Of a DNA stretch of 54,647 nucleotides, positions 1 to 54,647 are shown in pieces; the first letter of the stretch is position 1, and the number at the start of each line of letters is the position of its first letter. The notes below the pieces were generated by a model that did not search any database, was not told where the DNA came from, and worked only from the letters and a program-made list of their open reading frames with translations. The translations under genes and the position numbers were made by a program. The DNA is taken from positions 1 to 54,647 of the forward strand of contig JAJSLL010000013.1 in the NCBI GenBank assembly GCA_026127935.1, read 5' to 3'. Origin of the DNA: Thermoplasmatales archaeon (GTDB taxonomy: Archaea; Thermoplasmatota; Thermoplasmata; Thermoplasmatales; GCA-001856825).

Positions 1-22
1 ACAAATTGATATTGTTGAAGAA

Positions 23-33
23 TTTAATTATAT
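23..33 (+). promoter_or_regulatory. TATA box of the aminotransferase gene
   Basis: An AT-rich TTTAATTATAT element is centred about 27 nt before the ATG at 55. This is the distance expected when transcription starts at or next to the start codon, so the mRNA is probably leaderless. The same geometry recurs through the window and was used to choose starts. Confidence 0.6.
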
Positions 34-54
34 ATTCGCAGAATATTCTCAATT

Positions 55-1218
55 ATGTCAGAAACTACCTACATAAGAGATCTCAAAGGTTCTCCCTCAC
101 TCGAGGTAGTAAATTTAGTACTTCAGAAAGTTTCAAAAGGAGAAAAGATAACATCGCTTGCAATCGGCGAACCCGTGTACAAGACACCCCAAAAGATAAT
201 GGAAGTCGCCTTCGAGAGTATGAAGAATGGGGACACCCACTACACATCTTCATACGGTATACGAGAAGTGAGAGAAGCAATAGTTGAGAAAGTCAACAAG
301 AAGAACAAGATTAAGGCAGGATTGGAGAATTCGATTTTCATAATGTCAAAGCAGTCTATCTACGCATCATTAATGGCCATAGCAGGGAGCAGATCCAAAG
401 TTTTGATACCTGATCCCGGATATTTTTACACCGAACCAATACTTCTTGCAGGGATGAAACCTGTAAGTTATACCTCGAGCGAGGACCTATCGTTCAATCT
501 CGACAATGTTCTCTCTCTGTTGGACAACGATACGGCAGCTGTCATGATAAATTCCCCTGGAAATCCCACCGGAAGGGTAATAGACAAGAAAAATCTTGAA
601 AGACTTTACTCTGCGTGTAAATCAAATGGTATCAGGATAATCAGCGACGAGGCGTACGAAGATATCGTGTACAATGTGGAACACTTTTCAATCGGCTCCC
701 TTGAGCCTGTTCCAGATTTAGTCATATCAATATTCAGTCTGTCAAAGAGCTATTCCATGACAGGGTGGAGGGCAGGATACACTATCGCAAACGAAGAGAC
801 CGTCTCCAATATTGCAAGGGTCATAGAACAGTCAACCACATGTTCTCCGCCATTTATCCAGAAAGCTTCTGCATTCGCTTTGAAAAATGGGGACGAATAT
901 ATAAGAGAATTCAGAGCTGATTTCAATAAGAAGAAGGAGCACGTTGAAAAGAGGCTCAATGAGATTAGCCAGTTGAAGACATATCCGATAGAGGGTGCGT
1001 TCTATGCTTTCCCCTCCTATAAAGTAAAGATCAAATCCACAGAATTAGCAAAGGCGTTACTGAACGAATATCAGGTAGCAGTTTTGCCTGGAATTGCGTT
1101 CGGTGGTGCAGGAGAAGGACACTTCAGAATTTCTTTCGCAGGCTCATTCGAAACTATTGATCTCGGAATTGACGCGTTAGGTCGTTTCCTCGGTTCAAGA
1201 ACTAAGTCTTCCTCCTGA
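55..1218 (+). CDS. class I/II PLP-dependent aminotransferase (aspartate aminotransferase family)
   Basis: A 387-residue cytosolic fold-type I aminotransferase that moves an amino group between an amino acid and a 2-oxo acid. The PLP pocket is visible: NSPGNPTG near residue 170, the SDEAY motif with Asp198 and Tyr201, and the Schiff-base Lys231 in SLSKSYSMTGWRAG. FRISFAG near the C-terminus carries the conserved Arg that binds the substrate carboxylate. Length is normal for the family. The ATG at 55 lies one TATA distance from the upstream box, so it is favoured. The gene stands alone and is convergent with the aldehyde dehydrogenase. Substrate cannot be read from sequence; aspartate, aromatic or alanine-type activity are all possible. 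Confidence 0.9.
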   Translation: MSETTYIRDLKGSPSLEVVNLVLQKVSKGEKITSLAIGEPVYKTPQKIMEVAFESMKNGDTHYTSSYGIREVREAIVEKVNKKNKIKAGLENSIFIMSKQSIYASLMAIAGSRSKVLIPDPGYFYTEPILLAGMKPVSYTSSEDLSFNLDNVLSLLDNDTAAVMINSPGNPTGRVIDKKNLERLYSACKSNGIRIISDEAYEDIVYNVEHFSIGSLEPVPDLVISIFSLSKSYSMTGWRAGYTIANEETVSNIARVIEQSTTCSPPFIQKASAFALKNGDEYIREFRADFNKKKEHVEKRLNEISQLKTYPIEGAFYAFPSYKVKIKSTELAKALLNEYQVAVLPGIAFGGAGEGHFRISFAGSFETIDLGIDALGRFLGSRTKSSS

Positions 1219-1366
1219 AGCACTCAAGGGAGCCCCTGAGGTTCTAAAAGTAATCAGTTCAGTCAATATTCGGTGCCATCAGTAATTTCTGAAACCTTCA
1301 TCTGAGCAGCTAGAAATAAGGAGCACTTGAACTGAAATTTTTCCACAGATCTTTATTCGGACTCCT

Positions 1367-2737
1367 TCACTTCCTGAAAATTGCTAATTTGATCTCTGTC
1401 ATTTCCTCGATAGCGAATCTTATTCCTTCTCTACCAAGTCCACTGAGTTTCATTCCACCAAATGGCATCACATCCACCCTAAAGTCAGAGGTATCGTTGA
1501 CCAAAACGGCTCCAAATTCCAGGTTCTGAACTGCCTTCATTGCTATGTCCAAATTGTGTGTGTAAATGCCGGCCTGTAATCCATATGGAACGTCGTTAGC
1601 CATAGTGATAGCTTCTTCGAAACTCTGAATTGGCTGAAGAATTGAGACAGGGCCAAAGATCTCATTGTGCCAAAGGGTTTGGTCGTGTCTCACCTTGGTG
1701 ACAAGTGTAGGTAGATAGAATCTCCCATCTCTTTTGCCCCCGATTAAAACCTCAGCTCCATTTTTCACCGCAGAGTTGACCTCTTTCTCTACCCTGATTG
1801 CCTCACTCTCAGCGATCATAGGTCCAACGTCAGTGGCGTCGTCCAATGGATTCCCAATCTTCAACTTTGCAACTCCTTCGACCAATCTCCTAGAGAGGTC
1901 ATTATAAACATCCTTGTGAATCAGAATTCTTTGAGAATGTATGCAATTCTGTCCTTGGGACTCCATAGATGCATCGACTATTGCATCGGTGGCAATATCC
2001 AAGTCTGCATCGTTCCACACTATGACTGGTGAGTTGCTTCCTAGTTCCATGGAATACTTCTTTATTCCTGCTTTCTTGATCAATCTCTCAGCACCCTCAA
2101 GGCCTCCTGTGAATGTTACCTTCTTGATTTCGTCAGATTTAAGGAAGTAATCGGTGACTTCTCCTCCTCCAGGACCAATTACCGTCTGCATTGCATTTTT
2201 AGGCAATCCTGAATTGTTGACTAACTCGTTAAGTTTGTATCCAGAGTAAGGAGTGAGGGAAGCAGGCTTGTTCACTATAGAATTTCCAGCAGCGAGAGCA
2301 GGTCCAACTTTGTGTGCTACTAGGTTAAGAGGATCATTGAATGGGGTGACAGAAAAGACCGGCCCTATTGGGACCCTGTTGTAGAAAGCCCATCGGTTCT
2401 TGCCACGTAATTCCACATCCATCGGTATGGTCTCTCCATAGATCCTCTTGGACTCTTCTGCAGAGAACAGCATTGTTATCGAAGCTCTTCTTGCTTCTCC
2501 TCGTGAGTACTTTATTGGTTTACCAGCTTCATTTGATATGATCCTTGCAAACTCTTCTCTCCTGTTAACTAATTCCTTTGAGATTTTCATAAGTGCTTCG
2601 TACTTTTCGAACGAAGGAAGTTCCTTCATCTCTTGGAAAGCCTTTTTAGCGTTGTTCAAAACTGTTTTCGCATCGGGTAAATCAGTATCCTTTAGTTCAA
2701 TAAACTGATCGCCACTAAATTTGTTTTTGACAATCAT
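1367..2737 (-). CDS. NAD(P)-dependent aldehyde dehydrogenase
   Basis: An ALDH-superfamily enzyme of 456 residues from the chosen start. Catalytic Cys265 lies in GQNC and the general-base Glu231 in MELGSNSP; TPFNDPLN and the FTGG turn of the cofactor fold are present. In Thermoplasmatales a related ALDH acts as D-glyceraldehyde dehydrogenase in the non-phosphorylating Entner-Doudoroff route; that assignment is possible but is inference. An upstream GTG/ATG-type extension to 2836 exists, but a TATA-like CTATATAT lies at about 2762-2769, 28 nt before the ATG at 2737, so the shorter leaderless start is preferred. The next gene on the strand is an SDR oxidoreductase with its own promoter signals, so co-transcription is uncertain. 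Confidence 0.88.
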   Translation of the reverse strand: MIVKNKFSGDQFIELKDTDLPDAKTVLNNAKKAFQEMKELPSFEKYEALMKISKELVNRREEFARIISNEAGKPIKYSRGEARRASITMLFSAEESKRIYGETIPMDVELRGKNRWAFYNRVPIGPVFSVTPFNDPLNLVAHKVGPALAAGNSIVNKPASLTPYSGYKLNELVNNSGLPKNAMQTVIGPGGGEVTDYFLKSDEIKKVTFTGGLEGAERLIKKAGIKKYSMELGSNSPVIVWNDADLDIATDAIVDASMESQGQNCIHSQRILIHKDVYNDLSRRLVEGVAKLKIGNPLDDATDVGPMIAESEAIRVEKEVNSAVKNGAEVLIGGKRDGRFYLPTLVTKVRHDQTLWHNEIFGPVSILQPIQSFEEAITMANDVPYGLQAGIYTHNLDIAMKAVQNLEFGAVLVNDTSDFRVDVMPFGGMKLSGLGREGIRFAIEEMTEIKLAIFRK

Positions 2738-2901
2738 AATCCGAGATAGTTTTTTCAGAAATATATAGTATCTGCTAATGATATATTTGGTATTTCTGCT
2801 CTCAGGAAAATAAATAGTATTCCCGATTCCCCACAACTCTTAATTGCGTCGAATTCGGGATTGATTTCATTGAAAAAATGTGTATGAAACCTCTCTAATT
2901 T

Positions 2902-3699
2902 TCATCCAATTGATCTCAGGATTCCACCGTCAACTGGTAGCATGGCGCCTGTCACATATTCAGACATTTCACTTCCTAGGAATATAATGGATCTCGCGAG
3001 CTCTTCAGTCGTCGCCATATGACCCATGGGTATTTCCTTTTCAATGTCTGCTATTGCTTGTTCTACAGTGATACCCTTTCTCTTGGAAGTGTCTGAGGCT
3101 ACCTGGTCTATTCTGGCTGTTTTAACGTAACCCTGCAGTATTCCATTTACCCTTATGCCCTTGGGTGCAAGTTCGCGAGCAAGGGTTCTCACGAGTCCAT
3201 AAATAGAAACTCTTGCCACGTTAGAAAGTGCAATATTCGCAATAGGTTCCCTTATTGCGAATGAACTTGTGAAAACAAGCCTCCCCTTTGTGCCAGATTT
3301 CAGCATCTGCTCAGCTACCCGCCTAGCCATATAAGCAGGGCTGACCATTAGCAGCCGTCCACCATTCTCCCAGTCTTCATAGTCTTGTTCCATGAAAATT
3401 CCAGGTTTTGGGGATCCCGCTACGTACACAAACGTATCAATTCCACCCAAGATTCTGACTGTTTCTGAAACTAGATTGTCCATATCTTTTCGTTGTGTTA
3501 AATCGCAGACTACCCCGTGTACTTCTCCTAGTGGTTTAAACAGGTCTAGAACCGAATCCAGTCCTTTTGCATTCAAATCACTCACTACTACTCGAGCGCC
3601 TTCTTCAAGGAACTTACGGGCTGCCCCTGTCCCAATACCTCCTCCACCTGCACCTGTAACAAGAACTCTTGCATTTTTTAGTCCAGAAGTCATTGGCAT
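2902..3699 (-). CDS. short-chain dehydrogenase/reductase family protein lacking the usual Tyr-Lys pair
   Basis: A 265-residue Rossmann protein with the N-terminal VTGAGGGGIGTG dinucleotide loop, a GG-rich strand 3-4 region and the ELAPKGIRVN segment typical of SDRs. Aligning that segment with the canonical YxxxK helix puts Ser159 where the catalytic Tyr should be and Arg163 where the Lys should be (LSNVARVSIYGL). A subgroup of FabG-like archaeal and bacterial SDRs shows the same LSN..R pattern, so this is probably ancestral and not damage. A strong Shine-Dalgarno (GGAGGGTGG) precedes the ATG at 3699 by about 7 nt, and a TATA-like GATTAAATAAA lies at 3780-3790. Whether it is an active oxidoreductase is unclear. 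Confidence 0.85.
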   Translation of the reverse strand: MPMTSGLKNARVLVTGAGGGGIGTGAARKFLEEGARVVVSDLNAKGLDSVLDLFKPLGEVHGVVCDLTQRKDMDNLVSETVRILGGIDTFVYVAGSPKPGIFMEQDYEDWENGGRLLMVSPAYMARRVAEQMLKSGTKGRLVFTSSFAIREPIANIALSNVARVSIYGLVRTLARELAPKGIRVNGILQGYVKTARIDQVASDTSKRKGITVEQAIADIEKEIPMGHMATTEELARSIIFLGSEMSEYVTGAMLPVDGGILRSIG

Positions 3700-3769
3700 A
3701 GTTTACCACCCTCCTACTCTTTCCATCAAAACTGACATTAAACTCATCGCTAAATCTACCTCAAGGTAA

Positions 3770-4265
3770 AATTGGCTCGCTTTATTTAATCTTAGTGGAT
3801 TTCTGCTACTTCAAGTACCCGAATAAAGCTCTTGTACTATCTCTCCAACTATTCCAGAGAAGTCTCAAATCGACATTGGTTCGAAGTTGCATTGACACCT
3901 GTTCAAAACCCTGGAAATTGCTTTTCGCCCTGCAATATTAAAACCAGGTAAATCTGATTTAGGTTCCTCTCCTGAGAACTAGTCACTGTTCACTATGAAA
4001 ATTTACTATAAATAAGTAAATGGATACGATGCGGATTCTGTTTGAACATCACTTTAGGTGATTCTCCTCCCTGAGTATCTTTCCAAACTCCCCTGAACCC
4101 ACCAAGAAGAGGAAGTCGAGGGAATTCTCTTTATACAATCAGCCTGCCTATAGTGTTGTTGGCAACCAAGCGCCCTGTAAATATTCTCTAAGTTACGTGC
4201 ACTGTAACGTCAAAGAATGTAACAATAAAACCTAGTATTGTTCGACCGAAATTTGAACGGGAATC
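3770..4265. other. gene-poor intergenic region
   Basis: About 500 bases between the SDR gene and the small cysteine-rich ORF. No open frame longer than a few tens of codons with a plausible start was seen on either strand. The SDR promoter lies at the left edge. A short inverted repeat (GTTAC, 7-nt spacer, GTAAC) sits near 4192-4208. Nothing else could be supported. Confidence 0.5.
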
Positions 4266-4293
4266 TTTAAATTGAAAGTTGGAATAATAACTG

Positions 4294-4545
4294 ATGGTAA
4301 CTCTTCAAATTGGATGGTGCAAAAATTGCAGCCACAAAATTGCACTTCACCCGAAGAAGAGCAGCTGGATGCATTTCTCTCTGGGAAGGGGTTATTTGTT
4401 AACCCTTAACTGTTATGCCTACGCTGGTTCTACTAATACAAGCTTTGATTTGGGAGCACTCAAGGAGAGTCAATTTAATTGTGAATGCGTCGAGCCAGCA
4501 CTAGACGAAACCAAAGAAATACAGAAAAAACACGTACTTTGGTGA
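4294..4545 (+). CDS. small Cys/His-rich putative zinc-binding protein
   Basis: An 83-residue protein I do not recognise by name. It has Cys9-x2-Cys12 followed by SH and LH pairs, then Cys40 and Cys63-x-Cys65. This spacing resembles small structural zinc folds of the CxxC..H..H..C..CxC kind. No membrane segment is visible. A TTTAAA box at 4266-4271 lies about 25 nt before the ATG, matching the leaderless promoters of neighbouring genes, which is the main reason to accept such a short ORF. It stands alone between unrelated genes, so context gives no function. Confidence 0.5.
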   Translation: MVTLQIGWCKNCSHKIALHPKKSSWMHFSLGRGYLLTLNCYAYAGSTNTSFDLGALKESQFNCECVEPALDETKEIQKKHVLW

Positions 4546-4618
4546 AACGACTCAAAGGCAAACTTCAGTACCATGCACCTCTTAGTCACTGTGTTTTTGC
4601 TCTCAAGATAGACTTGTC

Positions 4619-4723
4619 ATGTGTTCCCAAGGCCCTATTATTAGATTGATCACTGACAACGGAACGACATTTAACGGGAACGGTCTAGACATCCTTGAAA
4701 ACGTTATATCATACCCGGGATAG
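4619..4723 (+). pseudogene. possible fragment of a DDE transposase
   Basis: A 34-codon open frame contains ITDNGTTFNGNGLDIL, which resembles the middle-Asp block (xDNGxEF) of rve-type transposases and integrases. No flanking catalytic segments, terminal repeats or target duplications were found, so at most this is a scrap of a lost insertion sequence. Chance similarity is quite possible for such a short match. Confidence 0.2.
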
Positions 4724-4771
4724 AAACTATAATCTACGAAAAAAAACTGTCGACACCACCGGTGATCTAAG

Positions 4772-5092
4772 TTGATAATTGGAATTCCTACCGATGACGA
4801 AGTTAAAGTGTCAGAGCATTTTGGAAGGTCTAAATTTTTTCTGATTGTTAAAATCGAAAGCGGAAAGCTGATCGAAAGACGACTGCACGAGAACCCCCAC
4901 AACAGAGAATCTGACGACCAAATGGGACATGGAATGGTGCTAAAATTAATGACCGACAATGGAGTGAACAAAGTGATATGCACAAACATGGGTCCAAAAA
5001 TGGTTGATAATTTAGTAAAACTTAAGATAGCAATTGAGAGATGTAGACCGGAATCCAGCATAACAGAAGTTCTCGGAATGGAAGCAGTTTAA
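4772..5092 (+). CDS. dinitrogenase iron-molybdenum cofactor (NifX/NifB-C-like) family protein
   Basis: A 106-residue single-domain protein with the family signature at its N-terminus (IPTDDEVKVSEHFGRSKFF) and the conserved Gly/His-rich stretch around residue 52. The family has an RNase H-like fold and includes NifX, NifY and many archaeal stand-alone members that bind Fe-S or Mo/Fe clusters. No nif genes are nearby, so a general cluster-carrier role is more likely than nitrogen fixation; that is inference. The start is TTG at 4772, chosen because GGTGAT lies 5 nt upstream. The gene stands alone, convergent with the MTHFR-like gene. Confidence 0.82.
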   Translation: MIIGIPTDDEVKVSEHFGRSKFFLIVKIESGKLIERRLHENPHNRESDDQMGHGMVLKLMTDNGVNKVICTNMGPKMVDNLVKLKIAIERCRPESSITEVLGMEAV

Positions 5093-5181
5093 AAATTGTA
5101 ATACAGAAAAATAGGATTCTTCTTATCAAGACCGAGCTATTTTAAGCTCATTTGACTAAATTCGAGTCTAAATGTCGAGCG

Positions 5182-6189
5182 TTAGTTTCCCGTATACTTC
5201 TTGACAAAATCCGCTACATCTGATCCGTTCATGTCTATGACCTTTGAGAAGTTTTCAAGCATACTTACAGAAGATGGGAAATTAGACTTCGTTAGTTGTT
5301 CGATGTTAATTCCTATCGGAACTCGTATTCCTTTTTCTTCTATAGTAGCAACAATTTCGCTGTAAACTCTTAGGGAATTGATTATTGATCGTTTAGATGA
5401 CTCTGCAAGATCGTTGTTTTCAAGTATGTAATCCTTTGCTTTATTCGGCAATTCAACAGCAAGAAAATCAAGAAGGTTGAGATCTGCAATGCTTCTCACG
5501 GGTCCAAAACTGAATAGTACAGTAGCAGGTTTAACACCCGCAACATCACATTGCTTGTTATATTCGCTTATCAGATGAATAGCCAGGGCGCTATCAAAAA
5601 GAAGCTGGGTCGTAAAGAACTCCGCTCCTGCGATTGTCTTGAAGAGCATTCTCTTTGCCTCATCCTTACGCTCAGGCAACGAAATATTTCCTATCGTTAT
5701 CTCCTCTCTATGAAACTCCTGCCAAAGTCGCCTTGCTATTACATTAGCTTCTGAAACACTCGGTCCGGGATACCTATGATGCCTAGTGTTTCCCCCGACG
5801 AAAATAAGGTTGCTGATCCCTAGTGAATGTGTCTCTCTGATCCAGTCCACAAAGTTTTCGTAGTTCTCGATGTGGGCTACGACTTTGTTGACAAGTGCGT
5901 CTATGTGAAGTATGTCAGCAGTACCTCTTGAAAGCATTCTCGTGTATATGCTATTGTATCTGGGTTTACCCTCATGGTTCTCTTCGACTAACTCCGGGAC
6001 GCTGACTGCGTTGAGCCTAGAAAAGGAACTGAGGGCAGTCCCCAACTCTTCTTTCCTATTGTTGAGATTTTTCATTATCTTGTCGTCGTGTGCTTGATCA
6101 CCAGTTTTGCTGTCCCTCAATGGAATCGCTGTAAATACCAACGGCTTTCTTGATAGAAGGTTCTTGAAATTACTTTGGTAACTTACCAT
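5182..6189 (-). CDS. methylenetetrahydrofolate reductase-like TIM-barrel protein (mycobacterial type)
   Basis: A 335-residue protein resembling the MTHFR-like family first noted in mycobacteria, which is shorter and diverged from MetF. Matching stretches include ISNLIFVGGNTRHHRYPGPS (residues about 125-145), the GNISLPER segment and the GAEFFTTQLLFDS barrel strand, where MetF binds flavin and folate. It probably acts on a methylene-carrying pterin cofactor, though Thermoplasmata may use a C1 carrier other than standard folate. The ATG at 6189 lies about 27 nt after a TTATATAAC box (near 6213-6221), so the start looks leaderless. It is divergent from the HAD gene. Confidence 0.75.
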   Translation of the reverse strand: MVSYQSNFKNLLSRKPLVFTAIPLRDSKTGDQAHDDKIMKNLNNRKEELGTALSSFSRLNAVSVPELVEENHEGKPRYNSIYTRMLSRGTADILHIDALVNKVVAHIENYENFVDWIRETHSLGISNLIFVGGNTRHHRYPGPSVSEANVIARRLWQEFHREEITIGNISLPERKDEAKRMLFKTIAGAEFFTTQLLFDSALAIHLISEYNKQCDVAGVKPATVLFSFGPVRSIADLNLLDFLAVELPNKAKDYILENNDLAESSKRSIINSLRVYSEIVATIEEKGIRVPIGINIEQLTKSNFPSSVSMLENFSKVIDMNGSDVADFVKKYTGN

Positions 6190-6312
6190 TTAATAACTGA
6201 AACATTTTGTTATATAAGAATATCCTAGTTTTGAAATTCAACTGTACCAGAGAATTTCAAGAAGTTGGTCAATAAGAGTCTATATATTTGTGATAACTTC
6301 TCATTCATACTT

Positions 6313-6966
6313 GTGAAGCCAAATACTCTCACGTTCGACTGTTATGGTACTTTGATCGATTGGAAAAGAGGAATAGTTGATAATTTTAGGAGATTTTCCC
6401 GTTTAGGAGATTCTAATGATTTAGACATTTTCAATACGTATGTAGAACTCGAGTCAAAAAATGAGAATGACTACTCAACCTATCGTCAGATACTTTCCAC
6501 AACATTTTTAGCACTAGCACACCAACTGAAATTGAACCCAACTGAAGAAGAGGCAGAAAAGTTTGCTGATAGCATATCCGAGTGGCCAGCTTTTGAAGAC
6601 ACCGTTTCCACTTTAAAGATTCTCGGTGAAAATGGCTTCATGAGAATCATCCTTTCGAATATTGACAGGTCCCTTCTAATAGGCACGATAGAAAGAAGTA
6701 AGATGCAGGTGGACGGGTTCATAACCGCAGAAGATGTCAAATCGTACAAACCTCAAACAGGTCACTGGCAGGAACTATTGAAGAAATACCATTTACAAAG
6801 GGAGCAGGTGATACACATAGCTGGCAGCATCTACCACGATATTATCCCTGCATCCAATATGGGATTTGAGACAATCTGGGTAAATAGATACAAAGAATCC
6901 CCGAGAGATGGGGTCTATCCAACCCATATTGTTCAATCCCTCTCCGAAGTCTTGAAAATCTTATAA
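6313..6966 (+). CDS. HAD superfamily hydrolase (haloacid dehalogenase type II-like)
   Basis: A 217-residue cytosolic HAD phosphatase or dehalogenase. The nucleophile is Asp9 in FDCYGTLIDW, an arrangement typical of the 2-haloacid dehalogenase branch. Motif II is IILSNID, followed by a motif III Lys in the SYKPQTGHW segment, and motif IV is HIAGSIYHDIIPAS. The frame is open further upstream to 6265, but TCTATATATTTG at 6279-6290 is placed to start transcription at the GTG of 6313, and the protein begins sensibly there, so that start is used. Most Thermoplasmatales HADs are phosphatases; the substrate is unknown. Confidence 0.82.
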   Translation: MKPNTLTFDCYGTLIDWKRGIVDNFRRFSRLGDSNDLDIFNTYVELESKNENDYSTYRQILSTTFLALAHQLKLNPTEEEAEKFADSISEWPAFEDTVSTLKILGENGFMRIILSNIDRSLLIGTIERSKMQVDGFITAEDVKSYKPQTGHWQELLKKYHLQREQVIHIAGSIYHDIIPASNMGFETIWVNRYKESPRDGVYPTHIVQSLSEVLKIL

Positions 6967-7027
6967 TTAAAAAGTGAAAAAACTGAAAAGAACTTCATTC
7001 TCTGAGCTCCAAATCATTCGCTATCCC

Positions 7028-8299
7028 TCAGCTCATCCTCAGGAATGCAGACTTTGCATGTCCGGCGAGGCCCTCTGTCACACTCTGCTTATAGGCCCTT
7101 TTCGCAAGGTTCTCCACCGCTTCCTTGTCTATCACTTTCTGATATGTAAGAATCTTCAGGTAAGCACCGACCGATAATCCACCGGTATACTTCGCGGCCT
7201 GATTGGTTGGAAGAGTGTGATTTGTTCCTATCAATTTGTCAGAGAAAACGACCGGAGTATTTTGGTTGAGGAAGAGAGAACCATAATTCCTGAGATTTTG
7301 GAATGCCTTTCTTTCAGATTCCTCAGAAAGATGTAATTCCAGATGTTCTGGTGCATATGAATTAGCAACCTCAATAGCTTCATCTATGGTGTCACACAGG
7401 AATATTGATCCCTTTTCTTCCCAGGAAGTCTTGAGAATCTCTTTTGTGGCAAGTGAATCTATGAACTGATCCATTCTTTCAATCACTTCCTCTGCCAGTT
7501 TTCTAGATGTTGTGATGAGGGAACTTCTTGCAGCCACATCGTGTTCAGCCTGAGCAAGCAGGTCGTACATAACTTTCACGGGATCAGCAGTTTCATCAGC
7601 AATTATCAGAACTTCACTGGGTCCAGCCAGAAGGTCTATACCGACGCTACCGAAGGCAGTCTTCTTGGCATGGTTTACAAACTTGTTTCCCGGGCCGATC
7701 ACCTTGTCGACTTTTTCGACGCTTTCTGTTCCATACGCCATTGCAGCTATCGCCTGAATTCCTCCGATGTTTAGGATCTGCGTTGCCCCAGACTTTGCTA
7801 TTCCATAAATGACCGCAGGATCAGGTTTCCCCTCTCCCGGAGGAGTTGCCGCAATTATCCTCTTAACTCCAGCAACTTTTGCAGGTACCGTCCCCATGAG
7901 TGCGGATGAAAGCAATGGAAATCTCCCTGCAGGAACGTACACTCCAACTGATTCTATCGGTATCACTTTCTGACCGAGTACTGTCCCGCCGTTGTCCACC
8001 CTCAATTCCATGTCCTTGTACATGGAGAGTTGGAATTCAGCGAATTTACGTATCCTAGAGATGTTAGTGTCGATAAGCTCCTTCACATCGTCAGGGACTT
8101 TGTTTATCAGATCTTCAATTTGGTCCTTCTCCATCACCAGAGATTTCAGATCAACTTTGTCGAATTGTTTAGTGTACTTCTTTACCGCTTTATCCCCATC
8201 TTTTCTGACTTCAGAGATCACATCGCTCACAAGTTTCTGCAAGTCTGTTTCTTCTTTCTTGGTTTCGAGTCTTTCGACTTTCAAGTTCTTAATTGGCAT
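7028..8299 (-). CDS. hisD: histidinol dehydrogenase family protein (HisD or HisD-like alcohol dehydrogenase)
   Basis: A 423-residue zinc-dependent four-electron dehydrogenase family member. All HisD catalytic and metal residues can be placed: the Gln and His ligands in AQAEHD, Glu-His in YAPEHLEL, the Asp in FSDKLIGTNHTLPT, and the last His in GLAGHAKS. The start is ATG 8299 because AGGTGA lies 5 nt upstream; the earlier GTG at 8308 sits inside that ribosome site. It lies 17 nt downstream of an amino-acid permease gene and no other his genes are in the window. The IGTNHTLPT..AAKYTGGLSVG segment is also seen in HisD paralogues that oxidise other alcohols, such as sulfopropanediol dehydrogenase. 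Biosynthetic HisD and a catabolic paralogue are both possible. Confidence 0.85.
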   Translation of the reverse strand: MPIKNLKVERLETKKEETDLQKLVSDVISEVRKDGDKAVKKYTKQFDKVDLKSLVMEKDQIEDLINKVPDDVKELIDTNISRIRKFAEFQLSMYKDMELRVDNGGTVLGQKVIPIESVGVYVPAGRFPLLSSALMGTVPAKVAGVKRIIAATPPGEGKPDPAVIYGIAKSGATQILNIGGIQAIAAMAYGTESVEKVDKVIGPGNKFVNHAKKTAFGSVGIDLLAGPSEVLIIADETADPVKVMYDLLAQAEHDVAARSSLITTSRKLAEEVIERMDQFIDSLATKEILKTSWEEKGSIFLCDTIDEAIEVANSYAPEHLELHLSEESERKAFQNLRNYGSLFLNQNTPVVFSDKLIGTNHTLPTNQAAKYTGGLSVGAYLKILTYQKVIDKEAVENLAKRAYKQSVTEGLAGHAKSAFLRMS

Positions 8300-8315
8300 C
8301 TTTTTCACCTATTAT

Positions 8316-9734
8316 CTAATTGAATGTTTCTACTTCTTTTCCGGCTGTGCCCAAATTCTTCTTTTTCCTGTAAGACCAGACTCCTAGAGCAACGAATATG
8401 CCTCCGATTGCTAAGACCAGTATCCATATACTTGCAACGTTAAGCGGATATGCCGGGAATGGGAAGAATACTCCATAGACCGCAAATGCATAGACAACGG
8501 TTGCAACCAATGGGAATATGGCAAACGGTAAGATCTGTTTCGCAGAAGCCTTGAGAGTTCTCTTACCCCAGACTGGGAGAGAGAAATTAGCAATAATATG
8601 AACTATGTATAGAGAAGCGCCGTTCATGGTTGTAATTACTGCAGCAGCTATAAATGGACCCCAAATGATACCTCCAACGAGTGCAATAATCAGTACTATG
8701 ATCATCTCTATAATTATCACTTTGTAAGGAGCTCCAGTTTTCTTTCCAACTTTTGAAAGACTCTTGGGGAAGAGTATTGAATCTCTTGCCATTGCAAAAC
8801 CTGTCCTGCTAAGTGCATTCCCTTCGGCAATGCCGTTAGAGATGAAGCTGTTCAGAGTCAGAATAATGAAAACTATAAGGGCTACTGGTCCGCCATATTT
8901 AGCCACAACTATGAATCCAGGATTTGACGCAGAAGCAAAGTTTGCCATATTGTTCACTCCCCAACCAACCGTGAAAGCGTATGTACTCAATATGTACGCC
9001 CCAGCGGCCATACCTATTGCAATCAAGATGGCCTTTGGAACAGTCTTCTTCGGCTGCTTCATTTCTTCAGATAGTGTAATCACCGAACCCACACCCACGT
9101 ATCCAAGGATCGCGAAAACGGTGGCAAATCCCACTTGGCCGAAGCTATGACCAGTGAAGGTGAAAGGGATGATTGTATTGCCTGGTCCAACTTTCACTAT
9201 GATTATTATGGAGATGACAACAAGAAAAATTACCTCAAGTACTCCCCCTATCATAGTGTAAAACAGAGAGGGTCTCAATCCGCTTAACAGTAGCAATGTG
9301 ATCACTAGGAACGGGATAAACATCAGCGGGATCCAGCCAAGAGGATTTGTAGCCAATACCGGAATTAACGGCTGCAATACCCCTGCAAAGAACAGTATTG
9401 AAAAGCCGCTGACGGCTCCTAGTAAATTAAAAAGATACAGCCAAGAGGCATAAATTCCCACTCCGGAACCGAACCCAGCTGAGACGTATGCATAGTATCC
9501 CCCTGCGTGTGAAATTCTCTTTGAGAAAGAGTAGTTCATATACATTGCAGAAAGAACTCCTATGACCGCTATTACATAGGTTATCGGAAGCGAAGCTCCG
9601 AGTATTCCTGCTTCGACTACATAGAACGAGGCGGCAGTGGCTGCGGGAGCAACAAAAGCCAAACTCTGAAAAACCCCGAGCCAAAGGCCGCCTGTATTTT
9701 TTTTAAGACCAACACGTGAATCTTCCACAGCCAT
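8316..9734 (-). CDS. APC-family amino-acid permease
   Basis: A 472-residue integral membrane transporter with about twelve hydrophobic helices. The first helix carries the unwound glycine-rich APC motif around GVFQSLAFVAPAA, and the helix near residue 215 has GYVGVGSVITLSEEMKQPKKTVPKA, the conserved signature loop of the APC superfamily. It should import an amino acid or amine, probably with protons in an acidophile. It is the first gene of an operon with the HisD-family gene. A TTTAAATAAG box at 9756-9765 lies about 27 nt before the ATG, giving a leaderless start. The divergent Lrp-type regulator is the obvious candidate for control. Confidence 0.88.
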   Translation of the reverse strand: MAVEDSRVGLKKNTGGLWLGVFQSLAFVAPAATAASFYVVEAGILGASLPITYVIAVIGVLSAMYMNYSFSKRISHAGGYYAYVSAGFGSGVGIYASWLYLFNLLGAVSGFSILFFAGVLQPLIPVLATNPLGWIPLMFIPFLVITLLLLSGLRPSLFYTMIGGVLEVIFLVVISIIIIVKVGPGNTIIPFTFTGHSFGQVGFATVFAILGYVGVGSVITLSEEMKQPKKTVPKAILIAIGMAAGAYILSTYAFTVGWGVNNMANFASASNPGFIVVAKYGGPVALIVFIILTLNSFISNGIAEGNALSRTGFAMARDSILFPKSLSKVGKKTGAPYKVIIIEMIIVLIIALVGGIIWGPFIAAAVITTMNGASLYIVHIIANFSLPVWGKRTLKASAKQILPFAIFPLVATVVYAFAVYGVFFPFPAYPLNVASIWILVLAIGGIFVALGVWSYRKKKNLGTAGKEVETFN

Positions 9735-9755
9735 AAGTTTGCAAATATTTTACAT

Positions 9756-9765
9756 CTTATTTAAA
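9756..9765 (-). promoter_or_regulatory. TATA box of the permease-hisD operon
   Basis: Read on the minus strand this is TTTAAATAAG, centred about 27 nt before the permease ATG at 9734. The 142-bp region between 9734 and 9877 holds this promoter and the divergent lrp promoter. Confidence 0.6.
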
Positions 9766-9831
9766 CATGTTTGGAAGATTTAGCGGCAACCCATTTGGGA
9801 AATAAAAACACGTTGCTTGATGAAATAGAGA

Positions 9832-9843
9832 AAGAAATTTCTT
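9832..9843 (+). promoter_or_regulatory. 12-bp perfect palindrome beside the lrp TATA box
   Basis: AAGAAATTTCTT is a perfect inverted repeat ending 4 nt upstream of CTTATATATC (9847-9856), the TATA box of the Lrp gene. Lrp-family proteins bind short AT-rich palindromes, so this may be the autoregulatory operator, but AT-rich palindromes also arise by chance. Confidence 0.35.
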
Positions 9844-9876
9844 CAAACTTATATATCAAGTCACCTTGGTGTTCTT

Positions 9877-10380
9877 ATGAATGCCAAAAAAGGAACACAA
9901 ACTGATATTTTTGATTTCAGGTTGCTTAAACAGATGACTACGGATGCATCTCAGACCAACTCTGAATTGGGGAAAAAGATTGGAATATTCTCTCCTTCGG
10001 CAGTGAGCAAGAGGAAAAAATCCCTCGAAGAACGCGGACTGATTAGTGGCATAAAGGCATCGCTTAACTGCGAGAAATGCAATCTGGATTATCCTGTAGT
10101 AATTTTTGTAAGAGGGAAGTATGGTTTGAATTACGTAGAATCCTTGGGCGAGAAACTCAAGAAACTGCCGGGAATTCTTTCGATTTACAATGTCAGTGGA
10201 GACATAGATTTCGTGGTTTTTGCAGTTTACAAGAACAGGACAGAATATCTATCTGTGTTGGACAAGCTATACGAAATTAAAGAGATAGAGAGAACGGACA
10301 CTAGACAGATTTACAATATAATCAAGGATTTCGACTATTCAAACGCGATCAACTTGAATAGTATAATAAATCCTCAATGA
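9877..10380 (+). CDS. Lrp/AsnC family transcriptional regulator
   Basis: A 167-residue regulator with an N-terminal winged helix-turn-helix (about residues 12-60, with SELGKKIGIFSPSAVSKRKKSLEERGLI as two helices and wing, split here around the SPSAV turn) and a C-terminal alpha/beta sensing domain (about 65-140). Archaeal Lrp proteins bind amino acids and activate or repress transport and metabolism genes. It is transcribed divergently from the amino-acid permease-hisD operon, which suggests it controls that operon and itself. The ATG at 9877 follows CTTATATATC by about 25 nt, so the mRNA is probably leaderless. Confidence 0.88.
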   Translation: MNAKKGTQTDIFDFRLLKQMTTDASQTNSELGKKIGIFSPSAVSKRKKSLEERGLISGIKASLNCEKCNLDYPVVIFVRGKYGLNYVESLGEKLKKLPGILSIYNVSGDIDFVVFAVYKNRTEYLSVLDKLYEIKEIERTDTRQIYNIIKDFDYSNAINLNSIINPQ

Positions 10381-10400
10381 ATATTCGCTTTTTTGCAACC

Positions 10401-10925
10401 TCAAATTGGTAAATTTTCCCAGTCAATCAGATCCTTGTCATCAGGGCTTCTGATCTCTAGGTAGCCCAGCATTTGAGTAAACAGCTGATCCTCAACTTCA
10501 GTCTTATCATCTTTTAGATAAAATGGCTTGTTTAGAAGAGCGCCAATAGCGGCAAATCCCATTACAGTTCTTTGTTTTTCCTCATTGGTTGAGATATCAT
10601 GAATTTGGTGGGCAAACTCTTTGTTGACTTCATCACTCTTCAAATCTTTCAGAAAATCATTGACCGTTTGGCCCAGTAGTTTTGAATGTTCCTCTGCCAA
10701 GAGGATTTTCACCTTAAATGTGGGATTGAAAGCTATGTGATCCCCTTCAACCTTGAACCATTTAGTTCCGTCGGTTTCAAAGAACACCTTCGCAAGCGTT
10801 TCACCTATCTTTTTCGGATTGGAGAAATCTAAGCCATTTGTGAGGTTATAAACCACGATGGAACCATCCTCTGAGGACTTTCTCGAAGACTGAATTAACG
10901 AAATAAGATCTGCATCTGTAGACAT
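10401..10925 (-). CDS. conserved-looking hypothetical protein, soluble
   Basis: A 174-residue protein that I do not recognise. It is acidic overall, has no signal peptide and no membrane segment, and reads as an alpha/beta N-terminal half (to about residue 80) followed by helices. No cysteine pair or catalytic motif stands out. A TTTTAAATAG box lies about 27 nt before the ATG at 10925, matching the leaderless promoters nearby, so it is very likely a real gene. It converges with the Lrp gene, 20 nt from it, and is divergent from the serine hydrolase. Confidence 0.65.
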   Translation of the reverse strand: MSTDADLISLIQSSRKSSEDGSIVVYNLTNGLDFSNPKKIGETLAKVFFETDGTKWFKVEGDHIAFNPTFKVKILLAEEHSKLLGQTVNDFLKDLKSDEVNKEFAHQIHDISTNEEKQRTVMGFAAIGALLNKPFYLKDDKTEVEDQLFTQMLGYLEIRSPDDKDLIDWENLPI

Positions 10926-11053
10926 TGAATATGTTAGGGAAAGTTGCTATTTAAAATATTTCAACCCGATTGTTTCTTACGATGCCAAGAGTCAATCGCC
11001 TTAATTTCAGCGTTGTAGTTAATCAATAGATTAAACAATACAGGACAGAAACG

Positions 11054-12088
11054 TTGATTAGTGGTATAAGGATAAGTATAAAAGACGGACAAATTGCGGG
11101 AACGAAGGGTCAAAACGTGATATCAAGCAAGGACAATTTTGGAGAAGTTTTCGATGAAGTAGTAAACAGATTCAGCGTAATGAAGGATTCAAACGGGCGT
11201 GCGGTCAATGTGTACAGTATTATGGCTACCACTTCCAAAGGGGAAACATTTGAACATTATTTCAGAGGGAAGGGTTCTCTACAAGAACTACGATCGCTTA
11301 GCAAACCAATAGTTGGACTGGCCCTAGGAATAGCAATTGAGAAAGGATTAATCATCGGTAACGAGAAGTTAACTCTAGAGACCCCGGTCTGGCCTTACCT
11401 GAAGAGACTGGTGAATCTTACCAACATAGCAAATTTACCGAGATTGGATAATTTAAAACTGAAACATCTGTTGACTCATACTATCGGGCAAGCAAAGGGT
11501 TTGATGTTCAGCAAAGACATCACGAATATTCCTCCAGGAGAATTGCTGGATTACATTTTGAATTCTGACTTGATTAGTGAACCAGGAAAACTTTTTGTCT
11601 ATTCGAATGCCGGACCTTTCTTGATTTCTGTAATTATCCAGGAAGAGTTGGGCATCAATCTCTCCGCTTGGATCAGTGACATTTTGTTCAAGCCAATGGA
11701 AATTGAGAAGTTTGAATGGAAAAATTATGGAAAATACTGTGCAGGCTCAACGGGACTGAAATTGTATCACGAGGACCTACAAAAGATCGCATGCCTCTTT
11801 CTTAAAGATGGAAAATACGGCTATGAGCGGATAGTACCTAAACACTGGATTGATGAGATGAGGTCCCCACAAGTTCGCTTGCAGGTTCCAAAAGACAAGC
11901 CAACAGTCCTTAGAAAAAGTTACTATGGATACTACTTATGGATAGGCGACGATGGAACTTATTTTGCTGATGGAACAAATGGACAATATTTGATATTGCC
12001 CTCCAAGAGAAGAGTCGCTATCACAGTTTTAAGCGATCAGGATGACACGAGGCCAATAACAAAATGCATGGAGCCATTCCTTCGATGA
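11054..12088 (+). CDS. serine beta-lactamase-fold hydrolase (class C/esterase-like)
   Basis: A 344-residue penicillin-binding/beta-lactamase superfamily protein. The nucleophile is Ser81 in the SxxK motif (SLSK, Lys84), the second motif is Tyr183-Ser-Asn185, and DGTNGQ near residue 305 stands where the third (H/KxG) motif falls. No signal peptide is seen, so it is probably cytosolic, and archaea lack peptidoglycan; an esterase or peptidase acting on small amides is the likely role. The TTG at 11054 was used; an AT-rich GATTAAAC lies about 22 nt upstream. The N-terminal 35 residues are not clearly part of the fold, so a later start cannot be excluded. Confidence 0.78.
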   Translation: MISGIRISIKDGQIAGTKGQNVISSKDNFGEVFDEVVNRFSVMKDSNGRAVNVYSIMATTSKGETFEHYFRGKGSLQELRSLSKPIVGLALGIAIEKGLIIGNEKLTLETPVWPYLKRLVNLTNIANLPRLDNLKLKHLLTHTIGQAKGLMFSKDITNIPPGELLDYILNSDLISEPGKLFVYSNAGPFLISVIIQEELGINLSAWISDILFKPMEIEKFEWKNYGKYCAGSTGLKLYHEDLQKIACLFLKDGKYGYERIVPKHWIDEMRSPQVRLQVPKDKPTVLRKSYYGYYLWIGDDGTYFADGTNGQYLILPSKRRVAITVLSDQDDTRPITKCMEPFLR

Positions 12089-12249
12089 GGAGAGTGTATT
12101 CAAAGAATAACTCTTCTTAGATTTTATTCAACAAGAGGCTGGGGCACAACATTCATAAAACATTGGCGAACCAGAGATCCACAAGATATGGTAATGAGTT
12201 ACGGAGTTGGGAAAAACATGGATCAACCTATATGAAAGTAAATTTCAGT

Positions 12250-12260
12250 AGATTTAAATA
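12250..12260 (+). promoter_or_regulatory. TATA box upstream of the Thr-rich leader ORF
   Basis: AGATTTAAATA is placed to start transcription near 12280, leaving about 8 nt before the ATG at 12290. That ATG is the first after the predicted start site, which supports a transcribed leader ORF. Confidence 0.45.
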
Positions 12261-12289
12261 TGAAATGTATTATCACAGATTGAAGTCCT

Positions 12290-12568
12290 ATGTCTAGACC
12301 AGAAAGCGTACAGCACTTTCCCTCGTTCGTTGAGAATGAATCTGATGTAGACTGGACTCTGATGACACCCCTGACAGAAACCATTACTACAGAGGTTGCA
12401 ACAGGATCCAAGTATACATCCATTGAGACGGCTTATCCGGAAACAAATAGCTCCATTTCTACGTCTACAGGAGCAACAACTCAAACGGGAACTGCAACTA
12501 GGTCTAGTACAGGCACATATAGGGTCATATTCTGGAATTCGTACCAAGATGTGCGGAGAGATGAATAA
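12290..12568 (+). CDS. threonine-rich small ORF upstream of thrBC (candidate leader peptide)
   Basis: A 92-residue ORF with no family that I recognise. Residues 23-76 contain 19 threonines (about one in three), many in pairs, with serines between them; ACA and ACT dominate the codons. The N-terminal 22 residues and the last 15 are not threonine-rich. It has a near-leaderless promoter signal and ends 9 nt before two back-to-back perfect hairpins, with homoserine kinase and threonine synthase genes beginning 246 nt further on. This order (Thr-rich ORF, RNA structure, thr genes) recalls the bacterial thr leader peptide, though it is much longer and such control is not established in archaea. A fragment of a Ser/Thr-rich surface protein is the alternative. 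Confidence 0.4.
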   Translation: MSRPESVQHFPSFVENESDVDWTLMTPLTETITTEVATGSKYTSIETAYPETNSSISTSTGATTQTGTATRSSTGTYRVIFWNSYQDVRRDE

Positions 12569-12577
12569 ATCTAAGTT

Positions 12578-12600
12578 GATAAAGGTCAGCTGCCTTTATC
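12578..12600 (+). promoter_or_regulatory. leader hairpin 1 before thrB
   Basis: GATAAAGG (12578-12585) pairs perfectly with CCTTTATC (12593-12600) around the loop TCAGCTG, and a further U-G pair can close the loop. It starts 9 nt after the stop codon of the Thr-rich ORF. The loop is exactly complementary to CAGCTGA at 12665-12671, so a long-range pairing is possible. Confidence 0.5.
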
Positions 12601-12627
12601 TCATACCAGGAAAATGCATGGTATGAG
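12600..12627 (+). promoter_or_regulatory. leader hairpin 2 before thrB
   Basis: CTCATACC (12600-12607) pairs perfectly with GGTATGAG (12620-12627) around a 12-nt loop. It shares its first base with the last base of hairpin 1, so the two would be exclusive at that base or stacked. No U-rich tract follows, so it does not look like a simple terminator. Confidence 0.5.
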
Positions 12628-12798
12628 GTTTCAACAAGACCCAGATTTAGCGTGATAAGGAAGTCAGCTGATATATTCATCACATAAATGTTTAAGGAAA
12701 AGAACCCTAAATGAGAGAAGATATTGAAAATTCTAAAACTGTCAGATTTAGCTCTGTTTGCTTGAGAATATTCTTCACAGTCCTACCATATTTCGACA

Positions 12799-12810
12799 CC
12801 CCTGGAGGGG
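12799..12810 (+). promoter_or_regulatory. ribosome-binding site of thrB inside a small hairpin
   Basis: The Shine-Dalgarno GGAGGGG of thrB lies in CCCC-TGGA-GGGG, which can fold into a four-pair stem that hides the site. It sits 4-7 nt before the two candidate ATGs (12815 and 12818). The stem is short and may not be stable at growth temperature. Confidence 0.35.
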
Positions 12811-12814
12811 ATGA

Positions 12815-13756
12815 ATGATGAAGCGTATTGTAGTTGAAGCTTCTGCTTCGTCAGCAAATTTGGGATCTGGATTTGATGTATTTGTCATTGGCCTAAATGA
12901 TCCAAGAGATAGCATTGAACTCCTAGCTCTTGAATCACAGGAAAGCGAAGTAAATCTGAACTACACGAACGGGTACGTCATACCTGGGATAGATGCCACA
13001 GCTGCAGGTGCTGTTGCTAAGGCAGTTGCAAATCAGTTCAACCTAAAGTACAAGATCATAGTGACGATCAATAACAGGATACCCATAGGAGTTGGACTGG
13101 GAAGCAGTGCTGCTTCATCAGTCGCCACGGCAGTGGCCATGAACCGGATCTTCGACCTGGGCCTTTCTGATGAGATGCTGTTGTCTGTCGCAGTGGAAGG
13201 AGAGTACGCGGCATCTGGAGCGAGGCACTACGACAATATCGCAGGCTCACTTCTGGGAGGATTCAGAATAGTGCAGCAAATGCCCCTAAACACAGTGGGG
13301 TTTTCCCCGCCCTTGGGGATGACTATCGTGGTAGTTACTCCAGAAATAAAACTTCCAAATAGAAAGACAGAATATGCGAGATCGTTGCTACCGAAACAGG
13401 TAAACTTAGACAAAATGACCAAGAACATATCGTTCGCAACGAGAGTAGTAGCCGGTTTTGCAAAGGGTGACATTGCCATGATAGGAAGTGGACTCGAAGA
13501 CTCAGTTGTAGAACCAGCAAGGAAGGTTATGATACCGTGGTTTGATCAGGTTCGCGACTCTGCTTTGCAAGTAGGTGCAGCAGGAGTTTTTATCAGTGGT
13601 GCAGGACCAAGCATAGCTGCAGTTGTAGATGGACAGAAAATCGATCCAGGAAGAGTTCAAAGCGCAATGGCAAAATGTTTCGCTGACCACGGAATCTCAG
13701 CGAAGGGTCTCATAACAACAGTTGGAGGAGGAGCTAGAATTGTTGAAGAACAATAG
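12815..13756 (+). CDS. thrB: homoserine kinase
   Basis: A 313-residue GHMP kinase that phosphorylates homoserine in threonine synthesis. The substrate-side motif ASSANLGSGFDVF is at residues about 9-22, the phosphate-binding loop PIGVGLGSSAASS at about 90-102, and the third GHMP motif GVFISGAGPSIAA at about 252-264. Length is normal. The start is ATG 12815 or the adjacent ATG 12818; both follow a GGAGGGG ribosome site. It overlaps threonine synthase, with which it forms an operon. The long upstream region with hairpins and a Thr-rich ORF suggests regulation by threonine, although an AATGTTTAAGG box near 12688 could also serve as its own promoter. Confidence 0.92.
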   Translation: MMKRIVVEASASSANLGSGFDVFVIGLNDPRDSIELLALESQESEVNLNYTNGYVIPGIDATAAGAVAKAVANQFNLKYKIIVTINNRIPIGVGLGSSAASSVATAVAMNRIFDLGLSDEMLLSVAVEGEYAASGARHYDNIAGSLLGGFRIVQQMPLNTVGFSPPLGMTIVVVTPEIKLPNRKTEYARSLLPKQVNLDKMTKNISFATRVVAGFAKGDIAMIGSGLEDSVVEPARKVMIPWFDQVRDSALQVGAAGVFISGAGPSIAAVVDGQKIDPGRVQSAMAKCFADHGISAKGLITTVGGGARIVEEQ

Positions 13757-14942
13757 CGACTGGTCATTGCACTGTTTTGACTGTGGGAGGGAGTTCAGTG
13801 AAGAACCAATAACTTCTAAGTGCGATTGCGGTGGAGTTCTGGAACTGACACTTGATGCTGGAAATCCTAAGCTCGAAGATTTTGAAGGAACTGGAGTTTG
13901 GAGATATTCAAGGGTGCTACCAATAGAGGATGGAATTACACCCGTAACAATAAATGAAGGGAACACTCCCCTGATCCGCCTTGACAAGATTGCAACAGAC
14001 ACAGGATTAAAACTATTTGTGAAAAACGAAGGCCAAAATCCAACTGGCTCGTTTAAGGACAGAGGGATGACTGTTGCTGTTACAAGGGCCAAGTCAATTG
14101 GAGCCAGGACTCTAGTATGCGCGTCTACAGGCAACACTTCTGCGTCAGCCGCTGCTTACGGATCACGTGGAGGCATGAAAGTAATTGTGCTCATTCCTTC
14201 TGGGAAGATAGCTGGAGGAAAATTGGTTCAAGCCGTGATCCACGGTGCAAGCGTCATACGTGTAGCCGGTGACTTTGATGCTGCGCTAGAAATCATGATG
14301 TCTCAAGCAAGCGTCAGGAAAGATCTCTACGTGGTCAATTCTGTAAACCCATTCAGAATTGAGGGTCAAAAAACAGGAGCTTTTGAAATATTTGAGCAGC
14401 TAGGCCGAAGGGTTCCGGACTATGTCATCCTACCAGTGGGTAATGCAGGTAACATTAGTGCCTATTGGAAGGGATTTTCAGAGCTCAAGAAGTGGGGAAT
14501 TTCAAACAAGACACCAAGGATGATAGGGGTACAGGCATCAGGTGCAGCCCCATTAGCAGATGCGTTCCTCAGAGGGGAAGAGACCGTGGTCAGGTGGAAG
14601 AATCCCGAGACTGTGGCATCAGCTATTAGGATCGGAAATCCAGTCTCCTGGAAAAAAGCATTAAAGGCTGTAATCGATTCAAAGGGTCAGCTTCTGACGG
14701 TATCAGATCAGGAAATACTGAAATCGCAAAGGGATCTTGCTTCAAAGGAAGGCATATTTGTGGAGCCTGCTAGCGCCGCACCCCTGGCAGTATTGCCTTA
14801 CCTCAGGGAGGTCATTGACAAGAATGCTCTCGTGGTATTTGTTTGTACTGGAAGCGGTCTCAAAGATCAGAATGTGGTGCCAATAGATCCTGAGAAAATC
14901 CCAATAATATCAGATGTCAAAGAATTATCTCAGTTCCTCTAA
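13740..14942 (+). CDS. thrC: threonine synthase
   Basis: A 400-residue PLP enzyme converting O-phosphohomoserine to threonine. It has the short N-terminal zinc-ribbon-like segment seen in archaeal ThrC (CFDCGREF and CDCGG), the PLP lysine in NPTGSFKDRG near residue 100, and the ASTGNTSASAAAYG phosphate-binding region. The serine/glycine-rich CTGSGLKD near the end contacts the cofactor. The frame opens at a TTG at 13722, but GGAGGAGGAG at 13725-13733 is the better ribosome site for TTG 13740 or 13743, so 13740 is used; it overlaps the end of thrB by 17 nt and indicates translational coupling. Confidence 0.92.
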   Translation: MLKNNSDWSLHCFDCGREFSEEPITSKCDCGGVLELTLDAGNPKLEDFEGTGVWRYSRVLPIEDGITPVTINEGNTPLIRLDKIATDTGLKLFVKNEGQNPTGSFKDRGMTVAVTRAKSIGARTLVCASTGNTSASAAAYGSRGGMKVIVLIPSGKIAGGKLVQAVIHGASVIRVAGDFDAALEIMMSQASVRKDLYVVNSVNPFRIEGQKTGAFEIFEQLGRRVPDYVILPVGNAGNISAYWKGFSELKKWGISNKTPRMIGVQASGAAPLADAFLRGEETVVRWKNPETVASAIRIGNPVSWKKALKAVIDSKGQLLTVSDQEILKSQRDLASKEGIFVEPASAAPLAVLPYLREVIDKNALVVFVCTGSGLKDQNVVPIDPEKIPIISDVKELSQFL

Positions 14943-14962
14943 AGACCGAGGCTCAGAGGAGA

Positions 14963-15190
14963 TTGATCAGGTCCAGCTCAGTTTCCTGCAGACTAGCTAT
15001 ATCAAGAAGATATGATTATCATCGAAGCAGGGTACCGAGAACAAGGGATGAAACCGTACTCATAATTGCAGAAGTTAAGCACCACAGTCTCGTATGGACT
15101 TCCTGCTTTGATAAAATAATGAGACTAATACCAGATTCAGAGAGTTCTACTGTTGCAATGAAGGAACCTACTGAAGCAAAACAGTTTTGA
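14963..15190 (+). pseudogene. possible remnant of molybdopterin synthase large subunit (MoaE-like)
   Basis: A 75-codon frame whose second half lines up without gaps to the C-terminal part of MoaE: HR near residue 21, then VLI, H, an aromatic, C and IMRL at matching positions, followed by a Lys-Glu that could be the end of the PIWKKE motif with a four-residue insertion. The N-terminal half of MoaE is missing and there is no good start codon or promoter, so if the match is real this is a decayed fragment. It could also be chance. No other molybdopterin genes are in the window. The stretch from 15191 to 15432 shows only short frames and no supported gene. Confidence 0.28.
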
Positions 15191-15432
15191 AAATTTCAAT
15201 CGATTGGAGCACCCATAGCAGAAACCTGAAAGAGCATCGAAGCGTTGCAACATTACAGGAACTACAATCTTATTGAGTTAACGGACTTAGTGAGGAACCC
15301 GGATTCTAATAAAAGGGTACTAAACTGACCTTCCAAAATCTGTAAACAAGGTGGACTTTTAAGAATTCTAGGAAACAAAGTTGATAAATTCGGCTCAACA
15401 AATTGGTTCACTATAGTCTTCACGAAAGAAAG

Positions 15433-15517
15433 TGCGGAGGGCCGGATTCGAACCGGCGAACCCCTGCGGGAACAGACCCTAAATCTGTCACCTTTGACCT
15501 GGCTCGGCAACCTCCGC
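15433..15517 (-). tRNA. tRNA-Leu (anticodon UAG)
   Basis: Reading the minus strand, the acceptor GCGGAGG pairs with CCTCCGC, the discriminator base is A, and the anticodon stem ACAGA/TCTGT encloses the loop TTTAGGG with anticodon UAG. A long variable arm (class II tRNA) and the T-loop GTTCGAATC confirm a leucine tRNA reading CUA. The 3' CCA is not encoded. A GAAATATACTC box about 24 nt upstream (15537-15547 on this strand) fits an archaeal tRNA promoter. Confidence 0.95.
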
Positions 15518-15611
15518 TGGCCGTCAATATGTCAGGAGTATATTTCTTTTCTTCTCGAATTGAACCGCAATAATACAACAACTTTATGATTACAGTTCCG
15601 TTGAAATATTA

Positions 15612-15868
15612 ATGAACCTGTGTTCTGCATGTGGAAAGAAATAGAGAGGAAGAACACTTTTTTCTGCAGTTCCATTTGTGCTGACGCATTTGAGAACGTG
15701 GTGAATAGAGTCAAGAAAGAGACGGGATGGAAAAAGATAGATTCAGTATCGATAGAAGGCAACTACTCAAAGGGGAAGGATTGTGTTGCTACGAATGGAG
15801 ACAAGAGGGTCGAATACTTCTTCAGACACAAGGACGGAGTAATAACAGAATTTAGGGTAAAGAGTTAG
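15612..15868 (+). pseudogene. small zinc-ribbon protein gene with an apparent frameshift
   Basis: The ATG at 15612 lies about 26-28 nt after ACTTTATGAT and encodes MNLCSACGKK before a TAG at 15642. The -1 frame continues as IERKNTFFCSSICADAFENV and stays open to 15868. Joined by a -1 shift in the A-rich stretch GGAAAGAAATAG, the two parts give an about 85-residue protein with CxxC and CxxxC, the pattern of a TRASH-like zinc finger. The second frame alone would start at a GTG inside the first zinc knuckle and lose it. This may be a recent mutation, a sequencing error in an A-run, or a programmed shift. It overlaps the GNAT gene by 4 nt tail to tail. Confidence 0.5.
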
Positions 15869-16659
15869 GGGACCAGTCCAGTACCATAGTCGACCCAGAG
15901 GTCTTCAGAATATATCTTGAAATCGAGATTGGAGTAAGCCTTGACTGCAGGTGCGTTTTCCTTGTTTACGAACAATATGGCTTTGTCTAGGTTGCTATAA
16001 TGGTCCAGCATAGAGGATATCAACTTTTGTACGTATCCCTTATTTCTGCTTGCGGGATCGGTGAAAACTGATGAAATCACGAACCAGTCTTTCCAGATCG
16101 CGCCGAGTGTAGCTGCGCTTACAAGACTGCCGTCAGCAAAATAACCGAATATGGTGCTGTAGTTCAATAGATTCCTGAATTCATCGAGTTCCATGGTCTT
16201 GAATCTTGTGTTGTCCCACTGGGATATCATCTTTGCATATTGGGTGTATTTGTCCTGCGTCAGAAGTCTCACATTCTCGTCGTGTTTGCCGGAAGGTCTC
16301 TCGTTGACCATGCAGTACTCCCTGTATACATTTGGGGCATCGTTGAATATGTGGACATTATCATTGTTCCTGACGTGTATCACCGAAGTGCTCTTGTCCA
16401 CGTACGTGAGGAGGTTCTCCATGGACTCGTTATCTCCATACAACCAAATATCTTTTATTCCTGTAGAGTGATAATAATTTAGGAGTATACCAGTTATCTC
16501 TCCTCCTTCCTTGGTGTATAGAAAAGAGCTATTCCCAAGAAGAAAATTGAAGTTGTCGAGGTCAAAAAGCATATAGAAGTTGTCATAGTCATTCTTTAGG
16601 ATCTTCATCAACTTCTGTTTTTCAAACCATCCCTCGAGTTTCTTGACCTCTAATGCCAT
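15865..16659 (-). CDS. GNAT family N-acetyltransferase
   Basis: A protein of 264 residues from the chosen start with a C-terminal GNAT domain (about residues 125-264). The acetyl-CoA loop is SVFTDPASRNKGYVQKLI, and the last strands AILFVNKENAPAVKAYSNLDFK match the end of the fold. The N-terminal half is diverged and could be a second, degenerate GNAT copy. The frame opens at a TTG at 16686, but a TTAAATATT box at 16685-16693 points to the ATG at 16659 (30 nt away); the GTG at 16674 is another option. It is divergent from the prenyl synthase, with overlapping AT-rich promoter boxes. The acceptor substrate is unknown. Confidence 0.72.
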   Translation of the reverse strand: MALEVKKLEGWFEKQKLMKILKNDYDNFYMLFDLDNFNFLLGNSSFLYTKEGGEITGILLNYYHSTGIKDIWLYGDNESMENLLTYVDKSTSVIHVRNNDNVHIFNDAPNVYREYCMVNERPSGKHDENVRLLTQDKYTQYAKMISQWDNTRFKTMELDEFRNLLNYSTIFGYFADGSLVSAATLGAIWKDWFVISSVFTDPASRNKGYVQKLISSMLDHYSNLDKAILFVNKENAPAVKAYSNLDFKIYSEDLWVDYGTGLVP

Positions 16660-16684
16660 CAATTCTTCAAGCACGTAATCTGAC

Positions 16685-16700
16685 AATATTTAACTATTTT
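16685..16700. promoter_or_regulatory. overlapping divergent TATA boxes of the GNAT and prenyl synthase genes
   Basis: The block AATATTTAACTATTTT contains a minus-strand TTAAATATT about 30 nt from ATG 16659 and a plus-strand TATTTAACTAT about 27 nt from ATG 16721. The two promoters therefore share bases and may compete for TBP. Confidence 0.45.
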
Positions 16701-16720
16701 GTTGTGATAATGGAATACCT

Positions 16721-17620
16721 ATGAATATGCTTCACATCAGTGAAAACTCCATGGTCGCGCTTCAGGAGGTTAAGAACGACCTGAATGGGAAGTTCCACTG
16801 GAAATTCTCCAGTCAAAATCTTGAAAAGTCAACTTTCCATCTCTTGAATGTAAATGGGAAGCTTCTTCGACCTACACTTGTGTTCGTAGGTGCAGAATCA
16901 GTTGGACTTAATTCAATGAAATTCGTTGACCTAGCAATAGCAATAGAATATCTCCACATATCTTCCCTAATACACGACGACATAATTGACAAGGATGAGA
17001 TGAGGCGGGGAATAGAGACAGTTCACAATAAATATGGGCTCGAAAACGCAATCCTGGCGGGTGATGCGTTGATCGCAAGGGCGGTAGCGTTATCGTCAGC
17101 TTATGGTGAGAATGTGGTTAAGAAGATTGCAGAGGCAGCTTTCCTCATGTGCGATGGGGAATCTATGGATTTCTGCACTCAGAGAAGAAACTTTGACATG
17201 AATCTCGAAACCTATTTGGATATAGCCACGAAGAAGACCGCGTCTCTAATCTCTACCTCCATAAGCATAGCTGCAGTCACCGAGAAGTTGGGAGAAGGTA
17301 TTATTGGTAGGCTCTCCAAGGCAGGAGAACTTCTCGGAGTGGCATTCCAAGTCAGAGATGACGTAATCAATGCAGTAGGTTCCTTCGAGCTTGGGAAGAG
17401 ACCAGGTAACGACGATAAGAAATTTAACAGACCAAACATTGTTTCTGTTTTCGAATACAGTGGACTCGGAAAGAAAGAAGCAATTGAGAAGTCGATACAA
17501 ATTATCTCCAACAACGTGAGGGACGCAATACAGGAGCTATCTGAATTCGAGAAGATAAACTACATAAAGAAAATCATAGCCGCATATTTTGACGAAGAGG
17601 ACTTAAGAAAATATCTATAG
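16721..17620 (+). CDS. polyprenyl diphosphate synthase (GGPP/FPP synthase family)
   Basis: A 299-residue trans-prenyltransferase making the isoprenoid chains of archaeal lipids or quinones. The substrate motif GKLLRP is at 46-51, the first aspartate-rich motif DDIID at 86-90 is followed by RRG, and a lysine-bearing helix follows. The second aspartate-rich motif reads DDVIN (213-217) where most members have DDxxD, so the last metal-binding Asp is Asn here. It begins at ATG 16721, one TATA distance from the shared AT block. UbiX follows 13 nt after it, and UbiX uses dimethylallyl phosphate, so the pair may share isoprenoid supply. Confidence 0.85.
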   Translation: MNMLHISENSMVALQEVKNDLNGKFHWKFSSQNLEKSTFHLLNVNGKLLRPTLVFVGAESVGLNSMKFVDLAIAIEYLHISSLIHDDIIDKDEMRRGIETVHNKYGLENAILAGDALIARAVALSSAYGENVVKKIAEAAFLMCDGESMDFCTQRRNFDMNLETYLDIATKKTASLISTSISIAAVTEKLGEGIIGRLSKAGELLGVAFQVRDDVINAVGSFELGKRPGNDDKKFNRPNIVSVFEYSGLGKKEAIEKSIQIISNNVRDAIQELSEFEKINYIKKIIAAYFDEEDLRKYL

Positions 17621-17633
17621 GTTCTATCTATTG

Positions 17634-18191
17634 ATGACCATGGAGTATATCTTGGCCATAACCGGAGCTTCAGGGATAGCTTACGGCGTAGATATTCTAA
17701 AGAAACTCCCGTCCAAGAAGGTGCTCATCCTTTCTAACGGGGCGCTAGAAGTAGCAAAGTATGAGTTGAAAGGGAAGGTCAGCGAGAAATCATTGAAGGG
17801 CATTGCAGACGAATTCTATGAAGAGGGAGATTTCGAGTCTCCCGTGGCATCTGGTTCTCACAAGTTCGATGCCTTGATTATCGCGCCTGCATCGATGAAC
17901 ACAGTCAGCAAGATTGCAGCAGGAATATCCGACAACCTTATCACGAGAGCAGCCTCCATCGCACTCAAGGAGAGAAGAAAATTGGTGATAGTCTTCAGAG
18001 AGATGCCACTAAGCACGATACACCTAAGGAATCTGCTGACGCTTTCCGAAGCTGGAGCTTACATACTGCCAGCAAGTCCTGGGTTTTACCACAAACCCTC
18101 TAATCTCGATGACCTTTACAACTTCGTGACCTCGCGAGTAATGGACATTGTCGGAGTAGAAAACAGATTGATAAAGAGATGGGGAGATTAG
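17634..18191 (+). CDS. ubiX: UbiX-like flavin prenyltransferase
   Basis: A flavoprotein of about 185 residues of the UbiX/Pad1 family, which joins a dimethylallyl group to FMN to make the prenyl-FMN cofactor of UbiD decarboxylases. ITGASGIAYG near the N-terminus binds the FMN phosphate, IIAPASMNTVSKIA is the central signature, and FREMPLSTIHLRN corresponds to the conserved RExPL motif. TTG 17631, ATG 17634 and ATG 17640 are alternative starts; ATG 17634 is used. It probably shares an mRNA with the prenyl synthase just upstream. No UbiD gene is in the window. Confidence 0.85.
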   Translation: MTMEYILAITGASGIAYGVDILKKLPSKKVLILSNGALEVAKYELKGKVSEKSLKGIADEFYEEGDFESPVASGSHKFDALIIAPASMNTVSKIAAGISDNLITRAASIALKERRKLVIVFREMPLSTIHLRNLLTLSEAGAYILPASPGFYHKPSNLDDLYNFVTSRVMDIVGVENRLIKRWGD

Positions 18192-18310
18192 AATTGCGAT
18201 TTCAATCCAACCAAAATAAATGGATTTACGTTACTGACGCACTTGACTTTTCTAAGGTATTTTCGAATTCAATAGACAAAATTTATTAACGCTCAGTCTT
18301 TTTCCTTCTA

Positions 18311-18511
18311 ATGGTTTCTTCACACTGCTTAATCTGCGGCACCGTTGTTGTGTCAGGTCTCTATTGTCACAATTGCTTGTGGGAAATCAAGAGAATCAGG
18401 CTCAGAAACGAGGTGGATCTCGACTCGTGGATGGAGGACAACATGCGCTCGTTCAGGAAGGCTTCCTTTTACGAGAATATCAGGACTCTCGAATCCTTCA
18501 GTAATCCGTGA
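18311..18511 (+). CDS. small zinc-ribbon protein
   Basis: A 66-residue protein with Cys6-x2-Cys9 and Cys19-x2-Cys22 forming a compact zinc ribbon, followed by a charged helical tail of about 40 residues. I do not recognise a named family. An ATTTATTAAC box at 18281-18290 lies about 26 nt before the ATG, giving a leaderless promoter, so the gene is likely real. Its 3' end overlaps the last gene of the nuo operon by 14 nt tail to tail. Such stand-alone ribbons often bind nucleic acid, but nothing here proves it. Confidence 0.6.
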   Translation: MVSSHCLICGTVVVSGLYCHNCLWEIKRIRLRNEVDLDSWMEDNMRSFRKASFYENIRTLESFSNP

Positions 18512-18707
18512 TGTTGAACTTTTCCTTGAACTCCTGAAATTTCTGTCTGGTGTCAATTCCATATTTGTGAGATATAGCTTCCATGGTTTTGGATTTAGAA
18601 GTATCCCATTCCTCGCTTAGGAGGGTCATTCTCTTCTTTTTCTCCGAGAATATTATTTCCTCGCCCTCTCTTTTAAGTTCCCTGAGGTACTCGTAGTCTT
18701 CGGTCAT
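18498..18707 (-). CDS. small charged protein at the end of the nuo operon
   Basis: A 69-residue, strongly charged, helical protein without a membrane segment, unknown to me. Its ATG overlaps the stop codon of the 99-residue gene (ATGA), so it is translationally coupled and is the last gene of the nuo transcript. The Lys/Glu-rich helices could be a coiled coil. Position suggests a soluble accessory subunit or assembly factor of the Nuo complex, which is inference. Confidence 0.6.
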   Translation of the reverse strand: MTEDYEYLRELKREGEEIIFSEKKKRMTLLSEEWDTSKSKTMEAISHKYGIDTRQKFQEFKEKFNITDY

Positions 18708-19003
18708 TTATCGTTGCACCTCTTTGAATCGTACTTCGGGAACGCGACATCGTACCTGTTCACCGAGTAGAGGAACCTCAGATAGATGGCTTTCTTCTCT
18801 CCTTCTTCACCTTCTATGCTCATGATCTTCTGTTCGATCTCTTCCGGTTCCGACTTATTCTTGAGTGCTTCCAGGAGTACCAATGAGATCTTTGAGTAGA
18901 ACCCCTTCCCTTTTGATGCCCTCTTCAGGAAATGGAAGGCACGTCCGACTTCTCCTCCTATCATTTCCGTTTCATACATCTGGAAATATGCCTGTTCCAG
19001 CAT
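18704..19003 (-). CDS. hypothetical protein coupled to nuoN
   Basis: A 99-residue soluble, mostly helical protein of unknown family. It starts directly after the nuoN stop codon, with a ribosome site GGGAGGGATC about 3-4 nt before the ATG, and overlaps the next small gene by 4 nt. The helix pairs (GRAFHFLKRA, ISLVLLEALKN, KKAIYLRFLYS) resemble short helical repeats, but I cannot name them. The tight coupling to twelve complex I genes makes a role in that complex or its assembly likely. Confidence 0.62.
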   Translation of the reverse strand: MLEQAYFQMYETEMIGGEVGRAFHFLKRASKGKGFYSKISLVLLEALKNKSEPEEIEQKIMSIEGEEGEKKAIYLRFLYSVNRYDVAFPKYDSKRCNDK

Positions 19004-20416
19004 CTAGATCCCTCCCACTATGAACGAAGTGATGTGAGGTATTAGGCTCTGGGCGTACGAGAACACTAGGAAGTACAGTACACCAAAGAGGATCGTAAAT
19101 AGTGCCGAAGCATAGAGAATGTAGTTGTTGGGAACCCTTTCCTTTGAACCGTTTCTCCAGAACATGTACATCATCACCCTACCATAATAGTAGAACGATA
19201 CCACCGAATTGATTACGGATATGATCACCACTAGATACGCCAGCGCAGTTCCAGTAGAAAGCACGGATAGGAAAAGGAAGTATTTCCCGATGAATCCAAG
19301 CGTTCCTGGGAATCCTGCCAGTGAGAGCAGAAGAATGGATAGGGAGACCGCGAAAGCAGGGTTTCTCTTCCACATGCCAGAGAAGTTCTCGATGTCGTAA
19401 TTACCAAGGCTTTCCATCGCAAGGAAGGAGCCTCCCTTCATGAATCCATAAGCAAGGACGTACATGAAAAGACTGACTATCGCAAGGCTGATTGCGCTAG
19501 TTCCCGCGACAAGGAATATGACTGAAAGATAGCCTGCCTGAGCGATAGATGAATACGCAAGCATCCTCTTTACGTTGTTCTGCGATATCGCAACCACGTT
19601 CCCAAACGTCATAGTCAGGATCGCAATGATTGCAAATATGATCTTCAGGTAGCCATAGAACAGCGGAGATGTGAAGAAGATGTTGACGAGGACTATCAGG
19701 GTCATGATCTTGGAACTTGTGCTGAGGTAGGACGATACGGGGTTTGAAGTTCCTGTATATGTGTCGATTGCCCAACCGTGCAACGGGAATATCGCAAGTT
19801 TGAATCCAAATCCAAATATCAGGAGTCCCATTGCCAGGAAGTATACGCTCTGGAAACCCGGGGTCGCTCCCAGGGACAGGCTTCCTGTCGATATGTAGTA
19901 GAGTGAGATTCCGAAGATGATTATCCCGGTTGAAAACGCTCCAATTATGAAGTACTTAATTGCGGCCTCGAGTTCACTGTCCGATTTTCCATAGGCTGCA
20001 AGCACGTAGGTTGGTATGGAAACACCCTCGAACGCTACGAATATGAACAGCAAATCGAACGACGAGATTGCCAGAAGCATGAAACCCAGCGATATTAGGA
20101 ATATGAAAATCATCAGGCCAGGTTTCTTGGTCGATGGTGATTTACCCATTCCAATTATTGAAAGGATACCAGGGATCAGGATAGCTATGAAGAATAGCTT
20201 CGTGTATCCAGAAAGAAATATTGGGGTACCGCGGATTTCGACACTTTCGGTGTATTGAAGCACGGTCAGGATCAAAGAAGCAGCAGCAAACAGTGCTCCC
20301 AGAGTTACCATGACACCTCTCTTCTCAGTGACGATGCTGGCAAACAGGACGACGAATGCCCCTAAAAACAGCAGGAACACGTTCCAGAGGTAGTTGTAAT
20401 CACCCAGTACTATCAT
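19004..20416 (-). CDS. nuoN: NADH-quinone oxidoreductase-like subunit N
   Basis: A 470-residue antiporter-like membrane subunit of complex I with about fourteen helices. The proton-path signatures are there: a conserved Glu in FVAFEGVSIPTYVL, a Lys in the FKLAIFPLHGWAIDTY helix, and the Lys-bearing NNVKRMLAYSSIAQAGY loop. It forms one of the three proton-pumping modules with NuoL and NuoM. Its ATG overlaps the nuoM stop (TAATG). In archaea of this group the complex probably takes electrons from a ferredoxin or another carrier because NuoEFG are absent. Confidence 0.93.
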   Translation of the reverse strand: MIVLGDYNYLWNVFLLFLGAFVVLFASIVTEKRGVMVTLGALFAAASLILTVLQYTESVEIRGTPIFLSGYTKLFFIAILIPGILSIIGMGKSPSTKKPGLMIFIFLISLGFMLLAISSFDLLFIFVAFEGVSIPTYVLAAYGKSDSELEAAIKYFIIGAFSTGIIIFGISLYYISTGSLSLGATPGFQSVYFLAMGLLIFGFGFKLAIFPLHGWAIDTYTGTSNPVSSYLSTSSKIMTLIVLVNIFFTSPLFYGYLKIIFAIIAILTMTFGNVVAISQNNVKRMLAYSSIAQAGYLSVIFLVAGTSAISLAIVSLFMYVLAYGFMKGGSFLAMESLGNYDIENFSGMWKRNPAFAVSLSILLLSLAGFPGTLGFIGKYFLFLSVLSTGTALAYLVVIISVINSVVSFYYYGRVMMYMFWRNGSKERVPNNYILYASALFTILFGVLYFLVFSYAQSLIPHITSFIVGGI

Positions 20417-21867
20417 TATTGTATCCCTCCGAGGAATGGTATCACGTGGATGTTGAAGGTGTGGAATATGAGTGCCGGGTATATCCCCAGAAGGAATATC
20501 AGTGCCAATGGAAGTATCTCTACCAGTAACTCCTCCCTCTTCGCTTTGATGTTCCCGAGGAATTCATTGTAGGGTCCGAACACAGTCTTCTGTAGGGCAA
20601 AGACGTGGTAAGATGCCGTCAGCACTACTCCTATCAGAACGAATATGAGATAGTACTTGAGTACAGCAAAACTCCCCAGCAGAATCAAAATCTCGCCGAC
20701 AAAACCAGAGAACCCAGGAATTGCAATAGATGCAAGGAACGCAGCGATAATCAGGAAAGAGAGTGCAGGAAGCTGTCTCGCCAGTCCACCCAACGAGGGT
20801 ATGCTCCTCGTGCCCGCAGTCTTTTCAAGAGTATCCACGAGAGCGAAGATCATTGATATGATTATGCCGTGTGATATCAACTGGAACACGGCACCGTAAT
20901 ACAGGAGCTGTGAATCCAGCGGGTTTGTTCCATTGAGATAGAGGAACCCTCCGACAGCGATGGTTATGAAGGACATGTGACCGATGCTTGTGTAACTCAT
21001 CATCCTCTTGAGATCCTTCTGGTAAAGTGCAACTAGTGCAGAGTAGATCAGTGAGAATATCCCGAGTGCCATGAGTGCAATAGGCACGGCAGAATTTCCC
21101 GCAAATGAAGACGCCATGAAAATGGGTGAAAATATGACCAAAAGTCCAAACGCACCCATCTTGGACAGAAGTGACGAAATGAACACGGTTCCTTCCGACG
21201 GCGCTTCCACGTACGCATCAGGCAACCAGGTATGCAGAGGCGCAGATGGGAGTTTTACGAGGAACGCGAAGAGGAACCCGAAAATTATGAATGCCTGATA
21301 GGAGACAGGAACCACGTTCATCCCTGCGGTCAGTGTTGACATTGCGAAGCTGGACGCACCCTCGGTGAAGTACATCGTGAATATTGCTAGCAGCATGAAA
21401 ACGGATCCGATGTGGGTGTAGATGAAGAACTTCATTGCGGCATAGTTCTTGCCTGATCCACCCCAAATTCCAATAACGAAGAATGAGGGTATCAGCACCA
21501 TTTCCCAGAAGATGTAGAAGACTATGAAATCGCGGGTGGTGAAGAGACCCACAACGGAGAATAGCAGAAACTGAAGGAGTACGAATAATCCAGGAGAACT
21601 GGCATATCTCAATGGAATGAATACTCCTACGAATGATATGAGTAACAGCAGGACAGAACTCACGAAGTTCAACTGGAAAGTCAGAGTGAGGATCGACAGT
21701 GTTCCGTATGCAAAGGTAGTCATGGTCATGTTGTTGGAGATGACGAAAGCAAAGACGAGTGCTGCGAATAAGACTGTGAGATATCTCGCAGTCTTTCCTC
21801 TAGCAACCATGGATGCAACCATTATCAGCACAAGCGCAAGTAAAAGGTAGCTGAGCTGGAATATCAT
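20416..21867 (-). CDS. nuoM: NADH-quinone oxidoreductase-like subunit M
   Basis: A 483-residue antiporter-like membrane subunit. FYIFWEMVLIPSFFVIGIWGG carries the conserved Glu (split here by TM5), PLHTWLPDAYVEAP is the hallmark loop of NuoL/M-type proteins, and DLKRMMSYTSIGHM holds the second proton-channel Lys. The frame opens at a GTG (21873) overlapping the nuoL stop, but GGGGGTG about 5 nt before the ATG at 21867 makes that the better start. It lies in the proton-pumping arm between NuoL and NuoN. Confidence 0.93.
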   Translation of the reverse strand: MIFQLSYLLLALVLIMVASMVARGKTARYLTVLFAALVFAFVISNNMTMTTFAYGTLSILTLTFQLNFVSSVLLLLISFVGVFIPLRYASSPGLFVLLQFLLFSVVGLFTTRDFIVFYIFWEMVLIPSFFVIGIWGGSGKNYAAMKFFIYTHIGSVFMLLAIFTMYFTEGASSFAMSTLTAGMNVVPVSYQAFIIFGFLFAFLVKLPSAPLHTWLPDAYVEAPSEGTVFISSLLSKMGAFGLLVIFSPIFMASSFAGNSAVPIALMALGIFSLIYSALVALYQKDLKRMMSYTSIGHMSFITIAVGGFLYLNGTNPLDSQLLYYGAVFQLISHGIIISMIFALVDTLEKTAGTRSIPSLGGLARQLPALSFLIIAAFLASIAIPGFSGFVGEILILLGSFAVLKYYLIFVLIGVVLTASYHVFALQKTVFGPYNEFLGNIKAKREELLVEILPLALIFLLGIYPALIFHTFNIHVIPFLGGIQ

Positions 21868-21869
21868 TT

Positions 21870-23729
21870 TCACACCCCCATCATTATTCTGAGCAGCAAT
21901 AGTGAAAGGATCAGTCCTATGAGTATTATGAGTGCATATTGCCTAGCCAGTCCGGTCTGTATCTTCCTCAAAATTTTTCCAGAGTTCTCGAACACGTCAC
22001 CTGATAGATTCACCAGACCACCGATAGCTCTCCTCTCGAATCCATCTGATACTGCGGAGAGTCCAATTATTCCCCTTTCTGCGATCACGTTCGTGAAAAA
22101 TACGTCCAGGTAGAACTTGTTCTTTACGAGAAGGTAGAAATCCTGTGCTCCGTTTACAACCGTTTTCGGTATTGTCGAATTTCTTCCCCATACGTAGTAA
22201 GCTAGCCCCATTCCTAGAAGCATGAGTATCACCGGAATGAAGTCCATAAGTTTGAGGGGAGCGATTCCAAGGGAAACAACAACGGATGCCGGATTGAGGA
22301 AGGTGTAGAAACCCTGCTGGAATATTCCAAATATGACACTGAATGCAGCCAGTATAACAATCGGTATCAGCATGATCCAGCTAGATTCGTGGGCGTGTTC
22401 GGCTGCGTTGCTTCTCGGTTTCCCGAGGGCAACCTTGAAGAACATCCTGAACGCGTAGAGGGTCGTCAGGAAACCGCCTATAGCAAGCAGAACCCATACA
22501 AATATCGAGACACCGTAGCTCGCGGTGATGATGCTATCCTTGCTGAAGAACCCGGCGAGACCGGGGAAACCAGAGAGCGCAAGGGCCCCAACGAACATTG
22601 AAGTGACCGTGATAGGCATCTTCTTCCACAGTCCGCCCATCTTGTTGATGTCCCTTACGTTCATGATTGCGTGAAGAATTGATCCTGCGGCTAGGAAAAG
22701 GAGTGCCTTGAAGAAGGCGTGTGCTTCCAACTGATAGATCGAGAGACCTATGCTTGTCGCGCCCAGTCCCAGTCCAAGGGCTGCTACCATGTATCCTATC
22801 TGTCCAATTGTCGAGTAAGCAAGTATTCTCTTGATATCATTAACCACCAGTCCAATCAATCCTGAGAGTATTATTGTCACAACCCCGATGTAGAGTACAA
22901 CGCTCAGTGAGACTGGGGTGAAGATGGTGTAAGTTCTCGCTATAAGGTAAACGCCTGCAGTGACCATCGTGGCAGCATGGATGAGTGCCGAGACGGTCGT
23001 AGGTCCTTCCATTGCGTCTGGTATCCATACGTGCAGTGGGAACTGGGCGCTCTTTCCGATCGCCCCTCCAAAGAGGAGCAACGAGACTATCGTCTTCTGC
23101 CACATTAGGTGGATCGAACCGAGTCCCGCAACCGAAAGTGCTCCCCCGGAGGAATAAAGGATTGCTGCACCTATTCCCGCAATGAAGAACACGTCACCGA
23201 CTCTCGTGACAATGAATGCCTTCTTAGCAGCGGATGCCGCATTCGGTTTGTAATACCAGAACCCTATGAGCAGGTAGGAACAGAGTCCGACCAGCTCCCA
23301 GAATATGAATAGCATAAGGAGTGAAGATGCAAGGATGAGACCGAGCATCGATGATGTGAATAGGACCATTTCTCCAAAGAAGACGTGCCTGTTCGGGTCT
23401 TCCTTCATGTATCCAACGGAGAAGAGTATGATCAGGAATCCCACGAATGAGACCATCAGGGCCATTATCATCGATAGGTTGTCTGCGTAGACTCCCATGG
23501 GGATGATTGCAGGTAGGGAGGGAAGCCAGTTGAAACTGAACTGTACGAGTATCCCCTTCACCGTGTAGGTGAACATTACATACAACGAGATGAGGAACGA
23601 GATGAATATCAGTGATGTCCCCAGGTACATTGAGTAGTTCTTCTTGACGAAGCCTACCCCTATCACGAACGGAAATCCAGCGAGCGGAAGTCCAAAGATA
23701 AGGAATGTCAGAATTATAGATAGATCCAT
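21870..23729 (-). CDS. nuoL: NADH-quinone oxidoreductase-like subunit L
   Basis: A 619-residue distal antiporter-like subunit of complex I. FPLHVWIPDAMEGPTTVSAL and DIKRILAYSTIGQIGY are its diagnostic stretches, FIFWELVGLCSYLLIGFWY carries the channel Glu, and the long C-terminal part (from about residue 450) corresponds to the lateral helix and last helices that clamp NuoM and NuoN. Its length matches bacterial NuoL. It begins one base after nuoK ends and overlaps nuoM. Confidence 0.94.
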   Translation of the reverse strand: MDLSIILTFLIFGLPLAGFPFVIGVGFVKKNYSMYLGTSLIFISFLISLYVMFTYTVKGILVQFSFNWLPSLPAIIPMGVYADNLSMIMALMVSFVGFLIILFSVGYMKEDPNRHVFFGEMVLFTSSMLGLILASSLLMLFIFWELVGLCSYLLIGFWYYKPNAASAAKKAFIVTRVGDVFFIAGIGAAILYSSGGALSVAGLGSIHLMWQKTIVSLLLFGGAIGKSAQFPLHVWIPDAMEGPTTVSALIHAATMVTAGVYLIARTYTIFTPVSLSVVLYIGVVTIILSGLIGLVVNDIKRILAYSTIGQIGYMVAALGLGLGATSIGLSIYQLEAHAFFKALLFLAAGSILHAIMNVRDINKMGGLWKKMPITVTSMFVGALALSGFPGLAGFFSKDSIITASYGVSIFVWVLLAIGGFLTTLYAFRMFFKVALGKPRSNAAEHAHESSWIMLIPIVILAAFSVIFGIFQQGFYTFLNPASVVVSLGIAPLKLMDFIPVILMLLGMGLAYYVWGRNSTIPKTVVNGAQDFYLLVKNKFYLDVFFTNVIAERGIIGLSAVSDGFERRAIGGLVNLSGDVFENSGKILRKIQTGLARQYALIILIGLILSLLLLRIMMGV

Positions 23730-23730
23730 T

Positions 23731-24060
23731 TTACCACCTCAACAGTTTCAGGACATCAAGCCCAGCTGACTGCTTCTTCCTGAAAACTGCGACGAACAGT
23801 GCCATCGCGACTACAGTCTCCGCAGCGGCAATGACGAGCACGAATAGGGTCATATCTGCTCCTGCTGGATTGCCATAGTAACTGGATGCCCCTATCAGAT
23901 TCACGAGGCCAGCGTTTATCATTATTTCAACTGATATCAGTGCCTTGACGACGGTTCTCGAACTCAAAAATGAATAGATCCCGATCGCAAGAATTGCTAT
24001 GGAAAGGAACTCGACCGCTCCTATGTTCATCGGAGCAGAGATGATACTAGATAGATCCAT
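23731..24060 (-). CDS. nuoK: NADH-quinone oxidoreductase-like subunit K
   Basis: A 109-residue, three-helix membrane subunit. The central segment VKALISVEIMINAGLVNLIGA carries the buried Glu of the second helix, and AAAETVVAMALFVAVF carries the third-helix Glu, both used in proton transfer. The frame is open to 24078, but GGGGTGA sits 6 nt before the ATG at 24060, so that start is used; it overlaps the end of the preceding NuoJ fragment gene by 14 nt. Confidence 0.92.
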   Translation of the reverse strand: MDLSSIISAPMNIGAVEFLSIAILAIGIYSFLSSRTVVKALISVEIMINAGLVNLIGASSYYGNPAGADMTLFVLVIAAAETVVAMALFVAVFRKKQSAGLDVLKLLRW

Positions 24061-24295
24061 TTTGTTCACCCCTCTCACCTAGGTACATTGCCCCTAGCAT
24101 GGCTGCAACGAGAAGGAAAGTGATTATCTCAAACGGGAGTAGGTATGTAGTGAACAGCGACTGGGTTATCCCAGGACTCGAACTTGTCCCAGTGTTCACG
24201 GGGACTACCCCGTTTGGGAATGCTCCGAACTGTATGAACGTCAGCATAAGCAGGAAGAGGAGTACGGAGAGCACCAGTGCAAACTTATTCCGCAT
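24047..24295 (-). CDS. nuoJ2: NuoJ-like subunit, C-terminal part (second of two genes)
   Basis: An 82-residue protein with two strong hydrophobic helices that corresponds to the C-terminal half of NuoJ (PFEIITFLLVAAMLGAMYLG is the last NuoJ helix). The N-terminal half is encoded by the gene just upstream and overlaps it by 11 nt. Splitting of subunit J also occurs in the archaeal Fpo/Nuo operons such as that of Methanosarcina, so this is likely a normal arrangement and not a frameshift. The start is ATG 24295. Confidence 0.82.
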   Translation of the reverse strand: MRNKFALVLSVLLFLLMLTFIQFGAFPNGVVPVNTGTSSSPGITQSLFTTYLLPFEIITFLLVAAMLGAMYLGERGEQNGSI

Positions 24296-24527
24296 CTTGA
24301 TACCTCCTTGAAAGCATAACTGAAGTCAGTAGCAGCGTAATTATTGCACCTGCATAAACGAGTATCTGGATGGCTGAGATGAAGAAATTCTCTAGATAGA
24401 AGAATATCGCTGCAACGTCGAAGACGAGGAATGTCAACCACAGCGAAGAGTGAAGTAGGTTCTTGCTGGAAGCAGCTAGAAGAGCTGAGACGATTGCAGC
24501 AAGAGAGAGTATGTAAAAGATGATCAT
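24285..24527 (-). CDS. nuoJ1: NuoJ-like subunit, N-terminal part (first of two genes)
   Basis: An 80-residue, three-helix protein matching the N-terminal half of NuoJ; AIQILVYAGAIITLLLTSVMLS is the conserved third helix containing the pi-bulge region. The GTG at 24545 opens the frame, but the GGAGGAG just inside it is the ribosome site for ATG 24527, which overlaps the nuoI stop (ATGA). Together with nuoJ2 it replaces a single NuoJ. Confidence 0.85.
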   Translation of the reverse strand: MIIFYILSLAAIVSALLAASSKNLLHSSLWLTFLVFDVAAIFFYLENFFISAIQILVYAGAIITLLLTSVMLSRRYQDAE

Positions 24528-24997
24528 TGTCTCTCCTCCCCCCACAACTCAACCTCTTTCTTTCCCAGTTGTTCGGGAGTATACCTCGTATTCTTTCTCA
24601 CGAAATGAATTTCCTCGACATCCGCCTCTAGTGTGATCGCACCAGTCGGGCATATCTCCTCGCAGAGATTGCAGTGGATGCAGGTTGAAACATCAACGCT
24701 CGGGTAGATCTCTCTTTTGTTCGGATATTTCTTGTCCGTTTCTGGCTTCTTAACGAAGTGAAAATCAACCATTCTTATAGTTCCGTTGGGGCAGATCTGT
24801 TCGCAGAGAGTACACCCAATGCACGTCTCAGTGTTTAGGTAAACCCTACCAGTTGTTCTCGCGGGGTACTCGAGCTTCTCCTCTGGTACCTGTCTTGTCA
24901 CTTTGGGCTTGAAACCCTCAAGGAATATGGTCCAGATTCCCTTGATTATTCCTCCTATCCCCTGTAGGGGGCCGGGAGTCCTGTCGGCATCAGACAT
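24524..24997 (-). CDS. nuoI: NADH-quinone oxidoreductase-like subunit I, 2[4Fe-4S] ferredoxin type
   Basis: A 157-residue iron-sulfur subunit with two full cluster motifs, CIGCTLCEQICP (about residues 60-71) and CIHCNLCEEICP (about 101-112). These bind clusters N6a and N6b that pass electrons to NuoB. With no NuoE, NuoF or NuoG in the operon, NuoI is the likely docking point for an unknown donor, perhaps reduced ferredoxin. A GGAGGTG ribosome site precedes the ATG, which follows the nuoH stop directly. Confidence 0.94.
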   Translation of the reverse strand: MSDADRTPGPLQGIGGIIKGIWTIFLEGFKPKVTRQVPEEKLEYPARTTGRVYLNTETCIGCTLCEQICPNGTIRMVDFHFVKKPETDKKYPNKREIYPSVDVSTCIHCNLCEEICPTGAITLEADVEEIHFVRKNTRYTPEQLGKKEVELWGEERQ

Positions 24998-26077
24998 TTA
25001 GAAAACACCTCCCGCAAAGAGTGCAAATCCAACGCTTATGAAGAGATTGACGATACTCAGTGGAAGAAGGTACTTCCATCCCATGTCCAGGAACTGGTCC
25101 ACCCTGACCCTGAACACCGATACTTGGATCAGGAGGAAGATGAGCATGAAAACTCCAGCCTTGATTATTAGCCAGATCGTTCCAGGGAATATTGGTCCTT
25201 CCCAGCCTCCGAAATATATGGTAGCTATGACTAGAGACGCAAGTGCGGTACCGGCAAAGCCACCCATGTAGAATATTCCGTACCTCATCCCACTATATTC
25301 AGTGTTATATCCGCTCACTAGTTCGCTAGCGCTCTCTGGAAGATCAAACGGTGGAAATACCTGTTTGCCGAGAACGGCTAGGAAGAAGATTATGAACCCA
25401 AGGAATTCCGGTACTACAAAGGGTATGTGTCTTTGAGCTATAACGATGTCTTGCGCATTGAAGCTCCCTGCAAGTATAATGACCGATATGAGGGAAATCA
25501 GCATCGGGACCTCGTAGCTCATATCCTGTGCTGCAGCCCTTAGGGCTCCCAGCATTCCATACTTGTTGTGAGAGGCAAGTCCTCCGATGATCTCGCCAAC
25601 TGGCGAAATTATCATTGTTGCAACAAGGAAGAGAATTGTGTAGTTGAAATTGATGACCATCAGGTTCAGGAGTGAGACATTCCCGAATGGTATCATCATG
25701 AATCCGATTACCACCGGGGTGAAGACGAGGTATGGTGCCACCCTGAAAGCGGTTTTGTCGGCTGCAGTCGGAATAAGGTCCTGTTTCTGAATGAGTTTGA
25801 AAACGTCAGCAATGAGTTGAAGAGATCCCCAGGGTCCGAGTCTGTTAGGTCCGATTCTGTTCTGGACGTCAGCCATATACTTTCTGAAGACGTAGATGAG
25901 GATGATCACTACCAGCATTGCCAGGACGAACACCAGTATCACTTCAACAACGGCGACGATCAGGTACGCTATCCAGAGACCGATGGGATAACCGTGTGAT
26001 GTGAATGGCACGAAATCTATGTGAAGGAATTTCAGTATTCCATAGAGGATACTCATAAGGAAGAAGAATAGATTCAT
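24998..26077 (-). CDS. nuoH: NADH-quinone oxidoreductase-like subunit H
   Basis: A 359-residue membrane subunit forming most of the quinone chamber. DVQNRIGPNRLGPWGSLQ is the first signature; DVFKLIQKQDLIP, the GLASHNKYGMLGALRAAAQDMSYEVPM loop (split across the first matrix loop) and PFDLPESASELVSGYNTEYSG hold the charged residues linking quinone to the proton channels. The start overlaps the nuoD end by 4 nt and GGTGGAT serves as ribosome site. Confidence 0.94.
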   Translation of the reverse strand: MNLFFFLMSILYGILKFLHIDFVPFTSHGYPIGLWIAYLIVAVVEVILVFVLAMLVVIILIYVFRKYMADVQNRIGPNRLGPWGSLQLIADVFKLIQKQDLIPTAADKTAFRVAPYLVFTPVVIGFMMIPFGNVSLLNLMVINFNYTILFLVATMIISPVGEIIGGLASHNKYGMLGALRAAAQDMSYEVPMLISLISVIILAGSFNAQDIVIAQRHIPFVVPEFLGFIIFFLAVLGKQVFPPFDLPESASELVSGYNTEYSGMRYGIFYMGGFAGTALASLVIATIYFGGWEGPIFPGTIWLIIKAGVFMLIFLLIQVSVFRVRVDQFLDMGWKYLLPLSIVNLFISVGFALFAGGVF

Positions 26078-27180
26078 CTATCCACCTCTCCGAACACTGG
26101 GTCCATGGAACTCAGTGTAGCTGTCATGTCAGCGATCTTGTATCCGATCAGCATTGCCGGAGCTGCCGATAGGTTGGCAAAACTCGGGCTCCTGATCCTA
26201 AATCTGTATGGAATAGCAGAACCGTCTCCAACCAGGTAGATGCCAAACTCTCCCTTCGGTGATTCCGTTGGAATGTAAGACTCACCGGTTGCCTTTATCC
26301 TGACAAGCATAGGCTTCGAATATTTCTTGTTGTAGAAATCGCCTGCAGGCAACTTCTCGAGGACCTGTGCGACTATCCTTGCGCTCTGGTGCATCTCCTC
26401 TATCCTGACTAGCATCCTCGCATACACATCCCCGGCCTGTTGTGACGGGACGTCGAAATTGATCTGGTCGTAGTGGAGGTATGGTCTGTTCTTTCTCAGG
26501 TCCCACTTCTTGCCAGCTGCCCTGAGCATCGGGCCGGTTACGCCATATGAAATTGTGTCATCAAGGCTGAGCTTCCCCGTTCCCCTTGTTCTGGCAACGT
26601 ATATGTAGCTCTTCTTGAATATGTTCTCTATTTCAGTCAGATTCTTATCGAAATCGGACAGCCACGTCTTTATCATCTCCAATGATTTTGGAGTGACGTC
26701 GGAATAGACTCCACCGATTGCGAAATAATTGTAGAGCAGTCTGCTCCCTGTTATTTCATCTAGAATTCTGAATACCTTTTCCCTCTCCCTGAAGCAGTAG
26801 AAGAAGGGAGAGAGCATTCCCATATCGAGTCCGTGCGTGCCGAGCCAGATAAAGTGCGATGCAATCCTGTTCAGTTCAACCATCATCATTCTGATCCAAA
26901 GTGCACGGTCCGGAACCTGAATGTCCATCAGCTTTTCCGCGGACAGAACAAAACCGAGCTCCATATTGAGGGCGGCCGCATAATCGAGTCTATCGACGTA
27001 GATCTGCGCCTTGGGATAATAACCCATTTCTGATAGTTTTTCTGCATTTCTGTGAAGGTATCCAATGACGGGTTGCGCGTCAACTATGACCTCTCCATCC
27101 AGTTTCACCTTAACCCTCAACACTCCATGCGTAGACGGATGCTGTGGACCAAAGTTGACTTCCACAATCTTGTCTTGCAT
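26074..27180 (-). CDS. nuoD: NADH-quinone oxidoreductase-like subunit D
   Basis: A 368-residue 49-kDa-type subunit related to [NiFe] hydrogenase large subunits but lacking the metal-binding cysteines. NFGPQHPSTHGVLRV at the N-terminus contains the quinone-site His, and RTRGTGKL and YGVTGPMLRAAG are conserved. The frame extends to 27288, but GGAGGGG stands about 7 nt before the ATG at 27180, where NuoD proteins start. NuoC is a separate gene, unlike the NuoCD fusion of enterobacteria. Confidence 0.94.
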   Translation of the reverse strand: MQDKIVEVNFGPQHPSTHGVLRVKVKLDGEVIVDAQPVIGYLHRNAEKLSEMGYYPKAQIYVDRLDYAAALNMELGFVLSAEKLMDIQVPDRALWIRMMMVELNRIASHFIWLGTHGLDMGMLSPFFYCFREREKVFRILDEITGSRLLYNYFAIGGVYSDVTPKSLEMIKTWLSDFDKNLTEIENIFKKSYIYVARTRGTGKLSLDDTISYGVTGPMLRAAGKKWDLRKNRPYLHYDQINFDVPSQQAGDVYARMLVRIEEMHQSARIVAQVLEKLPAGDFYNKKYSKPMLVRIKATGESYIPTESPKGEFGIYLVGDGSAIPYRFRIRSPSFANLSAAPAMLIGYKIADMTATLSSMDPVFGEVDR

Positions 27181-27181
27181 C

Positions 27182-27637
27182 TCAGTACCCCTCCTTTTTC
27201 TCGAATGAGACCGTATCATCTCCGTCTTCCTTGAGGTTGACGTACTGTTTCTTATCCATTGGATAGTCCTTGCGGAGTGGGTGTCCAACCCAACCCTCTG
27301 CCAGTAAGATTCTCTTGAGATTCGGATGACCGTTGAACTTTATTCCTAAAAGATCCCACGTCTCTCTTTCGTGCCAGTTCGCACCTTTCCACAGAGATGT
27401 CACTGAATCTATTTCACCATCTGTCTTTGCTTTGACAACTAGCCTTTCCCCGCTCTTTGAGGATAGCAGATGATAGACCACCTCCAAGTGGTCCTTGTAA
27501 TCTATTCCAGTGATCATCAGCAGATAGTCGAATCCCTCATCCTTCTTTTCCTTGAGGAACTGAAGGATGTTCTCCTTTGCAACGTAGATGATTTTCACTC
27601 CGTCTTTGGAGGAAGCCTCACTCTCGACGGGTATCAA
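27182..27637 (-). CDS. nuoC: NADH-quinone oxidoreductase-like subunit C
   Basis: A 151-residue 30-kDa-type subunit. The family signature is [24 protein letters not shown] (split around residue 98), followed by [18 protein letters not shown], which contacts NuoD. The start is TTG 27637, supported by AAGGTGA 4 nt upstream; it overlaps the nuoB end by 4 nt. Confidence 0.92.
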
Positions 27638-28092
27638 TGTTTCACCTTACCATCCGCGATCCTGTCTTGTAGGAGCTTTAGAGCCTTAATCAGTGATTCT
27701 GGCCTTGGGGGGCACCCATATATGTAAACATCCACAGGGACAACCTGGTCCACTCCATCCACCACGGAATAACCTCTGACGTACGGCCCACCAGCGGATG
27801 CACAGGCTCCCATGGAAATAACAAATTTCGGGAATGCCATTTGATCATAAAGTCTCCTTATCCTCGGCGCCATCTTCTTTGTAACAGTGCCAGAAACTAT
27901 CATGAGGTCCGAGTGTCTGGGAGAATCCCTGAACACATCCGACCCAAATCTTGCCCAGTCGTAATCGGAACCCATAGCGCTCATCATTTCCAGAGCACAG
28001 CACGCGAGTCCAAATGTGAACGGCCAAAGTGATTTTCCCGTACCCCACCTAAGTGCCTCGTCGAGCGTTGTAACGAGAATATTATCAGACAC
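27634..28092 (-). CDS. nuoB: NADH-quinone oxidoreductase-like subunit B
   Basis: A 152-residue subunit carrying the terminal cluster N2, next to the quinone. The adjacent cysteine pair is in [10 protein letters not shown] (about residues 30-31); the other two ligands are in [11 protein letters not shown] and IYGCPPRPE. Its start overlaps nuoA by 8 nt. Confidence 0.94.
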
Positions 28093-28453
28093 TTGACCAC
28101 CTCATATATCCTTTCTTTGAAGCGTAAAATAGTCCACCAAGCAACACCGCGATAAACAGGACGACATCTAGGAATATTCCAGCTCCAAGTGCCCTTACCG
28201 ATCCGGCCCAAGGGAGGAGGAGAACGAAGTCCACGTCAAAAACGACGAATGCCATTATGAAGAAGTAGTACTGTATTGGAAGGGGCGACTGGAAGTCACC
28301 TACAGATACTTCCCCGCATTCGTAGCTGTCGTGTGTGTATCTGCCGTACGATTTTGGCGAGAAGTGACGCGCCGTTCCGAGTAGTATCGCGAGAATTATA
28401 GGTACAATAATGACTGCCAGAGCAAGGGCAGCCAGTTCAGGGGTCATGCTCAT
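28085..28453 (-). CDS. nuoA: NADH-quinone oxidoreductase-like subunit A
   Basis: A 122-residue membrane subunit with three helices. The loop [12 protein letters not shown] holds the conserved Glu-Cys-Gly of the quinone-chamber switch loop, and [15 protein letters not shown] is the conserved second-helix motif. It is the first gene of the nuo operon, and its ATG at 28453 follows a TATA box by about 27 nt, so the operon mRNA is probably leaderless. Confidence 0.93.
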
Positions 28454-28474
28454 CTACAGATAAGTGATTTATCA

Positions 28475-28485
28475 AATTTATATGT
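28475..28485 (-). promoter_or_regulatory. TATA box of the nuo operon
   Basis: On the minus strand ACATATAAATT lies about 27 nt before the nuoA ATG. The operon therefore has a promoter of its own inside the short gap after sdhB, although read-through from the sdh genes is possible. Confidence 0.6.
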
Positions 28486-28511
28486 TGTCAAAGTTTTGTT
28501 ACGGTTAAGTG

Positions 28512-29315
28512 TTAAGAAACCCCTGAAACAGACTTTCTCTCCGGACCTTTTGTCGCTTCTTTTTGCTTGTACTTGACAAATGAGTTCGAGGCCAATAATT
28601 GTCGAAGCAATTGGACTCCGAGTGCTGGGTCTACTCCCTTGGGGCATACCTCCGAACACGCTCCCGAGAAGTGGCATCTCCACACCCCGTGTTTCGAGTC
28701 GAGAACGTTCAGCCTCTCGTTGAATCCCATGTCTCTGTTGTCTGTTATGTACCTGTATCCCTGAGCTAGTGACTGGGGTCCGAGATAGAGTTCGTCGGTT
28801 GCATTCGTGGGACACGCTGATAGACACATTCCGCAGAGTATGCAGTCCGTGAACATCGCATACTCTTCACGCTGTTCCGGAGTCTGAAGGAATTCGCTCT
28901 TCGGTTCCTCCTCTTCCCTGATAATGTAGGGCTTGACAGATTCATGATTCCTGAAGAGTTTAGAGAGGTCTGGAACGAGGTCCTTCACTATGGGATAATT
29001 GCCCATAGGGTCAACCTTTATCAGATCCTTGTTGAGTTCGAGAATCTGTGTCTGGCACGCCAATTGCTCCTTCCCGTTTATGATCATCCCGCACGACCCG
29101 CATATCCCCATCCTGCAGGAATATCTTGCAGAGACGGAATGGTCGAGGTGCTCCTTGATGTACAGTATTCCATCGAGGACGGTCATACCCATCTGCACAG
29201 GTACCTTATACTCCATGTACTTCGGGAGCTCTCTCTTTTCCGGATCATATCTTCTCACCCGGAACGTGACCGTCTTCAAGACTTCCCCAAATCCTTTCAG
29301 CGCTAGTTCTTGCAT
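28512..29315 (-). CDS. sdhB: succinate dehydrogenase/fumarate reductase iron-sulfur subunit (first set)
   Basis: A 267-residue subunit carrying three clusters. The plant-type [2Fe-2S] site is YSCRMGICGSCG with a distal Cys near residue 82; CILCGMCLSACP and CSEVCPKGVDP give the [4Fe-4S] and [3Fe-4S] sites. It passes electrons from the flavin to the membrane anchor. It is the last gene of an sdhA-C-D-B operon and has a GGAGGAATC ribosome site before the ATG. The direction of reaction (succinate oxidation or fumarate reduction) cannot be told from sequence. Confidence 0.93.
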   Translation of the reverse strand: MQELALKGFGEVLKTVTFRVRRYDPEKRELPKYMEYKVPVQMGMTVLDGILYIKEHLDHSVSARYSCRMGICGSCGMIINGKEQLACQTQILELNKDLIKVDPMGNYPIVKDLVPDLSKLFRNHESVKPYIIREEEEPKSEFLQTPEQREEYAMFTDCILCGMCLSACPTNATDELYLGPQSLAQGYRYITDNRDMGFNERLNVLDSKHGVWRCHFSGACSEVCPKGVDPALGVQLLRQLLASNSFVKYKQKEATKGPERKSVSGVS

Positions 29316-29316
29316 A

Positions 29317-29721
29317 TCAGATTCCTCCTCCGTTTAGCATCGCTACTATTGTGTTGGACCCGTAGATGAAAATGATCAGAGCGACGATGAGCATTGAATA
29401 AGTTATGATCTTCTCCCTCGTACCTCCCGGAAACTGTTCGGACAGAATGACTCTGAATCCGTTGAAGACGTGGAACACAAGGAATGTAAGGAGTAGCTCG
29501 AAGACCGATCCCCAGGCCAATGAAGTGTAGACGGCCTTGACGCTATAGTAATTGAGTGTTCCTCCGATGAGGATGTGTGCACCACTCGAACTGTTGTAGA
29601 GGTAGAGTATCTTGTCCGAGGTGGGTGCTAGTGCACTGATCGCAAGAAAATGCATCGATCCAAAAACGAGTATGAGAAGACCCGTCATGTACTGTATGAA
29701 CATTATCCGTGACTCTCTCAC
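29317..29721 (-). CDS. sdhD: succinate dehydrogenase membrane anchor subunit D
   Basis: A 134-residue protein with three hydrophobic helices. FHVFNGFRVIL near residue 85 resembles the His-x-x-x-Gly-x-Arg haem-ligand segment of SdhC/SdhD families. The start is GTG 29721 in a GTGA overlap with the sdhC stop, with GGGGTGATC as ribosome site; the in-frame ATG at 29703 is less well supported. It anchors the SdhAB head and helps form the quinone site. Confidence 0.8.
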   Translation of the reverse strand: MRESRIMFIQYMTGLLILVFGSMHFLAISALAPTSDKILYLYNSSSGAHILIGGTLNYYSVKAVYTSLAWGSVFELLLTFLVFHVFNGFRVILSEQFPGGTREKIITYSMLIVALIIFIYGSNTIVAMLNGGGI

Positions 29722-30170
29722 AGGATCACCCCTGTGAAGATGAAATAGATACCCACTGCGCTAATAATTATCATGAGAACTCCAAGCATTATCTTGAGGA
29801 CGTTGTTCAATCCCTTGAGTGATTTCGGTCTGTACGGAAATTCTGGTCTGTATGGTTTCGGAAGCATCAGTCCGTTTTCAACTATCGTAAGCCTTATGCC
29901 GTTAAGGGCATGATATACTGCGACCAGCAGAACGCCCGACAGGATGAACGGACCGAAATGCGGTCCGAATGGATAGTCAAGGAAGACCATGAGTGAGTTC
30001 CAGGTAATCGGGCCATCCAGGATGTGGGATGTCTCCCACACGTGGGCTATCAGATAGAGCCCCAGAATTATTCCCGTCAGTCTGTGGAGAGAATACATCC
30101 ATCTGTCCGTCCCGTACTTGAATGGGTTGAACCACGAAATCCAGCCTTTCTTGTTTTCTATTGTCATCAT
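29718..30170 (-). CDS. sdhC: succinate dehydrogenase cytochrome b556 subunit C
   Basis: A 150-residue, three-helix cytochrome b subunit. SLHRLTGIILGLYLI is the quinone-site signature of SdhC, and VAVYHALNGIRL provides the haem b His. A GAGGTGA ribosome site precedes the ATG. It sits between sdhA and sdhD and overlaps sdhD by 4 nt. Confidence 0.9.
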   Translation of the reverse strand: MMTIENKKGWISWFNPFKYGTDRWMYSLHRLTGIILGLYLIAHVWETSHILDGPITWNSLMVFLDYPFGPHFGPFILSGVLLVAVYHALNGIRLTIVENGLMLPKPYRPEFPYRPKSLKGLNNVLKIMLGVLMIIISAVGIYFIFTGVIL

Positions 30171-30176
30171 TTCACC

Positions 30177-31892
30177 TCAATATACCCTCGGCTCTGGTTT
30201 CCATTTGGTGAGCGTTACTGGACGGTAAGTTATACTCAACTTGCCACCAACTCTCTTCGCAATCGTGTGCTTCAGATAGTTGTCGTCATCCCTCTTTGGA
30301 TAATCCGTTCTGAAGTGGGAACCCCTGCTCTCTTTCCTCTCGAGCGCGCTGTTCACAACAACTTCAGCTAGTTCGACCAGGTTCTTCATTTCCAGTGAAG
30401 CGATCAGGTTCTGGTTGTACACATTCCCCTTTTCTGAGATCGAAATCTTCTTGCTTCTCTCGATGAGCCCCCTTATTATTCTCAACCCATCCGTGAGGTC
30501 CTTCTCGTTCCTGAAAACATAAGCGTCCTTGTCCATTGTAGTCCAGAGGTCTCTCTTGATATCGTAGGGGTCGTTATCTCCCGTATCTTTGTATGCGCTT
30601 GAAATGAAGTTCTCTGCCTTCACTCTCTCTCCCTCTGGAAGATTGTTAGAACTGCTGTCTGATAACAACCACTTTGCAGAATCTTCTCCGGTTACCTTTC
30701 CGAACACAACGCATTCGCTGGTTGAGTTAGCTCCGAGTCTGTTTGAACCGTGAACAGAGAGACACGCCGTCTCTCCAGCAGCCCACAGTCCTGTAACTCC
30801 AGTGAAGCCAGTGCGAGTGACGTCTATCCCACCCATGGTATAATGTGCAGATGGCCTCACAGGCAAAGGAGAATCGACGGGATCTAACCCGACGTAATGG
30901 TTTCCGATCTCCCTCACCTGGGATAATTTTTCCTTAATCTTTTCAGCTCCAATCGCGGAGAAATCCAAGAGAAGATAATCGAGTCCGTTTGGTCCCTTGA
31001 ATCCTTTCCCGTCTAGAATTTCAGTCATCATGCTTCTGGAAACAATGTCCCTCGGGGCAAGGTCCTTTTTTGTCGGAGCATATTTCTCCATGAACCTCTC
31101 TCCCTTTGCGTTCCTCAGAATGCCACCGTCACCCCTCACTCCCTCCGTGATCAGTATCCCTGAGGGTACCAATCCAGTCGGATGGAACTGAACGAATTCG
31201 ATATCCTTGAGGTTCATTCCCTGTCTCAGGGCAATCGCCAGTCCATCGCCGGTAACGAGGTGCGAATAGGTTGTGTAACCGTACAACCTTCCAAGACCAC
31301 CTGTAGCAATTATTCCAGCTCTTGCCTTGAATATCCTAATCTGTCCTGTCGGGATGTCGAATGCCATCACTCCCTTGAACTTGTTATTCTCGATTATGAA
31401 ATCATAAACGAATTGCTCGTGGAACTTGTCAACGTTCCCGTATTTTAGCATGGTATCGTAGAGCGTGTGAACCTCGTAGAATCCAGTTCTGTCTGCAGCA
31501 AATGTAGCACGGGGATAGGAGTGACCTCCGAAAGGTCTCTGTGCGATCCTTCCGTCGTCTCTTCTTGCCCAAGGAATTCCCCAGTGTTCAAGCTCCAGTA
31601 TGTCGATCGGAGATTGTCTTACAAAAAATTCGACAATGTCCTGGTCGCACAAGTAGTCTGATCCTTTCACTGTATCGTAAGCGTGAAGATCAAAGGAATC
31701 TCCCTCATCCGTGTAAAGAACTGCGGCAGATCCACCTTCAGCTGATATCGAATGCGGCCTCATCAACTGATTCTTTGCAATAATGGCAATCCGCAATTTT
31801 CCCTTACTGACTCTTGCGGCCTCGATGGCTGCCCTAAGCCCTGCTAGTCCAGAACCAACTATGATTAAATCGTAATCAAAGACTTCGACCAA
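30177..31892 (-). CDS. sdhA: succinate dehydrogenase/fumarate reductase flavoprotein subunit (first set)
   Basis: A 571-residue flavoprotein. [13 protein letters not shown] binds FAD, the His in [10 protein letters not shown] is in place for covalent flavin attachment, and [21 protein letters not shown] with later [11 protein letters not shown] and [10 protein letters not shown] form the substrate site. It leads the sdhA-C-D-B operon. The start is TTG 31892; an AT-rich box near 31923-31935 is upstream, but a little farther (about 36 nt) than in the leaderless genes, and the exact start is less sure than elsewhere. Confidence 0.92.
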
Positions 31893-31974
31893 ATAGATCG
31901 CCAGTAAGAAAGTGCATGACGCTATAAAAATTAAATTCCCTATTTAGTATAATAAACTAAATTAGGAGAACCTA

Positions 31975-32010
31975 AGATAAGAATATGGAGAAAAAAATCT
32001 ATTCTTATCT
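31975..32010 (-). terminator. hairpin after the second sdh operon
   Basis: AGATAAGAATA (31975-31985) and TATTCTTATCT (32000-32010) are a perfect 11-bp inverted repeat with a 14-nt loop. On the minus strand the loop carries seven consecutive T residues. It lies 14 nt past the stop of the 56-residue gene and before the first sdhA, where transcription of the second operon should end. Archaeal termination depends on T-runs, so the loop run may be the functional part. Confidence 0.6.
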
Positions 32011-32023
32011 CCTTTTCACCAAA

Positions 32024-32194
32024 TTAAGTTGCAAGAATAGAGAATGCGAATATCACGAATCCTGCTGCCACCATTCCTACTATTCCTGTCTTCGTTATGT
32101 CGGTAACTTTGAACAACACTCCGGCAATTTCTATGATGAAAATACCTAGGAAGAAGAGCGGGTATCTGTATCTGCTGGGAAGTATCTTCAGCAT
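32024..32194 (-). CDS. 56-residue membrane protein in the second sdh operon
   Basis: An ORF of 56 codons plus stop that begins 3 nt after the stop of the anchor gene and ends just before the terminator hairpin. Its sequence begins MLKILPSRYRYPLFFLGIFI and contains two hydrophobic helices (about residues 12-30 and 37-55) joined by a short polar KVTDITKTG loop. It fits a small extra subunit of the Sdh1-like complex: mycobacterial succinate dehydrogenases have been found to contain small additional membrane polypeptides. No family can be named from the sequence alone. Operon position and a clean two-helix pattern support a real gene. Confidence 0.65.
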   Translation of the reverse strand: MLKILPSRYRYPLFFLGIFIIEIAGVLFKVTDITKTGIVGMVAAGFVIFAFSILAT

Positions 32195-32197
32195 CGA

Positions 32198-32917
32198 TCA
32201 CAACCCCGAATGGATGAGCACGATGTTAGGGATCACTCCGCCGATCATTCCTCTTATGAACAGGTCGACGAACACGAACATTATCAGACTCGTCCAGGCA
32301 ATTGCCTCGTGATGGCCGTTGAGCCTTGACTGCAGCCTGTAAAGTGAATTCTTTTTGTTCTGGTTTGCAGGGCAGTTGACGCAGTCCTTGTAGCCGCCTA
32401 TGAGGTGTCTCACCGAATGACAGGAGAATGTATAGGTTGTGACTGCAACTGCGTTAACCGCGAGTATGATTGTTCCCAGAGTCACTGTGACAGCACCGGT
32501 GTAGACGATTGAAACGTAAACGTCATAGAAGAAGAATGGAAGGATTGCCCATGCCGTGTACATGAAGTACCTATGTACATTTTCCACCCGGAAGAATCCT
32601 GTCTCACCACTGTATCCTCTCTTCTTTGAATCGAGTCTAACGTCGGTTGCGCAGCTGTTCGGATGATTGAAGAGGTGTCTGTGGTAATCCTTTCTGTAGG
32701 CGTAGCAAGTCAGTCTGAAGAGAACTACCAGTGGAAGTATCAGGACCGTAGGCGTGTAAAATGGATCGGTCAGTCCATCGAATACTGGAACTTTGTAAAG
32801 CAGTATCAGCACCGTACCCAAGATGGATATCATGACGAATGACCAGAACCTCCAGTTCGGTTCAAGGAATTCCGGCGGTATCAGGTGCTTGAGGGAAGTA
32901 TCGCTCGCCGCTCTCAT
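32198..32917 (-). CDS. large membrane anchor of an Sdh1-type succinate dehydrogenase/fumarate reductase
   Basis: A 239-residue protein with about five or six hydrophobic helices. It resembles the single large anchor of actinobacterial Sdh1: FRLTCYAYRKDYHR, the NPNSCATD loop, VENVHRYFMYTAWAIL, TFSCHSVRHLIGGYKDC and RLNGHHEAIAWTSL are recognisable in order. Several His residues (HRYF, CHSVRH, NGHH) could bind haem b. This anchor is unrelated in layout to the SdhC/SdhD pair of the first operon. Its ATG overlaps the stop of the iron-sulfur gene (ATGA), and a 56-residue gene follows. Confidence 0.78.
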   Translation of the reverse strand: MRAASDTSLKHLIPPEFLEPNWRFWSFVMISILGTVLILLYKVPVFDGLTDPFYTPTVLILPLVVLFRLTCYAYRKDYHRHLFNHPNSCATDVRLDSKKRGYSGETGFFRVENVHRYFMYTAWAILPFFFYDVYVSIVYTGAVTVTLGTIILAVNAVAVTTYTFSCHSVRHLIGGYKDCVNCPANQNKKNSLYRLQSRLNGHHEAIAWTSLIMFVFVDLFIRGMIGGVIPNIVLIHSGL

Positions 32918-33663
32918 GCCTTCACCCTCCTTTGTTTTCTTGACCTCAAGAACATCGCAATGGGGTCGTATGAAATATTGACAGCCCTCTCCTTCTCCGG
33001 AATTATTGCATTATCAGTAATGTGTATTTCCTCAGGGCATACTTCACTGCAACACTTCGTGATGTTGCAATATCCAAGCCCCGCATCTTTGTTCATGAAC
33101 TCAGATCGGTTTAAGGTGTCCAGTGGATGCATGTCAAGTGAGGCAGCCTTCACGACGTGCCTGGGTCCAAAGTAGCCTGTGCTGTGGTCTCTTATAACGT
33201 GACAGACATCCTGACACAGGAAACATTCTATGCACTTCTTGAATTCCTTCGACCTCTCTATATCTACCTGTGATATTCTCCATGGTTTTTCCAGGCCCTC
33301 CTTTGGGGTGAATTTCGGGATCTTCTTCAGGAGTGCCCAGTTTTCAGACACATCGGTCACCAAATCCTTTATGAGCGGGAATGCCGCCATCGGTGCGACC
33401 TTGATCTTGTCTCCCTTCAATGAGTCCACCCTGGTCTTGCACATCAGAGATGGCTTGTGGTTAATCTCAGCAGAACACGAACCGCATTTCCCGGCACTGC
33501 AATTCCACCTGAGAGACATACTCGGGTCTAGGTGTCTCTCGATGTACTTCATTGCATCGAGGACGACCATTCCATCTTCTCTTGGAACCTCATAATCGAC
33601 ATACTTCCCCTCCTTTTCAACAGCAGGGTCTCTTCTGAAAACGCTTACCTTTACAGTATCCAT
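32914..33663 (-). CDS. succinate dehydrogenase/fumarate reductase iron-sulfur subunit (second, Sdh1-like set)
   Basis: A 249-residue subunit. WNCSAGKCGSCSAEI with a following MCKTR Cys is the [2Fe-2S] site, KKCIECFLCQDVCHVIRDH the [4Fe-4S] site, and GLGYCNITKCCSEVCPEEIHITDNA the [3Fe-4S] region (each given in part). The whole layout, including LVTDVSENW and the DMHPLDTLNR stretch, is close to actinobacterial Sdh1 and unlike the first set's SdhB, so the two complexes are not recent duplicates. It is coupled by overlaps to the flavoprotein before it and the anchor after it. Confidence 0.92.
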   Translation of the reverse strand: MDTVKVSVFRRDPAVEKEGKYVDYEVPREDGMVVLDAMKYIERHLDPSMSLRWNCSAGKCGSCSAEINHKPSLMCKTRVDSLKGDKIKVAPMAAFPLIKDLVTDVSENWALLKKIPKFTPKEGLEKPWRISQVDIERSKEFKKCIECFLCQDVCHVIRDHSTGYFGPRHVVKAASLDMHPLDTLNRSEFMNKDAGLGYCNITKCCSEVCPEEIHITDNAIIPEKERAVNISYDPIAMFLRSRKQRRVKA

Positions 33664-35411
33664 CAGTACACCTCCTGCGGGATAATTTTCTTTAACTCAT
33701 CTGGTATTTTCGGGACATCTCTCCATTCCAGTTTCATTCCATCCTCTCCCTTCTTGTAAATGATGTTCTTTCTCATATCTGGATTTTTTTTCGGGAAATC
33801 GCTTCTCGCGTGAGCACCTCTGCTCTCCTTCCTTTCCAATGCTCCTCTGACTATCGCTTCTGAAGCGGTTAGCATTGAGGGCAATTCCAACGCCTGAAGC
33901 AGTCCCTTGTTGTACTTCAGTCCTCCTTGGACTGAGGCCTTTTTTGAATCCTCTTTTAGATTCAGTATCACTTTCAGCGCTTTCTTGAGCGCCTCTTCGT
34001 TTCTGATTATTCCAACGTTGTCGCTCATATTTTCTTCCAGACTGGCGCTTAAATCGTAAGGGTTGGTTCCATTACTATTCGTCAATGATTTCACTCTCTC
34101 GATTTCCTTTATGACATCAGATTCTGCAAAATTTCCCAGAGATACTGTTTTGGAAAAGGACGAAGCACCATCTCCGCTTCTCTTACCAAACACGAGAATG
34201 TCTGCTAGTGAATTCCCACCAAGTCTGTTTGCACCGTGGAGTCCACTGGCAACTTCACCCGAAGCGAAGAGTCCGGGCACATTGGTAGCCGTCGTCTCAG
34301 GGTCGACCTTTATTCCACCCATCTGATAGTGGACAGTGGGTGCAACCTCCATCTTTTCTTTCGTTATGTCGACACCGGCAAAGTCCAGGAATTGTTTGTA
34401 CATGCTAGGCAATTTTTTCTTTATGAAGTCGGATCCCTTGTGGGTTATATCTAGGTAAACTCCGCCGTGCGGCGTACCTCTTCCAGCTATGATCTCCGCG
34501 TAGTTTGCCCTGGCTACGATATCCCTCGCATCAAGTTCCATTTTCTTCGGAGAATATTGTTGCATGAACCTTTCTCCTTTGGAGTTCAGCAGAATTCCTC
34601 CCTCACCTCTGACACCCTCGGTGACTAACAATCCCTTCACTCCAGGTGGGTACACCATACCGGTAGGGTGGAACTGTATCATTTCCATATCCATCAGTTC
34701 GGCACCTGCCTCGTAGGCGAGTCCGAGCCCGTCTCCAGTTGACTCCCAGGAATTGGACGTGACCTTGTATATCCTGCCGCATCCTCCCGTTGCAATTATT
34801 ACTGCCTTGGACCTGAAAAGATAAAATTCCCCTGTGTTGAGTTTCAGACCGACGGCACCGGCGACCCTATTTGCATCCTTGAGTAGTTTTGTCACATACA
34901 TTTCGTCGAAGAATTTGATGTCCCTGTGAAGTATCTGGTCTTCCAGCGTCTTGATGATTTCAAGACCCGTTCTGTCGCCGACGTGGCACAGTCTCCTGTA
35001 AGTGTGTGCTCCAAATGCCCTCTGCATGATGGTCCCCTCAGGTGTCCTGTCGAAGAGAGCACCATACTCTTCCAGTTCCCTGACCCTGTCGGGTGCTTCC
35101 TTCGCCAACAACTCCGCCATCCTGTAGTTTGAAATGTAAACGCCTTCCTCCATTGTGTCGGCAAAATGCGTTTCCCAACTGTCTTTCGAATCAACATTCG
35201 CAAGTGCTGCCGCGATTCCACCCTCGGCCATGACCGTGTGTGCCTTCCCCAGGAGTGACTTAGATAGTAATGTCACGCTAGATCCGGAATCGAACGCGGA
35301 AATTGCAGCCCTCATTCCTGCTCCTCCGGCTCCTATGATTAGGACATCCGTTTCGTGTTTAATGAATTGTGCATTCATAATTTCATCAAGCTCGATTGGT
35401 TGTTCGCTCAT
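33663..35411 (-). CDS. succinate dehydrogenase/fumarate reductase flavoprotein subunit (second, Sdh1-like set)
   Basis: A 582-residue flavoprotein with GAGGAGMRAAISA for FAD, the flavin-linking His in GKAHTVMAEGG, and substrate residues in HPTGMVYPPGVKGLLVTEG, VHYQMGGI and LHGANRLGGNS. It heads a second operon (flavoprotein, iron-sulfur protein, large anchor, 56-residue protein). ATG 35411 was kept, but the ATTTATATC box near 35425-35433 is only about 18 nt away, so the downstream ATG at 35378 may be the real start and would give the short N-terminus typical of the family. Confidence 0.92.
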   Translation of the reverse strand: MSEQPIELDEIMNAQFIKHETDVLIIGAGGAGMRAAISAFDSGSSVTLLSKSLLGKAHTVMAEGGIAAALANVDSKDSWETHFADTMEEGVYISNYRMAELLAKEAPDRVRELEEYGALFDRTPEGTIMQRAFGAHTYRRLCHVGDRTGLEIIKTLEDQILHRDIKFFDEMYVTKLLKDANRVAGAVGLKLNTGEFYLFRSKAVIIATGGCGRIYKVTSNSWESTGDGLGLAYEAGAELMDMEMIQFHPTGMVYPPGVKGLLVTEGVRGEGGILLNSKGERFMQQYSPKKMELDARDIVARANYAEIIAGRGTPHGGVYLDITHKGSDFIKKKLPSMYKQFLDFAGVDITKEKMEVAPTVHYQMGGIKVDPETTATNVPGLFASGEVASGLHGANRLGGNSLADILVFGKRSGDGASSFSKTVSLGNFAESDVIKEIERVKSLTNSNGTNPYDLSASLEENMSDNVGIIRNEEALKKALKVILNLKEDSKKASVQGGLKYNKGLLQALELPSMLTASEAIVRGALERKESRGAHARSDFPKKNPDMRKNIIYKKGEDGMKLEWRDVPKIPDELKKIIPQEVY

Positions 35412-35492
35412 CGTCTGAAGTGATATAAATCTTTAGCGACGTTGACCTTATTTAGTTTACTTCACCAATTGAAAAGTGACAAAATCTGTCCT

Positions 35493-36431
35493 CTAGATCG
35501 CTGCGAAATCTATCTTGTTCTTTCTCCTATCCTTGCTCAACAGCACTATTCTCGAATCTTCTCTCTCCCCACCGAAATCATAATTCATGTATCCATTCAA
35601 CCTCGATGAGAAGTCTCTAATGTCTTCATGAGAAGGCATGTTGTTAATTGTCAACCTGTTCCTGGACCCTCCAACGTGCACGTATCCTTTGCTCTCGATG
35701 AAATCGGGGTCCGCTTTCTTGTCCAGTCTGTAATATTCCTCTATGTACCCAAGATTGACGTTCTTCACAAGGGTGTGTCTTATCACGGTTCTCGTCTTCA
35801 GCGAAGGTAGCATTTCGAGTGTTCTGTTCAATCTCTCCCAGGAATCCTTGTAGATCGGGTTGAGCGTCTCTTTGAAAATTTTCTCATTCGGTGCTGCTAC
35901 CGTGACATAAAGTTGTGTCGGGAGCACCTTAAGTTTTTCAAGTGCATCTGGCTGAGTGCCGTTTGTGACTACGAAAGTTGAAATGTGTCTCTCCTTTGCT
36001 TCCCTCAGGAGGTCGTCCAGTTTCCCGTACAGAGTGGGCTCGCCGGTGAGTGAGATGGCCATGTGCTTCGGCTGCTGTGCATCGAGCCATTTCTTCATGT
36101 TTGTCCTCGAATCTCCCTTGAAACCAGTGAGCAGCAGTCTCTGTGCTTGGATCGATCCTTCCAGAATATCCTCAGCTTCGTCTTCATGGGGGATCTTTGC
36201 ACCTTCCCAGCCCTGCGACCTCCAGCAGAAAGTGCAGTTCTCCGAGCACCAGTCGACGGATGGCGTCATCTGAACGCACCTGTGACTCTCTATCCCGTAG
36301 AAAGTATTCTTGTAGCATGGCCTGTTGTAATACAGGTCCTGCCTTACCCAATGGCAGAGCTTTACTCCAGAGTGGTTACCCACTATCTTGTATCCCTGCT
36401 TTTCCAATGCCTTCTTCTTGACTTCATCCAT
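35493..36431 (-). CDS. taw1: 4-demethylwyosine synthase (archaeal Taw1/TYW1)
   Basis: A 312-residue radical-SAM enzyme that joins pyruvate-derived carbons to N1-methylguanosine at position 37 of tRNA-Phe. The radical cluster ligands are Cys62, Cys66 and Cys69 (CSENCTFCW). Cysteines at 26, 39 and 52 lie in the N-terminal segment that holds the second cluster in this family. SLTGEPTLY is the GGE-like SAM site. Its start overlaps trmI by 8 nt, making a tRNA-modification operon divergent from alaS. Confidence 0.92.
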   Translation of the reverse strand: MDEVKKKALEKQGYKIVGNHSGVKLCHWVRQDLYYNRPCYKNTFYGIESHRCVQMTPSVDWCSENCTFCWRSQGWEGAKIPHEDEAEDILEGSIQAQRLLLTGFKGDSRTNMKKWLDAQQPKHMAISLTGEPTLYGKLDDLLREAKERHISTFVVTNGTQPDALEKLKVLPTQLYVTVAAPNEKIFKETLNPIYKDSWERLNRTLEMLPSLKTRTVIRHTLVKNVNLGYIEEYYRLDKKADPDFIESKGYVHVGGSRNRLTINNMPSHEDIRDFSSRLNGYMNYDFGGEREDSRIVLLSKDRRKNKIDFAAI

Positions 36432-37146
36432 TCAGATTGACACCCACCCCCGAAACGATGAATCCTGTATGATACAGAAACGACGTTTCAGGTCTCATTC
36501 CCATGGCGCTGAGCTTGATAGGAACATCGATGAGTTCATGGACGCTGACTAAAAAACCCTTGTTTATTAGAAATCGCGAAAATCTCTCGGCCTGCGAGTA
36601 CGTAGGAAGCGTGGAAGCTATCTTCTTTGTCCCCGTGAGTTTCACATCCAGAAAATTCCATGGTTCTGGGTTGTCAATGAATATGCTCTCATACTCATCG
36701 AAGTTCGCTTCCCTTCCATCTTTGTTATTAGCTTCTATCAGACCTTCCACATCGAACCTCTTGATGTTCCTCTTCATGAGTTGAAAGTAATCTTCGTCAA
36801 GCTCGTAGCTCACTATCTTTATTTTGTACATCAGGGCAGCCAGGATGGAAAAACCTCCAGCTCCGCCTCCAATCTCAAGCATCCTTGGGACGAATGGGAG
36901 ATCGAGATCGTAAGATATCGATATGGCGTCCTTCGGCAGTACTATCTGCGGCCCTCTTTCTATGGAGGACGAAACGTCATTCAAAGTGGATCTTCTTGTC
37001 CTGAACCTCCTCGACCCTATTTCGATTTCTTCAGACGATATTGGGAATTTAGACGTGTCCAGGTTCCCCAAATCTCTTATGTAAAGTAGACCAGCCCTGT
37101 CAGAGAATGAATATATCTCTCCATCGTTGTAAAGAGTGACAAGCAC
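36424..37146 (-). CDS. trmI: tRNA (adenine-N1)-methyltransferase, TrmI family
   Basis: A 240-residue class I SAM methyltransferase. The N-terminal beta domain leads into ERGPQIVLPKDAISI, a TrmI hallmark, then the SAM loop LEIGGGAGGFS (about residues 90-100), the acidic YELDED end of strand 2, and IFIDNPEPWNF, matching the DxPxPW catalytic motif with N for the usual Leu/Pro. TrmI forms a tetramer and methylates A58 (A57/58 in archaea) in the T-loop. The start is GTG 37146, 24 nt from the shared TATA core. It is followed by taw1. Confidence 0.85.
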   Translation of the reverse strand: MLVTLYNDGEIYSFSDRAGLLYIRDLGNLDTSKFPISSEEIEIGSRRFRTRRSTLNDVSSSIERGPQIVLPKDAISISYDLDLPFVPRMLEIGGGAGGFSILAALMYKIKIVSYELDEDYFQLMKRNIKRFDVEGLIEANNKDGREANFDEYESIFIDNPEPWNFLDVKLTGTKKIASTLPTYSQAERFSRFLINKGFLVSVHELIDVPIKLSAMGMRPETSFLYHTGFIVSGVGVNLNG

Positions 37147-37165
37147 AAATTGAGCAGAACAAAGA

Positions 37166-37174
37166 ATTTAAAAT
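37166..37174. promoter_or_regulatory. symmetric TATA element shared by trmI and alaS
   Basis: The TTTAAA core at 37167-37172 is palindromic, and its centre (37169.5) is exactly midway between the GTG start of trmI (37146) and the GTG start of alaS (37193). One TBP site could therefore drive two leaderless transcripts in opposite directions from a 46-nt gap. Confidence 0.6.
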
Positions 37175-37192
37175 AGTTATTCTTCCTCCATT

Positions 37193-39778
37193 GTGTCCGG
37201 TCAAGAAGAGATAATTGGATATTTCAGGGACAATGGGTATGAGAGAAAGAACTGCACCAAGTGCGAGAAAGTATTCTGGACCATAGACCCGGCGAGACAG
37301 ACCTGCGGGGAGGTTCCCTGCGATCCTTATTCGTTCATTGGAAACCCACCTACAAGAAAGAAGTATTCGCTTGAAGAAATGAGGGAGGATTTCCTATCGT
37401 TCTTCGAGAAGTTAGGTCACAAGAGGGTCAACAGATACCCGATTGTGGCTAGGTGGAGGGAAGACGTCTATCTCGTAAACGCTAGCATTTATGATTTCCA
37501 GCCACACGTGACTTCCGGTAAGGTTCCCCCACCAGGGAACCCACTCGTTATTTCGCAACCCTGCATAAGGACGGTAGATCTTGATAACGTTGGAAAGACG
37601 GGAAGGCACACTTCGGTGTTCGAAATGGGAGGTGCTAAAGCATTCAATTTCCCAGGAAAAGAGATCTACTGGAAAGATAGGACTGTAGAACTTGCACTCC
37701 AATTCCTTGAACATCTCGGAGTGAACAAATTGGAAATAGTCTTCACAGAGAAACCCTGGGCCGGAGGCGGTAATGCAGGTTCCTCCGTGGAAGTGATGGT
37801 TAGAGGTCTAGAGGTTGCAACTCTCGTGTTCATGGACATGGTGGAGGTACCAGACGGCGATGTGGAGATCGATGGAATAAAGTACAGAAAAATGGAGAAC
37901 AGAATTGTCGATACCGGATACGGGATCGAAAGACTCACTTGGCTGTCGCAAGGGACTGACACCGCTTTCGAAGCCCTCTATCCGGAAATGGTCGAGAATC
38001 TGATGAGGGAAATCAAACTCGAGAGGCCTAACTTCCTGAGGGAATTCATTAATGCATATGCTGCGGAGGACGGTTCTGAGGTGGGTTTCCTCACGTCTCT
38101 TGATGATACCAGCAGGACGAACTTGGACATACTCTCCAACATTTACATTCTTGCAGACCACTCGAGGGCAATCACAATGCTACTCTACGATGGGCTCGTC
38201 CCATCAAATTCTAAAGCGGGTTACGTACTGAGAATGATGATAAGGAGGGCATTGCTTGCTAGAAAAAAAATAGGAATTCAAACCGAACTCTGGGATCTGA
38301 TAGAGAGTCAGAAGGAGAGGTTCAAGGATATATTAGATCTGCGACTTGAAAGTTCCGCAAGAGAGATAGTGGAACTTGAAGTGGAAAGGTTTGACGAACT
38401 GCTTGGAAGAGGGGACAGCCTTATTAAGAAATATTCCAAGAATGGAGAAATCGGTTCCGAGCAAGTTCAGCTGCTCTTCGAGTCCAATGGTCTGCCGATC
38501 GAATACGTCAGGGAGAGGTGCGAATCCTTGGGCATCAAATTCCCGGAGAAGCTAGTAAAGACGAAAGGGTTCAACAACATTCGAAGAGAACCGAAGAAGA
38601 AAGAGGAGGTTCTCAAGAACAAATATCCCGAAACAGAAAAGTCATATTACCTCAACGAAAGGATACTCGAATTCAACAGCAAGGTCATTGGAATAGAAGG
38701 GAATTCCGTAATTCTGGAAAACACGTACTTCTATCCCGAGGGAGGGGGACAGCCTTCAGACCACGGAATATTGATGATTTCTGGCAAGAAGGCAACAGTC
38801 AAAGATGTCAGGTTAGTCGACAATGTGATCATTCACGAAGTTGAAGACTCGGACGGGATAAGAGTGGGTGAGAATGCGCACGGAATGGTCGGTAAGGACA
38901 GAAGGAATCGATTAATGCAGAGCCACACAGCTACCCACATAATTCTTTCATCCATCAGGGATGTGCTGGGTCCGCACATATGGCAGGCCGGAGCACAGAA
39001 GGACGAGAGAGTCAGTAGGTTGGACGTGACTCATTTCAAGGACATCTCCAAGGAGGAGATTTCTAGGATCGAGGAAAGAGCAAACGAGATAATCAGGATG
39101 AATCTACCGCTCCACAAGGAGTTTGTAAACAGGGACTTGGCGGAAATCAATTTTGGCTTTACCCTGTATCAGGGCGGTATTCCCGTTGGCAACAAGCTCA
39201 GGCTGGTGGAAATACCTGGGATAGACGCCGAAGGCTGTGGTGGAACTCACCTCGATTATACCGGAGAGGTTGGATTCATCAAGATTGTGAAGGTCGAGAG
39301 AGTACAGGATGGAATAATGAGGTTCCACTTTGCTTCGGGTAGATCGGCCGTTGAGTATTCAGATTCACAGAGCAATAACTTGATGGAGATAAGGGAGAGG
39401 CTCGGCGAGGATCCCAGGAAGACATTTGAGTCCATGAGCCGTACACTCGAGGAGACAAGGAAGGCCATAGAGTCTGGTTTCGGATATGCGGAAGTCAAAT
39501 CAGGAGAAAGGAAACTGAAAATTTTCGATGTACATGAGTCCATCGCAGAATCCATTTCCAGAAGTCTCACAGCATCATCAGGAGTAGTAATTTCGAGAGA
39601 GAAGATAAGGATCGCTTCTTCTTACCAGGACGTCTCAGCTCTAGATATCATGCACATCCTTGAGGAAAGGGGGTTTGTAAAGGGAGGCGGGAACCTGAAT
39701 TATGCTCAAGGAAAAGTATTAAAGCAAAATCTAAGTTTGGAGGACGTAGTAGAGGCGATTTCCAATAGCAACAGATGA
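37193..39778 (+). CDS. alaS: alanyl-tRNA synthetase, archaeal type
   Basis: An 861-residue enzyme that charges tRNA-Ala. The archaeal N-terminal ribbon-like segment (CTKCEKVFW) precedes the class II core (motif 1 region RYPIVARWREDVYLV, motif 2 around QPCIRTVDLDNVG). The editing domain zinc ligands are in QSHTATHII and CGGTHLDYTG, and a glycine-rich linker leads to the C-terminal domain. The start is GTG 37193, consistent with a leaderless mRNA from the symmetric TATA element. A membrane protease gene follows 22 nt later. The window also holds tRNA-Ala(GGC) and the stand-alone editing factor AlaX. Confidence 0.94.
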   Translation: MSGQEEIIGYFRDNGYERKNCTKCEKVFWTIDPARQTCGEVPCDPYSFIGNPPTRKKYSLEEMREDFLSFFEKLGHKRVNRYPIVARWREDVYLVNASIYDFQPHVTSGKVPPPGNPLVISQPCIRTVDLDNVGKTGRHTSVFEMGGAKAFNFPGKEIYWKDRTVELALQFLEHLGVNKLEIVFTEKPWAGGGNAGSSVEVMVRGLEVATLVFMDMVEVPDGDVEIDGIKYRKMENRIVDTGYGIERLTWLSQGTDTAFEALYPEMVENLMREIKLERPNFLREFINAYAAEDGSEVGFLTSLDDTSRTNLDILSNIYILADHSRAITMLLYDGLVPSNSKAGYVLRMMIRRALLARKKIGIQTELWDLIESQKERFKDILDLRLESSAREIVELEVERFDELLGRGDSLIKKYSKNGEIGSEQVQLLFESNGLPIEYVRERCESLGIKFPEKLVKTKGFNNIRREPKKKEEVLKNKYPETEKSYYLNERILEFNSKVIGIEGNSVILENTYFYPEGGGQPSDHGILMISGKKATVKDVRLVDNVIIHEVEDSDGIRVGENAHGMVGKDRRNRLMQSHTATHIILSSIRDVLGPHIWQAGAQKDERVSRLDVTHFKDISKEEISRIEERANEIIRMNLPLHKEFVNRDLAEINFGFTLYQGGIPVGNKLRLVEIPGIDAEGCGGTHLDYTGEVGFIKIVKVERVQDGIMRFHFASGRSAVEYSDSQSNNLMEIRERLGEDPRKTFESMSRTLEETRKAIESGFGYAEVKSGERKLKIFDVHESIAESISRSLTASSGVVISREKIRIASSYQDVSALDIMHILEERGFVKGGGNLNYAQGKVLKQNLSLEDVVEAISNSNR

Positions 39779-39800
39779 TCTGATATCGATTCGTTCTGCC

Positions 39801-41492
39801 GTGCGGAAATATTTTACCGTAACGGGGGAAGTCAAGGTACAGGACGGAGTATACGAATTTTACACACTGGTAGACCAGAGTCTGGAAGCTGATTTCAAGA
39901 AACTTGTCGTGGACCTGAAGCCGATTGGTTTCATACCAGTCATAGGAAAATCTCGTGATCATGGATCGGACTACGTCATATCGGTTATCAAGAAGAGAAA
40001 TTCCAAACCATTTGGGATATGGATCAACCTGCTCCTCCTGATTGCAACGCTCGCCTCCACGATATATGTTGGAAGGGGGTTGTATACCGCGTATTTTGGA
40101 ATATATACATGGGTATCATACTTCTACGGATTTCTTTACTTTTCACTTCCGCTTCTCATCATCCTGGGATCGCACGAACTAGGACACTTTTATATGGCCA
40201 AGAAGAGTGGTGTCGCAGCGTCTCTTCCATTTTTTATTCCCGCACCCATTCCTCCTCTTGGCACACTGGGTGCATTTATCTCCCTCAGGGACCCTCTCCC
40301 TGACAGGAAAACTTTGATAAAGATCGGCGCAGCCGGTCCCCTGGTTGGATTTGTCATGAGCCTCGTCATAGGGGTTATTGGTGCATATCTTGGGACTATT
40401 CAGAAGCCTGTTACCGTCACCAGTTCCGATGTCAACCTAGTCATCTACCTTCCATACATCTACAAGATATTTCCAGGAATATTCATCAAGAATGCCCACC
40501 CTGTCGCATTCGCAGCATGGGTAGGCTTCTTGGTCACGGCGATCAATCTTTTTCCTATCGGACAGCTTGATGGTGGTCACATCGCGAGGGGTCTTTTGGG
40601 GACGAATGCGAAATACTTCAGCTATGCATTCATCATAATCCTGGTAATACTTGGGATATACTACTACTCATGGATACTCTTTGCGATCATCATCGTTATC
40701 CTTGGTCTAACACACCCGCCCCCGCTCAACGATATTTCAAAGCCCGGAAAGAAGGAGATAATGGTGGGCATAATAGCGATAGCTCTGGTTGCAGTATCCT
40801 TCTCGCCAATTCCATTTGCAGAACACGTGTTGCCGAATTATGCAACCACAGACCTGACCGCAGGAAACAATTTCGCGGTATATGGAAATCCAGTCCTCAA
40901 CAATGACTCCTTGAATCTCATCGTAGACAACTTCAACAATTACACAATACCCTTGACTGTGATAATCAAGGCACCGGTAGGTCTAGCCACGACGCCATCT
41001 TTCAATGATTCCATGAAACCCCTCGAAAAAAGAACGTTCAACATCACCGTATGGCCCCGAAGCGTAGCCTCTATAGGGGTCTTTAATTTCTCTGTCACTG
41101 TCTCGGCGTCCACCCTTACAAAAACGTACAATAGGAACCTGACCGTAGTCACACTAGATTCGAATCTGACCGCAAACAATACGAACCCATACTACTCCAG
41201 CAAGGCAGTGTTCAGCTTGTCCTTGAGTAACCAAGGGTCCGCTGCACTCTTGGAGGTCTACAAGCTCAACAGCTCTTCTGATTTCTACATAAACGGCACT
41301 TTTGGAACGTCTGGAAACGGCACCTATCTGACGATATCAGCGGACAAGATGTCTTATGTAAAAGTGGTCTTCTTCAACCTCACTCAAGCTGCGGGGATAG
41401 TGCTTGTGGATAAGTATCATCCTTGGAAGGCAATGATAATATTCTACATTCCTTCCAACTCTCCACAGTACAAGGCCCTCTACCAATACTAG
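39801..41492 (+). CDS. site-2 protease family (M50) membrane metalloprotease with extracellular domain
   Basis: A 563-residue intramembrane protease. A soluble N-terminal part (to about residue 72) precedes the membrane core; the zinc motif is His125-Glu-Leu-Gly-His129 in SHELGHFYMAKK and the second motif is FPIGQLDGGH near residue 253. About eight helices end near residue 335, after which a C-terminal domain of roughly 220 residues, rich in Asn-Ser/Thr and beta strands, probably lies outside the cell and resembles an immunoglobulin-like fold. It starts at GTG 39801 and probably shares the alaS transcript. The substrate is unknown. Confidence 0.85.
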   Translation: MRKYFTVTGEVKVQDGVYEFYTLVDQSLEADFKKLVVDLKPIGFIPVIGKSRDHGSDYVISVIKKRNSKPFGIWINLLLLIATLASTIYVGRGLYTAYFGIYTWVSYFYGFLYFSLPLLIILGSHELGHFYMAKKSGVAASLPFFIPAPIPPLGTLGAFISLRDPLPDRKTLIKIGAAGPLVGFVMSLVIGVIGAYLGTIQKPVTVTSSDVNLVIYLPYIYKIFPGIFIKNAHPVAFAAWVGFLVTAINLFPIGQLDGGHIARGLLGTNAKYFSYAFIIILVILGIYYYSWILFAIIIVILGLTHPPPLNDISKPGKKEIMVGIIAIALVAVSFSPIPFAEHVLPNYATTDLTAGNNFAVYGNPVLNNDSLNLIVDNFNNYTIPLTVIIKAPVGLATTPSFNDSMKPLEKRTFNITVWPRSVASIGVFNFSVTVSASTLTKTYNRNLTVVTLDSNLTANNTNPYYSSKAVFSLSLSNQGSAALLEVYKLNSSSDFYINGTFGTSGNGTYLTISADKMSYVKVVFFNLTQAAGIVLVDKYHPWKAMIIFYIPSNSPQYKALYQY

Positions 41493-41561
41493 GAGCCGGG
41501 AATGAATGTTTGTCCCGACTTGACTACCAACGATTTTAATAGGAAGTGATATTTCAGCACC

Positions 41562-42998
41562 ATGGTCAATTACGACGTGATAGTTGCAGGCGCTGGAGTA
41601 TCTGGTGCTACCGCTGCAGCTATGGCGGGAAAGTTGGGAAAGAAAGTTCTGCTATTGGACAGGAACACGGATCTGGAACCCGGAAAGAAGACGGTTTGGG
41701 GCTGGGTCTGTGGCGATGCCGTGGCTAGATCACACATCACGTTTACTCAAAAGAATCTAGGGAACACATTCTCAAATGAAGCACTCGGTCTGAAGGTGGA
41801 CGGGGTGATTGCTCTCTCCCCAGACTTGGGCTACAAGTTGCCCTTTGACGGAGAGGGATACAGCCTTGAGAGACCCGTATTTGGAAAGGAGCTATTCGAC
41901 GAGGCAATAAAGAACGGTGTAGAATTCAGGGGAAAGTTTAGTGTCGAGGGACCGATTATTGAAGACAACAAGGTGAAGGGAGTCTTCGGAAAGAACGAGA
42001 AGGGGGAGGCAGAAAAAATAACAGGCAAGATAACTATAGATGCCCTGGGAATAGCTTCGCTTCTCAGGAGAAAACTTCCGGAGAACCAGTACATTGACAA
42101 GGAGATTGACTACGAGGATCTGGAACTGACAGGCAGGTTCATCTACAAGACGGACGAATCTGTAGACGATCCAAAGTATTATGACAAGAAGAACGCACTC
42201 ATACACCTCAACCAACAGATGGCACCGGGTGGATACGGATGGGTGTTCCCCAAAACAAATGGAAGAGTCAATGTTGGACTGGGGGTTCAGCACAGGAGTC
42301 TTGAAGCCAGGAACAAGAAGTTTGGAGCAACAGACAACCTGAAATCGCTCATAGAGAAGTACGTGAAGTGGAACCCTGTATTCAAGAATTATCAACTGGA
42401 CAGTTCTCACAAGAACGGAGAGGGATACTGGAGCGTTAGCGTCAGGAGACAGATGGAGGGCATGGCCTATCCGGGTTACTTGGGTGCCGGCGATTCCATG
42501 GCGTCAGCGAACCCGCTCAGCGCTGGAGGAATAGGTCCCGCTCTGATAGGTGGTGTCTTGGCTGGAAAAGCTGCCGCAACTGCTGTAGAGACAGGAGACA
42601 CAAGTCTGGAGGGACTCTGGAACTACAACGTTGAATATGTCAAGCAGTATGGAAAAAGCATGGCAGGAATGGAAATATTCAGGATATTCCTTCAATCAAT
42701 GAACAACCAGGACATTGACTACGGGATGAAGAACTTCATAACTTATGAGGAAGCAGTTGAGATCACGTACGGAAGGATCCCGGAGCTTTCGCTTACTAAG
42801 AAGGTGAGCAAGCTTGTGAAGAGCGTAGGGGCAATAAGGGCTTTCAAGGACCTGGTATGGACTACGAACAAGATGAAGGAGCTGAATGCTATATACGCGA
42901 ACTATCCAACGTCGCCAGCCGAATTCCCGGAATTCAAGAAGACCGTAATAGCAACTATGAATGAAGCCAAAGCGAGAATGCCTTCTGCACCTGTCTGA
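41562..42998 (+). CDS. geranylgeranyl reductase family flavoprotein
   Basis: A 478-residue FAD enzyme that saturates the isoprenoid chains of archaeal membrane lipids or quinones. VAGAGVSGATAAA binds FAD, WGWVCGDAV matches the Cys-containing PxxxCG-type segment near the flavin, YGWVFPKTNGRVNVGLG is the conserved central motif, and GAGDSMASANPLSAGGIGPAL the second FAD motif. It is longer than the best-studied Thermoplasma enzyme of about 400 residues, with an extended C-terminus. ATTTTAATAG near 41532-41541 lies about 26 nt before the ATG, so it has its own leaderless promoter. Confidence 0.88.
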   Translation: MVNYDVIVAGAGVSGATAAAMAGKLGKKVLLLDRNTDLEPGKKTVWGWVCGDAVARSHITFTQKNLGNTFSNEALGLKVDGVIALSPDLGYKLPFDGEGYSLERPVFGKELFDEAIKNGVEFRGKFSVEGPIIEDNKVKGVFGKNEKGEAEKITGKITIDALGIASLLRRKLPENQYIDKEIDYEDLELTGRFIYKTDESVDDPKYYDKKNALIHLNQQMAPGGYGWVFPKTNGRVNVGLGVQHRSLEARNKKFGATDNLKSLIEKYVKWNPVFKNYQLDSSHKNGEGYWSVSVRRQMEGMAYPGYLGAGDSMASANPLSAGGIGPALIGGVLAGKAAATAVETGDTSLEGLWNYNVEYVKQYGKSMAGMEIFRIFLQSMNNQDIDYGMKNFITYEEAVEITYGRIPELSLTKKVSKLVKSVGAIRAFKDLVWTTNKMKELNAIYANYPTSPAEFPEFKKTVIATMNEAKARMPSAPV

Positions 42999-43331
42999 AA
43001 GCGAAATCCACTTTTTCCACTATTTCTTCACATCACACTCAGTGATATCTATCGTCTTTAGACTGTCCATATTCATTTCGTAGATCCAGCTCGAAAAATC
43101 ATTTTTTGTGAATTGCACCTTACAGTGCTACCGTGGCTCAAAAAGGGTTTTGAAAGTGGTGGTGCTACTTTCAAATAATCAAGTTTGGCTGAATTTCGGC
43201 TCAAAGAAAAGTAGTAGAGATTTGGCATGAAACGTGAAGAGAATGGAACTCTTGCAACTGATGGTGGAAAGAACGAAAAGAAGCAGCTGAACCAACAGAG
43301 TGAAATGAGATTGTTTCAGGTTCCATTGTCA
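42999..43331. other. intergenic region between convergent genes
   Basis: About 330 bases with no supported gene. On the minus strand a 32-codon frame (43020-43118, GTG start) looks protein-like but has no TATA box or ribosome site. A hairpin is described separately at 43149-43175. Confidence 0.5.
43149..43175. terminator. 9-bp perfect hairpin between convergent genes
   Basis: TTTGAAAGT pairs with ACTTTCAAA around a 9-nt loop. It lies about 150 nt past the geranylgeranyl reductase stop and past the 3' end of the presenilin gene on the other strand, so it could stop transcription from either side. No strong T-run follows it, so the function is uncertain. Confidence 0.35.
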
Positions 43332-44225
43332 CTACAAAATAACGACAAATATCAAATACGACAACAGAGTTCCAGCGATGACTCCAGTGTTCAGGAAAGG
43401 CAGACCAGGAGCCGGTTTCTTGACATTGCCCAACACGAGATAAATCATTCCGACTATCCCCCCAAGGAGCGGCAGAATGAAGAACGGGATAAAATGATTG
43501 ATCTTCAGGCCATATATGGCAGAGGCTACCACCATTATGCCCGGAAATGCTACATCACCGAATCCCAATGCCATTGCAGCGTGCTCAGCAACTCCCTCAT
43601 CGGTTATTTCTATCTTCCCCACTTTCTTTGAAAAATCGGTTGGAAACACAAAGAGCATGGGAAGGTCCCTATCGATTGCGATCTTTGCTAGCCCGATCAT
43701 GTGCTTGGTCTTGTAGACAGATATGTAATCGTAGATCGCAAAAGCAGCGAGGAAAACGGCTGCTGCCCACAATCCCAGCAAGAACCCCAAGACGAATGCC
43801 ATTCCAGATGTGAGGAAAAATCCCGCTATGTTGACGACATACCATCTGTTGTGGAAGACGAGTGCAAGTACCATTATCGCAGGAGCGGCAATTATGATTA
43901 CGTAGTATTCGTCATAGGTATTAGCTATCACCAGGCCAAGGTAGTTCCAGACGTAAAACACCATGAGGGCAATCGCCGCGACAAACAACCATTTCAGGAA
44001 ATTCAGCTTGAACCTTCTTGCAAGGAAAATGAGTGCAACTGAAAAAACGATGGCCGCAACCAGGTAATAGATGACGTAACCGAAACCCGAAGTGGTGCTG
44101 CTTGCAGAGACAGAGGGTTCTATTGAATACGCAATGCTTGCGAGATAGACGGCAAATATTGACGATGCAATGAAAAGAACCAAGCTGGTGAGTTGTGCAG
44201 CAGGGAACTCGCGTTTTTCAGGCAT
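43332..44225 (-). CDS. presenilin/signal-peptide-peptidase family intramembrane aspartyl protease
   Basis: A 297-residue membrane protein with about nine helices. The two catalytic aspartates are Asp166 in the YD motif (FAIYDYISVY) and Asp224 in GxGD (LGFGDVAFPG); the PAL-like motif is in KPAPGLPFLN near residue 270. These are the hallmarks of archaeal presenilin homologues, which cut transmembrane segments. The loop between the catalytic helices is short, as in other archaeal members. With the S2P protease 2 kb away, the window codes for two different intramembrane protease types. Confidence 0.85.
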   Translation of the reverse strand: MPEKREFPAAQLTSLVLFIASSIFAVYLASIAYSIEPSVSASSTTSGFGYVIYYLVAAIVFSVALIFLARRFKLNFLKWLFVAAIALMVFYVWNYLGLVIANTYDEYYVIIIAAPAIMVLALVFHNRWYVVNIAGFFLTSGMAFVLGFLLGLWAAAVFLAAFAIYDYISVYKTKHMIGLAKIAIDRDLPMLFVFPTDFSKKVGKIEITDEGVAEHAAMALGFGDVAFPGIMVVASAIYGLKINHFIPFFILPLLGGIVGMIYLVLGNVKKPAPGLPFLNTGVIAGTLLSYLIFVVIL

Positions 44226-44402
44226 TTTAGGTCATTTCTCCTTACAGTTGTTTAGGACAGTTATAGAGATTTCAATATATGATTTTCCCATCAATCAAGA
44301 GCAATCGGTGGTTTCTATAGATAGCTTGTGAAGTTTGAGATCTCAGAATTTGCAAAATTAGACAGGTTATATAGAAATACCTAGGTTTCAGTATAGGAAA
44401 TT

Positions 44403-44954
44403 ATGTCGGGGAAAAAGCGGACAAATTCAGGGAAATTTGAGCAAATCAAGTACCTGAACGCATCTGGTCCTTACAGACCGCTGAAGGACAGGCTAATGCT
44501 ACTTGGCCAGTTCGTAGGAGACTGGGATATTGCAATGGCCCGTGGCTTGCAGGAGGACGGTTCATGGAAGAATTCTAGAGGGGAATTCCACGCGGGGTGG
44601 ATCCTCGGAGGAACTGCAATCCAAGACATCTGGAAGTCAAACGAAAATGGAATCCGCGACACCGGTGGAACAACAATACACTTCTACGATCAAGAGTTAA
44701 AGAGCTGGTACAGCGTATGGATATCTCCTCACCAGTCTACGGTGCTGGCATTTGTAGGGAACAAGAAGGGAAAGAACATAGTCCTCGAGTCAAAGGTGAC
44801 GAACAAGAAGATAGTGAAATGGGTATTCTACGACAAAAAGCCGGATTCATTCAAATGGAGATCAGAGAGCAGTGTTGACGGCGGAGATAGCTGGCTAGTG
44901 ACTGAGGAAATGCTATTGAAGAAACAGAAGAAAAAGGAAGGGGTCGACCGTTAG
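44403..44954 (+). CDS. DUF1579-like (lipocalin-fold) protein
   Basis: A 183-residue soluble protein. LMLLGQFVGDWDIAMARG, the GWILGGTAIQDIW strand and TIHFYDQELKSWYSVWISP fit the beta-barrel pattern of the DUF1579 group, whose members are thought to bind small ligands; no enzyme activity is established. The first 20 residues and the last 15 are Lys-rich and probably disordered. A TTATATAG box near 44367 lies about 32 nt before the ATG. It stands alone ahead of the heat-shock operon. Confidence 0.65.
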   Translation: MSGKKRTNSGKFEQIKYLNASGPYRPLKDRLMLLGQFVGDWDIAMARGLQEDGSWKNSRGEFHAGWILGGTAIQDIWKSNENGIRDTGGTTIHFYDQELKSWYSVWISPHQSTVLAFVGNKKGKNIVLESKVTNKKIVKWVFYDKKPDSFKWRSESSVDGGDSWLVTEEMLLKKQKKKEGVDR

Positions 44955-45052
44955 ACCCTCGAATCTTACCGAACCCCAATAAACACAACCTTGCCAAAGA
45001 CAGGAAGTATCAGACAGATCAAGGAAAAGAGCTCTCCCCTCTGTCGAGTTAG

Positions 45053-45080
45053 AATGCCATGTCATGATATGCGTGGCATT
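45053..45080 (+). promoter_or_regulatory. inverted repeat upstream of the grpE-dnaK-dnaJ operon
   Basis: AATGCCA (45053-45059) and TGGCATT (45074-45080) are perfect 7-bp arms separated by 14 nt, with a further matching G-C pair inside. The element ends about 37 nt before the grpE TATA box. It is not CIRCE or HAIR, the known bacterial heat-shock operators. It could bind a heat-shock regulator. Confidence 0.4.
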
Positions 45081-45116
45081 AACACAACCGAAGGTACACA
45101 ACCAACCGATGATAAC

Positions 45117-45126
45117 ATTATTATAG
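45117..45126 (+). promoter_or_regulatory. TATA box of the grpE-dnaK-dnaJ operon
   Basis: ATTATTATAG is centred about 24 nt before the GTG start of grpE at 45146, giving a probable leaderless transcript for the operon. Confidence 0.55.
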
Positions 45127-45145
45127 AAGTGCAAAATTAGGGAAA

Positions 45146-45628
45146 GTGCCAACTGTCTCCTATTATCGGTCTCTTAAACAATCACTTTCAGAGTGTTCGG
45201 AAAAGCTGAAGCTGCTTGAACAGAGCAATGATGAGAAGGAGAAAGTGATCAAAGAGCTGAAGGAGCAAAACCTAAGATTCTCAGCGGATCTTGACAACTT
45301 CCAGAAGAGAGTAGGCGAAGAGAACCTAAAACTCGTAAGCTACGCTTCTGAGAGGATAATAAAAGAACTTCTCCCGGTTCTGGACAGTCTGGACAATGTG
45401 AAGGATGAAGGAACAATGGCAATAAGGCGACAGATCGAAGGAATACTGCAGAAACAGGGGTTAACCGCAATAGATGATACCGCCAAGTTTGATCCCAACA
45501 AACACGAGGCCATTGGAATGGAAGACGGGGGAGAGGCTAATACGATCAAGAAAGTGGTGAGAAAGGGATACGCGCTAGGTGACAGGGTAATAAGGCAAGA
45601 GTTGGTAATTCTCAACAAAGGTGAATAA
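45146..45628 (+). CDS. grpE: nucleotide exchange factor GrpE
   Basis: A 160-residue co-chaperone that releases ADP from DnaK. Residues about 10-60 form the long dimerising coiled coil ending in [15 protein letters not shown]; the C-terminal beta domain begins with the signature [10 protein letters not shown] and [22 protein letters not shown]. The start is GTG 45146. It is the first gene of a grpE-dnaK-dnaJ operon, a bacterial-type set that only some archaea possess, presumably acquired from bacteria long ago. Confidence 0.92.
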
Positions 45629-45629
45629 A

Positions 45630-47480
45630 ATGGAAAAAATATTAGGAATAGATCTTGGGACGAGCAATTCTCAGGCAGCAGTTATGATAGCAGGAAAGCC
45701 GGTTGTACTACCAAGTTCAGAAGGCACTACACTGGGTGGAAAGGCATTTCCGAGTTATGTAGCATTCACGAAGAATGGTGAGTTGCTTGTGGGTGAACCG
45801 GCAAGAAGACAGGCTCTGACAAATGCGGATGGAACGATGTATGCGTTCAAACGAAAGATGGGAGAGACCTACAAGTTCAAGGTAAGGGGGAAGGAATATA
45901 CTCCCCAACAGGTGTCAGCATTCCTGCTTCAGAAAATAAAGGATGATTCTGAAAAATATCTGGGTGAAAAGATCACCAAGGCGGTCATCACCGTTCCCGC
46001 ATACTTCAACGACAACCAGAGACAGGCGACGAAGGACGCTGGTGCGATAGCGGGACTCGATGTTGTCAGAATAATAAATGAACCTACGGCGGCCGCTCTT
46101 GCATACGGCCTGGACAAGACAGAGGGAGAGCACAGGATCATGGTGTTCGACCTGGGAGGAGGTACGCTTGATGTCACCATCATGGAATTCAGTTCTGGCG
46201 TCTACGAAGTGCTATCCACTTCTGGTGATACAAAACTGGGTGGTACGGACATGGACGAGGCAGTGATAAACTATCTAGCGTCAAAGTTCCAGCAGGAGAA
46301 CGGAATTGATCTGAGGAAGGACAAGAATGCGTACATTCGATTGAAGGATGCGGCAGAGAAAGCAAAGATAGAACTCTCAACCTCACTCCAGACCGAAGTC
46401 AACATTCCCTACATCACCAGCGGTGCAGATGGACCGAAGCACCTCTTGATAACGATGTCAAGGGCAGATCTGGAGAATCTGGTCAGACCCACAATTGAAA
46501 GGGCAAGAAAACCGGTAGATGAAGCCCTGAAAGGTGCAAAATTATCCGCTTCAGAGATCAGCAAGGTGATCCTTGTGGGAGGTCCCACGAGGATGCCTAT
46601 TGTCAGAAAGTTCGTGGAAGAGATTATGGGAAAGAAAGTGGAGAGTGGCGTTGACCCAATGGAATGCGTTGCTATCGGAGCATCTATTCAGGGAGCCGTT
46701 CTTGCGGGCGAGATAAAAGGGATAGTACTCTTGGACGTTACACCGCTTACCCTGAGCATTGAAACTCTTGGCGGGGTCGCAACCCCGCTCATAGCTGCAA
46801 ACACAACTATACCAACAAAGAAATCACAGGTGTTCTCAACTGCTGCAGATAATCAGACCGCTGTCGAAATAATAATTGTGCAAGGTGAGAGACCAATGGC
46901 TAAGGACAACACATCCCTCGGAAGGTTCATGCTAGAAGGGATCCCTCCAGCACCGAGAGGAATGCCCCAGATAGAGGTGACATTCGACATCGATTCTAAC
47001 GGAATCCTGAATGTCAAGGCCAAGGACATGGCCACGAGCAAGGAACGGGGTATCACAATCACTTCCAGCACAAAGCTGAGCAAGGAAGAGATAAACAGGT
47101 TGAAGGAGGAGGCTAAGAAGTATGAAGCGGAAGACAAGAAGAAAAGAGAGGAAATTGAAACCATTAACGGCGCCGAGGCCCTCGCATACTCAACTGAGAA
47201 GACGCTCAGCGACTATGGTGATAAGATCCCGCAGGAGATCAAGGACAACGTTAACGGGAAGCTCAAGGAACTCAAGGAAGAGATAGAAAAGAAAGATCTC
47301 ACCGCAATAAAGGAGAAGATGGATATCCTGACGAAAGAGATACAGAAGATTGGAGAGCACATGTACAAGAACGTCAAGAGCGAAGAGCAGCCACAGCCTC
47401 AGGCCGAGGGTGAAACACCTCCCGGTCCGAGTCCCGGTGAGACTGAGATTCACGAAGATAAAGAAAATAAAGAACAATGA
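45630..47480 (+). CDS. dnaK: molecular chaperone DnaK (Hsp70)
   Basis: A 616-residue Hsp70 with the ATPase domain to about residue 370: phosphate loop 1 [48 protein letters not shown] and [14 protein letters not shown]. The substrate-binding domain follows [16 protein letters not shown], and the acidic tail ends in Gln/Pro/Glu-rich residues. The NSQ in loop 1 is a small departure from the usual NSC/NSV. The ATG at 45630 has AGGTGA 5 nt upstream and lies 1 nt after the grpE stop. Confidence 0.95.
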
Positions 47481-47493
47481 ACTTCTGATATGA

Positions 47494-48597
47494 ATGGGCA
47501 AGGATTATTATGCCGTTCTGGGAATAGACAAGAAGGCTTCCAAGGATGATATCAAGAAGGCATACAGGGCGCTAGCGAAGAAGTATCACCCTGACCTGAA
47601 TCCCCAGAACAAGAAGGAGGCTGAGGAGAAATTCAAGGAGATCAGCGAAGCGTACGAAGTGCTCATGGACGATCAGAAGAGGGCCAGGTTTGATCAATAT
47701 GGCGAAGAGGGGGTCAAGTTCCAAGGAGGATTTGACTGGAACCAATTCCATCACTATCAGGACATCCAGGACATCTTTGGGGATATATTCTCACAGTTTG
47801 GATTCGGCGGAGGGGGGGTCGGCAATCCGTTCGGAGGTTACTCCACGCAACAGAGAGAGATTCGAGGAGCGGACGCATTTGTGGAAATTCCCATCGACAT
47901 CAGGAGAATCGCCAGGAACGAAAAGATTGAAATCTACTATTTCAGGGAAATGAGGTGCGATGAGTGCAATGGAACGGGTTCTGCGACCAAGAAGTTGCTG
48001 ACCTGCCAGATCTGCAGGGGAAGGGGGTACGTTGAAAGATCCTCGAATCAGGGGTTCATCCTTTTCAGGACGACGGAGGTCTGCAGGAATTGCAATGGAA
48101 GGGGGAAGATCCCCGAGAAGGTCTGTCACGTCTGTTCGGGTGCTGGGTACACCAGGAAGAAGGACAACATACAGATTTCGCCGCCCGCAGGGATATACGA
48201 AGAAGAAATCTATATCCTCAGGGACAAAGGAAACTATAGGCCGGGAGGGTCGGGAGATCTGAGGATCAAGTTCGATATCGATTATATGGAGTTCAGGAGA
48301 GAGCACGACGACCTCGTGAAAGACATTCAGATAGATTTTACTGAGGCTATAATGGGCGGAAAAATGAAAGTTTCACTCCTGAGAGGCGAGAAGGAAATAG
48401 ATATTCCCGCAGGTACTCAACCGGAAGAAAGGCTGGTCCTCAAGGGCGAGGGAATCACAAAGAAAAGTGGTCGAGATAACTCAGATGTAATCCTCCATGC
48501 AAAGGTTTCCCTCCCAAAGAAAATATCAAAGAAACAGAGGGAGCTGTTGGAACAGTTCAAAAACGAGAAAGGATTCTTCTCCGGTTTTCATCTATGA
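47494..48597 (+). CDS. dnaJ: molecular chaperone DnaJ (Hsp40)
   Basis: A 367-residue type I DnaJ. The J domain (1-70) has HPD in KKYHPDLNP; a Gly/Phe-rich linker runs to about residue 120; the zinc domain has all four knuckles ([32 protein letters not shown]); the C-terminal substrate-binding domains follow. It begins 13 nt after dnaK. Its last 10 nt overlap the alaX gene tail to tail. Confidence 0.94.
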
Positions 48598-49286
48598 ATT
48601 GAGAAGTACATCCTCTTGTTGTTCTTACCCTTATTCTCTATCTTGTAAATCTCAATTCTTCCAATCTCAGAAGTGTTCTTGACGTGCGTCCCACCATCTG
48701 GTTGGATGTCCACATCCCCAATCTTTACAACTCTGAGAATATCCATGGGTGGCAACAGTCTCAAATCGACCTTCAAGGCTCCTTCCATATTCAGTATCTC
48801 CTCTCTCTTCATGGAGAGAACAGAAACATCTTGGTTCTTGAGCAGCTCTTCGTTGACCCTCTTCTCCAGCAAACGGGAGATGTCACTGTTCCAGTCTTTG
48901 AAGTTGAAGTCTATCCTGGAATATTCTGGATAGATCTGGTTGCCCGTTATCATTGCACCAAATTCCCTCATCGCAATTGATGAAACGACGTGAATTGAGG
49001 TGTGCTGTTTCATGAGCTTGTATCTTCTGTCCCAATCGATGAAGAGTTTGAGCTTCTCACCCACTGGTGGAAGAAGATCAGTCTTGTGGACTATTTCTTC
49101 CTGCTTTGTGACATCCTTCACCTCATATGTAAGAGATCCAACCATCTTGCCGAAGTCAGAAGGCTGTCCGCCAGAAGCTGCATAGAATATGGTCCTATCG
49201 AGAATCACTCCATCTCCGATCTGAACGACCTCGGCATCCAGCTCTTTGAGGTAAGAGTCCTTGAGATAGACAAGTTCAGTCCTCAT
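48588..49286 (-). CDS. alaX: alanyl-tRNA editing protein AlaX (AlaX-M type)
   Basis: A 232-residue stand-alone editing factor that removes serine from mischarged tRNA-Ala. The glycine-rich SGGQPSD motif is near residue 40, the first zinc ligands are in KQHTSIHVV, and the second set is in [15 protein letters not shown], with Asp where AlaRS has Cys, as in other members of this AlaX class. It lacks the C-terminal domain of AlaRS. It overlaps cyoE by 4 nt and may be co-transcribed with it. Confidence 0.9.
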
Positions 49287-50185
49287 CTAACGACACCTAT
49301 GAATGGGATGAGGATGGAAAATACTGCGATGAAAGCGAAAAATATTCCTATGAAAATGTTGGTTGAAACAAACAGCTTCATTATTCTCTTGTCAGGATCG
49401 GTTAGTGCCCTGAAGTAAGAGATTAGAAGTGAAACTCCGAGCATTAGATAGACCAGAAAGATTACCAGACCTACGTAGAAACTGAAATAGTATCCAAATT
49501 CCAGTCCAGTCAGGATTGTAATCATCATTGCCAGGAGTGCAATAGGAAAAAGGATTCTCATCGACTCCCTTGTCGTCCTGTTCACTGGGAGCATCGGTAC
49601 TGCAGCAGTTGCGTAATCATCCCTGTAACGGATAGTGAGAGACCAAATGTGAAGCGGAGTCCAGATGAAAATGGTCAGGAACATCAAAATCGCAACCACA
49701 TTGTAGGAAGAGGTAAAGGCATAAAACCCCGCAAGAAGTGGGGCGCCTCCGGAGTATGCCCCAAGGATAATGTTCCAAGAAGTTCGCTTCTTCGTTAGCA
49801 TTGAATAGATAATCGTATAGTCAAAGATTCCAGTCGCCATGAATGCAAATGACAGAACCGATATGAAAATTGCCATTATTAGAGTAATCGCAACCAGTAT
49901 TAGTCCACCATAGAGAGCTACTTTGGGACTCATTCTCCCAGATGGAAGAGCCCTGTTCATGGTCCTCTTCATCTTCTTATCGATCGAGAGGTCAAAGTAG
50001 TTCGAGATAGATTCTGAGCCCATCAGTCCCAAGGCAATATAAATCGTGACGTAGAAAAATCCTCCAATGTCCAGACTTCTCAAAATGCTCAATGAGAACA
50101 CTTCGCCTGCAATTCCTGTAATTAAGAGGAAAACCCAAACCCGAGGCTTTGTCATGATTACGAATTCACTAACGAAGTTCCCCAT
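49283..50185 (-). CDS. cyoE: protoheme IX farnesyltransferase (haem O synthase)
   Basis: A 300-residue membrane prenyltransferase of the UbiA superfamily with about nine helices. It adds a farnesyl group to haem B to give haem O for terminal oxidases. The first aspartate-type motif appears as NYFDLSIDKKMKRTMNRALPSG (given in part; N for the first D), and the second diagnostic block is WTPLHIWSLTIRYRDDY followed by AVPMLPV. An open frame continues upstream through the tRNA-Ala antisense, but the palindromic TATA box at 50206-50219 fixes the start at ATG 50185, 28 nt downstream. Confidence 0.9.
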   Translation of the reverse strand: MGNFVSEFVIMTKPRVWVFLLITGIAGEVFSLSILRSLDIGGFFYVTIYIALGLMGSESISNYFDLSIDKKMKRTMNRALPSGRMSPKVALYGGLILVAITLIMAIFISVLSFAFMATGIFDYTIIYSMLTKKRTSWNIILGAYSGGAPLLAGFYAFTSSYNVVAILMFLTIFIWTPLHIWSLTIRYRDDYATAAVPMLPVNRTTRESMRILFPIALLAMMITILTGLEFGYYFSFYVGLVIFLVYLMLGVSLLISYFRALTDPDKRIMKLFVSTNIFIGIFFAFIAVFSILIPFIGVVR

Positions 50186-50205
50186 TGAGGTGTTAGTATC
50201 AGACG

Positions 50206-50219
50206 CTATAAATTTATAG
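50206..50219 (-). promoter_or_regulatory. palindromic TATA box of cyoE
   Basis: CTATAAATTTATAG is a perfect 14-bp palindrome centred 28 nt before the cyoE ATG. A symmetric element could also direct transcription the other way, but the tRNA gene on that side has its own box at 50241-50248. Confidence 0.6.
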
Positions 50220-50240
50220 TGTCTTATCGGTGCGGAATAA

Positions 50241-50248
50241 TTTAATAT
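50241..50248 (+). promoter_or_regulatory. TATA box of tRNA-Ala
   Basis: TTTAATAT is centred about 25 nt before the first base of the mature tRNA-Ala at 50269. Confidence 0.5.
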
Positions 50249-50268
50249 CTTTGTGAAGTTAACGACGG

Positions 50269-50340
50269 GGGCTGGTAGATCAGCGGAAGATCGCCTCCTT
50301 GGCATGGAGGAGGCCCGGGGTTCAAATCCCCGCCAGTCCA
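50269..50340 (+). tRNA. tRNA-Ala (anticodon GGC)
   Basis: A 72-nt tRNA. The acceptor GGGCTGG pairs with CCAGTCC (one G-U pair), the anticodon stem CCTCC/GGAGG encloses TTGGCAT with anticodon GGC, and the T arm CGGGG/CCCCG encloses TTCAAAT. No 3' CCA is encoded. A G-U pair at the third acceptor position, the alanine identity element, is present at G50271-T50338. Its 3' end is the attachment site of the element that follows. Confidence 0.95.
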
Positions 50341-50342
50341 TT
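50327..50342 (+). repeat. left attachment site (tRNA-Ala 3' end)
   Basis: TCCCCGCCAGTCCATT covers the end of the T arm and the acceptor of tRNA-Ala. It recurs at 52592-52607 with one change (G to A), as expected for the two ends of an element integrated by a tyrosine recombinase. Confidence 0.7.
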
Positions 50343-50344
50343 GA

Positions 50345-50700
50345 AGACTGTCCCAGGATTTGGGGGATTTGTACCTTTCACTCTCCTTGTAGAATTTTGG
50401 TTCCTTCTTCCGGATCCGTTCCAATCCCTCTTCCGTATCGAGCACGCTGTAGATTGCAGTTGTGTCAAGCCTCTCGTGGCCCAGCATTTGACTTATGGTT
50501 TGCAGGTCCACGTCTCCCTGGACCATGTTCTTTGCGTAGGCGTGCCTGCACTTGTGCCAGAAAACTTCACTCCCGTCCTTGCAGAGATCCTCCCCGCTAT
50601 GTTCCCATGTAGTCCGTAGTGGTCCTTCCTTCCCGTCACGTACTCCTTCTTGAACCCGTTGTTATTCACATTGATCCCTCCTGTTTCCCTTATTTCCATT
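50345..50700 (-). pseudogene. tyrosine recombinase (integrase) remnant
   Basis: The catalytic C-terminal part is clear: FWHKCRHAYAKNM gives His-x-x-Arg, QTISQMLGHERLDTT gives the second His, and AIYS holds the nucleophilic Tyr (codons near 50440-50545). This frame opens only at about 50671. Upstream coding sense appears to switch to another frame (the segment with NNGFKKEYVTGRKDHYG), ending in that frame at 50493, so a frameshift near 50600 is inferred. The first catalytic Arg was not found. The C-terminal end runs on antisense into the tRNA without a clear native stop, consistent with damage at the attachment site. It should be inactive. Confidence 0.72.
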
Positions 50701-50708
50701 TCCCTGTC

Positions 50709-50867
50709 CTATTCCCCGAAGACCTCGTCGCCGTCCGTACTGGATATCAAAGAAACGTTCTCCCTGAAATCAAGTTCCTCCTTCAGGTTTATCCTGTAAA
50801 GTTTCTTCATCCTTCCTTCAACCAGCTTGTCAAATTCGCTGTCGTTTACGTTGTTTTTCATGCACAT
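50709..50867 (-). pseudogene. 52-codon open tract upstream of the integrase remnant
   Basis: An ATG at 50867 opens a 52-residue charged sequence (MCMKNNVNDSEFDKLVEGRM at its start) that stops at a TAG at 50709-50711. The reading frame continues past the stop into the integrase-like segment starting at 50699, so it may be the N-terminal part of the same gene cut by a nonsense mutation. It could instead be a small separate protein. An AAAATTTATTTATT box lies at about 50932-50945. Confidence 0.4.
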
Positions 50868-51051
50868 CAACCTGAAATTTTCGACTCGATATTTGAAACT
50901 TATTGCCTGTTTTGAGAAATGAAAAATATGAATAAATAAATTTTGCTGTTGTAATAAGATAGCGTTAGATGCCTTTGTAGTTCAGTTATGATTGAAACTG
51001 CAAAACTCGTTAAGAAGAAAATATTATATACGCTAAATTAGATTTAGAAGC

Positions 51052-51543
51052 ATGAAAACGATTCTCGTACGATTTTTGGAAAAGAGAGGTGAGTTGCATG
51101 AACTGATTAAAGAATTGTCCACAAGGAAAACGAGTACCGGAAGAATCTTTTCCCAGATGAATACGATCTTGGAATCGCACTTTAGGAATGAGGGCGTCAC
51201 GATCGTACCCATCGTGAAACTCTTGGAGAAATGTCTCGAAGGTGAGGAGAATACTGGAGACACCAAAAAAGTAATCACAGCGAGAAGGAAGTATAAATCA
51301 ATAGGTGGAGTCATGGACCAGGAGCACAGAGAACTGGAAGGTCTATGCAGAAGTATCCAAACGATTCTTAAGGATGAGCCAGACGATAAAGAATCCTATG
51401 CTGTTGAGCAACTGATGAGCCTCATCAAGCTCGAAGAAGAATTCGTTTATGCAATGGCTAATTTTTATGGCGACACGTTGAAATTGAACGAATTTGCTTC
51501 CTCTCTGGATGAAATGGATTTTTTCATCAGAGTGGTCCCTTGA
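51052..51543 (+). CDS. hemerythrin/HHE-like helical protein
   Basis: A 163-residue all-helical protein carried by the element. LESHFRNEGVTIVPIV, MDQEHRELEGLC and LIKLEEEFVYAMANFYG resemble the H..HxxxE, EH and H helices of hemerythrin-like HHE domains, but some metal-ligand positions are not His (the last helix has Glu and Tyr), so iron binding is uncertain. It starts at ATG 51052, 26 nt after ATTATATACG, as in leaderless genes. As cargo in a decayed element with an intact frame it may still be used, perhaps in oxygen or nitric-oxide response; that is speculation. Confidence 0.5.
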   Translation: MKTILVRFLEKRGELHELIKELSTRKTSTGRIFSQMNTILESHFRNEGVTIVPIVKLLEKCLEGEENTGDTKKVITARRKYKSIGGVMDQEHRELEGLCRSIQTILKDEPDDKESYAVEQLMSLIKLEEEFVYAMANFYGDTLKLNEFASSLDEMDFFIRVVP

Positions 51544-51582
51544 TAACGTAGTCCAAGATACGGACTGAATGGCACTAGAAGA

Positions 51583-51934
51583 TCAGAATTTCCATCCGTA
51601 CCCGCACTCCCACCTTCCCCTCCAGTATTCAGTGAGGGGATTGGCGTACTCGATCACCTTATTGGGTGAACCGAATATTCCCTCCATCCCGCTGTCGAAA
51701 GTTGATAGATTTAGGAGGTAGAACCCAGGATGCAAAATCCATCTTTCCCTTTAGGTCTTTCAGGTCCTGAACTGTGAAATTATTCCTGTACTTCTTCCTT
51801 GATGACAGGTGAGGTGGGTCAAGATACAAGAACACCCTGGGCTTGTTGTATTTGTCCATCAGTTCCCTGAAATCTTTATTCTCCTCTATCCAGTCCCTGA
51901 CGTAAACGAAGTCCAGTAAAGACTGGAACCTGTT
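51583..51934 (-). pseudogene. D12-class DNA adenine methyltransferase, truncated and frameshifted
   Basis: On the minus strand, codons from 51934 encode a tract with FLYLDPPHLSSRKKYRN, matching the DPPY catalytic motif of Dam-like methylases with His for Tyr. After GKMD the sense moves to another frame that reads WILHPGFYLLNLSTFDSGME and ends YGWKF at a TGA (51583-51585), so there is a frameshift near 51735. The frame begins after a TAG at 51935-51937, and the SAM-binding N-terminal half is missing. It cannot give an active enzyme. Confidence 0.6.
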
Positions 51935-51936
51935 CT

Positions 51937-51950
51937 ATGTATTGATACAT
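51937..51950 (+). promoter_or_regulatory. inverted repeat upstream of the toxin-antitoxin pair
   Basis: ATGTAT and ATACAT are 6-bp arms with a 2-nt spacer, 5 nt upstream of the second repeat over the TATA box. It is a likely operator for the autoregulating antitoxin. Confidence 0.35.
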
Positions 51951-51955
51951 AAAGT

Positions 51956-51974
51956 GCTATATATCAAATATAGC
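51956..51974 (+). promoter_or_regulatory. TATA box within an inverted repeat (toxin-antitoxin promoter)
   Basis: GCTATA (51956-51961) and TATAGC (51969-51974) are perfect 6-bp arms with a 7-nt spacer, and the left arm contains CTATATATC, the TATA box for the antitoxin ATG at 51984. A protein bound here would block TBP. Confidence 0.45.
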
Positions 51975-51983
51975 TAACTAATA

Positions 51984-52208
51984 ATGGGCAGGCCAGAGGT
52001 TACGACAATACAGCTGGATAAATCAGTTGTTGAGGCACTCAAGCGAGTCAAAAGATATCCAAGGGAGACATATAATGAGGTTATCCTGAATCTGATAAGA
52101 AATGAAGAAGAGACAAGAGAGTTCAGCATATTTGTCCAGAAGGCTCAAGAAGCCAAGATGAAAGAGTTATGGGAAGAAGGAGACTATTCCGGGTGGGAAC
52201 GTGCATGA
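51984..52208 (+). CDS. antitoxin, ribbon-helix-helix/VapB-like
   Basis: A 74-residue protein. TTIQLDKSVVEALKRVKRYPRETYNEVILNLI matches the N-terminal DNA-binding layout of archaeal RHH antitoxins (strand, two helices; given as one segment in two halves around RVKRYP), and the charged C-terminal 30 residues would cover the toxin. It overlaps the toxin gene by 8 nt, the usual order of antitoxin before toxin. Two inverted repeats at its promoter suggest autorepression. Confidence 0.75.
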   Translation: MGRPEVTTIQLDKSVVEALKRVKRYPRETYNEVILNLIRNEEETREFSIFVQKAQEAKMKELWEEGDYSGWERA

Positions 52209-52515
52209 ATCAGGAGACATAATTATAACAAGGGTCAAATTCACGGATTCAGACACCTCAAAAATCCGTCCCGCTATGATACTGTTCGAGGAACTCGGTA
52301 ATGTTGTTATAGCAGGAATAACGACCAATACTAGAATGAAAGGAATACCAATTTCCATGAGTGAGGGGGCGGCCCAAGACAGTATAATTAAATTGAATTA
52401 CATTTTTACGATTACAAATGAAGCGATCATTAAAACGGTATTTCGTTTGAGTAAAGAAAAGAAGTATCGAGTTTTCGAGGAGCTCGTTAAGAAACTTGGG
52501 AGTCTTAAGTCTTAA
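52201..52515 (+). CDS. MazF/PemK-family toxin (endoribonuclease)
   Basis: A 104-residue protein with the PemK/MazF fold signature at its N-terminus: GDIIITRVKFTD followed by SKIRPAMILFE, where Arg-Pro is conserved, and a second block VVIAGITTNTRMKGIPI with the Thr of the active site. Such toxins cut single-stranded RNA. The start is GTG 52201, overlapping the antitoxin stop. Both genes are intact, whereas the integrase and methylase beside them are not. Confidence 0.8.
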   Translation: MHESGDIIITRVKFTDSDTSKIRPAMILFEELGNVVIAGITTNTRMKGIPISMSEGAAQDSIIKLNYIFTITNEAIIKTVFRLSKEKKYRVFEELVKKLGSLKS

Positions 52516-52845
52516 TTGAGTCAGACTTGTTTTCACTACAGGTCAAACGATAACAAATTTACAATAACACTCCTCCTAAGCTCACACTGAGTCCCCACCA
52601 GTCCATTACGGATGGTCCATAGTCCTTCGGATTCATGACTCCATTTTCCCTCCTTCGGTCTTGTTTTAACCTTTACTACTTCCTTTCAAATCTGTCACCA
52701 GTGAGGCGCACGTACTTGCCCACTTTGATCTCCTTTTCGACGGTATATGAATTCAAGGTGGAGGAAAATTTACTAGCATTTTCGCGATTATTCGATAAGC
52801 AGTAAGCTCAATAACCAAGTCGACATACCGTGCAGGTATAATTAG
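52516..52845. other. intergenic region with the right attachment site
   Basis: About 330 bases without a supported gene. The only clear element is the partial tRNA-Ala repeat at 52592-52607. No obvious TATA box was found at the usual distance from the helicase ATG. Confidence 0.5.
52592..52607 (+). repeat. right attachment site (partial tRNA-Ala copy)
   Basis: TCCCCACCAGTCCATT repeats the 3' end of tRNA-Ala (50327-50342) with one substitution, in the same orientation. It marks the far end of the integrated element. Confidence 0.7.
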
Positions 52846-54096
52846 ATGAAATTTGAAAGACTGGGAATAGGGTCTGAACTCACCTCTTCCCTTAACAAAA
52901 TGAGTTTTTTGAATCCGACTGAAGTTCAGGAGATCGCAATTCCCTTGATCTTAGACGGACAAGACGTATCTGTAAGATCCAAGACAGGATCTGGTAAGAC
53001 AGGAGCATTTCTGATACCTATAATTAACATTTTAGGAAGGAGTAATCTGCTCGAAGCGATAATAATAGCGCCTACGAGGGAGCTTACCCTCCAGGTGTCT
53101 GAGGTGGCTAAAAAGATAGGGGCCGTCTATAAAAAGAAAGTTGTTACGGTCTATGGCGGTGCATCAATGAGCATGCAGATAAATGCTCTGAGAAATGGTG
53201 CAAACATCGTAGTCGGGACTCCAGGAAGGGTTCTAGATCTTATAGAAAGACGAGAGCTCCGCCTTGGTAACTTAAAATTTGTGGTGCTGGATGAAGCAGA
53301 TGTCATGCTCGATATGGGGTTTATTGACGACATAGAGATCATATTATCTCATACTCCTAGAAGAAAACAAGTACTCCTCTTTTCTGCAACAATGCCAAAA
53401 GAAATTGTGGGATTGGCGGCAAAGTTCATGAATGAGGAAAGAAAGAACATCATAGTCGGAGATGAAAAGCAAGAGATCGTTGGCAATGTGTCTCACCTTT
53501 ATGGTGTTGTCCAGCAGGAGTACAAATTTCCACTCTTGATGGCATACTATTCAGAATACGAACCTAAAAAGTCTATCATATTTGCAAACACGAAGCGCAT
53601 GGCGGACCGGATCGCAGGAACATTGAAGGAAAGAGGACTACGTGTCTCGCTTCTCCACGGTGGGAAATCACAAGCAGAAAGGGAAAGAGCGCTCAGTGCC
53701 TTCAGAAATGGGGAGGACGTTTTGGTGGCAACGAACGTTGCTGCGAGAGGTCTTGATTTTCCTGAAATTACGGACATAATAAATTATGATGCACCTGACG
53801 ACCCTGTTGCTTATATCCACAGAATCGGAAGAAGTGCGAGAATGGGAAAAGAGGGAAGGGCGTTCACCATAATCAACGATTCCCAAAGAATATTGATTAA
53901 TGAAATAAAGAAGAGGACTAAAATAGAAATCAAGAGAATAGAAGTAGATATAGAACCATTCAGAGACCTCAAAGTAATCTCTCATCGACATCATGGGCCC
54001 AACAAGAGTGATATGCCCAATGAAAGACAAAGAGGGTACAACGGAAGCAGAGTGAAGCGAAGAAATTCTATTCATAGGGATCGGCCACGCTGGTGA
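52846..54096 (+). CDS. DEAD-box ATP-dependent RNA helicase
   Basis: A 416-residue helicase. Q motif around NPTEVQEIAIPLIL, Walker A SKTGSGKTG (about residues 45-53), motif Ia APTREL, DEAD box VLDEADVML, SAT in LFSATMP, and the second domain motifs VATNVAARGLDFP and YIHRIGRSARMG are all intact. The last 50 residues are Arg/Lys-rich and probably bind RNA. It probably remodels RNA or ribosome precursors. It lies just outside the integrated element. Confidence 0.94.
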   Translation: MKFERLGIGSELTSSLNKMSFLNPTEVQEIAIPLILDGQDVSVRSKTGSGKTGAFLIPIINILGRSNLLEAIIIAPTRELTLQVSEVAKKIGAVYKKKVVTVYGGASMSMQINALRNGANIVVGTPGRVLDLIERRELRLGNLKFVVLDEADVMLDMGFIDDIEIILSHTPRRKQVLLFSATMPKEIVGLAAKFMNEERKNIIVGDEKQEIVGNVSHLYGVVQQEYKFPLLMAYYSEYEPKKSIIFANTKRMADRIAGTLKERGLRVSLLHGGKSQAERERALSAFRNGEDVLVATNVAARGLDFPEITDIINYDAPDDPVAYIHRIGRSARMGKEGRAFTIINDSQRILINEIKKRTKIEIKRIEVDIEPFRDLKVISHRHHGPNKSDMPNERQRGYNGSRVKRRNSIHRDRPRW

Positions 54097-54282
54097 CTAT
54101 AACATCCGTAATGACGATATTGTACTCGATGTTTCTGGATTAGGGGAGAACGTAGTGGAACTGTGTATCGCTGGACTGAAGAAAATAATCTCAGGTTTCT
54201 TTCAGTTGCTACACTCCGGAATATGGTCATTCTCTCTACGAGCCTATAAAGAGCTAAATATTCAGAAACGTACTAATAGATT

Positions 54283-54645
54283 ATGAATGAGGCGATAAAT
54301 ATCGACAATATCCCCAAGGGCGGTCCATACTCTCATGCCATAGTTTCAGGGAACTTCATATTCCTGTCTGGACAGACTGGGCAGGTCTCGAACGCAGTAC
54401 TGAACTTTGATCAGCAGTTTGAGAATGCAATCGGCAAAATTAAGAAAGTGTTGGAAGCTGCTGGGTGCACCCTGGAGAATGTAGTAAAATTTTCAGTTTA
54501 TCTTGCATACAAAGGTGATTTTAACAAAATGAATGATTTGTTTGGCAAATACTTTCCAAACAATCCTCCTGCTAGGACGACTCTTGTGACTGGTTTTGCC
54601 TCAGAGGGGGTTCTCATAGAAATTGATGTGATAGCATCAAGGTGA
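54283..54645 (+). CDS. ridA: RidA family (YjgF/YER057c/UK114) enamine/imine deaminase
   Basis: A 120-residue trimeric protein that hydrolyses reactive 2-aminoacrylate-type enamines formed by PLP enzymes. GPYSHAIVSGNFIFLSGQTG is the N-terminal signature, and the active-site Arg98 lies in PPARTTLV with Glu113 in VLIEIDVIA. Length is typical. GCTAAATATT at about 54252-54261 lies about 26 nt before the ATG, giving a leaderless start. The stop codon ends 2 nt before the window edge. Confidence 0.9.
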   Translation: MNEAINIDNIPKGGPYSHAIVSGNFIFLSGQTGQVSNAVLNFDQQFENAIGKIKKVLEAAGCTLENVVKFSVYLAYKGDFNKMNDLFGKYFPNNPPARTTLVTGFASEGVLIEIDVIASR

Positions 54646-54647
54646 TA

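Follow-up and report, generated by a model that had tools for sequence, protein, structure and literature searches.

The stretch of DNA analyzed here, hereafter the window, comprises 54,647 nt from a Thermoplasmatales archaeon, and between positions 28512 and 35411 it holds two different succinate dehydrogenases back to back, one of class F and one classical, followed by complex I genes. The class F operon lies on the reverse strand (−). It encodes the flavoprotein subunit SdhA (33663–35411, −), matched by Pfam FAD_binding_2 at 1.1e-102 and by NCBIfam TIGR01812 above cut-off, the iron-sulfur subunit SdhB (32914–33663, −; NCBIfam NF009052, 6.1e-97, above cut-off), and a 239-aa membrane anchor, SdhC (32198–32917, −). 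A small ORF (32024–32194, −) comes next, for which we propose, from its translation, conservation, dN/dS and AlphaFold model, a 56-aa two-helix membrane protein acting as an accessory subunit of archaeal class F complex II. The ORF listing and translation give it 56 codons, an ATG start and a TAA stop. With the anchor stop codon at 32198–32200, the gap between the two genes is 3 nt and both share the same frame, confirming an earlier note on this DNA that had placed a 56-residue ORF 3 nt after the anchor. The operon terminator that the same note had expected just after the ORF corresponds to a hairpin with a T-rich loop at ~31974–32011 (−), directly downstream of the small gene (the fold of 31955–32030 has −20.9 kcal/mol, z −3.2). 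This likely terminator matched no Rfam family, and beyond it lies the classical sdh operon, where 29317–30170 encodes two Sdh_cyt-type subunits (an SdhC/SdhD pair).

The 239-aa neighbor is a class F (Sdh1-type) anchor, by sequence homology as well as by fold. Phmmer (1.1e-23) and a profile search (1.1e-40) both match it to SdhC of Mycobacterium smegmatis Sdh1 (7d6v_C), a class F complex II whose membrane part carries a Rieske cluster. Its fold matches the same chain at 4.0e-07 with Foldseek, and when anchor and small protein were modeled by AlphaFold as one read-through chain, the anchor part aligned to it with a VIA-align Z of 15.9 (rmsd 3.9 over 195 residues), the next row scoring 7.4. The two anchors are homologous over their length and have a Cys/His set in common: C71, C89, C166, H115, H167, and H203, candidate ligands of a membrane Rieske cluster, do not vary among the 77 distinct archaeal anchors or the 3 bacterial ones. 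Thirteen of the 77 archaeal anchors have Ser in place of H171, a His of the CHSxRH motif, which makes an essential part for this residue in binding the cluster unlikely. A CxxC pair, C179/C182, together with H85, is present in all 77 distinct archaeal anchors and in 0 of 3 bacterial class F anchors, a distribution that suggests an archaea-only metal or disulfide site. In-frame stops were reported within five anchors of one genus, and also in G831 and G678; for similar rows (L083, L093, and L125), the apparent stops are explained by a match extending beyond the true stop.

The small ORF is a real, coding gene under purifying selection. In a comparison of nine congeners, most of its substitutions were third-position changes, and dN/dS against the window sequence was 0.10–0.22 in the seven congener comparisons for which it could be computed, dS being saturated in an eighth. 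An overlapping ORF of 61 codons with a GTG start occupies 32016–32201 (−) in another frame of the same strand and is open in 8 of 9 congeners; the substitution pattern favors the 56-codon frame over it. That a second frame stays open so widely, and that the ORF is small with hydrophobic codon content, are what one would expect if it were an untranslated, chance open frame at the end of the operon. The third-position bias, the low dN/dS, and conservation over several archaeal phyla contradict such an origin, to which we assign a negligible probability.

Linkage of the small gene to the class F anchor is obligate in the sequences surveyed. Among a first set of 61 relatives, 18 have the anchor, each of them with a two-helix ORF after it. 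We then used an anchor-alignment search of contigs, taking the best 80 of 125 relatives; a family member lies directly downstream of the anchor in 79 of these 80 archaeal loci, and in the one exception the contig ends 41 nt past the anchor stop, so that all 79 loci with enough downstream sequence carry the small gene. Its start ranges from 4 nt before to 41 nt after the anchor end, with a 4-nt overlap in 9 of the 79. A first profile, built from 17 relatives, gave 79 matches at E < 1e-3, and the final iteration recovered 79 members among the 11,174 six-frame ORFs of the 80 anchor loci, all at the expected place and none elsewhere.

Separate whole-genome searches found the anchor in 66 of 846 genomes and an adjacent small gene in exactly the same 66, in each case on one contig and strand with at most 59 nt between the matches. 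By group, the class of the window organism (400 genomes) has 45 with the anchor and 45 with the small gene (E of 8.1e-12 or better), although this set overlaps the 61 relatives and the contig-survey loci, so that the surveys are not wholly independent of one another. Among 196 genomes of the Micrarchaeum A_DKE phylum, 20 have each, and among 250 of the phylum of L130, a Thaumarchaeota-labeled record, one has each, L130's own genome. The profile search gave no credible small-gene match in the other 780 of the 846 genomes. Eight extra small-profile matches with E from 5e-4 to 0.01 were dropped before the count of 66 was made; they are partial and lie inside longer frames of 129–735 codons in anchor-less genomes. 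Anchor and small-protein distances correlate with r of 0.68 over 73 pairs (permutation maximum, 0.08), as expected from shared descent alone. The earlier note, suspecting an overlooked subunit, had proposed looking for the frame in related operons, where it now proves to be conserved in 79 of 79 loci and in 66 of 66 anchor-bearing genomes.

The arrangement of the remaining sdh genes varies, and through four arrangements the small gene stays with the anchor; the linkage is strict, and it is to the anchor rather than to SdhA or SdhB. Among the 78 loci with >800 nt upstream, SdhB lies directly upstream of the anchor in 63. SdhA and SdhB are instead downstream on the same strand in six loci, four of which are identical in the small protein and hence not independent, and there the small gene lies between the anchor and SdhA. 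They are downstream on the opposite strand in three. In the last six, neither gene is found within the locus, and a close SdhB (60–62% identity) is present elsewhere in each genome. Loci of this kind are L113, L126, and L131–L134 (Nitrososphaerales-type), in which the anchor and small gene stand alone amid unrelated genes.

A tree of anchor sequences separates the archaeal anchors, as a single group, from two bacterial ones (100/100); as the tree is midpoint-rooted and the bacterial branches are long, deeper conclusions from it are unsafe. Genome labels within the archaeal group include Thermoplasmata, Micrarchaeota, Marsarchaeota, Nanoarchaeota, Parvarchaeota, Nitrososphaerales, and Thaumarchaeota. 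Five Marsarchaeota-titled records (L092, L096, L097, L109, and L118) have anchors nested among Micrarchaeota ones; their titles may be wrong, or the gene may have been transferred. For bacteria, profile searches found no family member in two whole class F replicons or in three 10-kb anchor loci (Gemmatirosa, Nocardia, and Nonomuraea).

AlphaFold predicts two helices in the small protein, at residues 7–30 and 35–54 (mean pLDDT, 92), in support of the two-helix description in the earlier note. Members from the 79 loci are 50–67 residues long, with starts set by a scripted rule that makes exact starts and lengths approximate. Across 74 distinct members, the motif [RK][YFL][PH]xF and Gly45 are present in all 74, Ser52 in 66, and Gly17 in 65, and Phe14 and Gly45 lie 31 residues apart in 65. 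Basic residues average 3.3 at the N-terminus vs. 1.1 in the loop, and K/R are richer at the N-terminus in 72 of 74 members, which by the positive-inside rule suggests that both ends of the protein are cytoplasmic. Of the 74 members, 68 have at least one acidic residue inside a helix or at its start, and no metal-binding Cys or His is conserved among them all.

No Pfam, NCBIfam, or PDB family accounts for the small protein. The window protein had no match in Pfam or NCBIfam at E up to 1, and the 74 members gave scattered weak matches without a common theme, the best in Pfam being DUF3040 (0.00026, with seven members matching). No solved relative was found in the PDB, a search with the family profile included. 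We rejected the possibility that the small protein is a duplicated piece of the anchor, as the profile comparison gave an E of 0.45 over 4 columns. Nor is it supported that the hairpin replaces a missing anchor helix: almost all of the archaeal anchor model is covered by its alignment to 7d6v_C (model residues 20–237 to chain residues 34–273), and the hairpin therefore looks like an addition, not a substitute. No report of the small protein was found in the open-licence papers searched, and passages of PMC3197636, PMC10030591, PMC12727194, PMC5864196, and PMC5498576 make no mention of it.

As a second hydrophobic gene adjoining SdhC in an sdh operon, the small gene resembles that of classical SdhD. 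Classical SdhD, however, has three helices, whereas two are predicted here, and the Sdh_cyt family of SdhC and SdhD (PF01127) is absent from the 20 Pfam families matched by any of the 74 members. A review describes class F, or the Sdh1 type, as having a single membrane subunit of six helices (in passages of PMC10238741). Going by that description, the archaeal anchor differs from Sdh1 in being accompanied by a second membrane protein, and the small protein would be an archaeal addition.

The parallel that the earlier note had drawn was to small extra membrane polypeptides of mycobacterial succinate dehydrogenases. That precedent exists in SdhF, a one-helix subunit of ~3 kDa described as mainly mycobacterial (passages of PMC7447783); it belongs to Sdh2 of M. 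smegmatis, however, and the anchor here is of the Sdh1 type. Like the 56-aa protein, SdhF accompanies a complex II anchor and is small enough to escape notice, but it has one helix where the 56-aa protein has two predicted, and it goes with the diheme Sdh2 type rather than with an archaeal class F anchor. The two have no detectable sequence relation. In mycobacterial Sdh2, the proximal site is said to be blocked by SdhF (PMC7447783), and this precedent, along with the acidic residues in or at the start of the helices, would suit a microprotein with a regulatory role, blocking or gating the quinone site. If it were an optional regulator, some genomes should lack it, yet the small gene is absent from none of the 66 anchor-bearing genomes, and its product has no sequence relation to any solved chain; we regard a regulatory role as improbable.

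The main rival to a subunit is an assembly factor specific to the anchor, which would assist insertion of the anchor, or of the Rieske cluster in its membrane part, before leaving the complex. Small helical proteins serve as SDH assembly factors elsewhere, and such a factor might well be tied as strictly as this one is to the anchor rather than to SdhA or SdhB. The lack of conserved metal-binding Cys or His speaks against it, and adjacency in effectively all loci, together with constant length, would suit a stoichiometric partner better, so that we think an assembly factor unlikely, if less so than a regulator. A permanent binding partner is most likely because the gene tracks one membrane subunit, is constant in size, and is under purifying selection.

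We therefore consider it likely that the small gene encodes an archaeal accessory (fourth) subunit of the membrane domain of class F (Sdh1-type) SDH. In the enzyme so envisaged, SdhA and SdhB would oxidize succinate and deliver electrons to the anchor SdhC, the carrier of the conserved class F Cys/His set. The small protein would enter the membrane as a hairpin of two helices, its basic N-terminus ([RK]-[YFL]-P) facing the cytoplasm, and would bind the anchor, its likeliest role being to cover and stabilize the membrane face of the anchor and thereby the Rieske and quinone region. Counting against a subunit is that bacterial class F works without the small protein; with Sdh1 described as having a single membrane subunit and three bacterial loci without the family, the chemistry itself does not require the small protein. 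As a guide to docking, the AlphaFold model of the fused, read-through pair was rejected (pTM of 0.69, no interface score). It puts the small-protein N-terminus on the extracytoplasmic side, where the anchor tail ends, which contradicts the charge pattern and is probably the wrong side.

The small-protein gene thus probably encodes a fourth subunit that had gone unnoticed in archaeal class F SDH, and a core respiratory enzyme of several archaeal groups appears to have an unrecognized component. The groups concerned are Thermoplasmata, Micrarchaeota, and Parvarchaeota-, Nanoarchaeota-, and Nitrososphaerales-labeled genomes. The subunit would have been overlooked because its gene has fewer than 70 codons and no family match. 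More speculatively, archaeal class F complex II could be a distinct four-subunit enzyme in which an obligate two-helix subunit of a previously unnamed family completes the quinone or Rieske environment of the anchor, alongside the archaea-only C179/C182, and in which anchor and subunit form a module that moves independently of SdhA and SdhB; this wider proposal is one that we entertain without yet favoring it.

A 2013 study remarked that the A-, E-, and G-plasma complexes were "missing SdhD" (passages of PMC3750248), and a fourth subunit of the kind proposed here offers an explanation for that remark. E-plasma does carry the small gene (locus L108), which may be the component that seemed to be missing.
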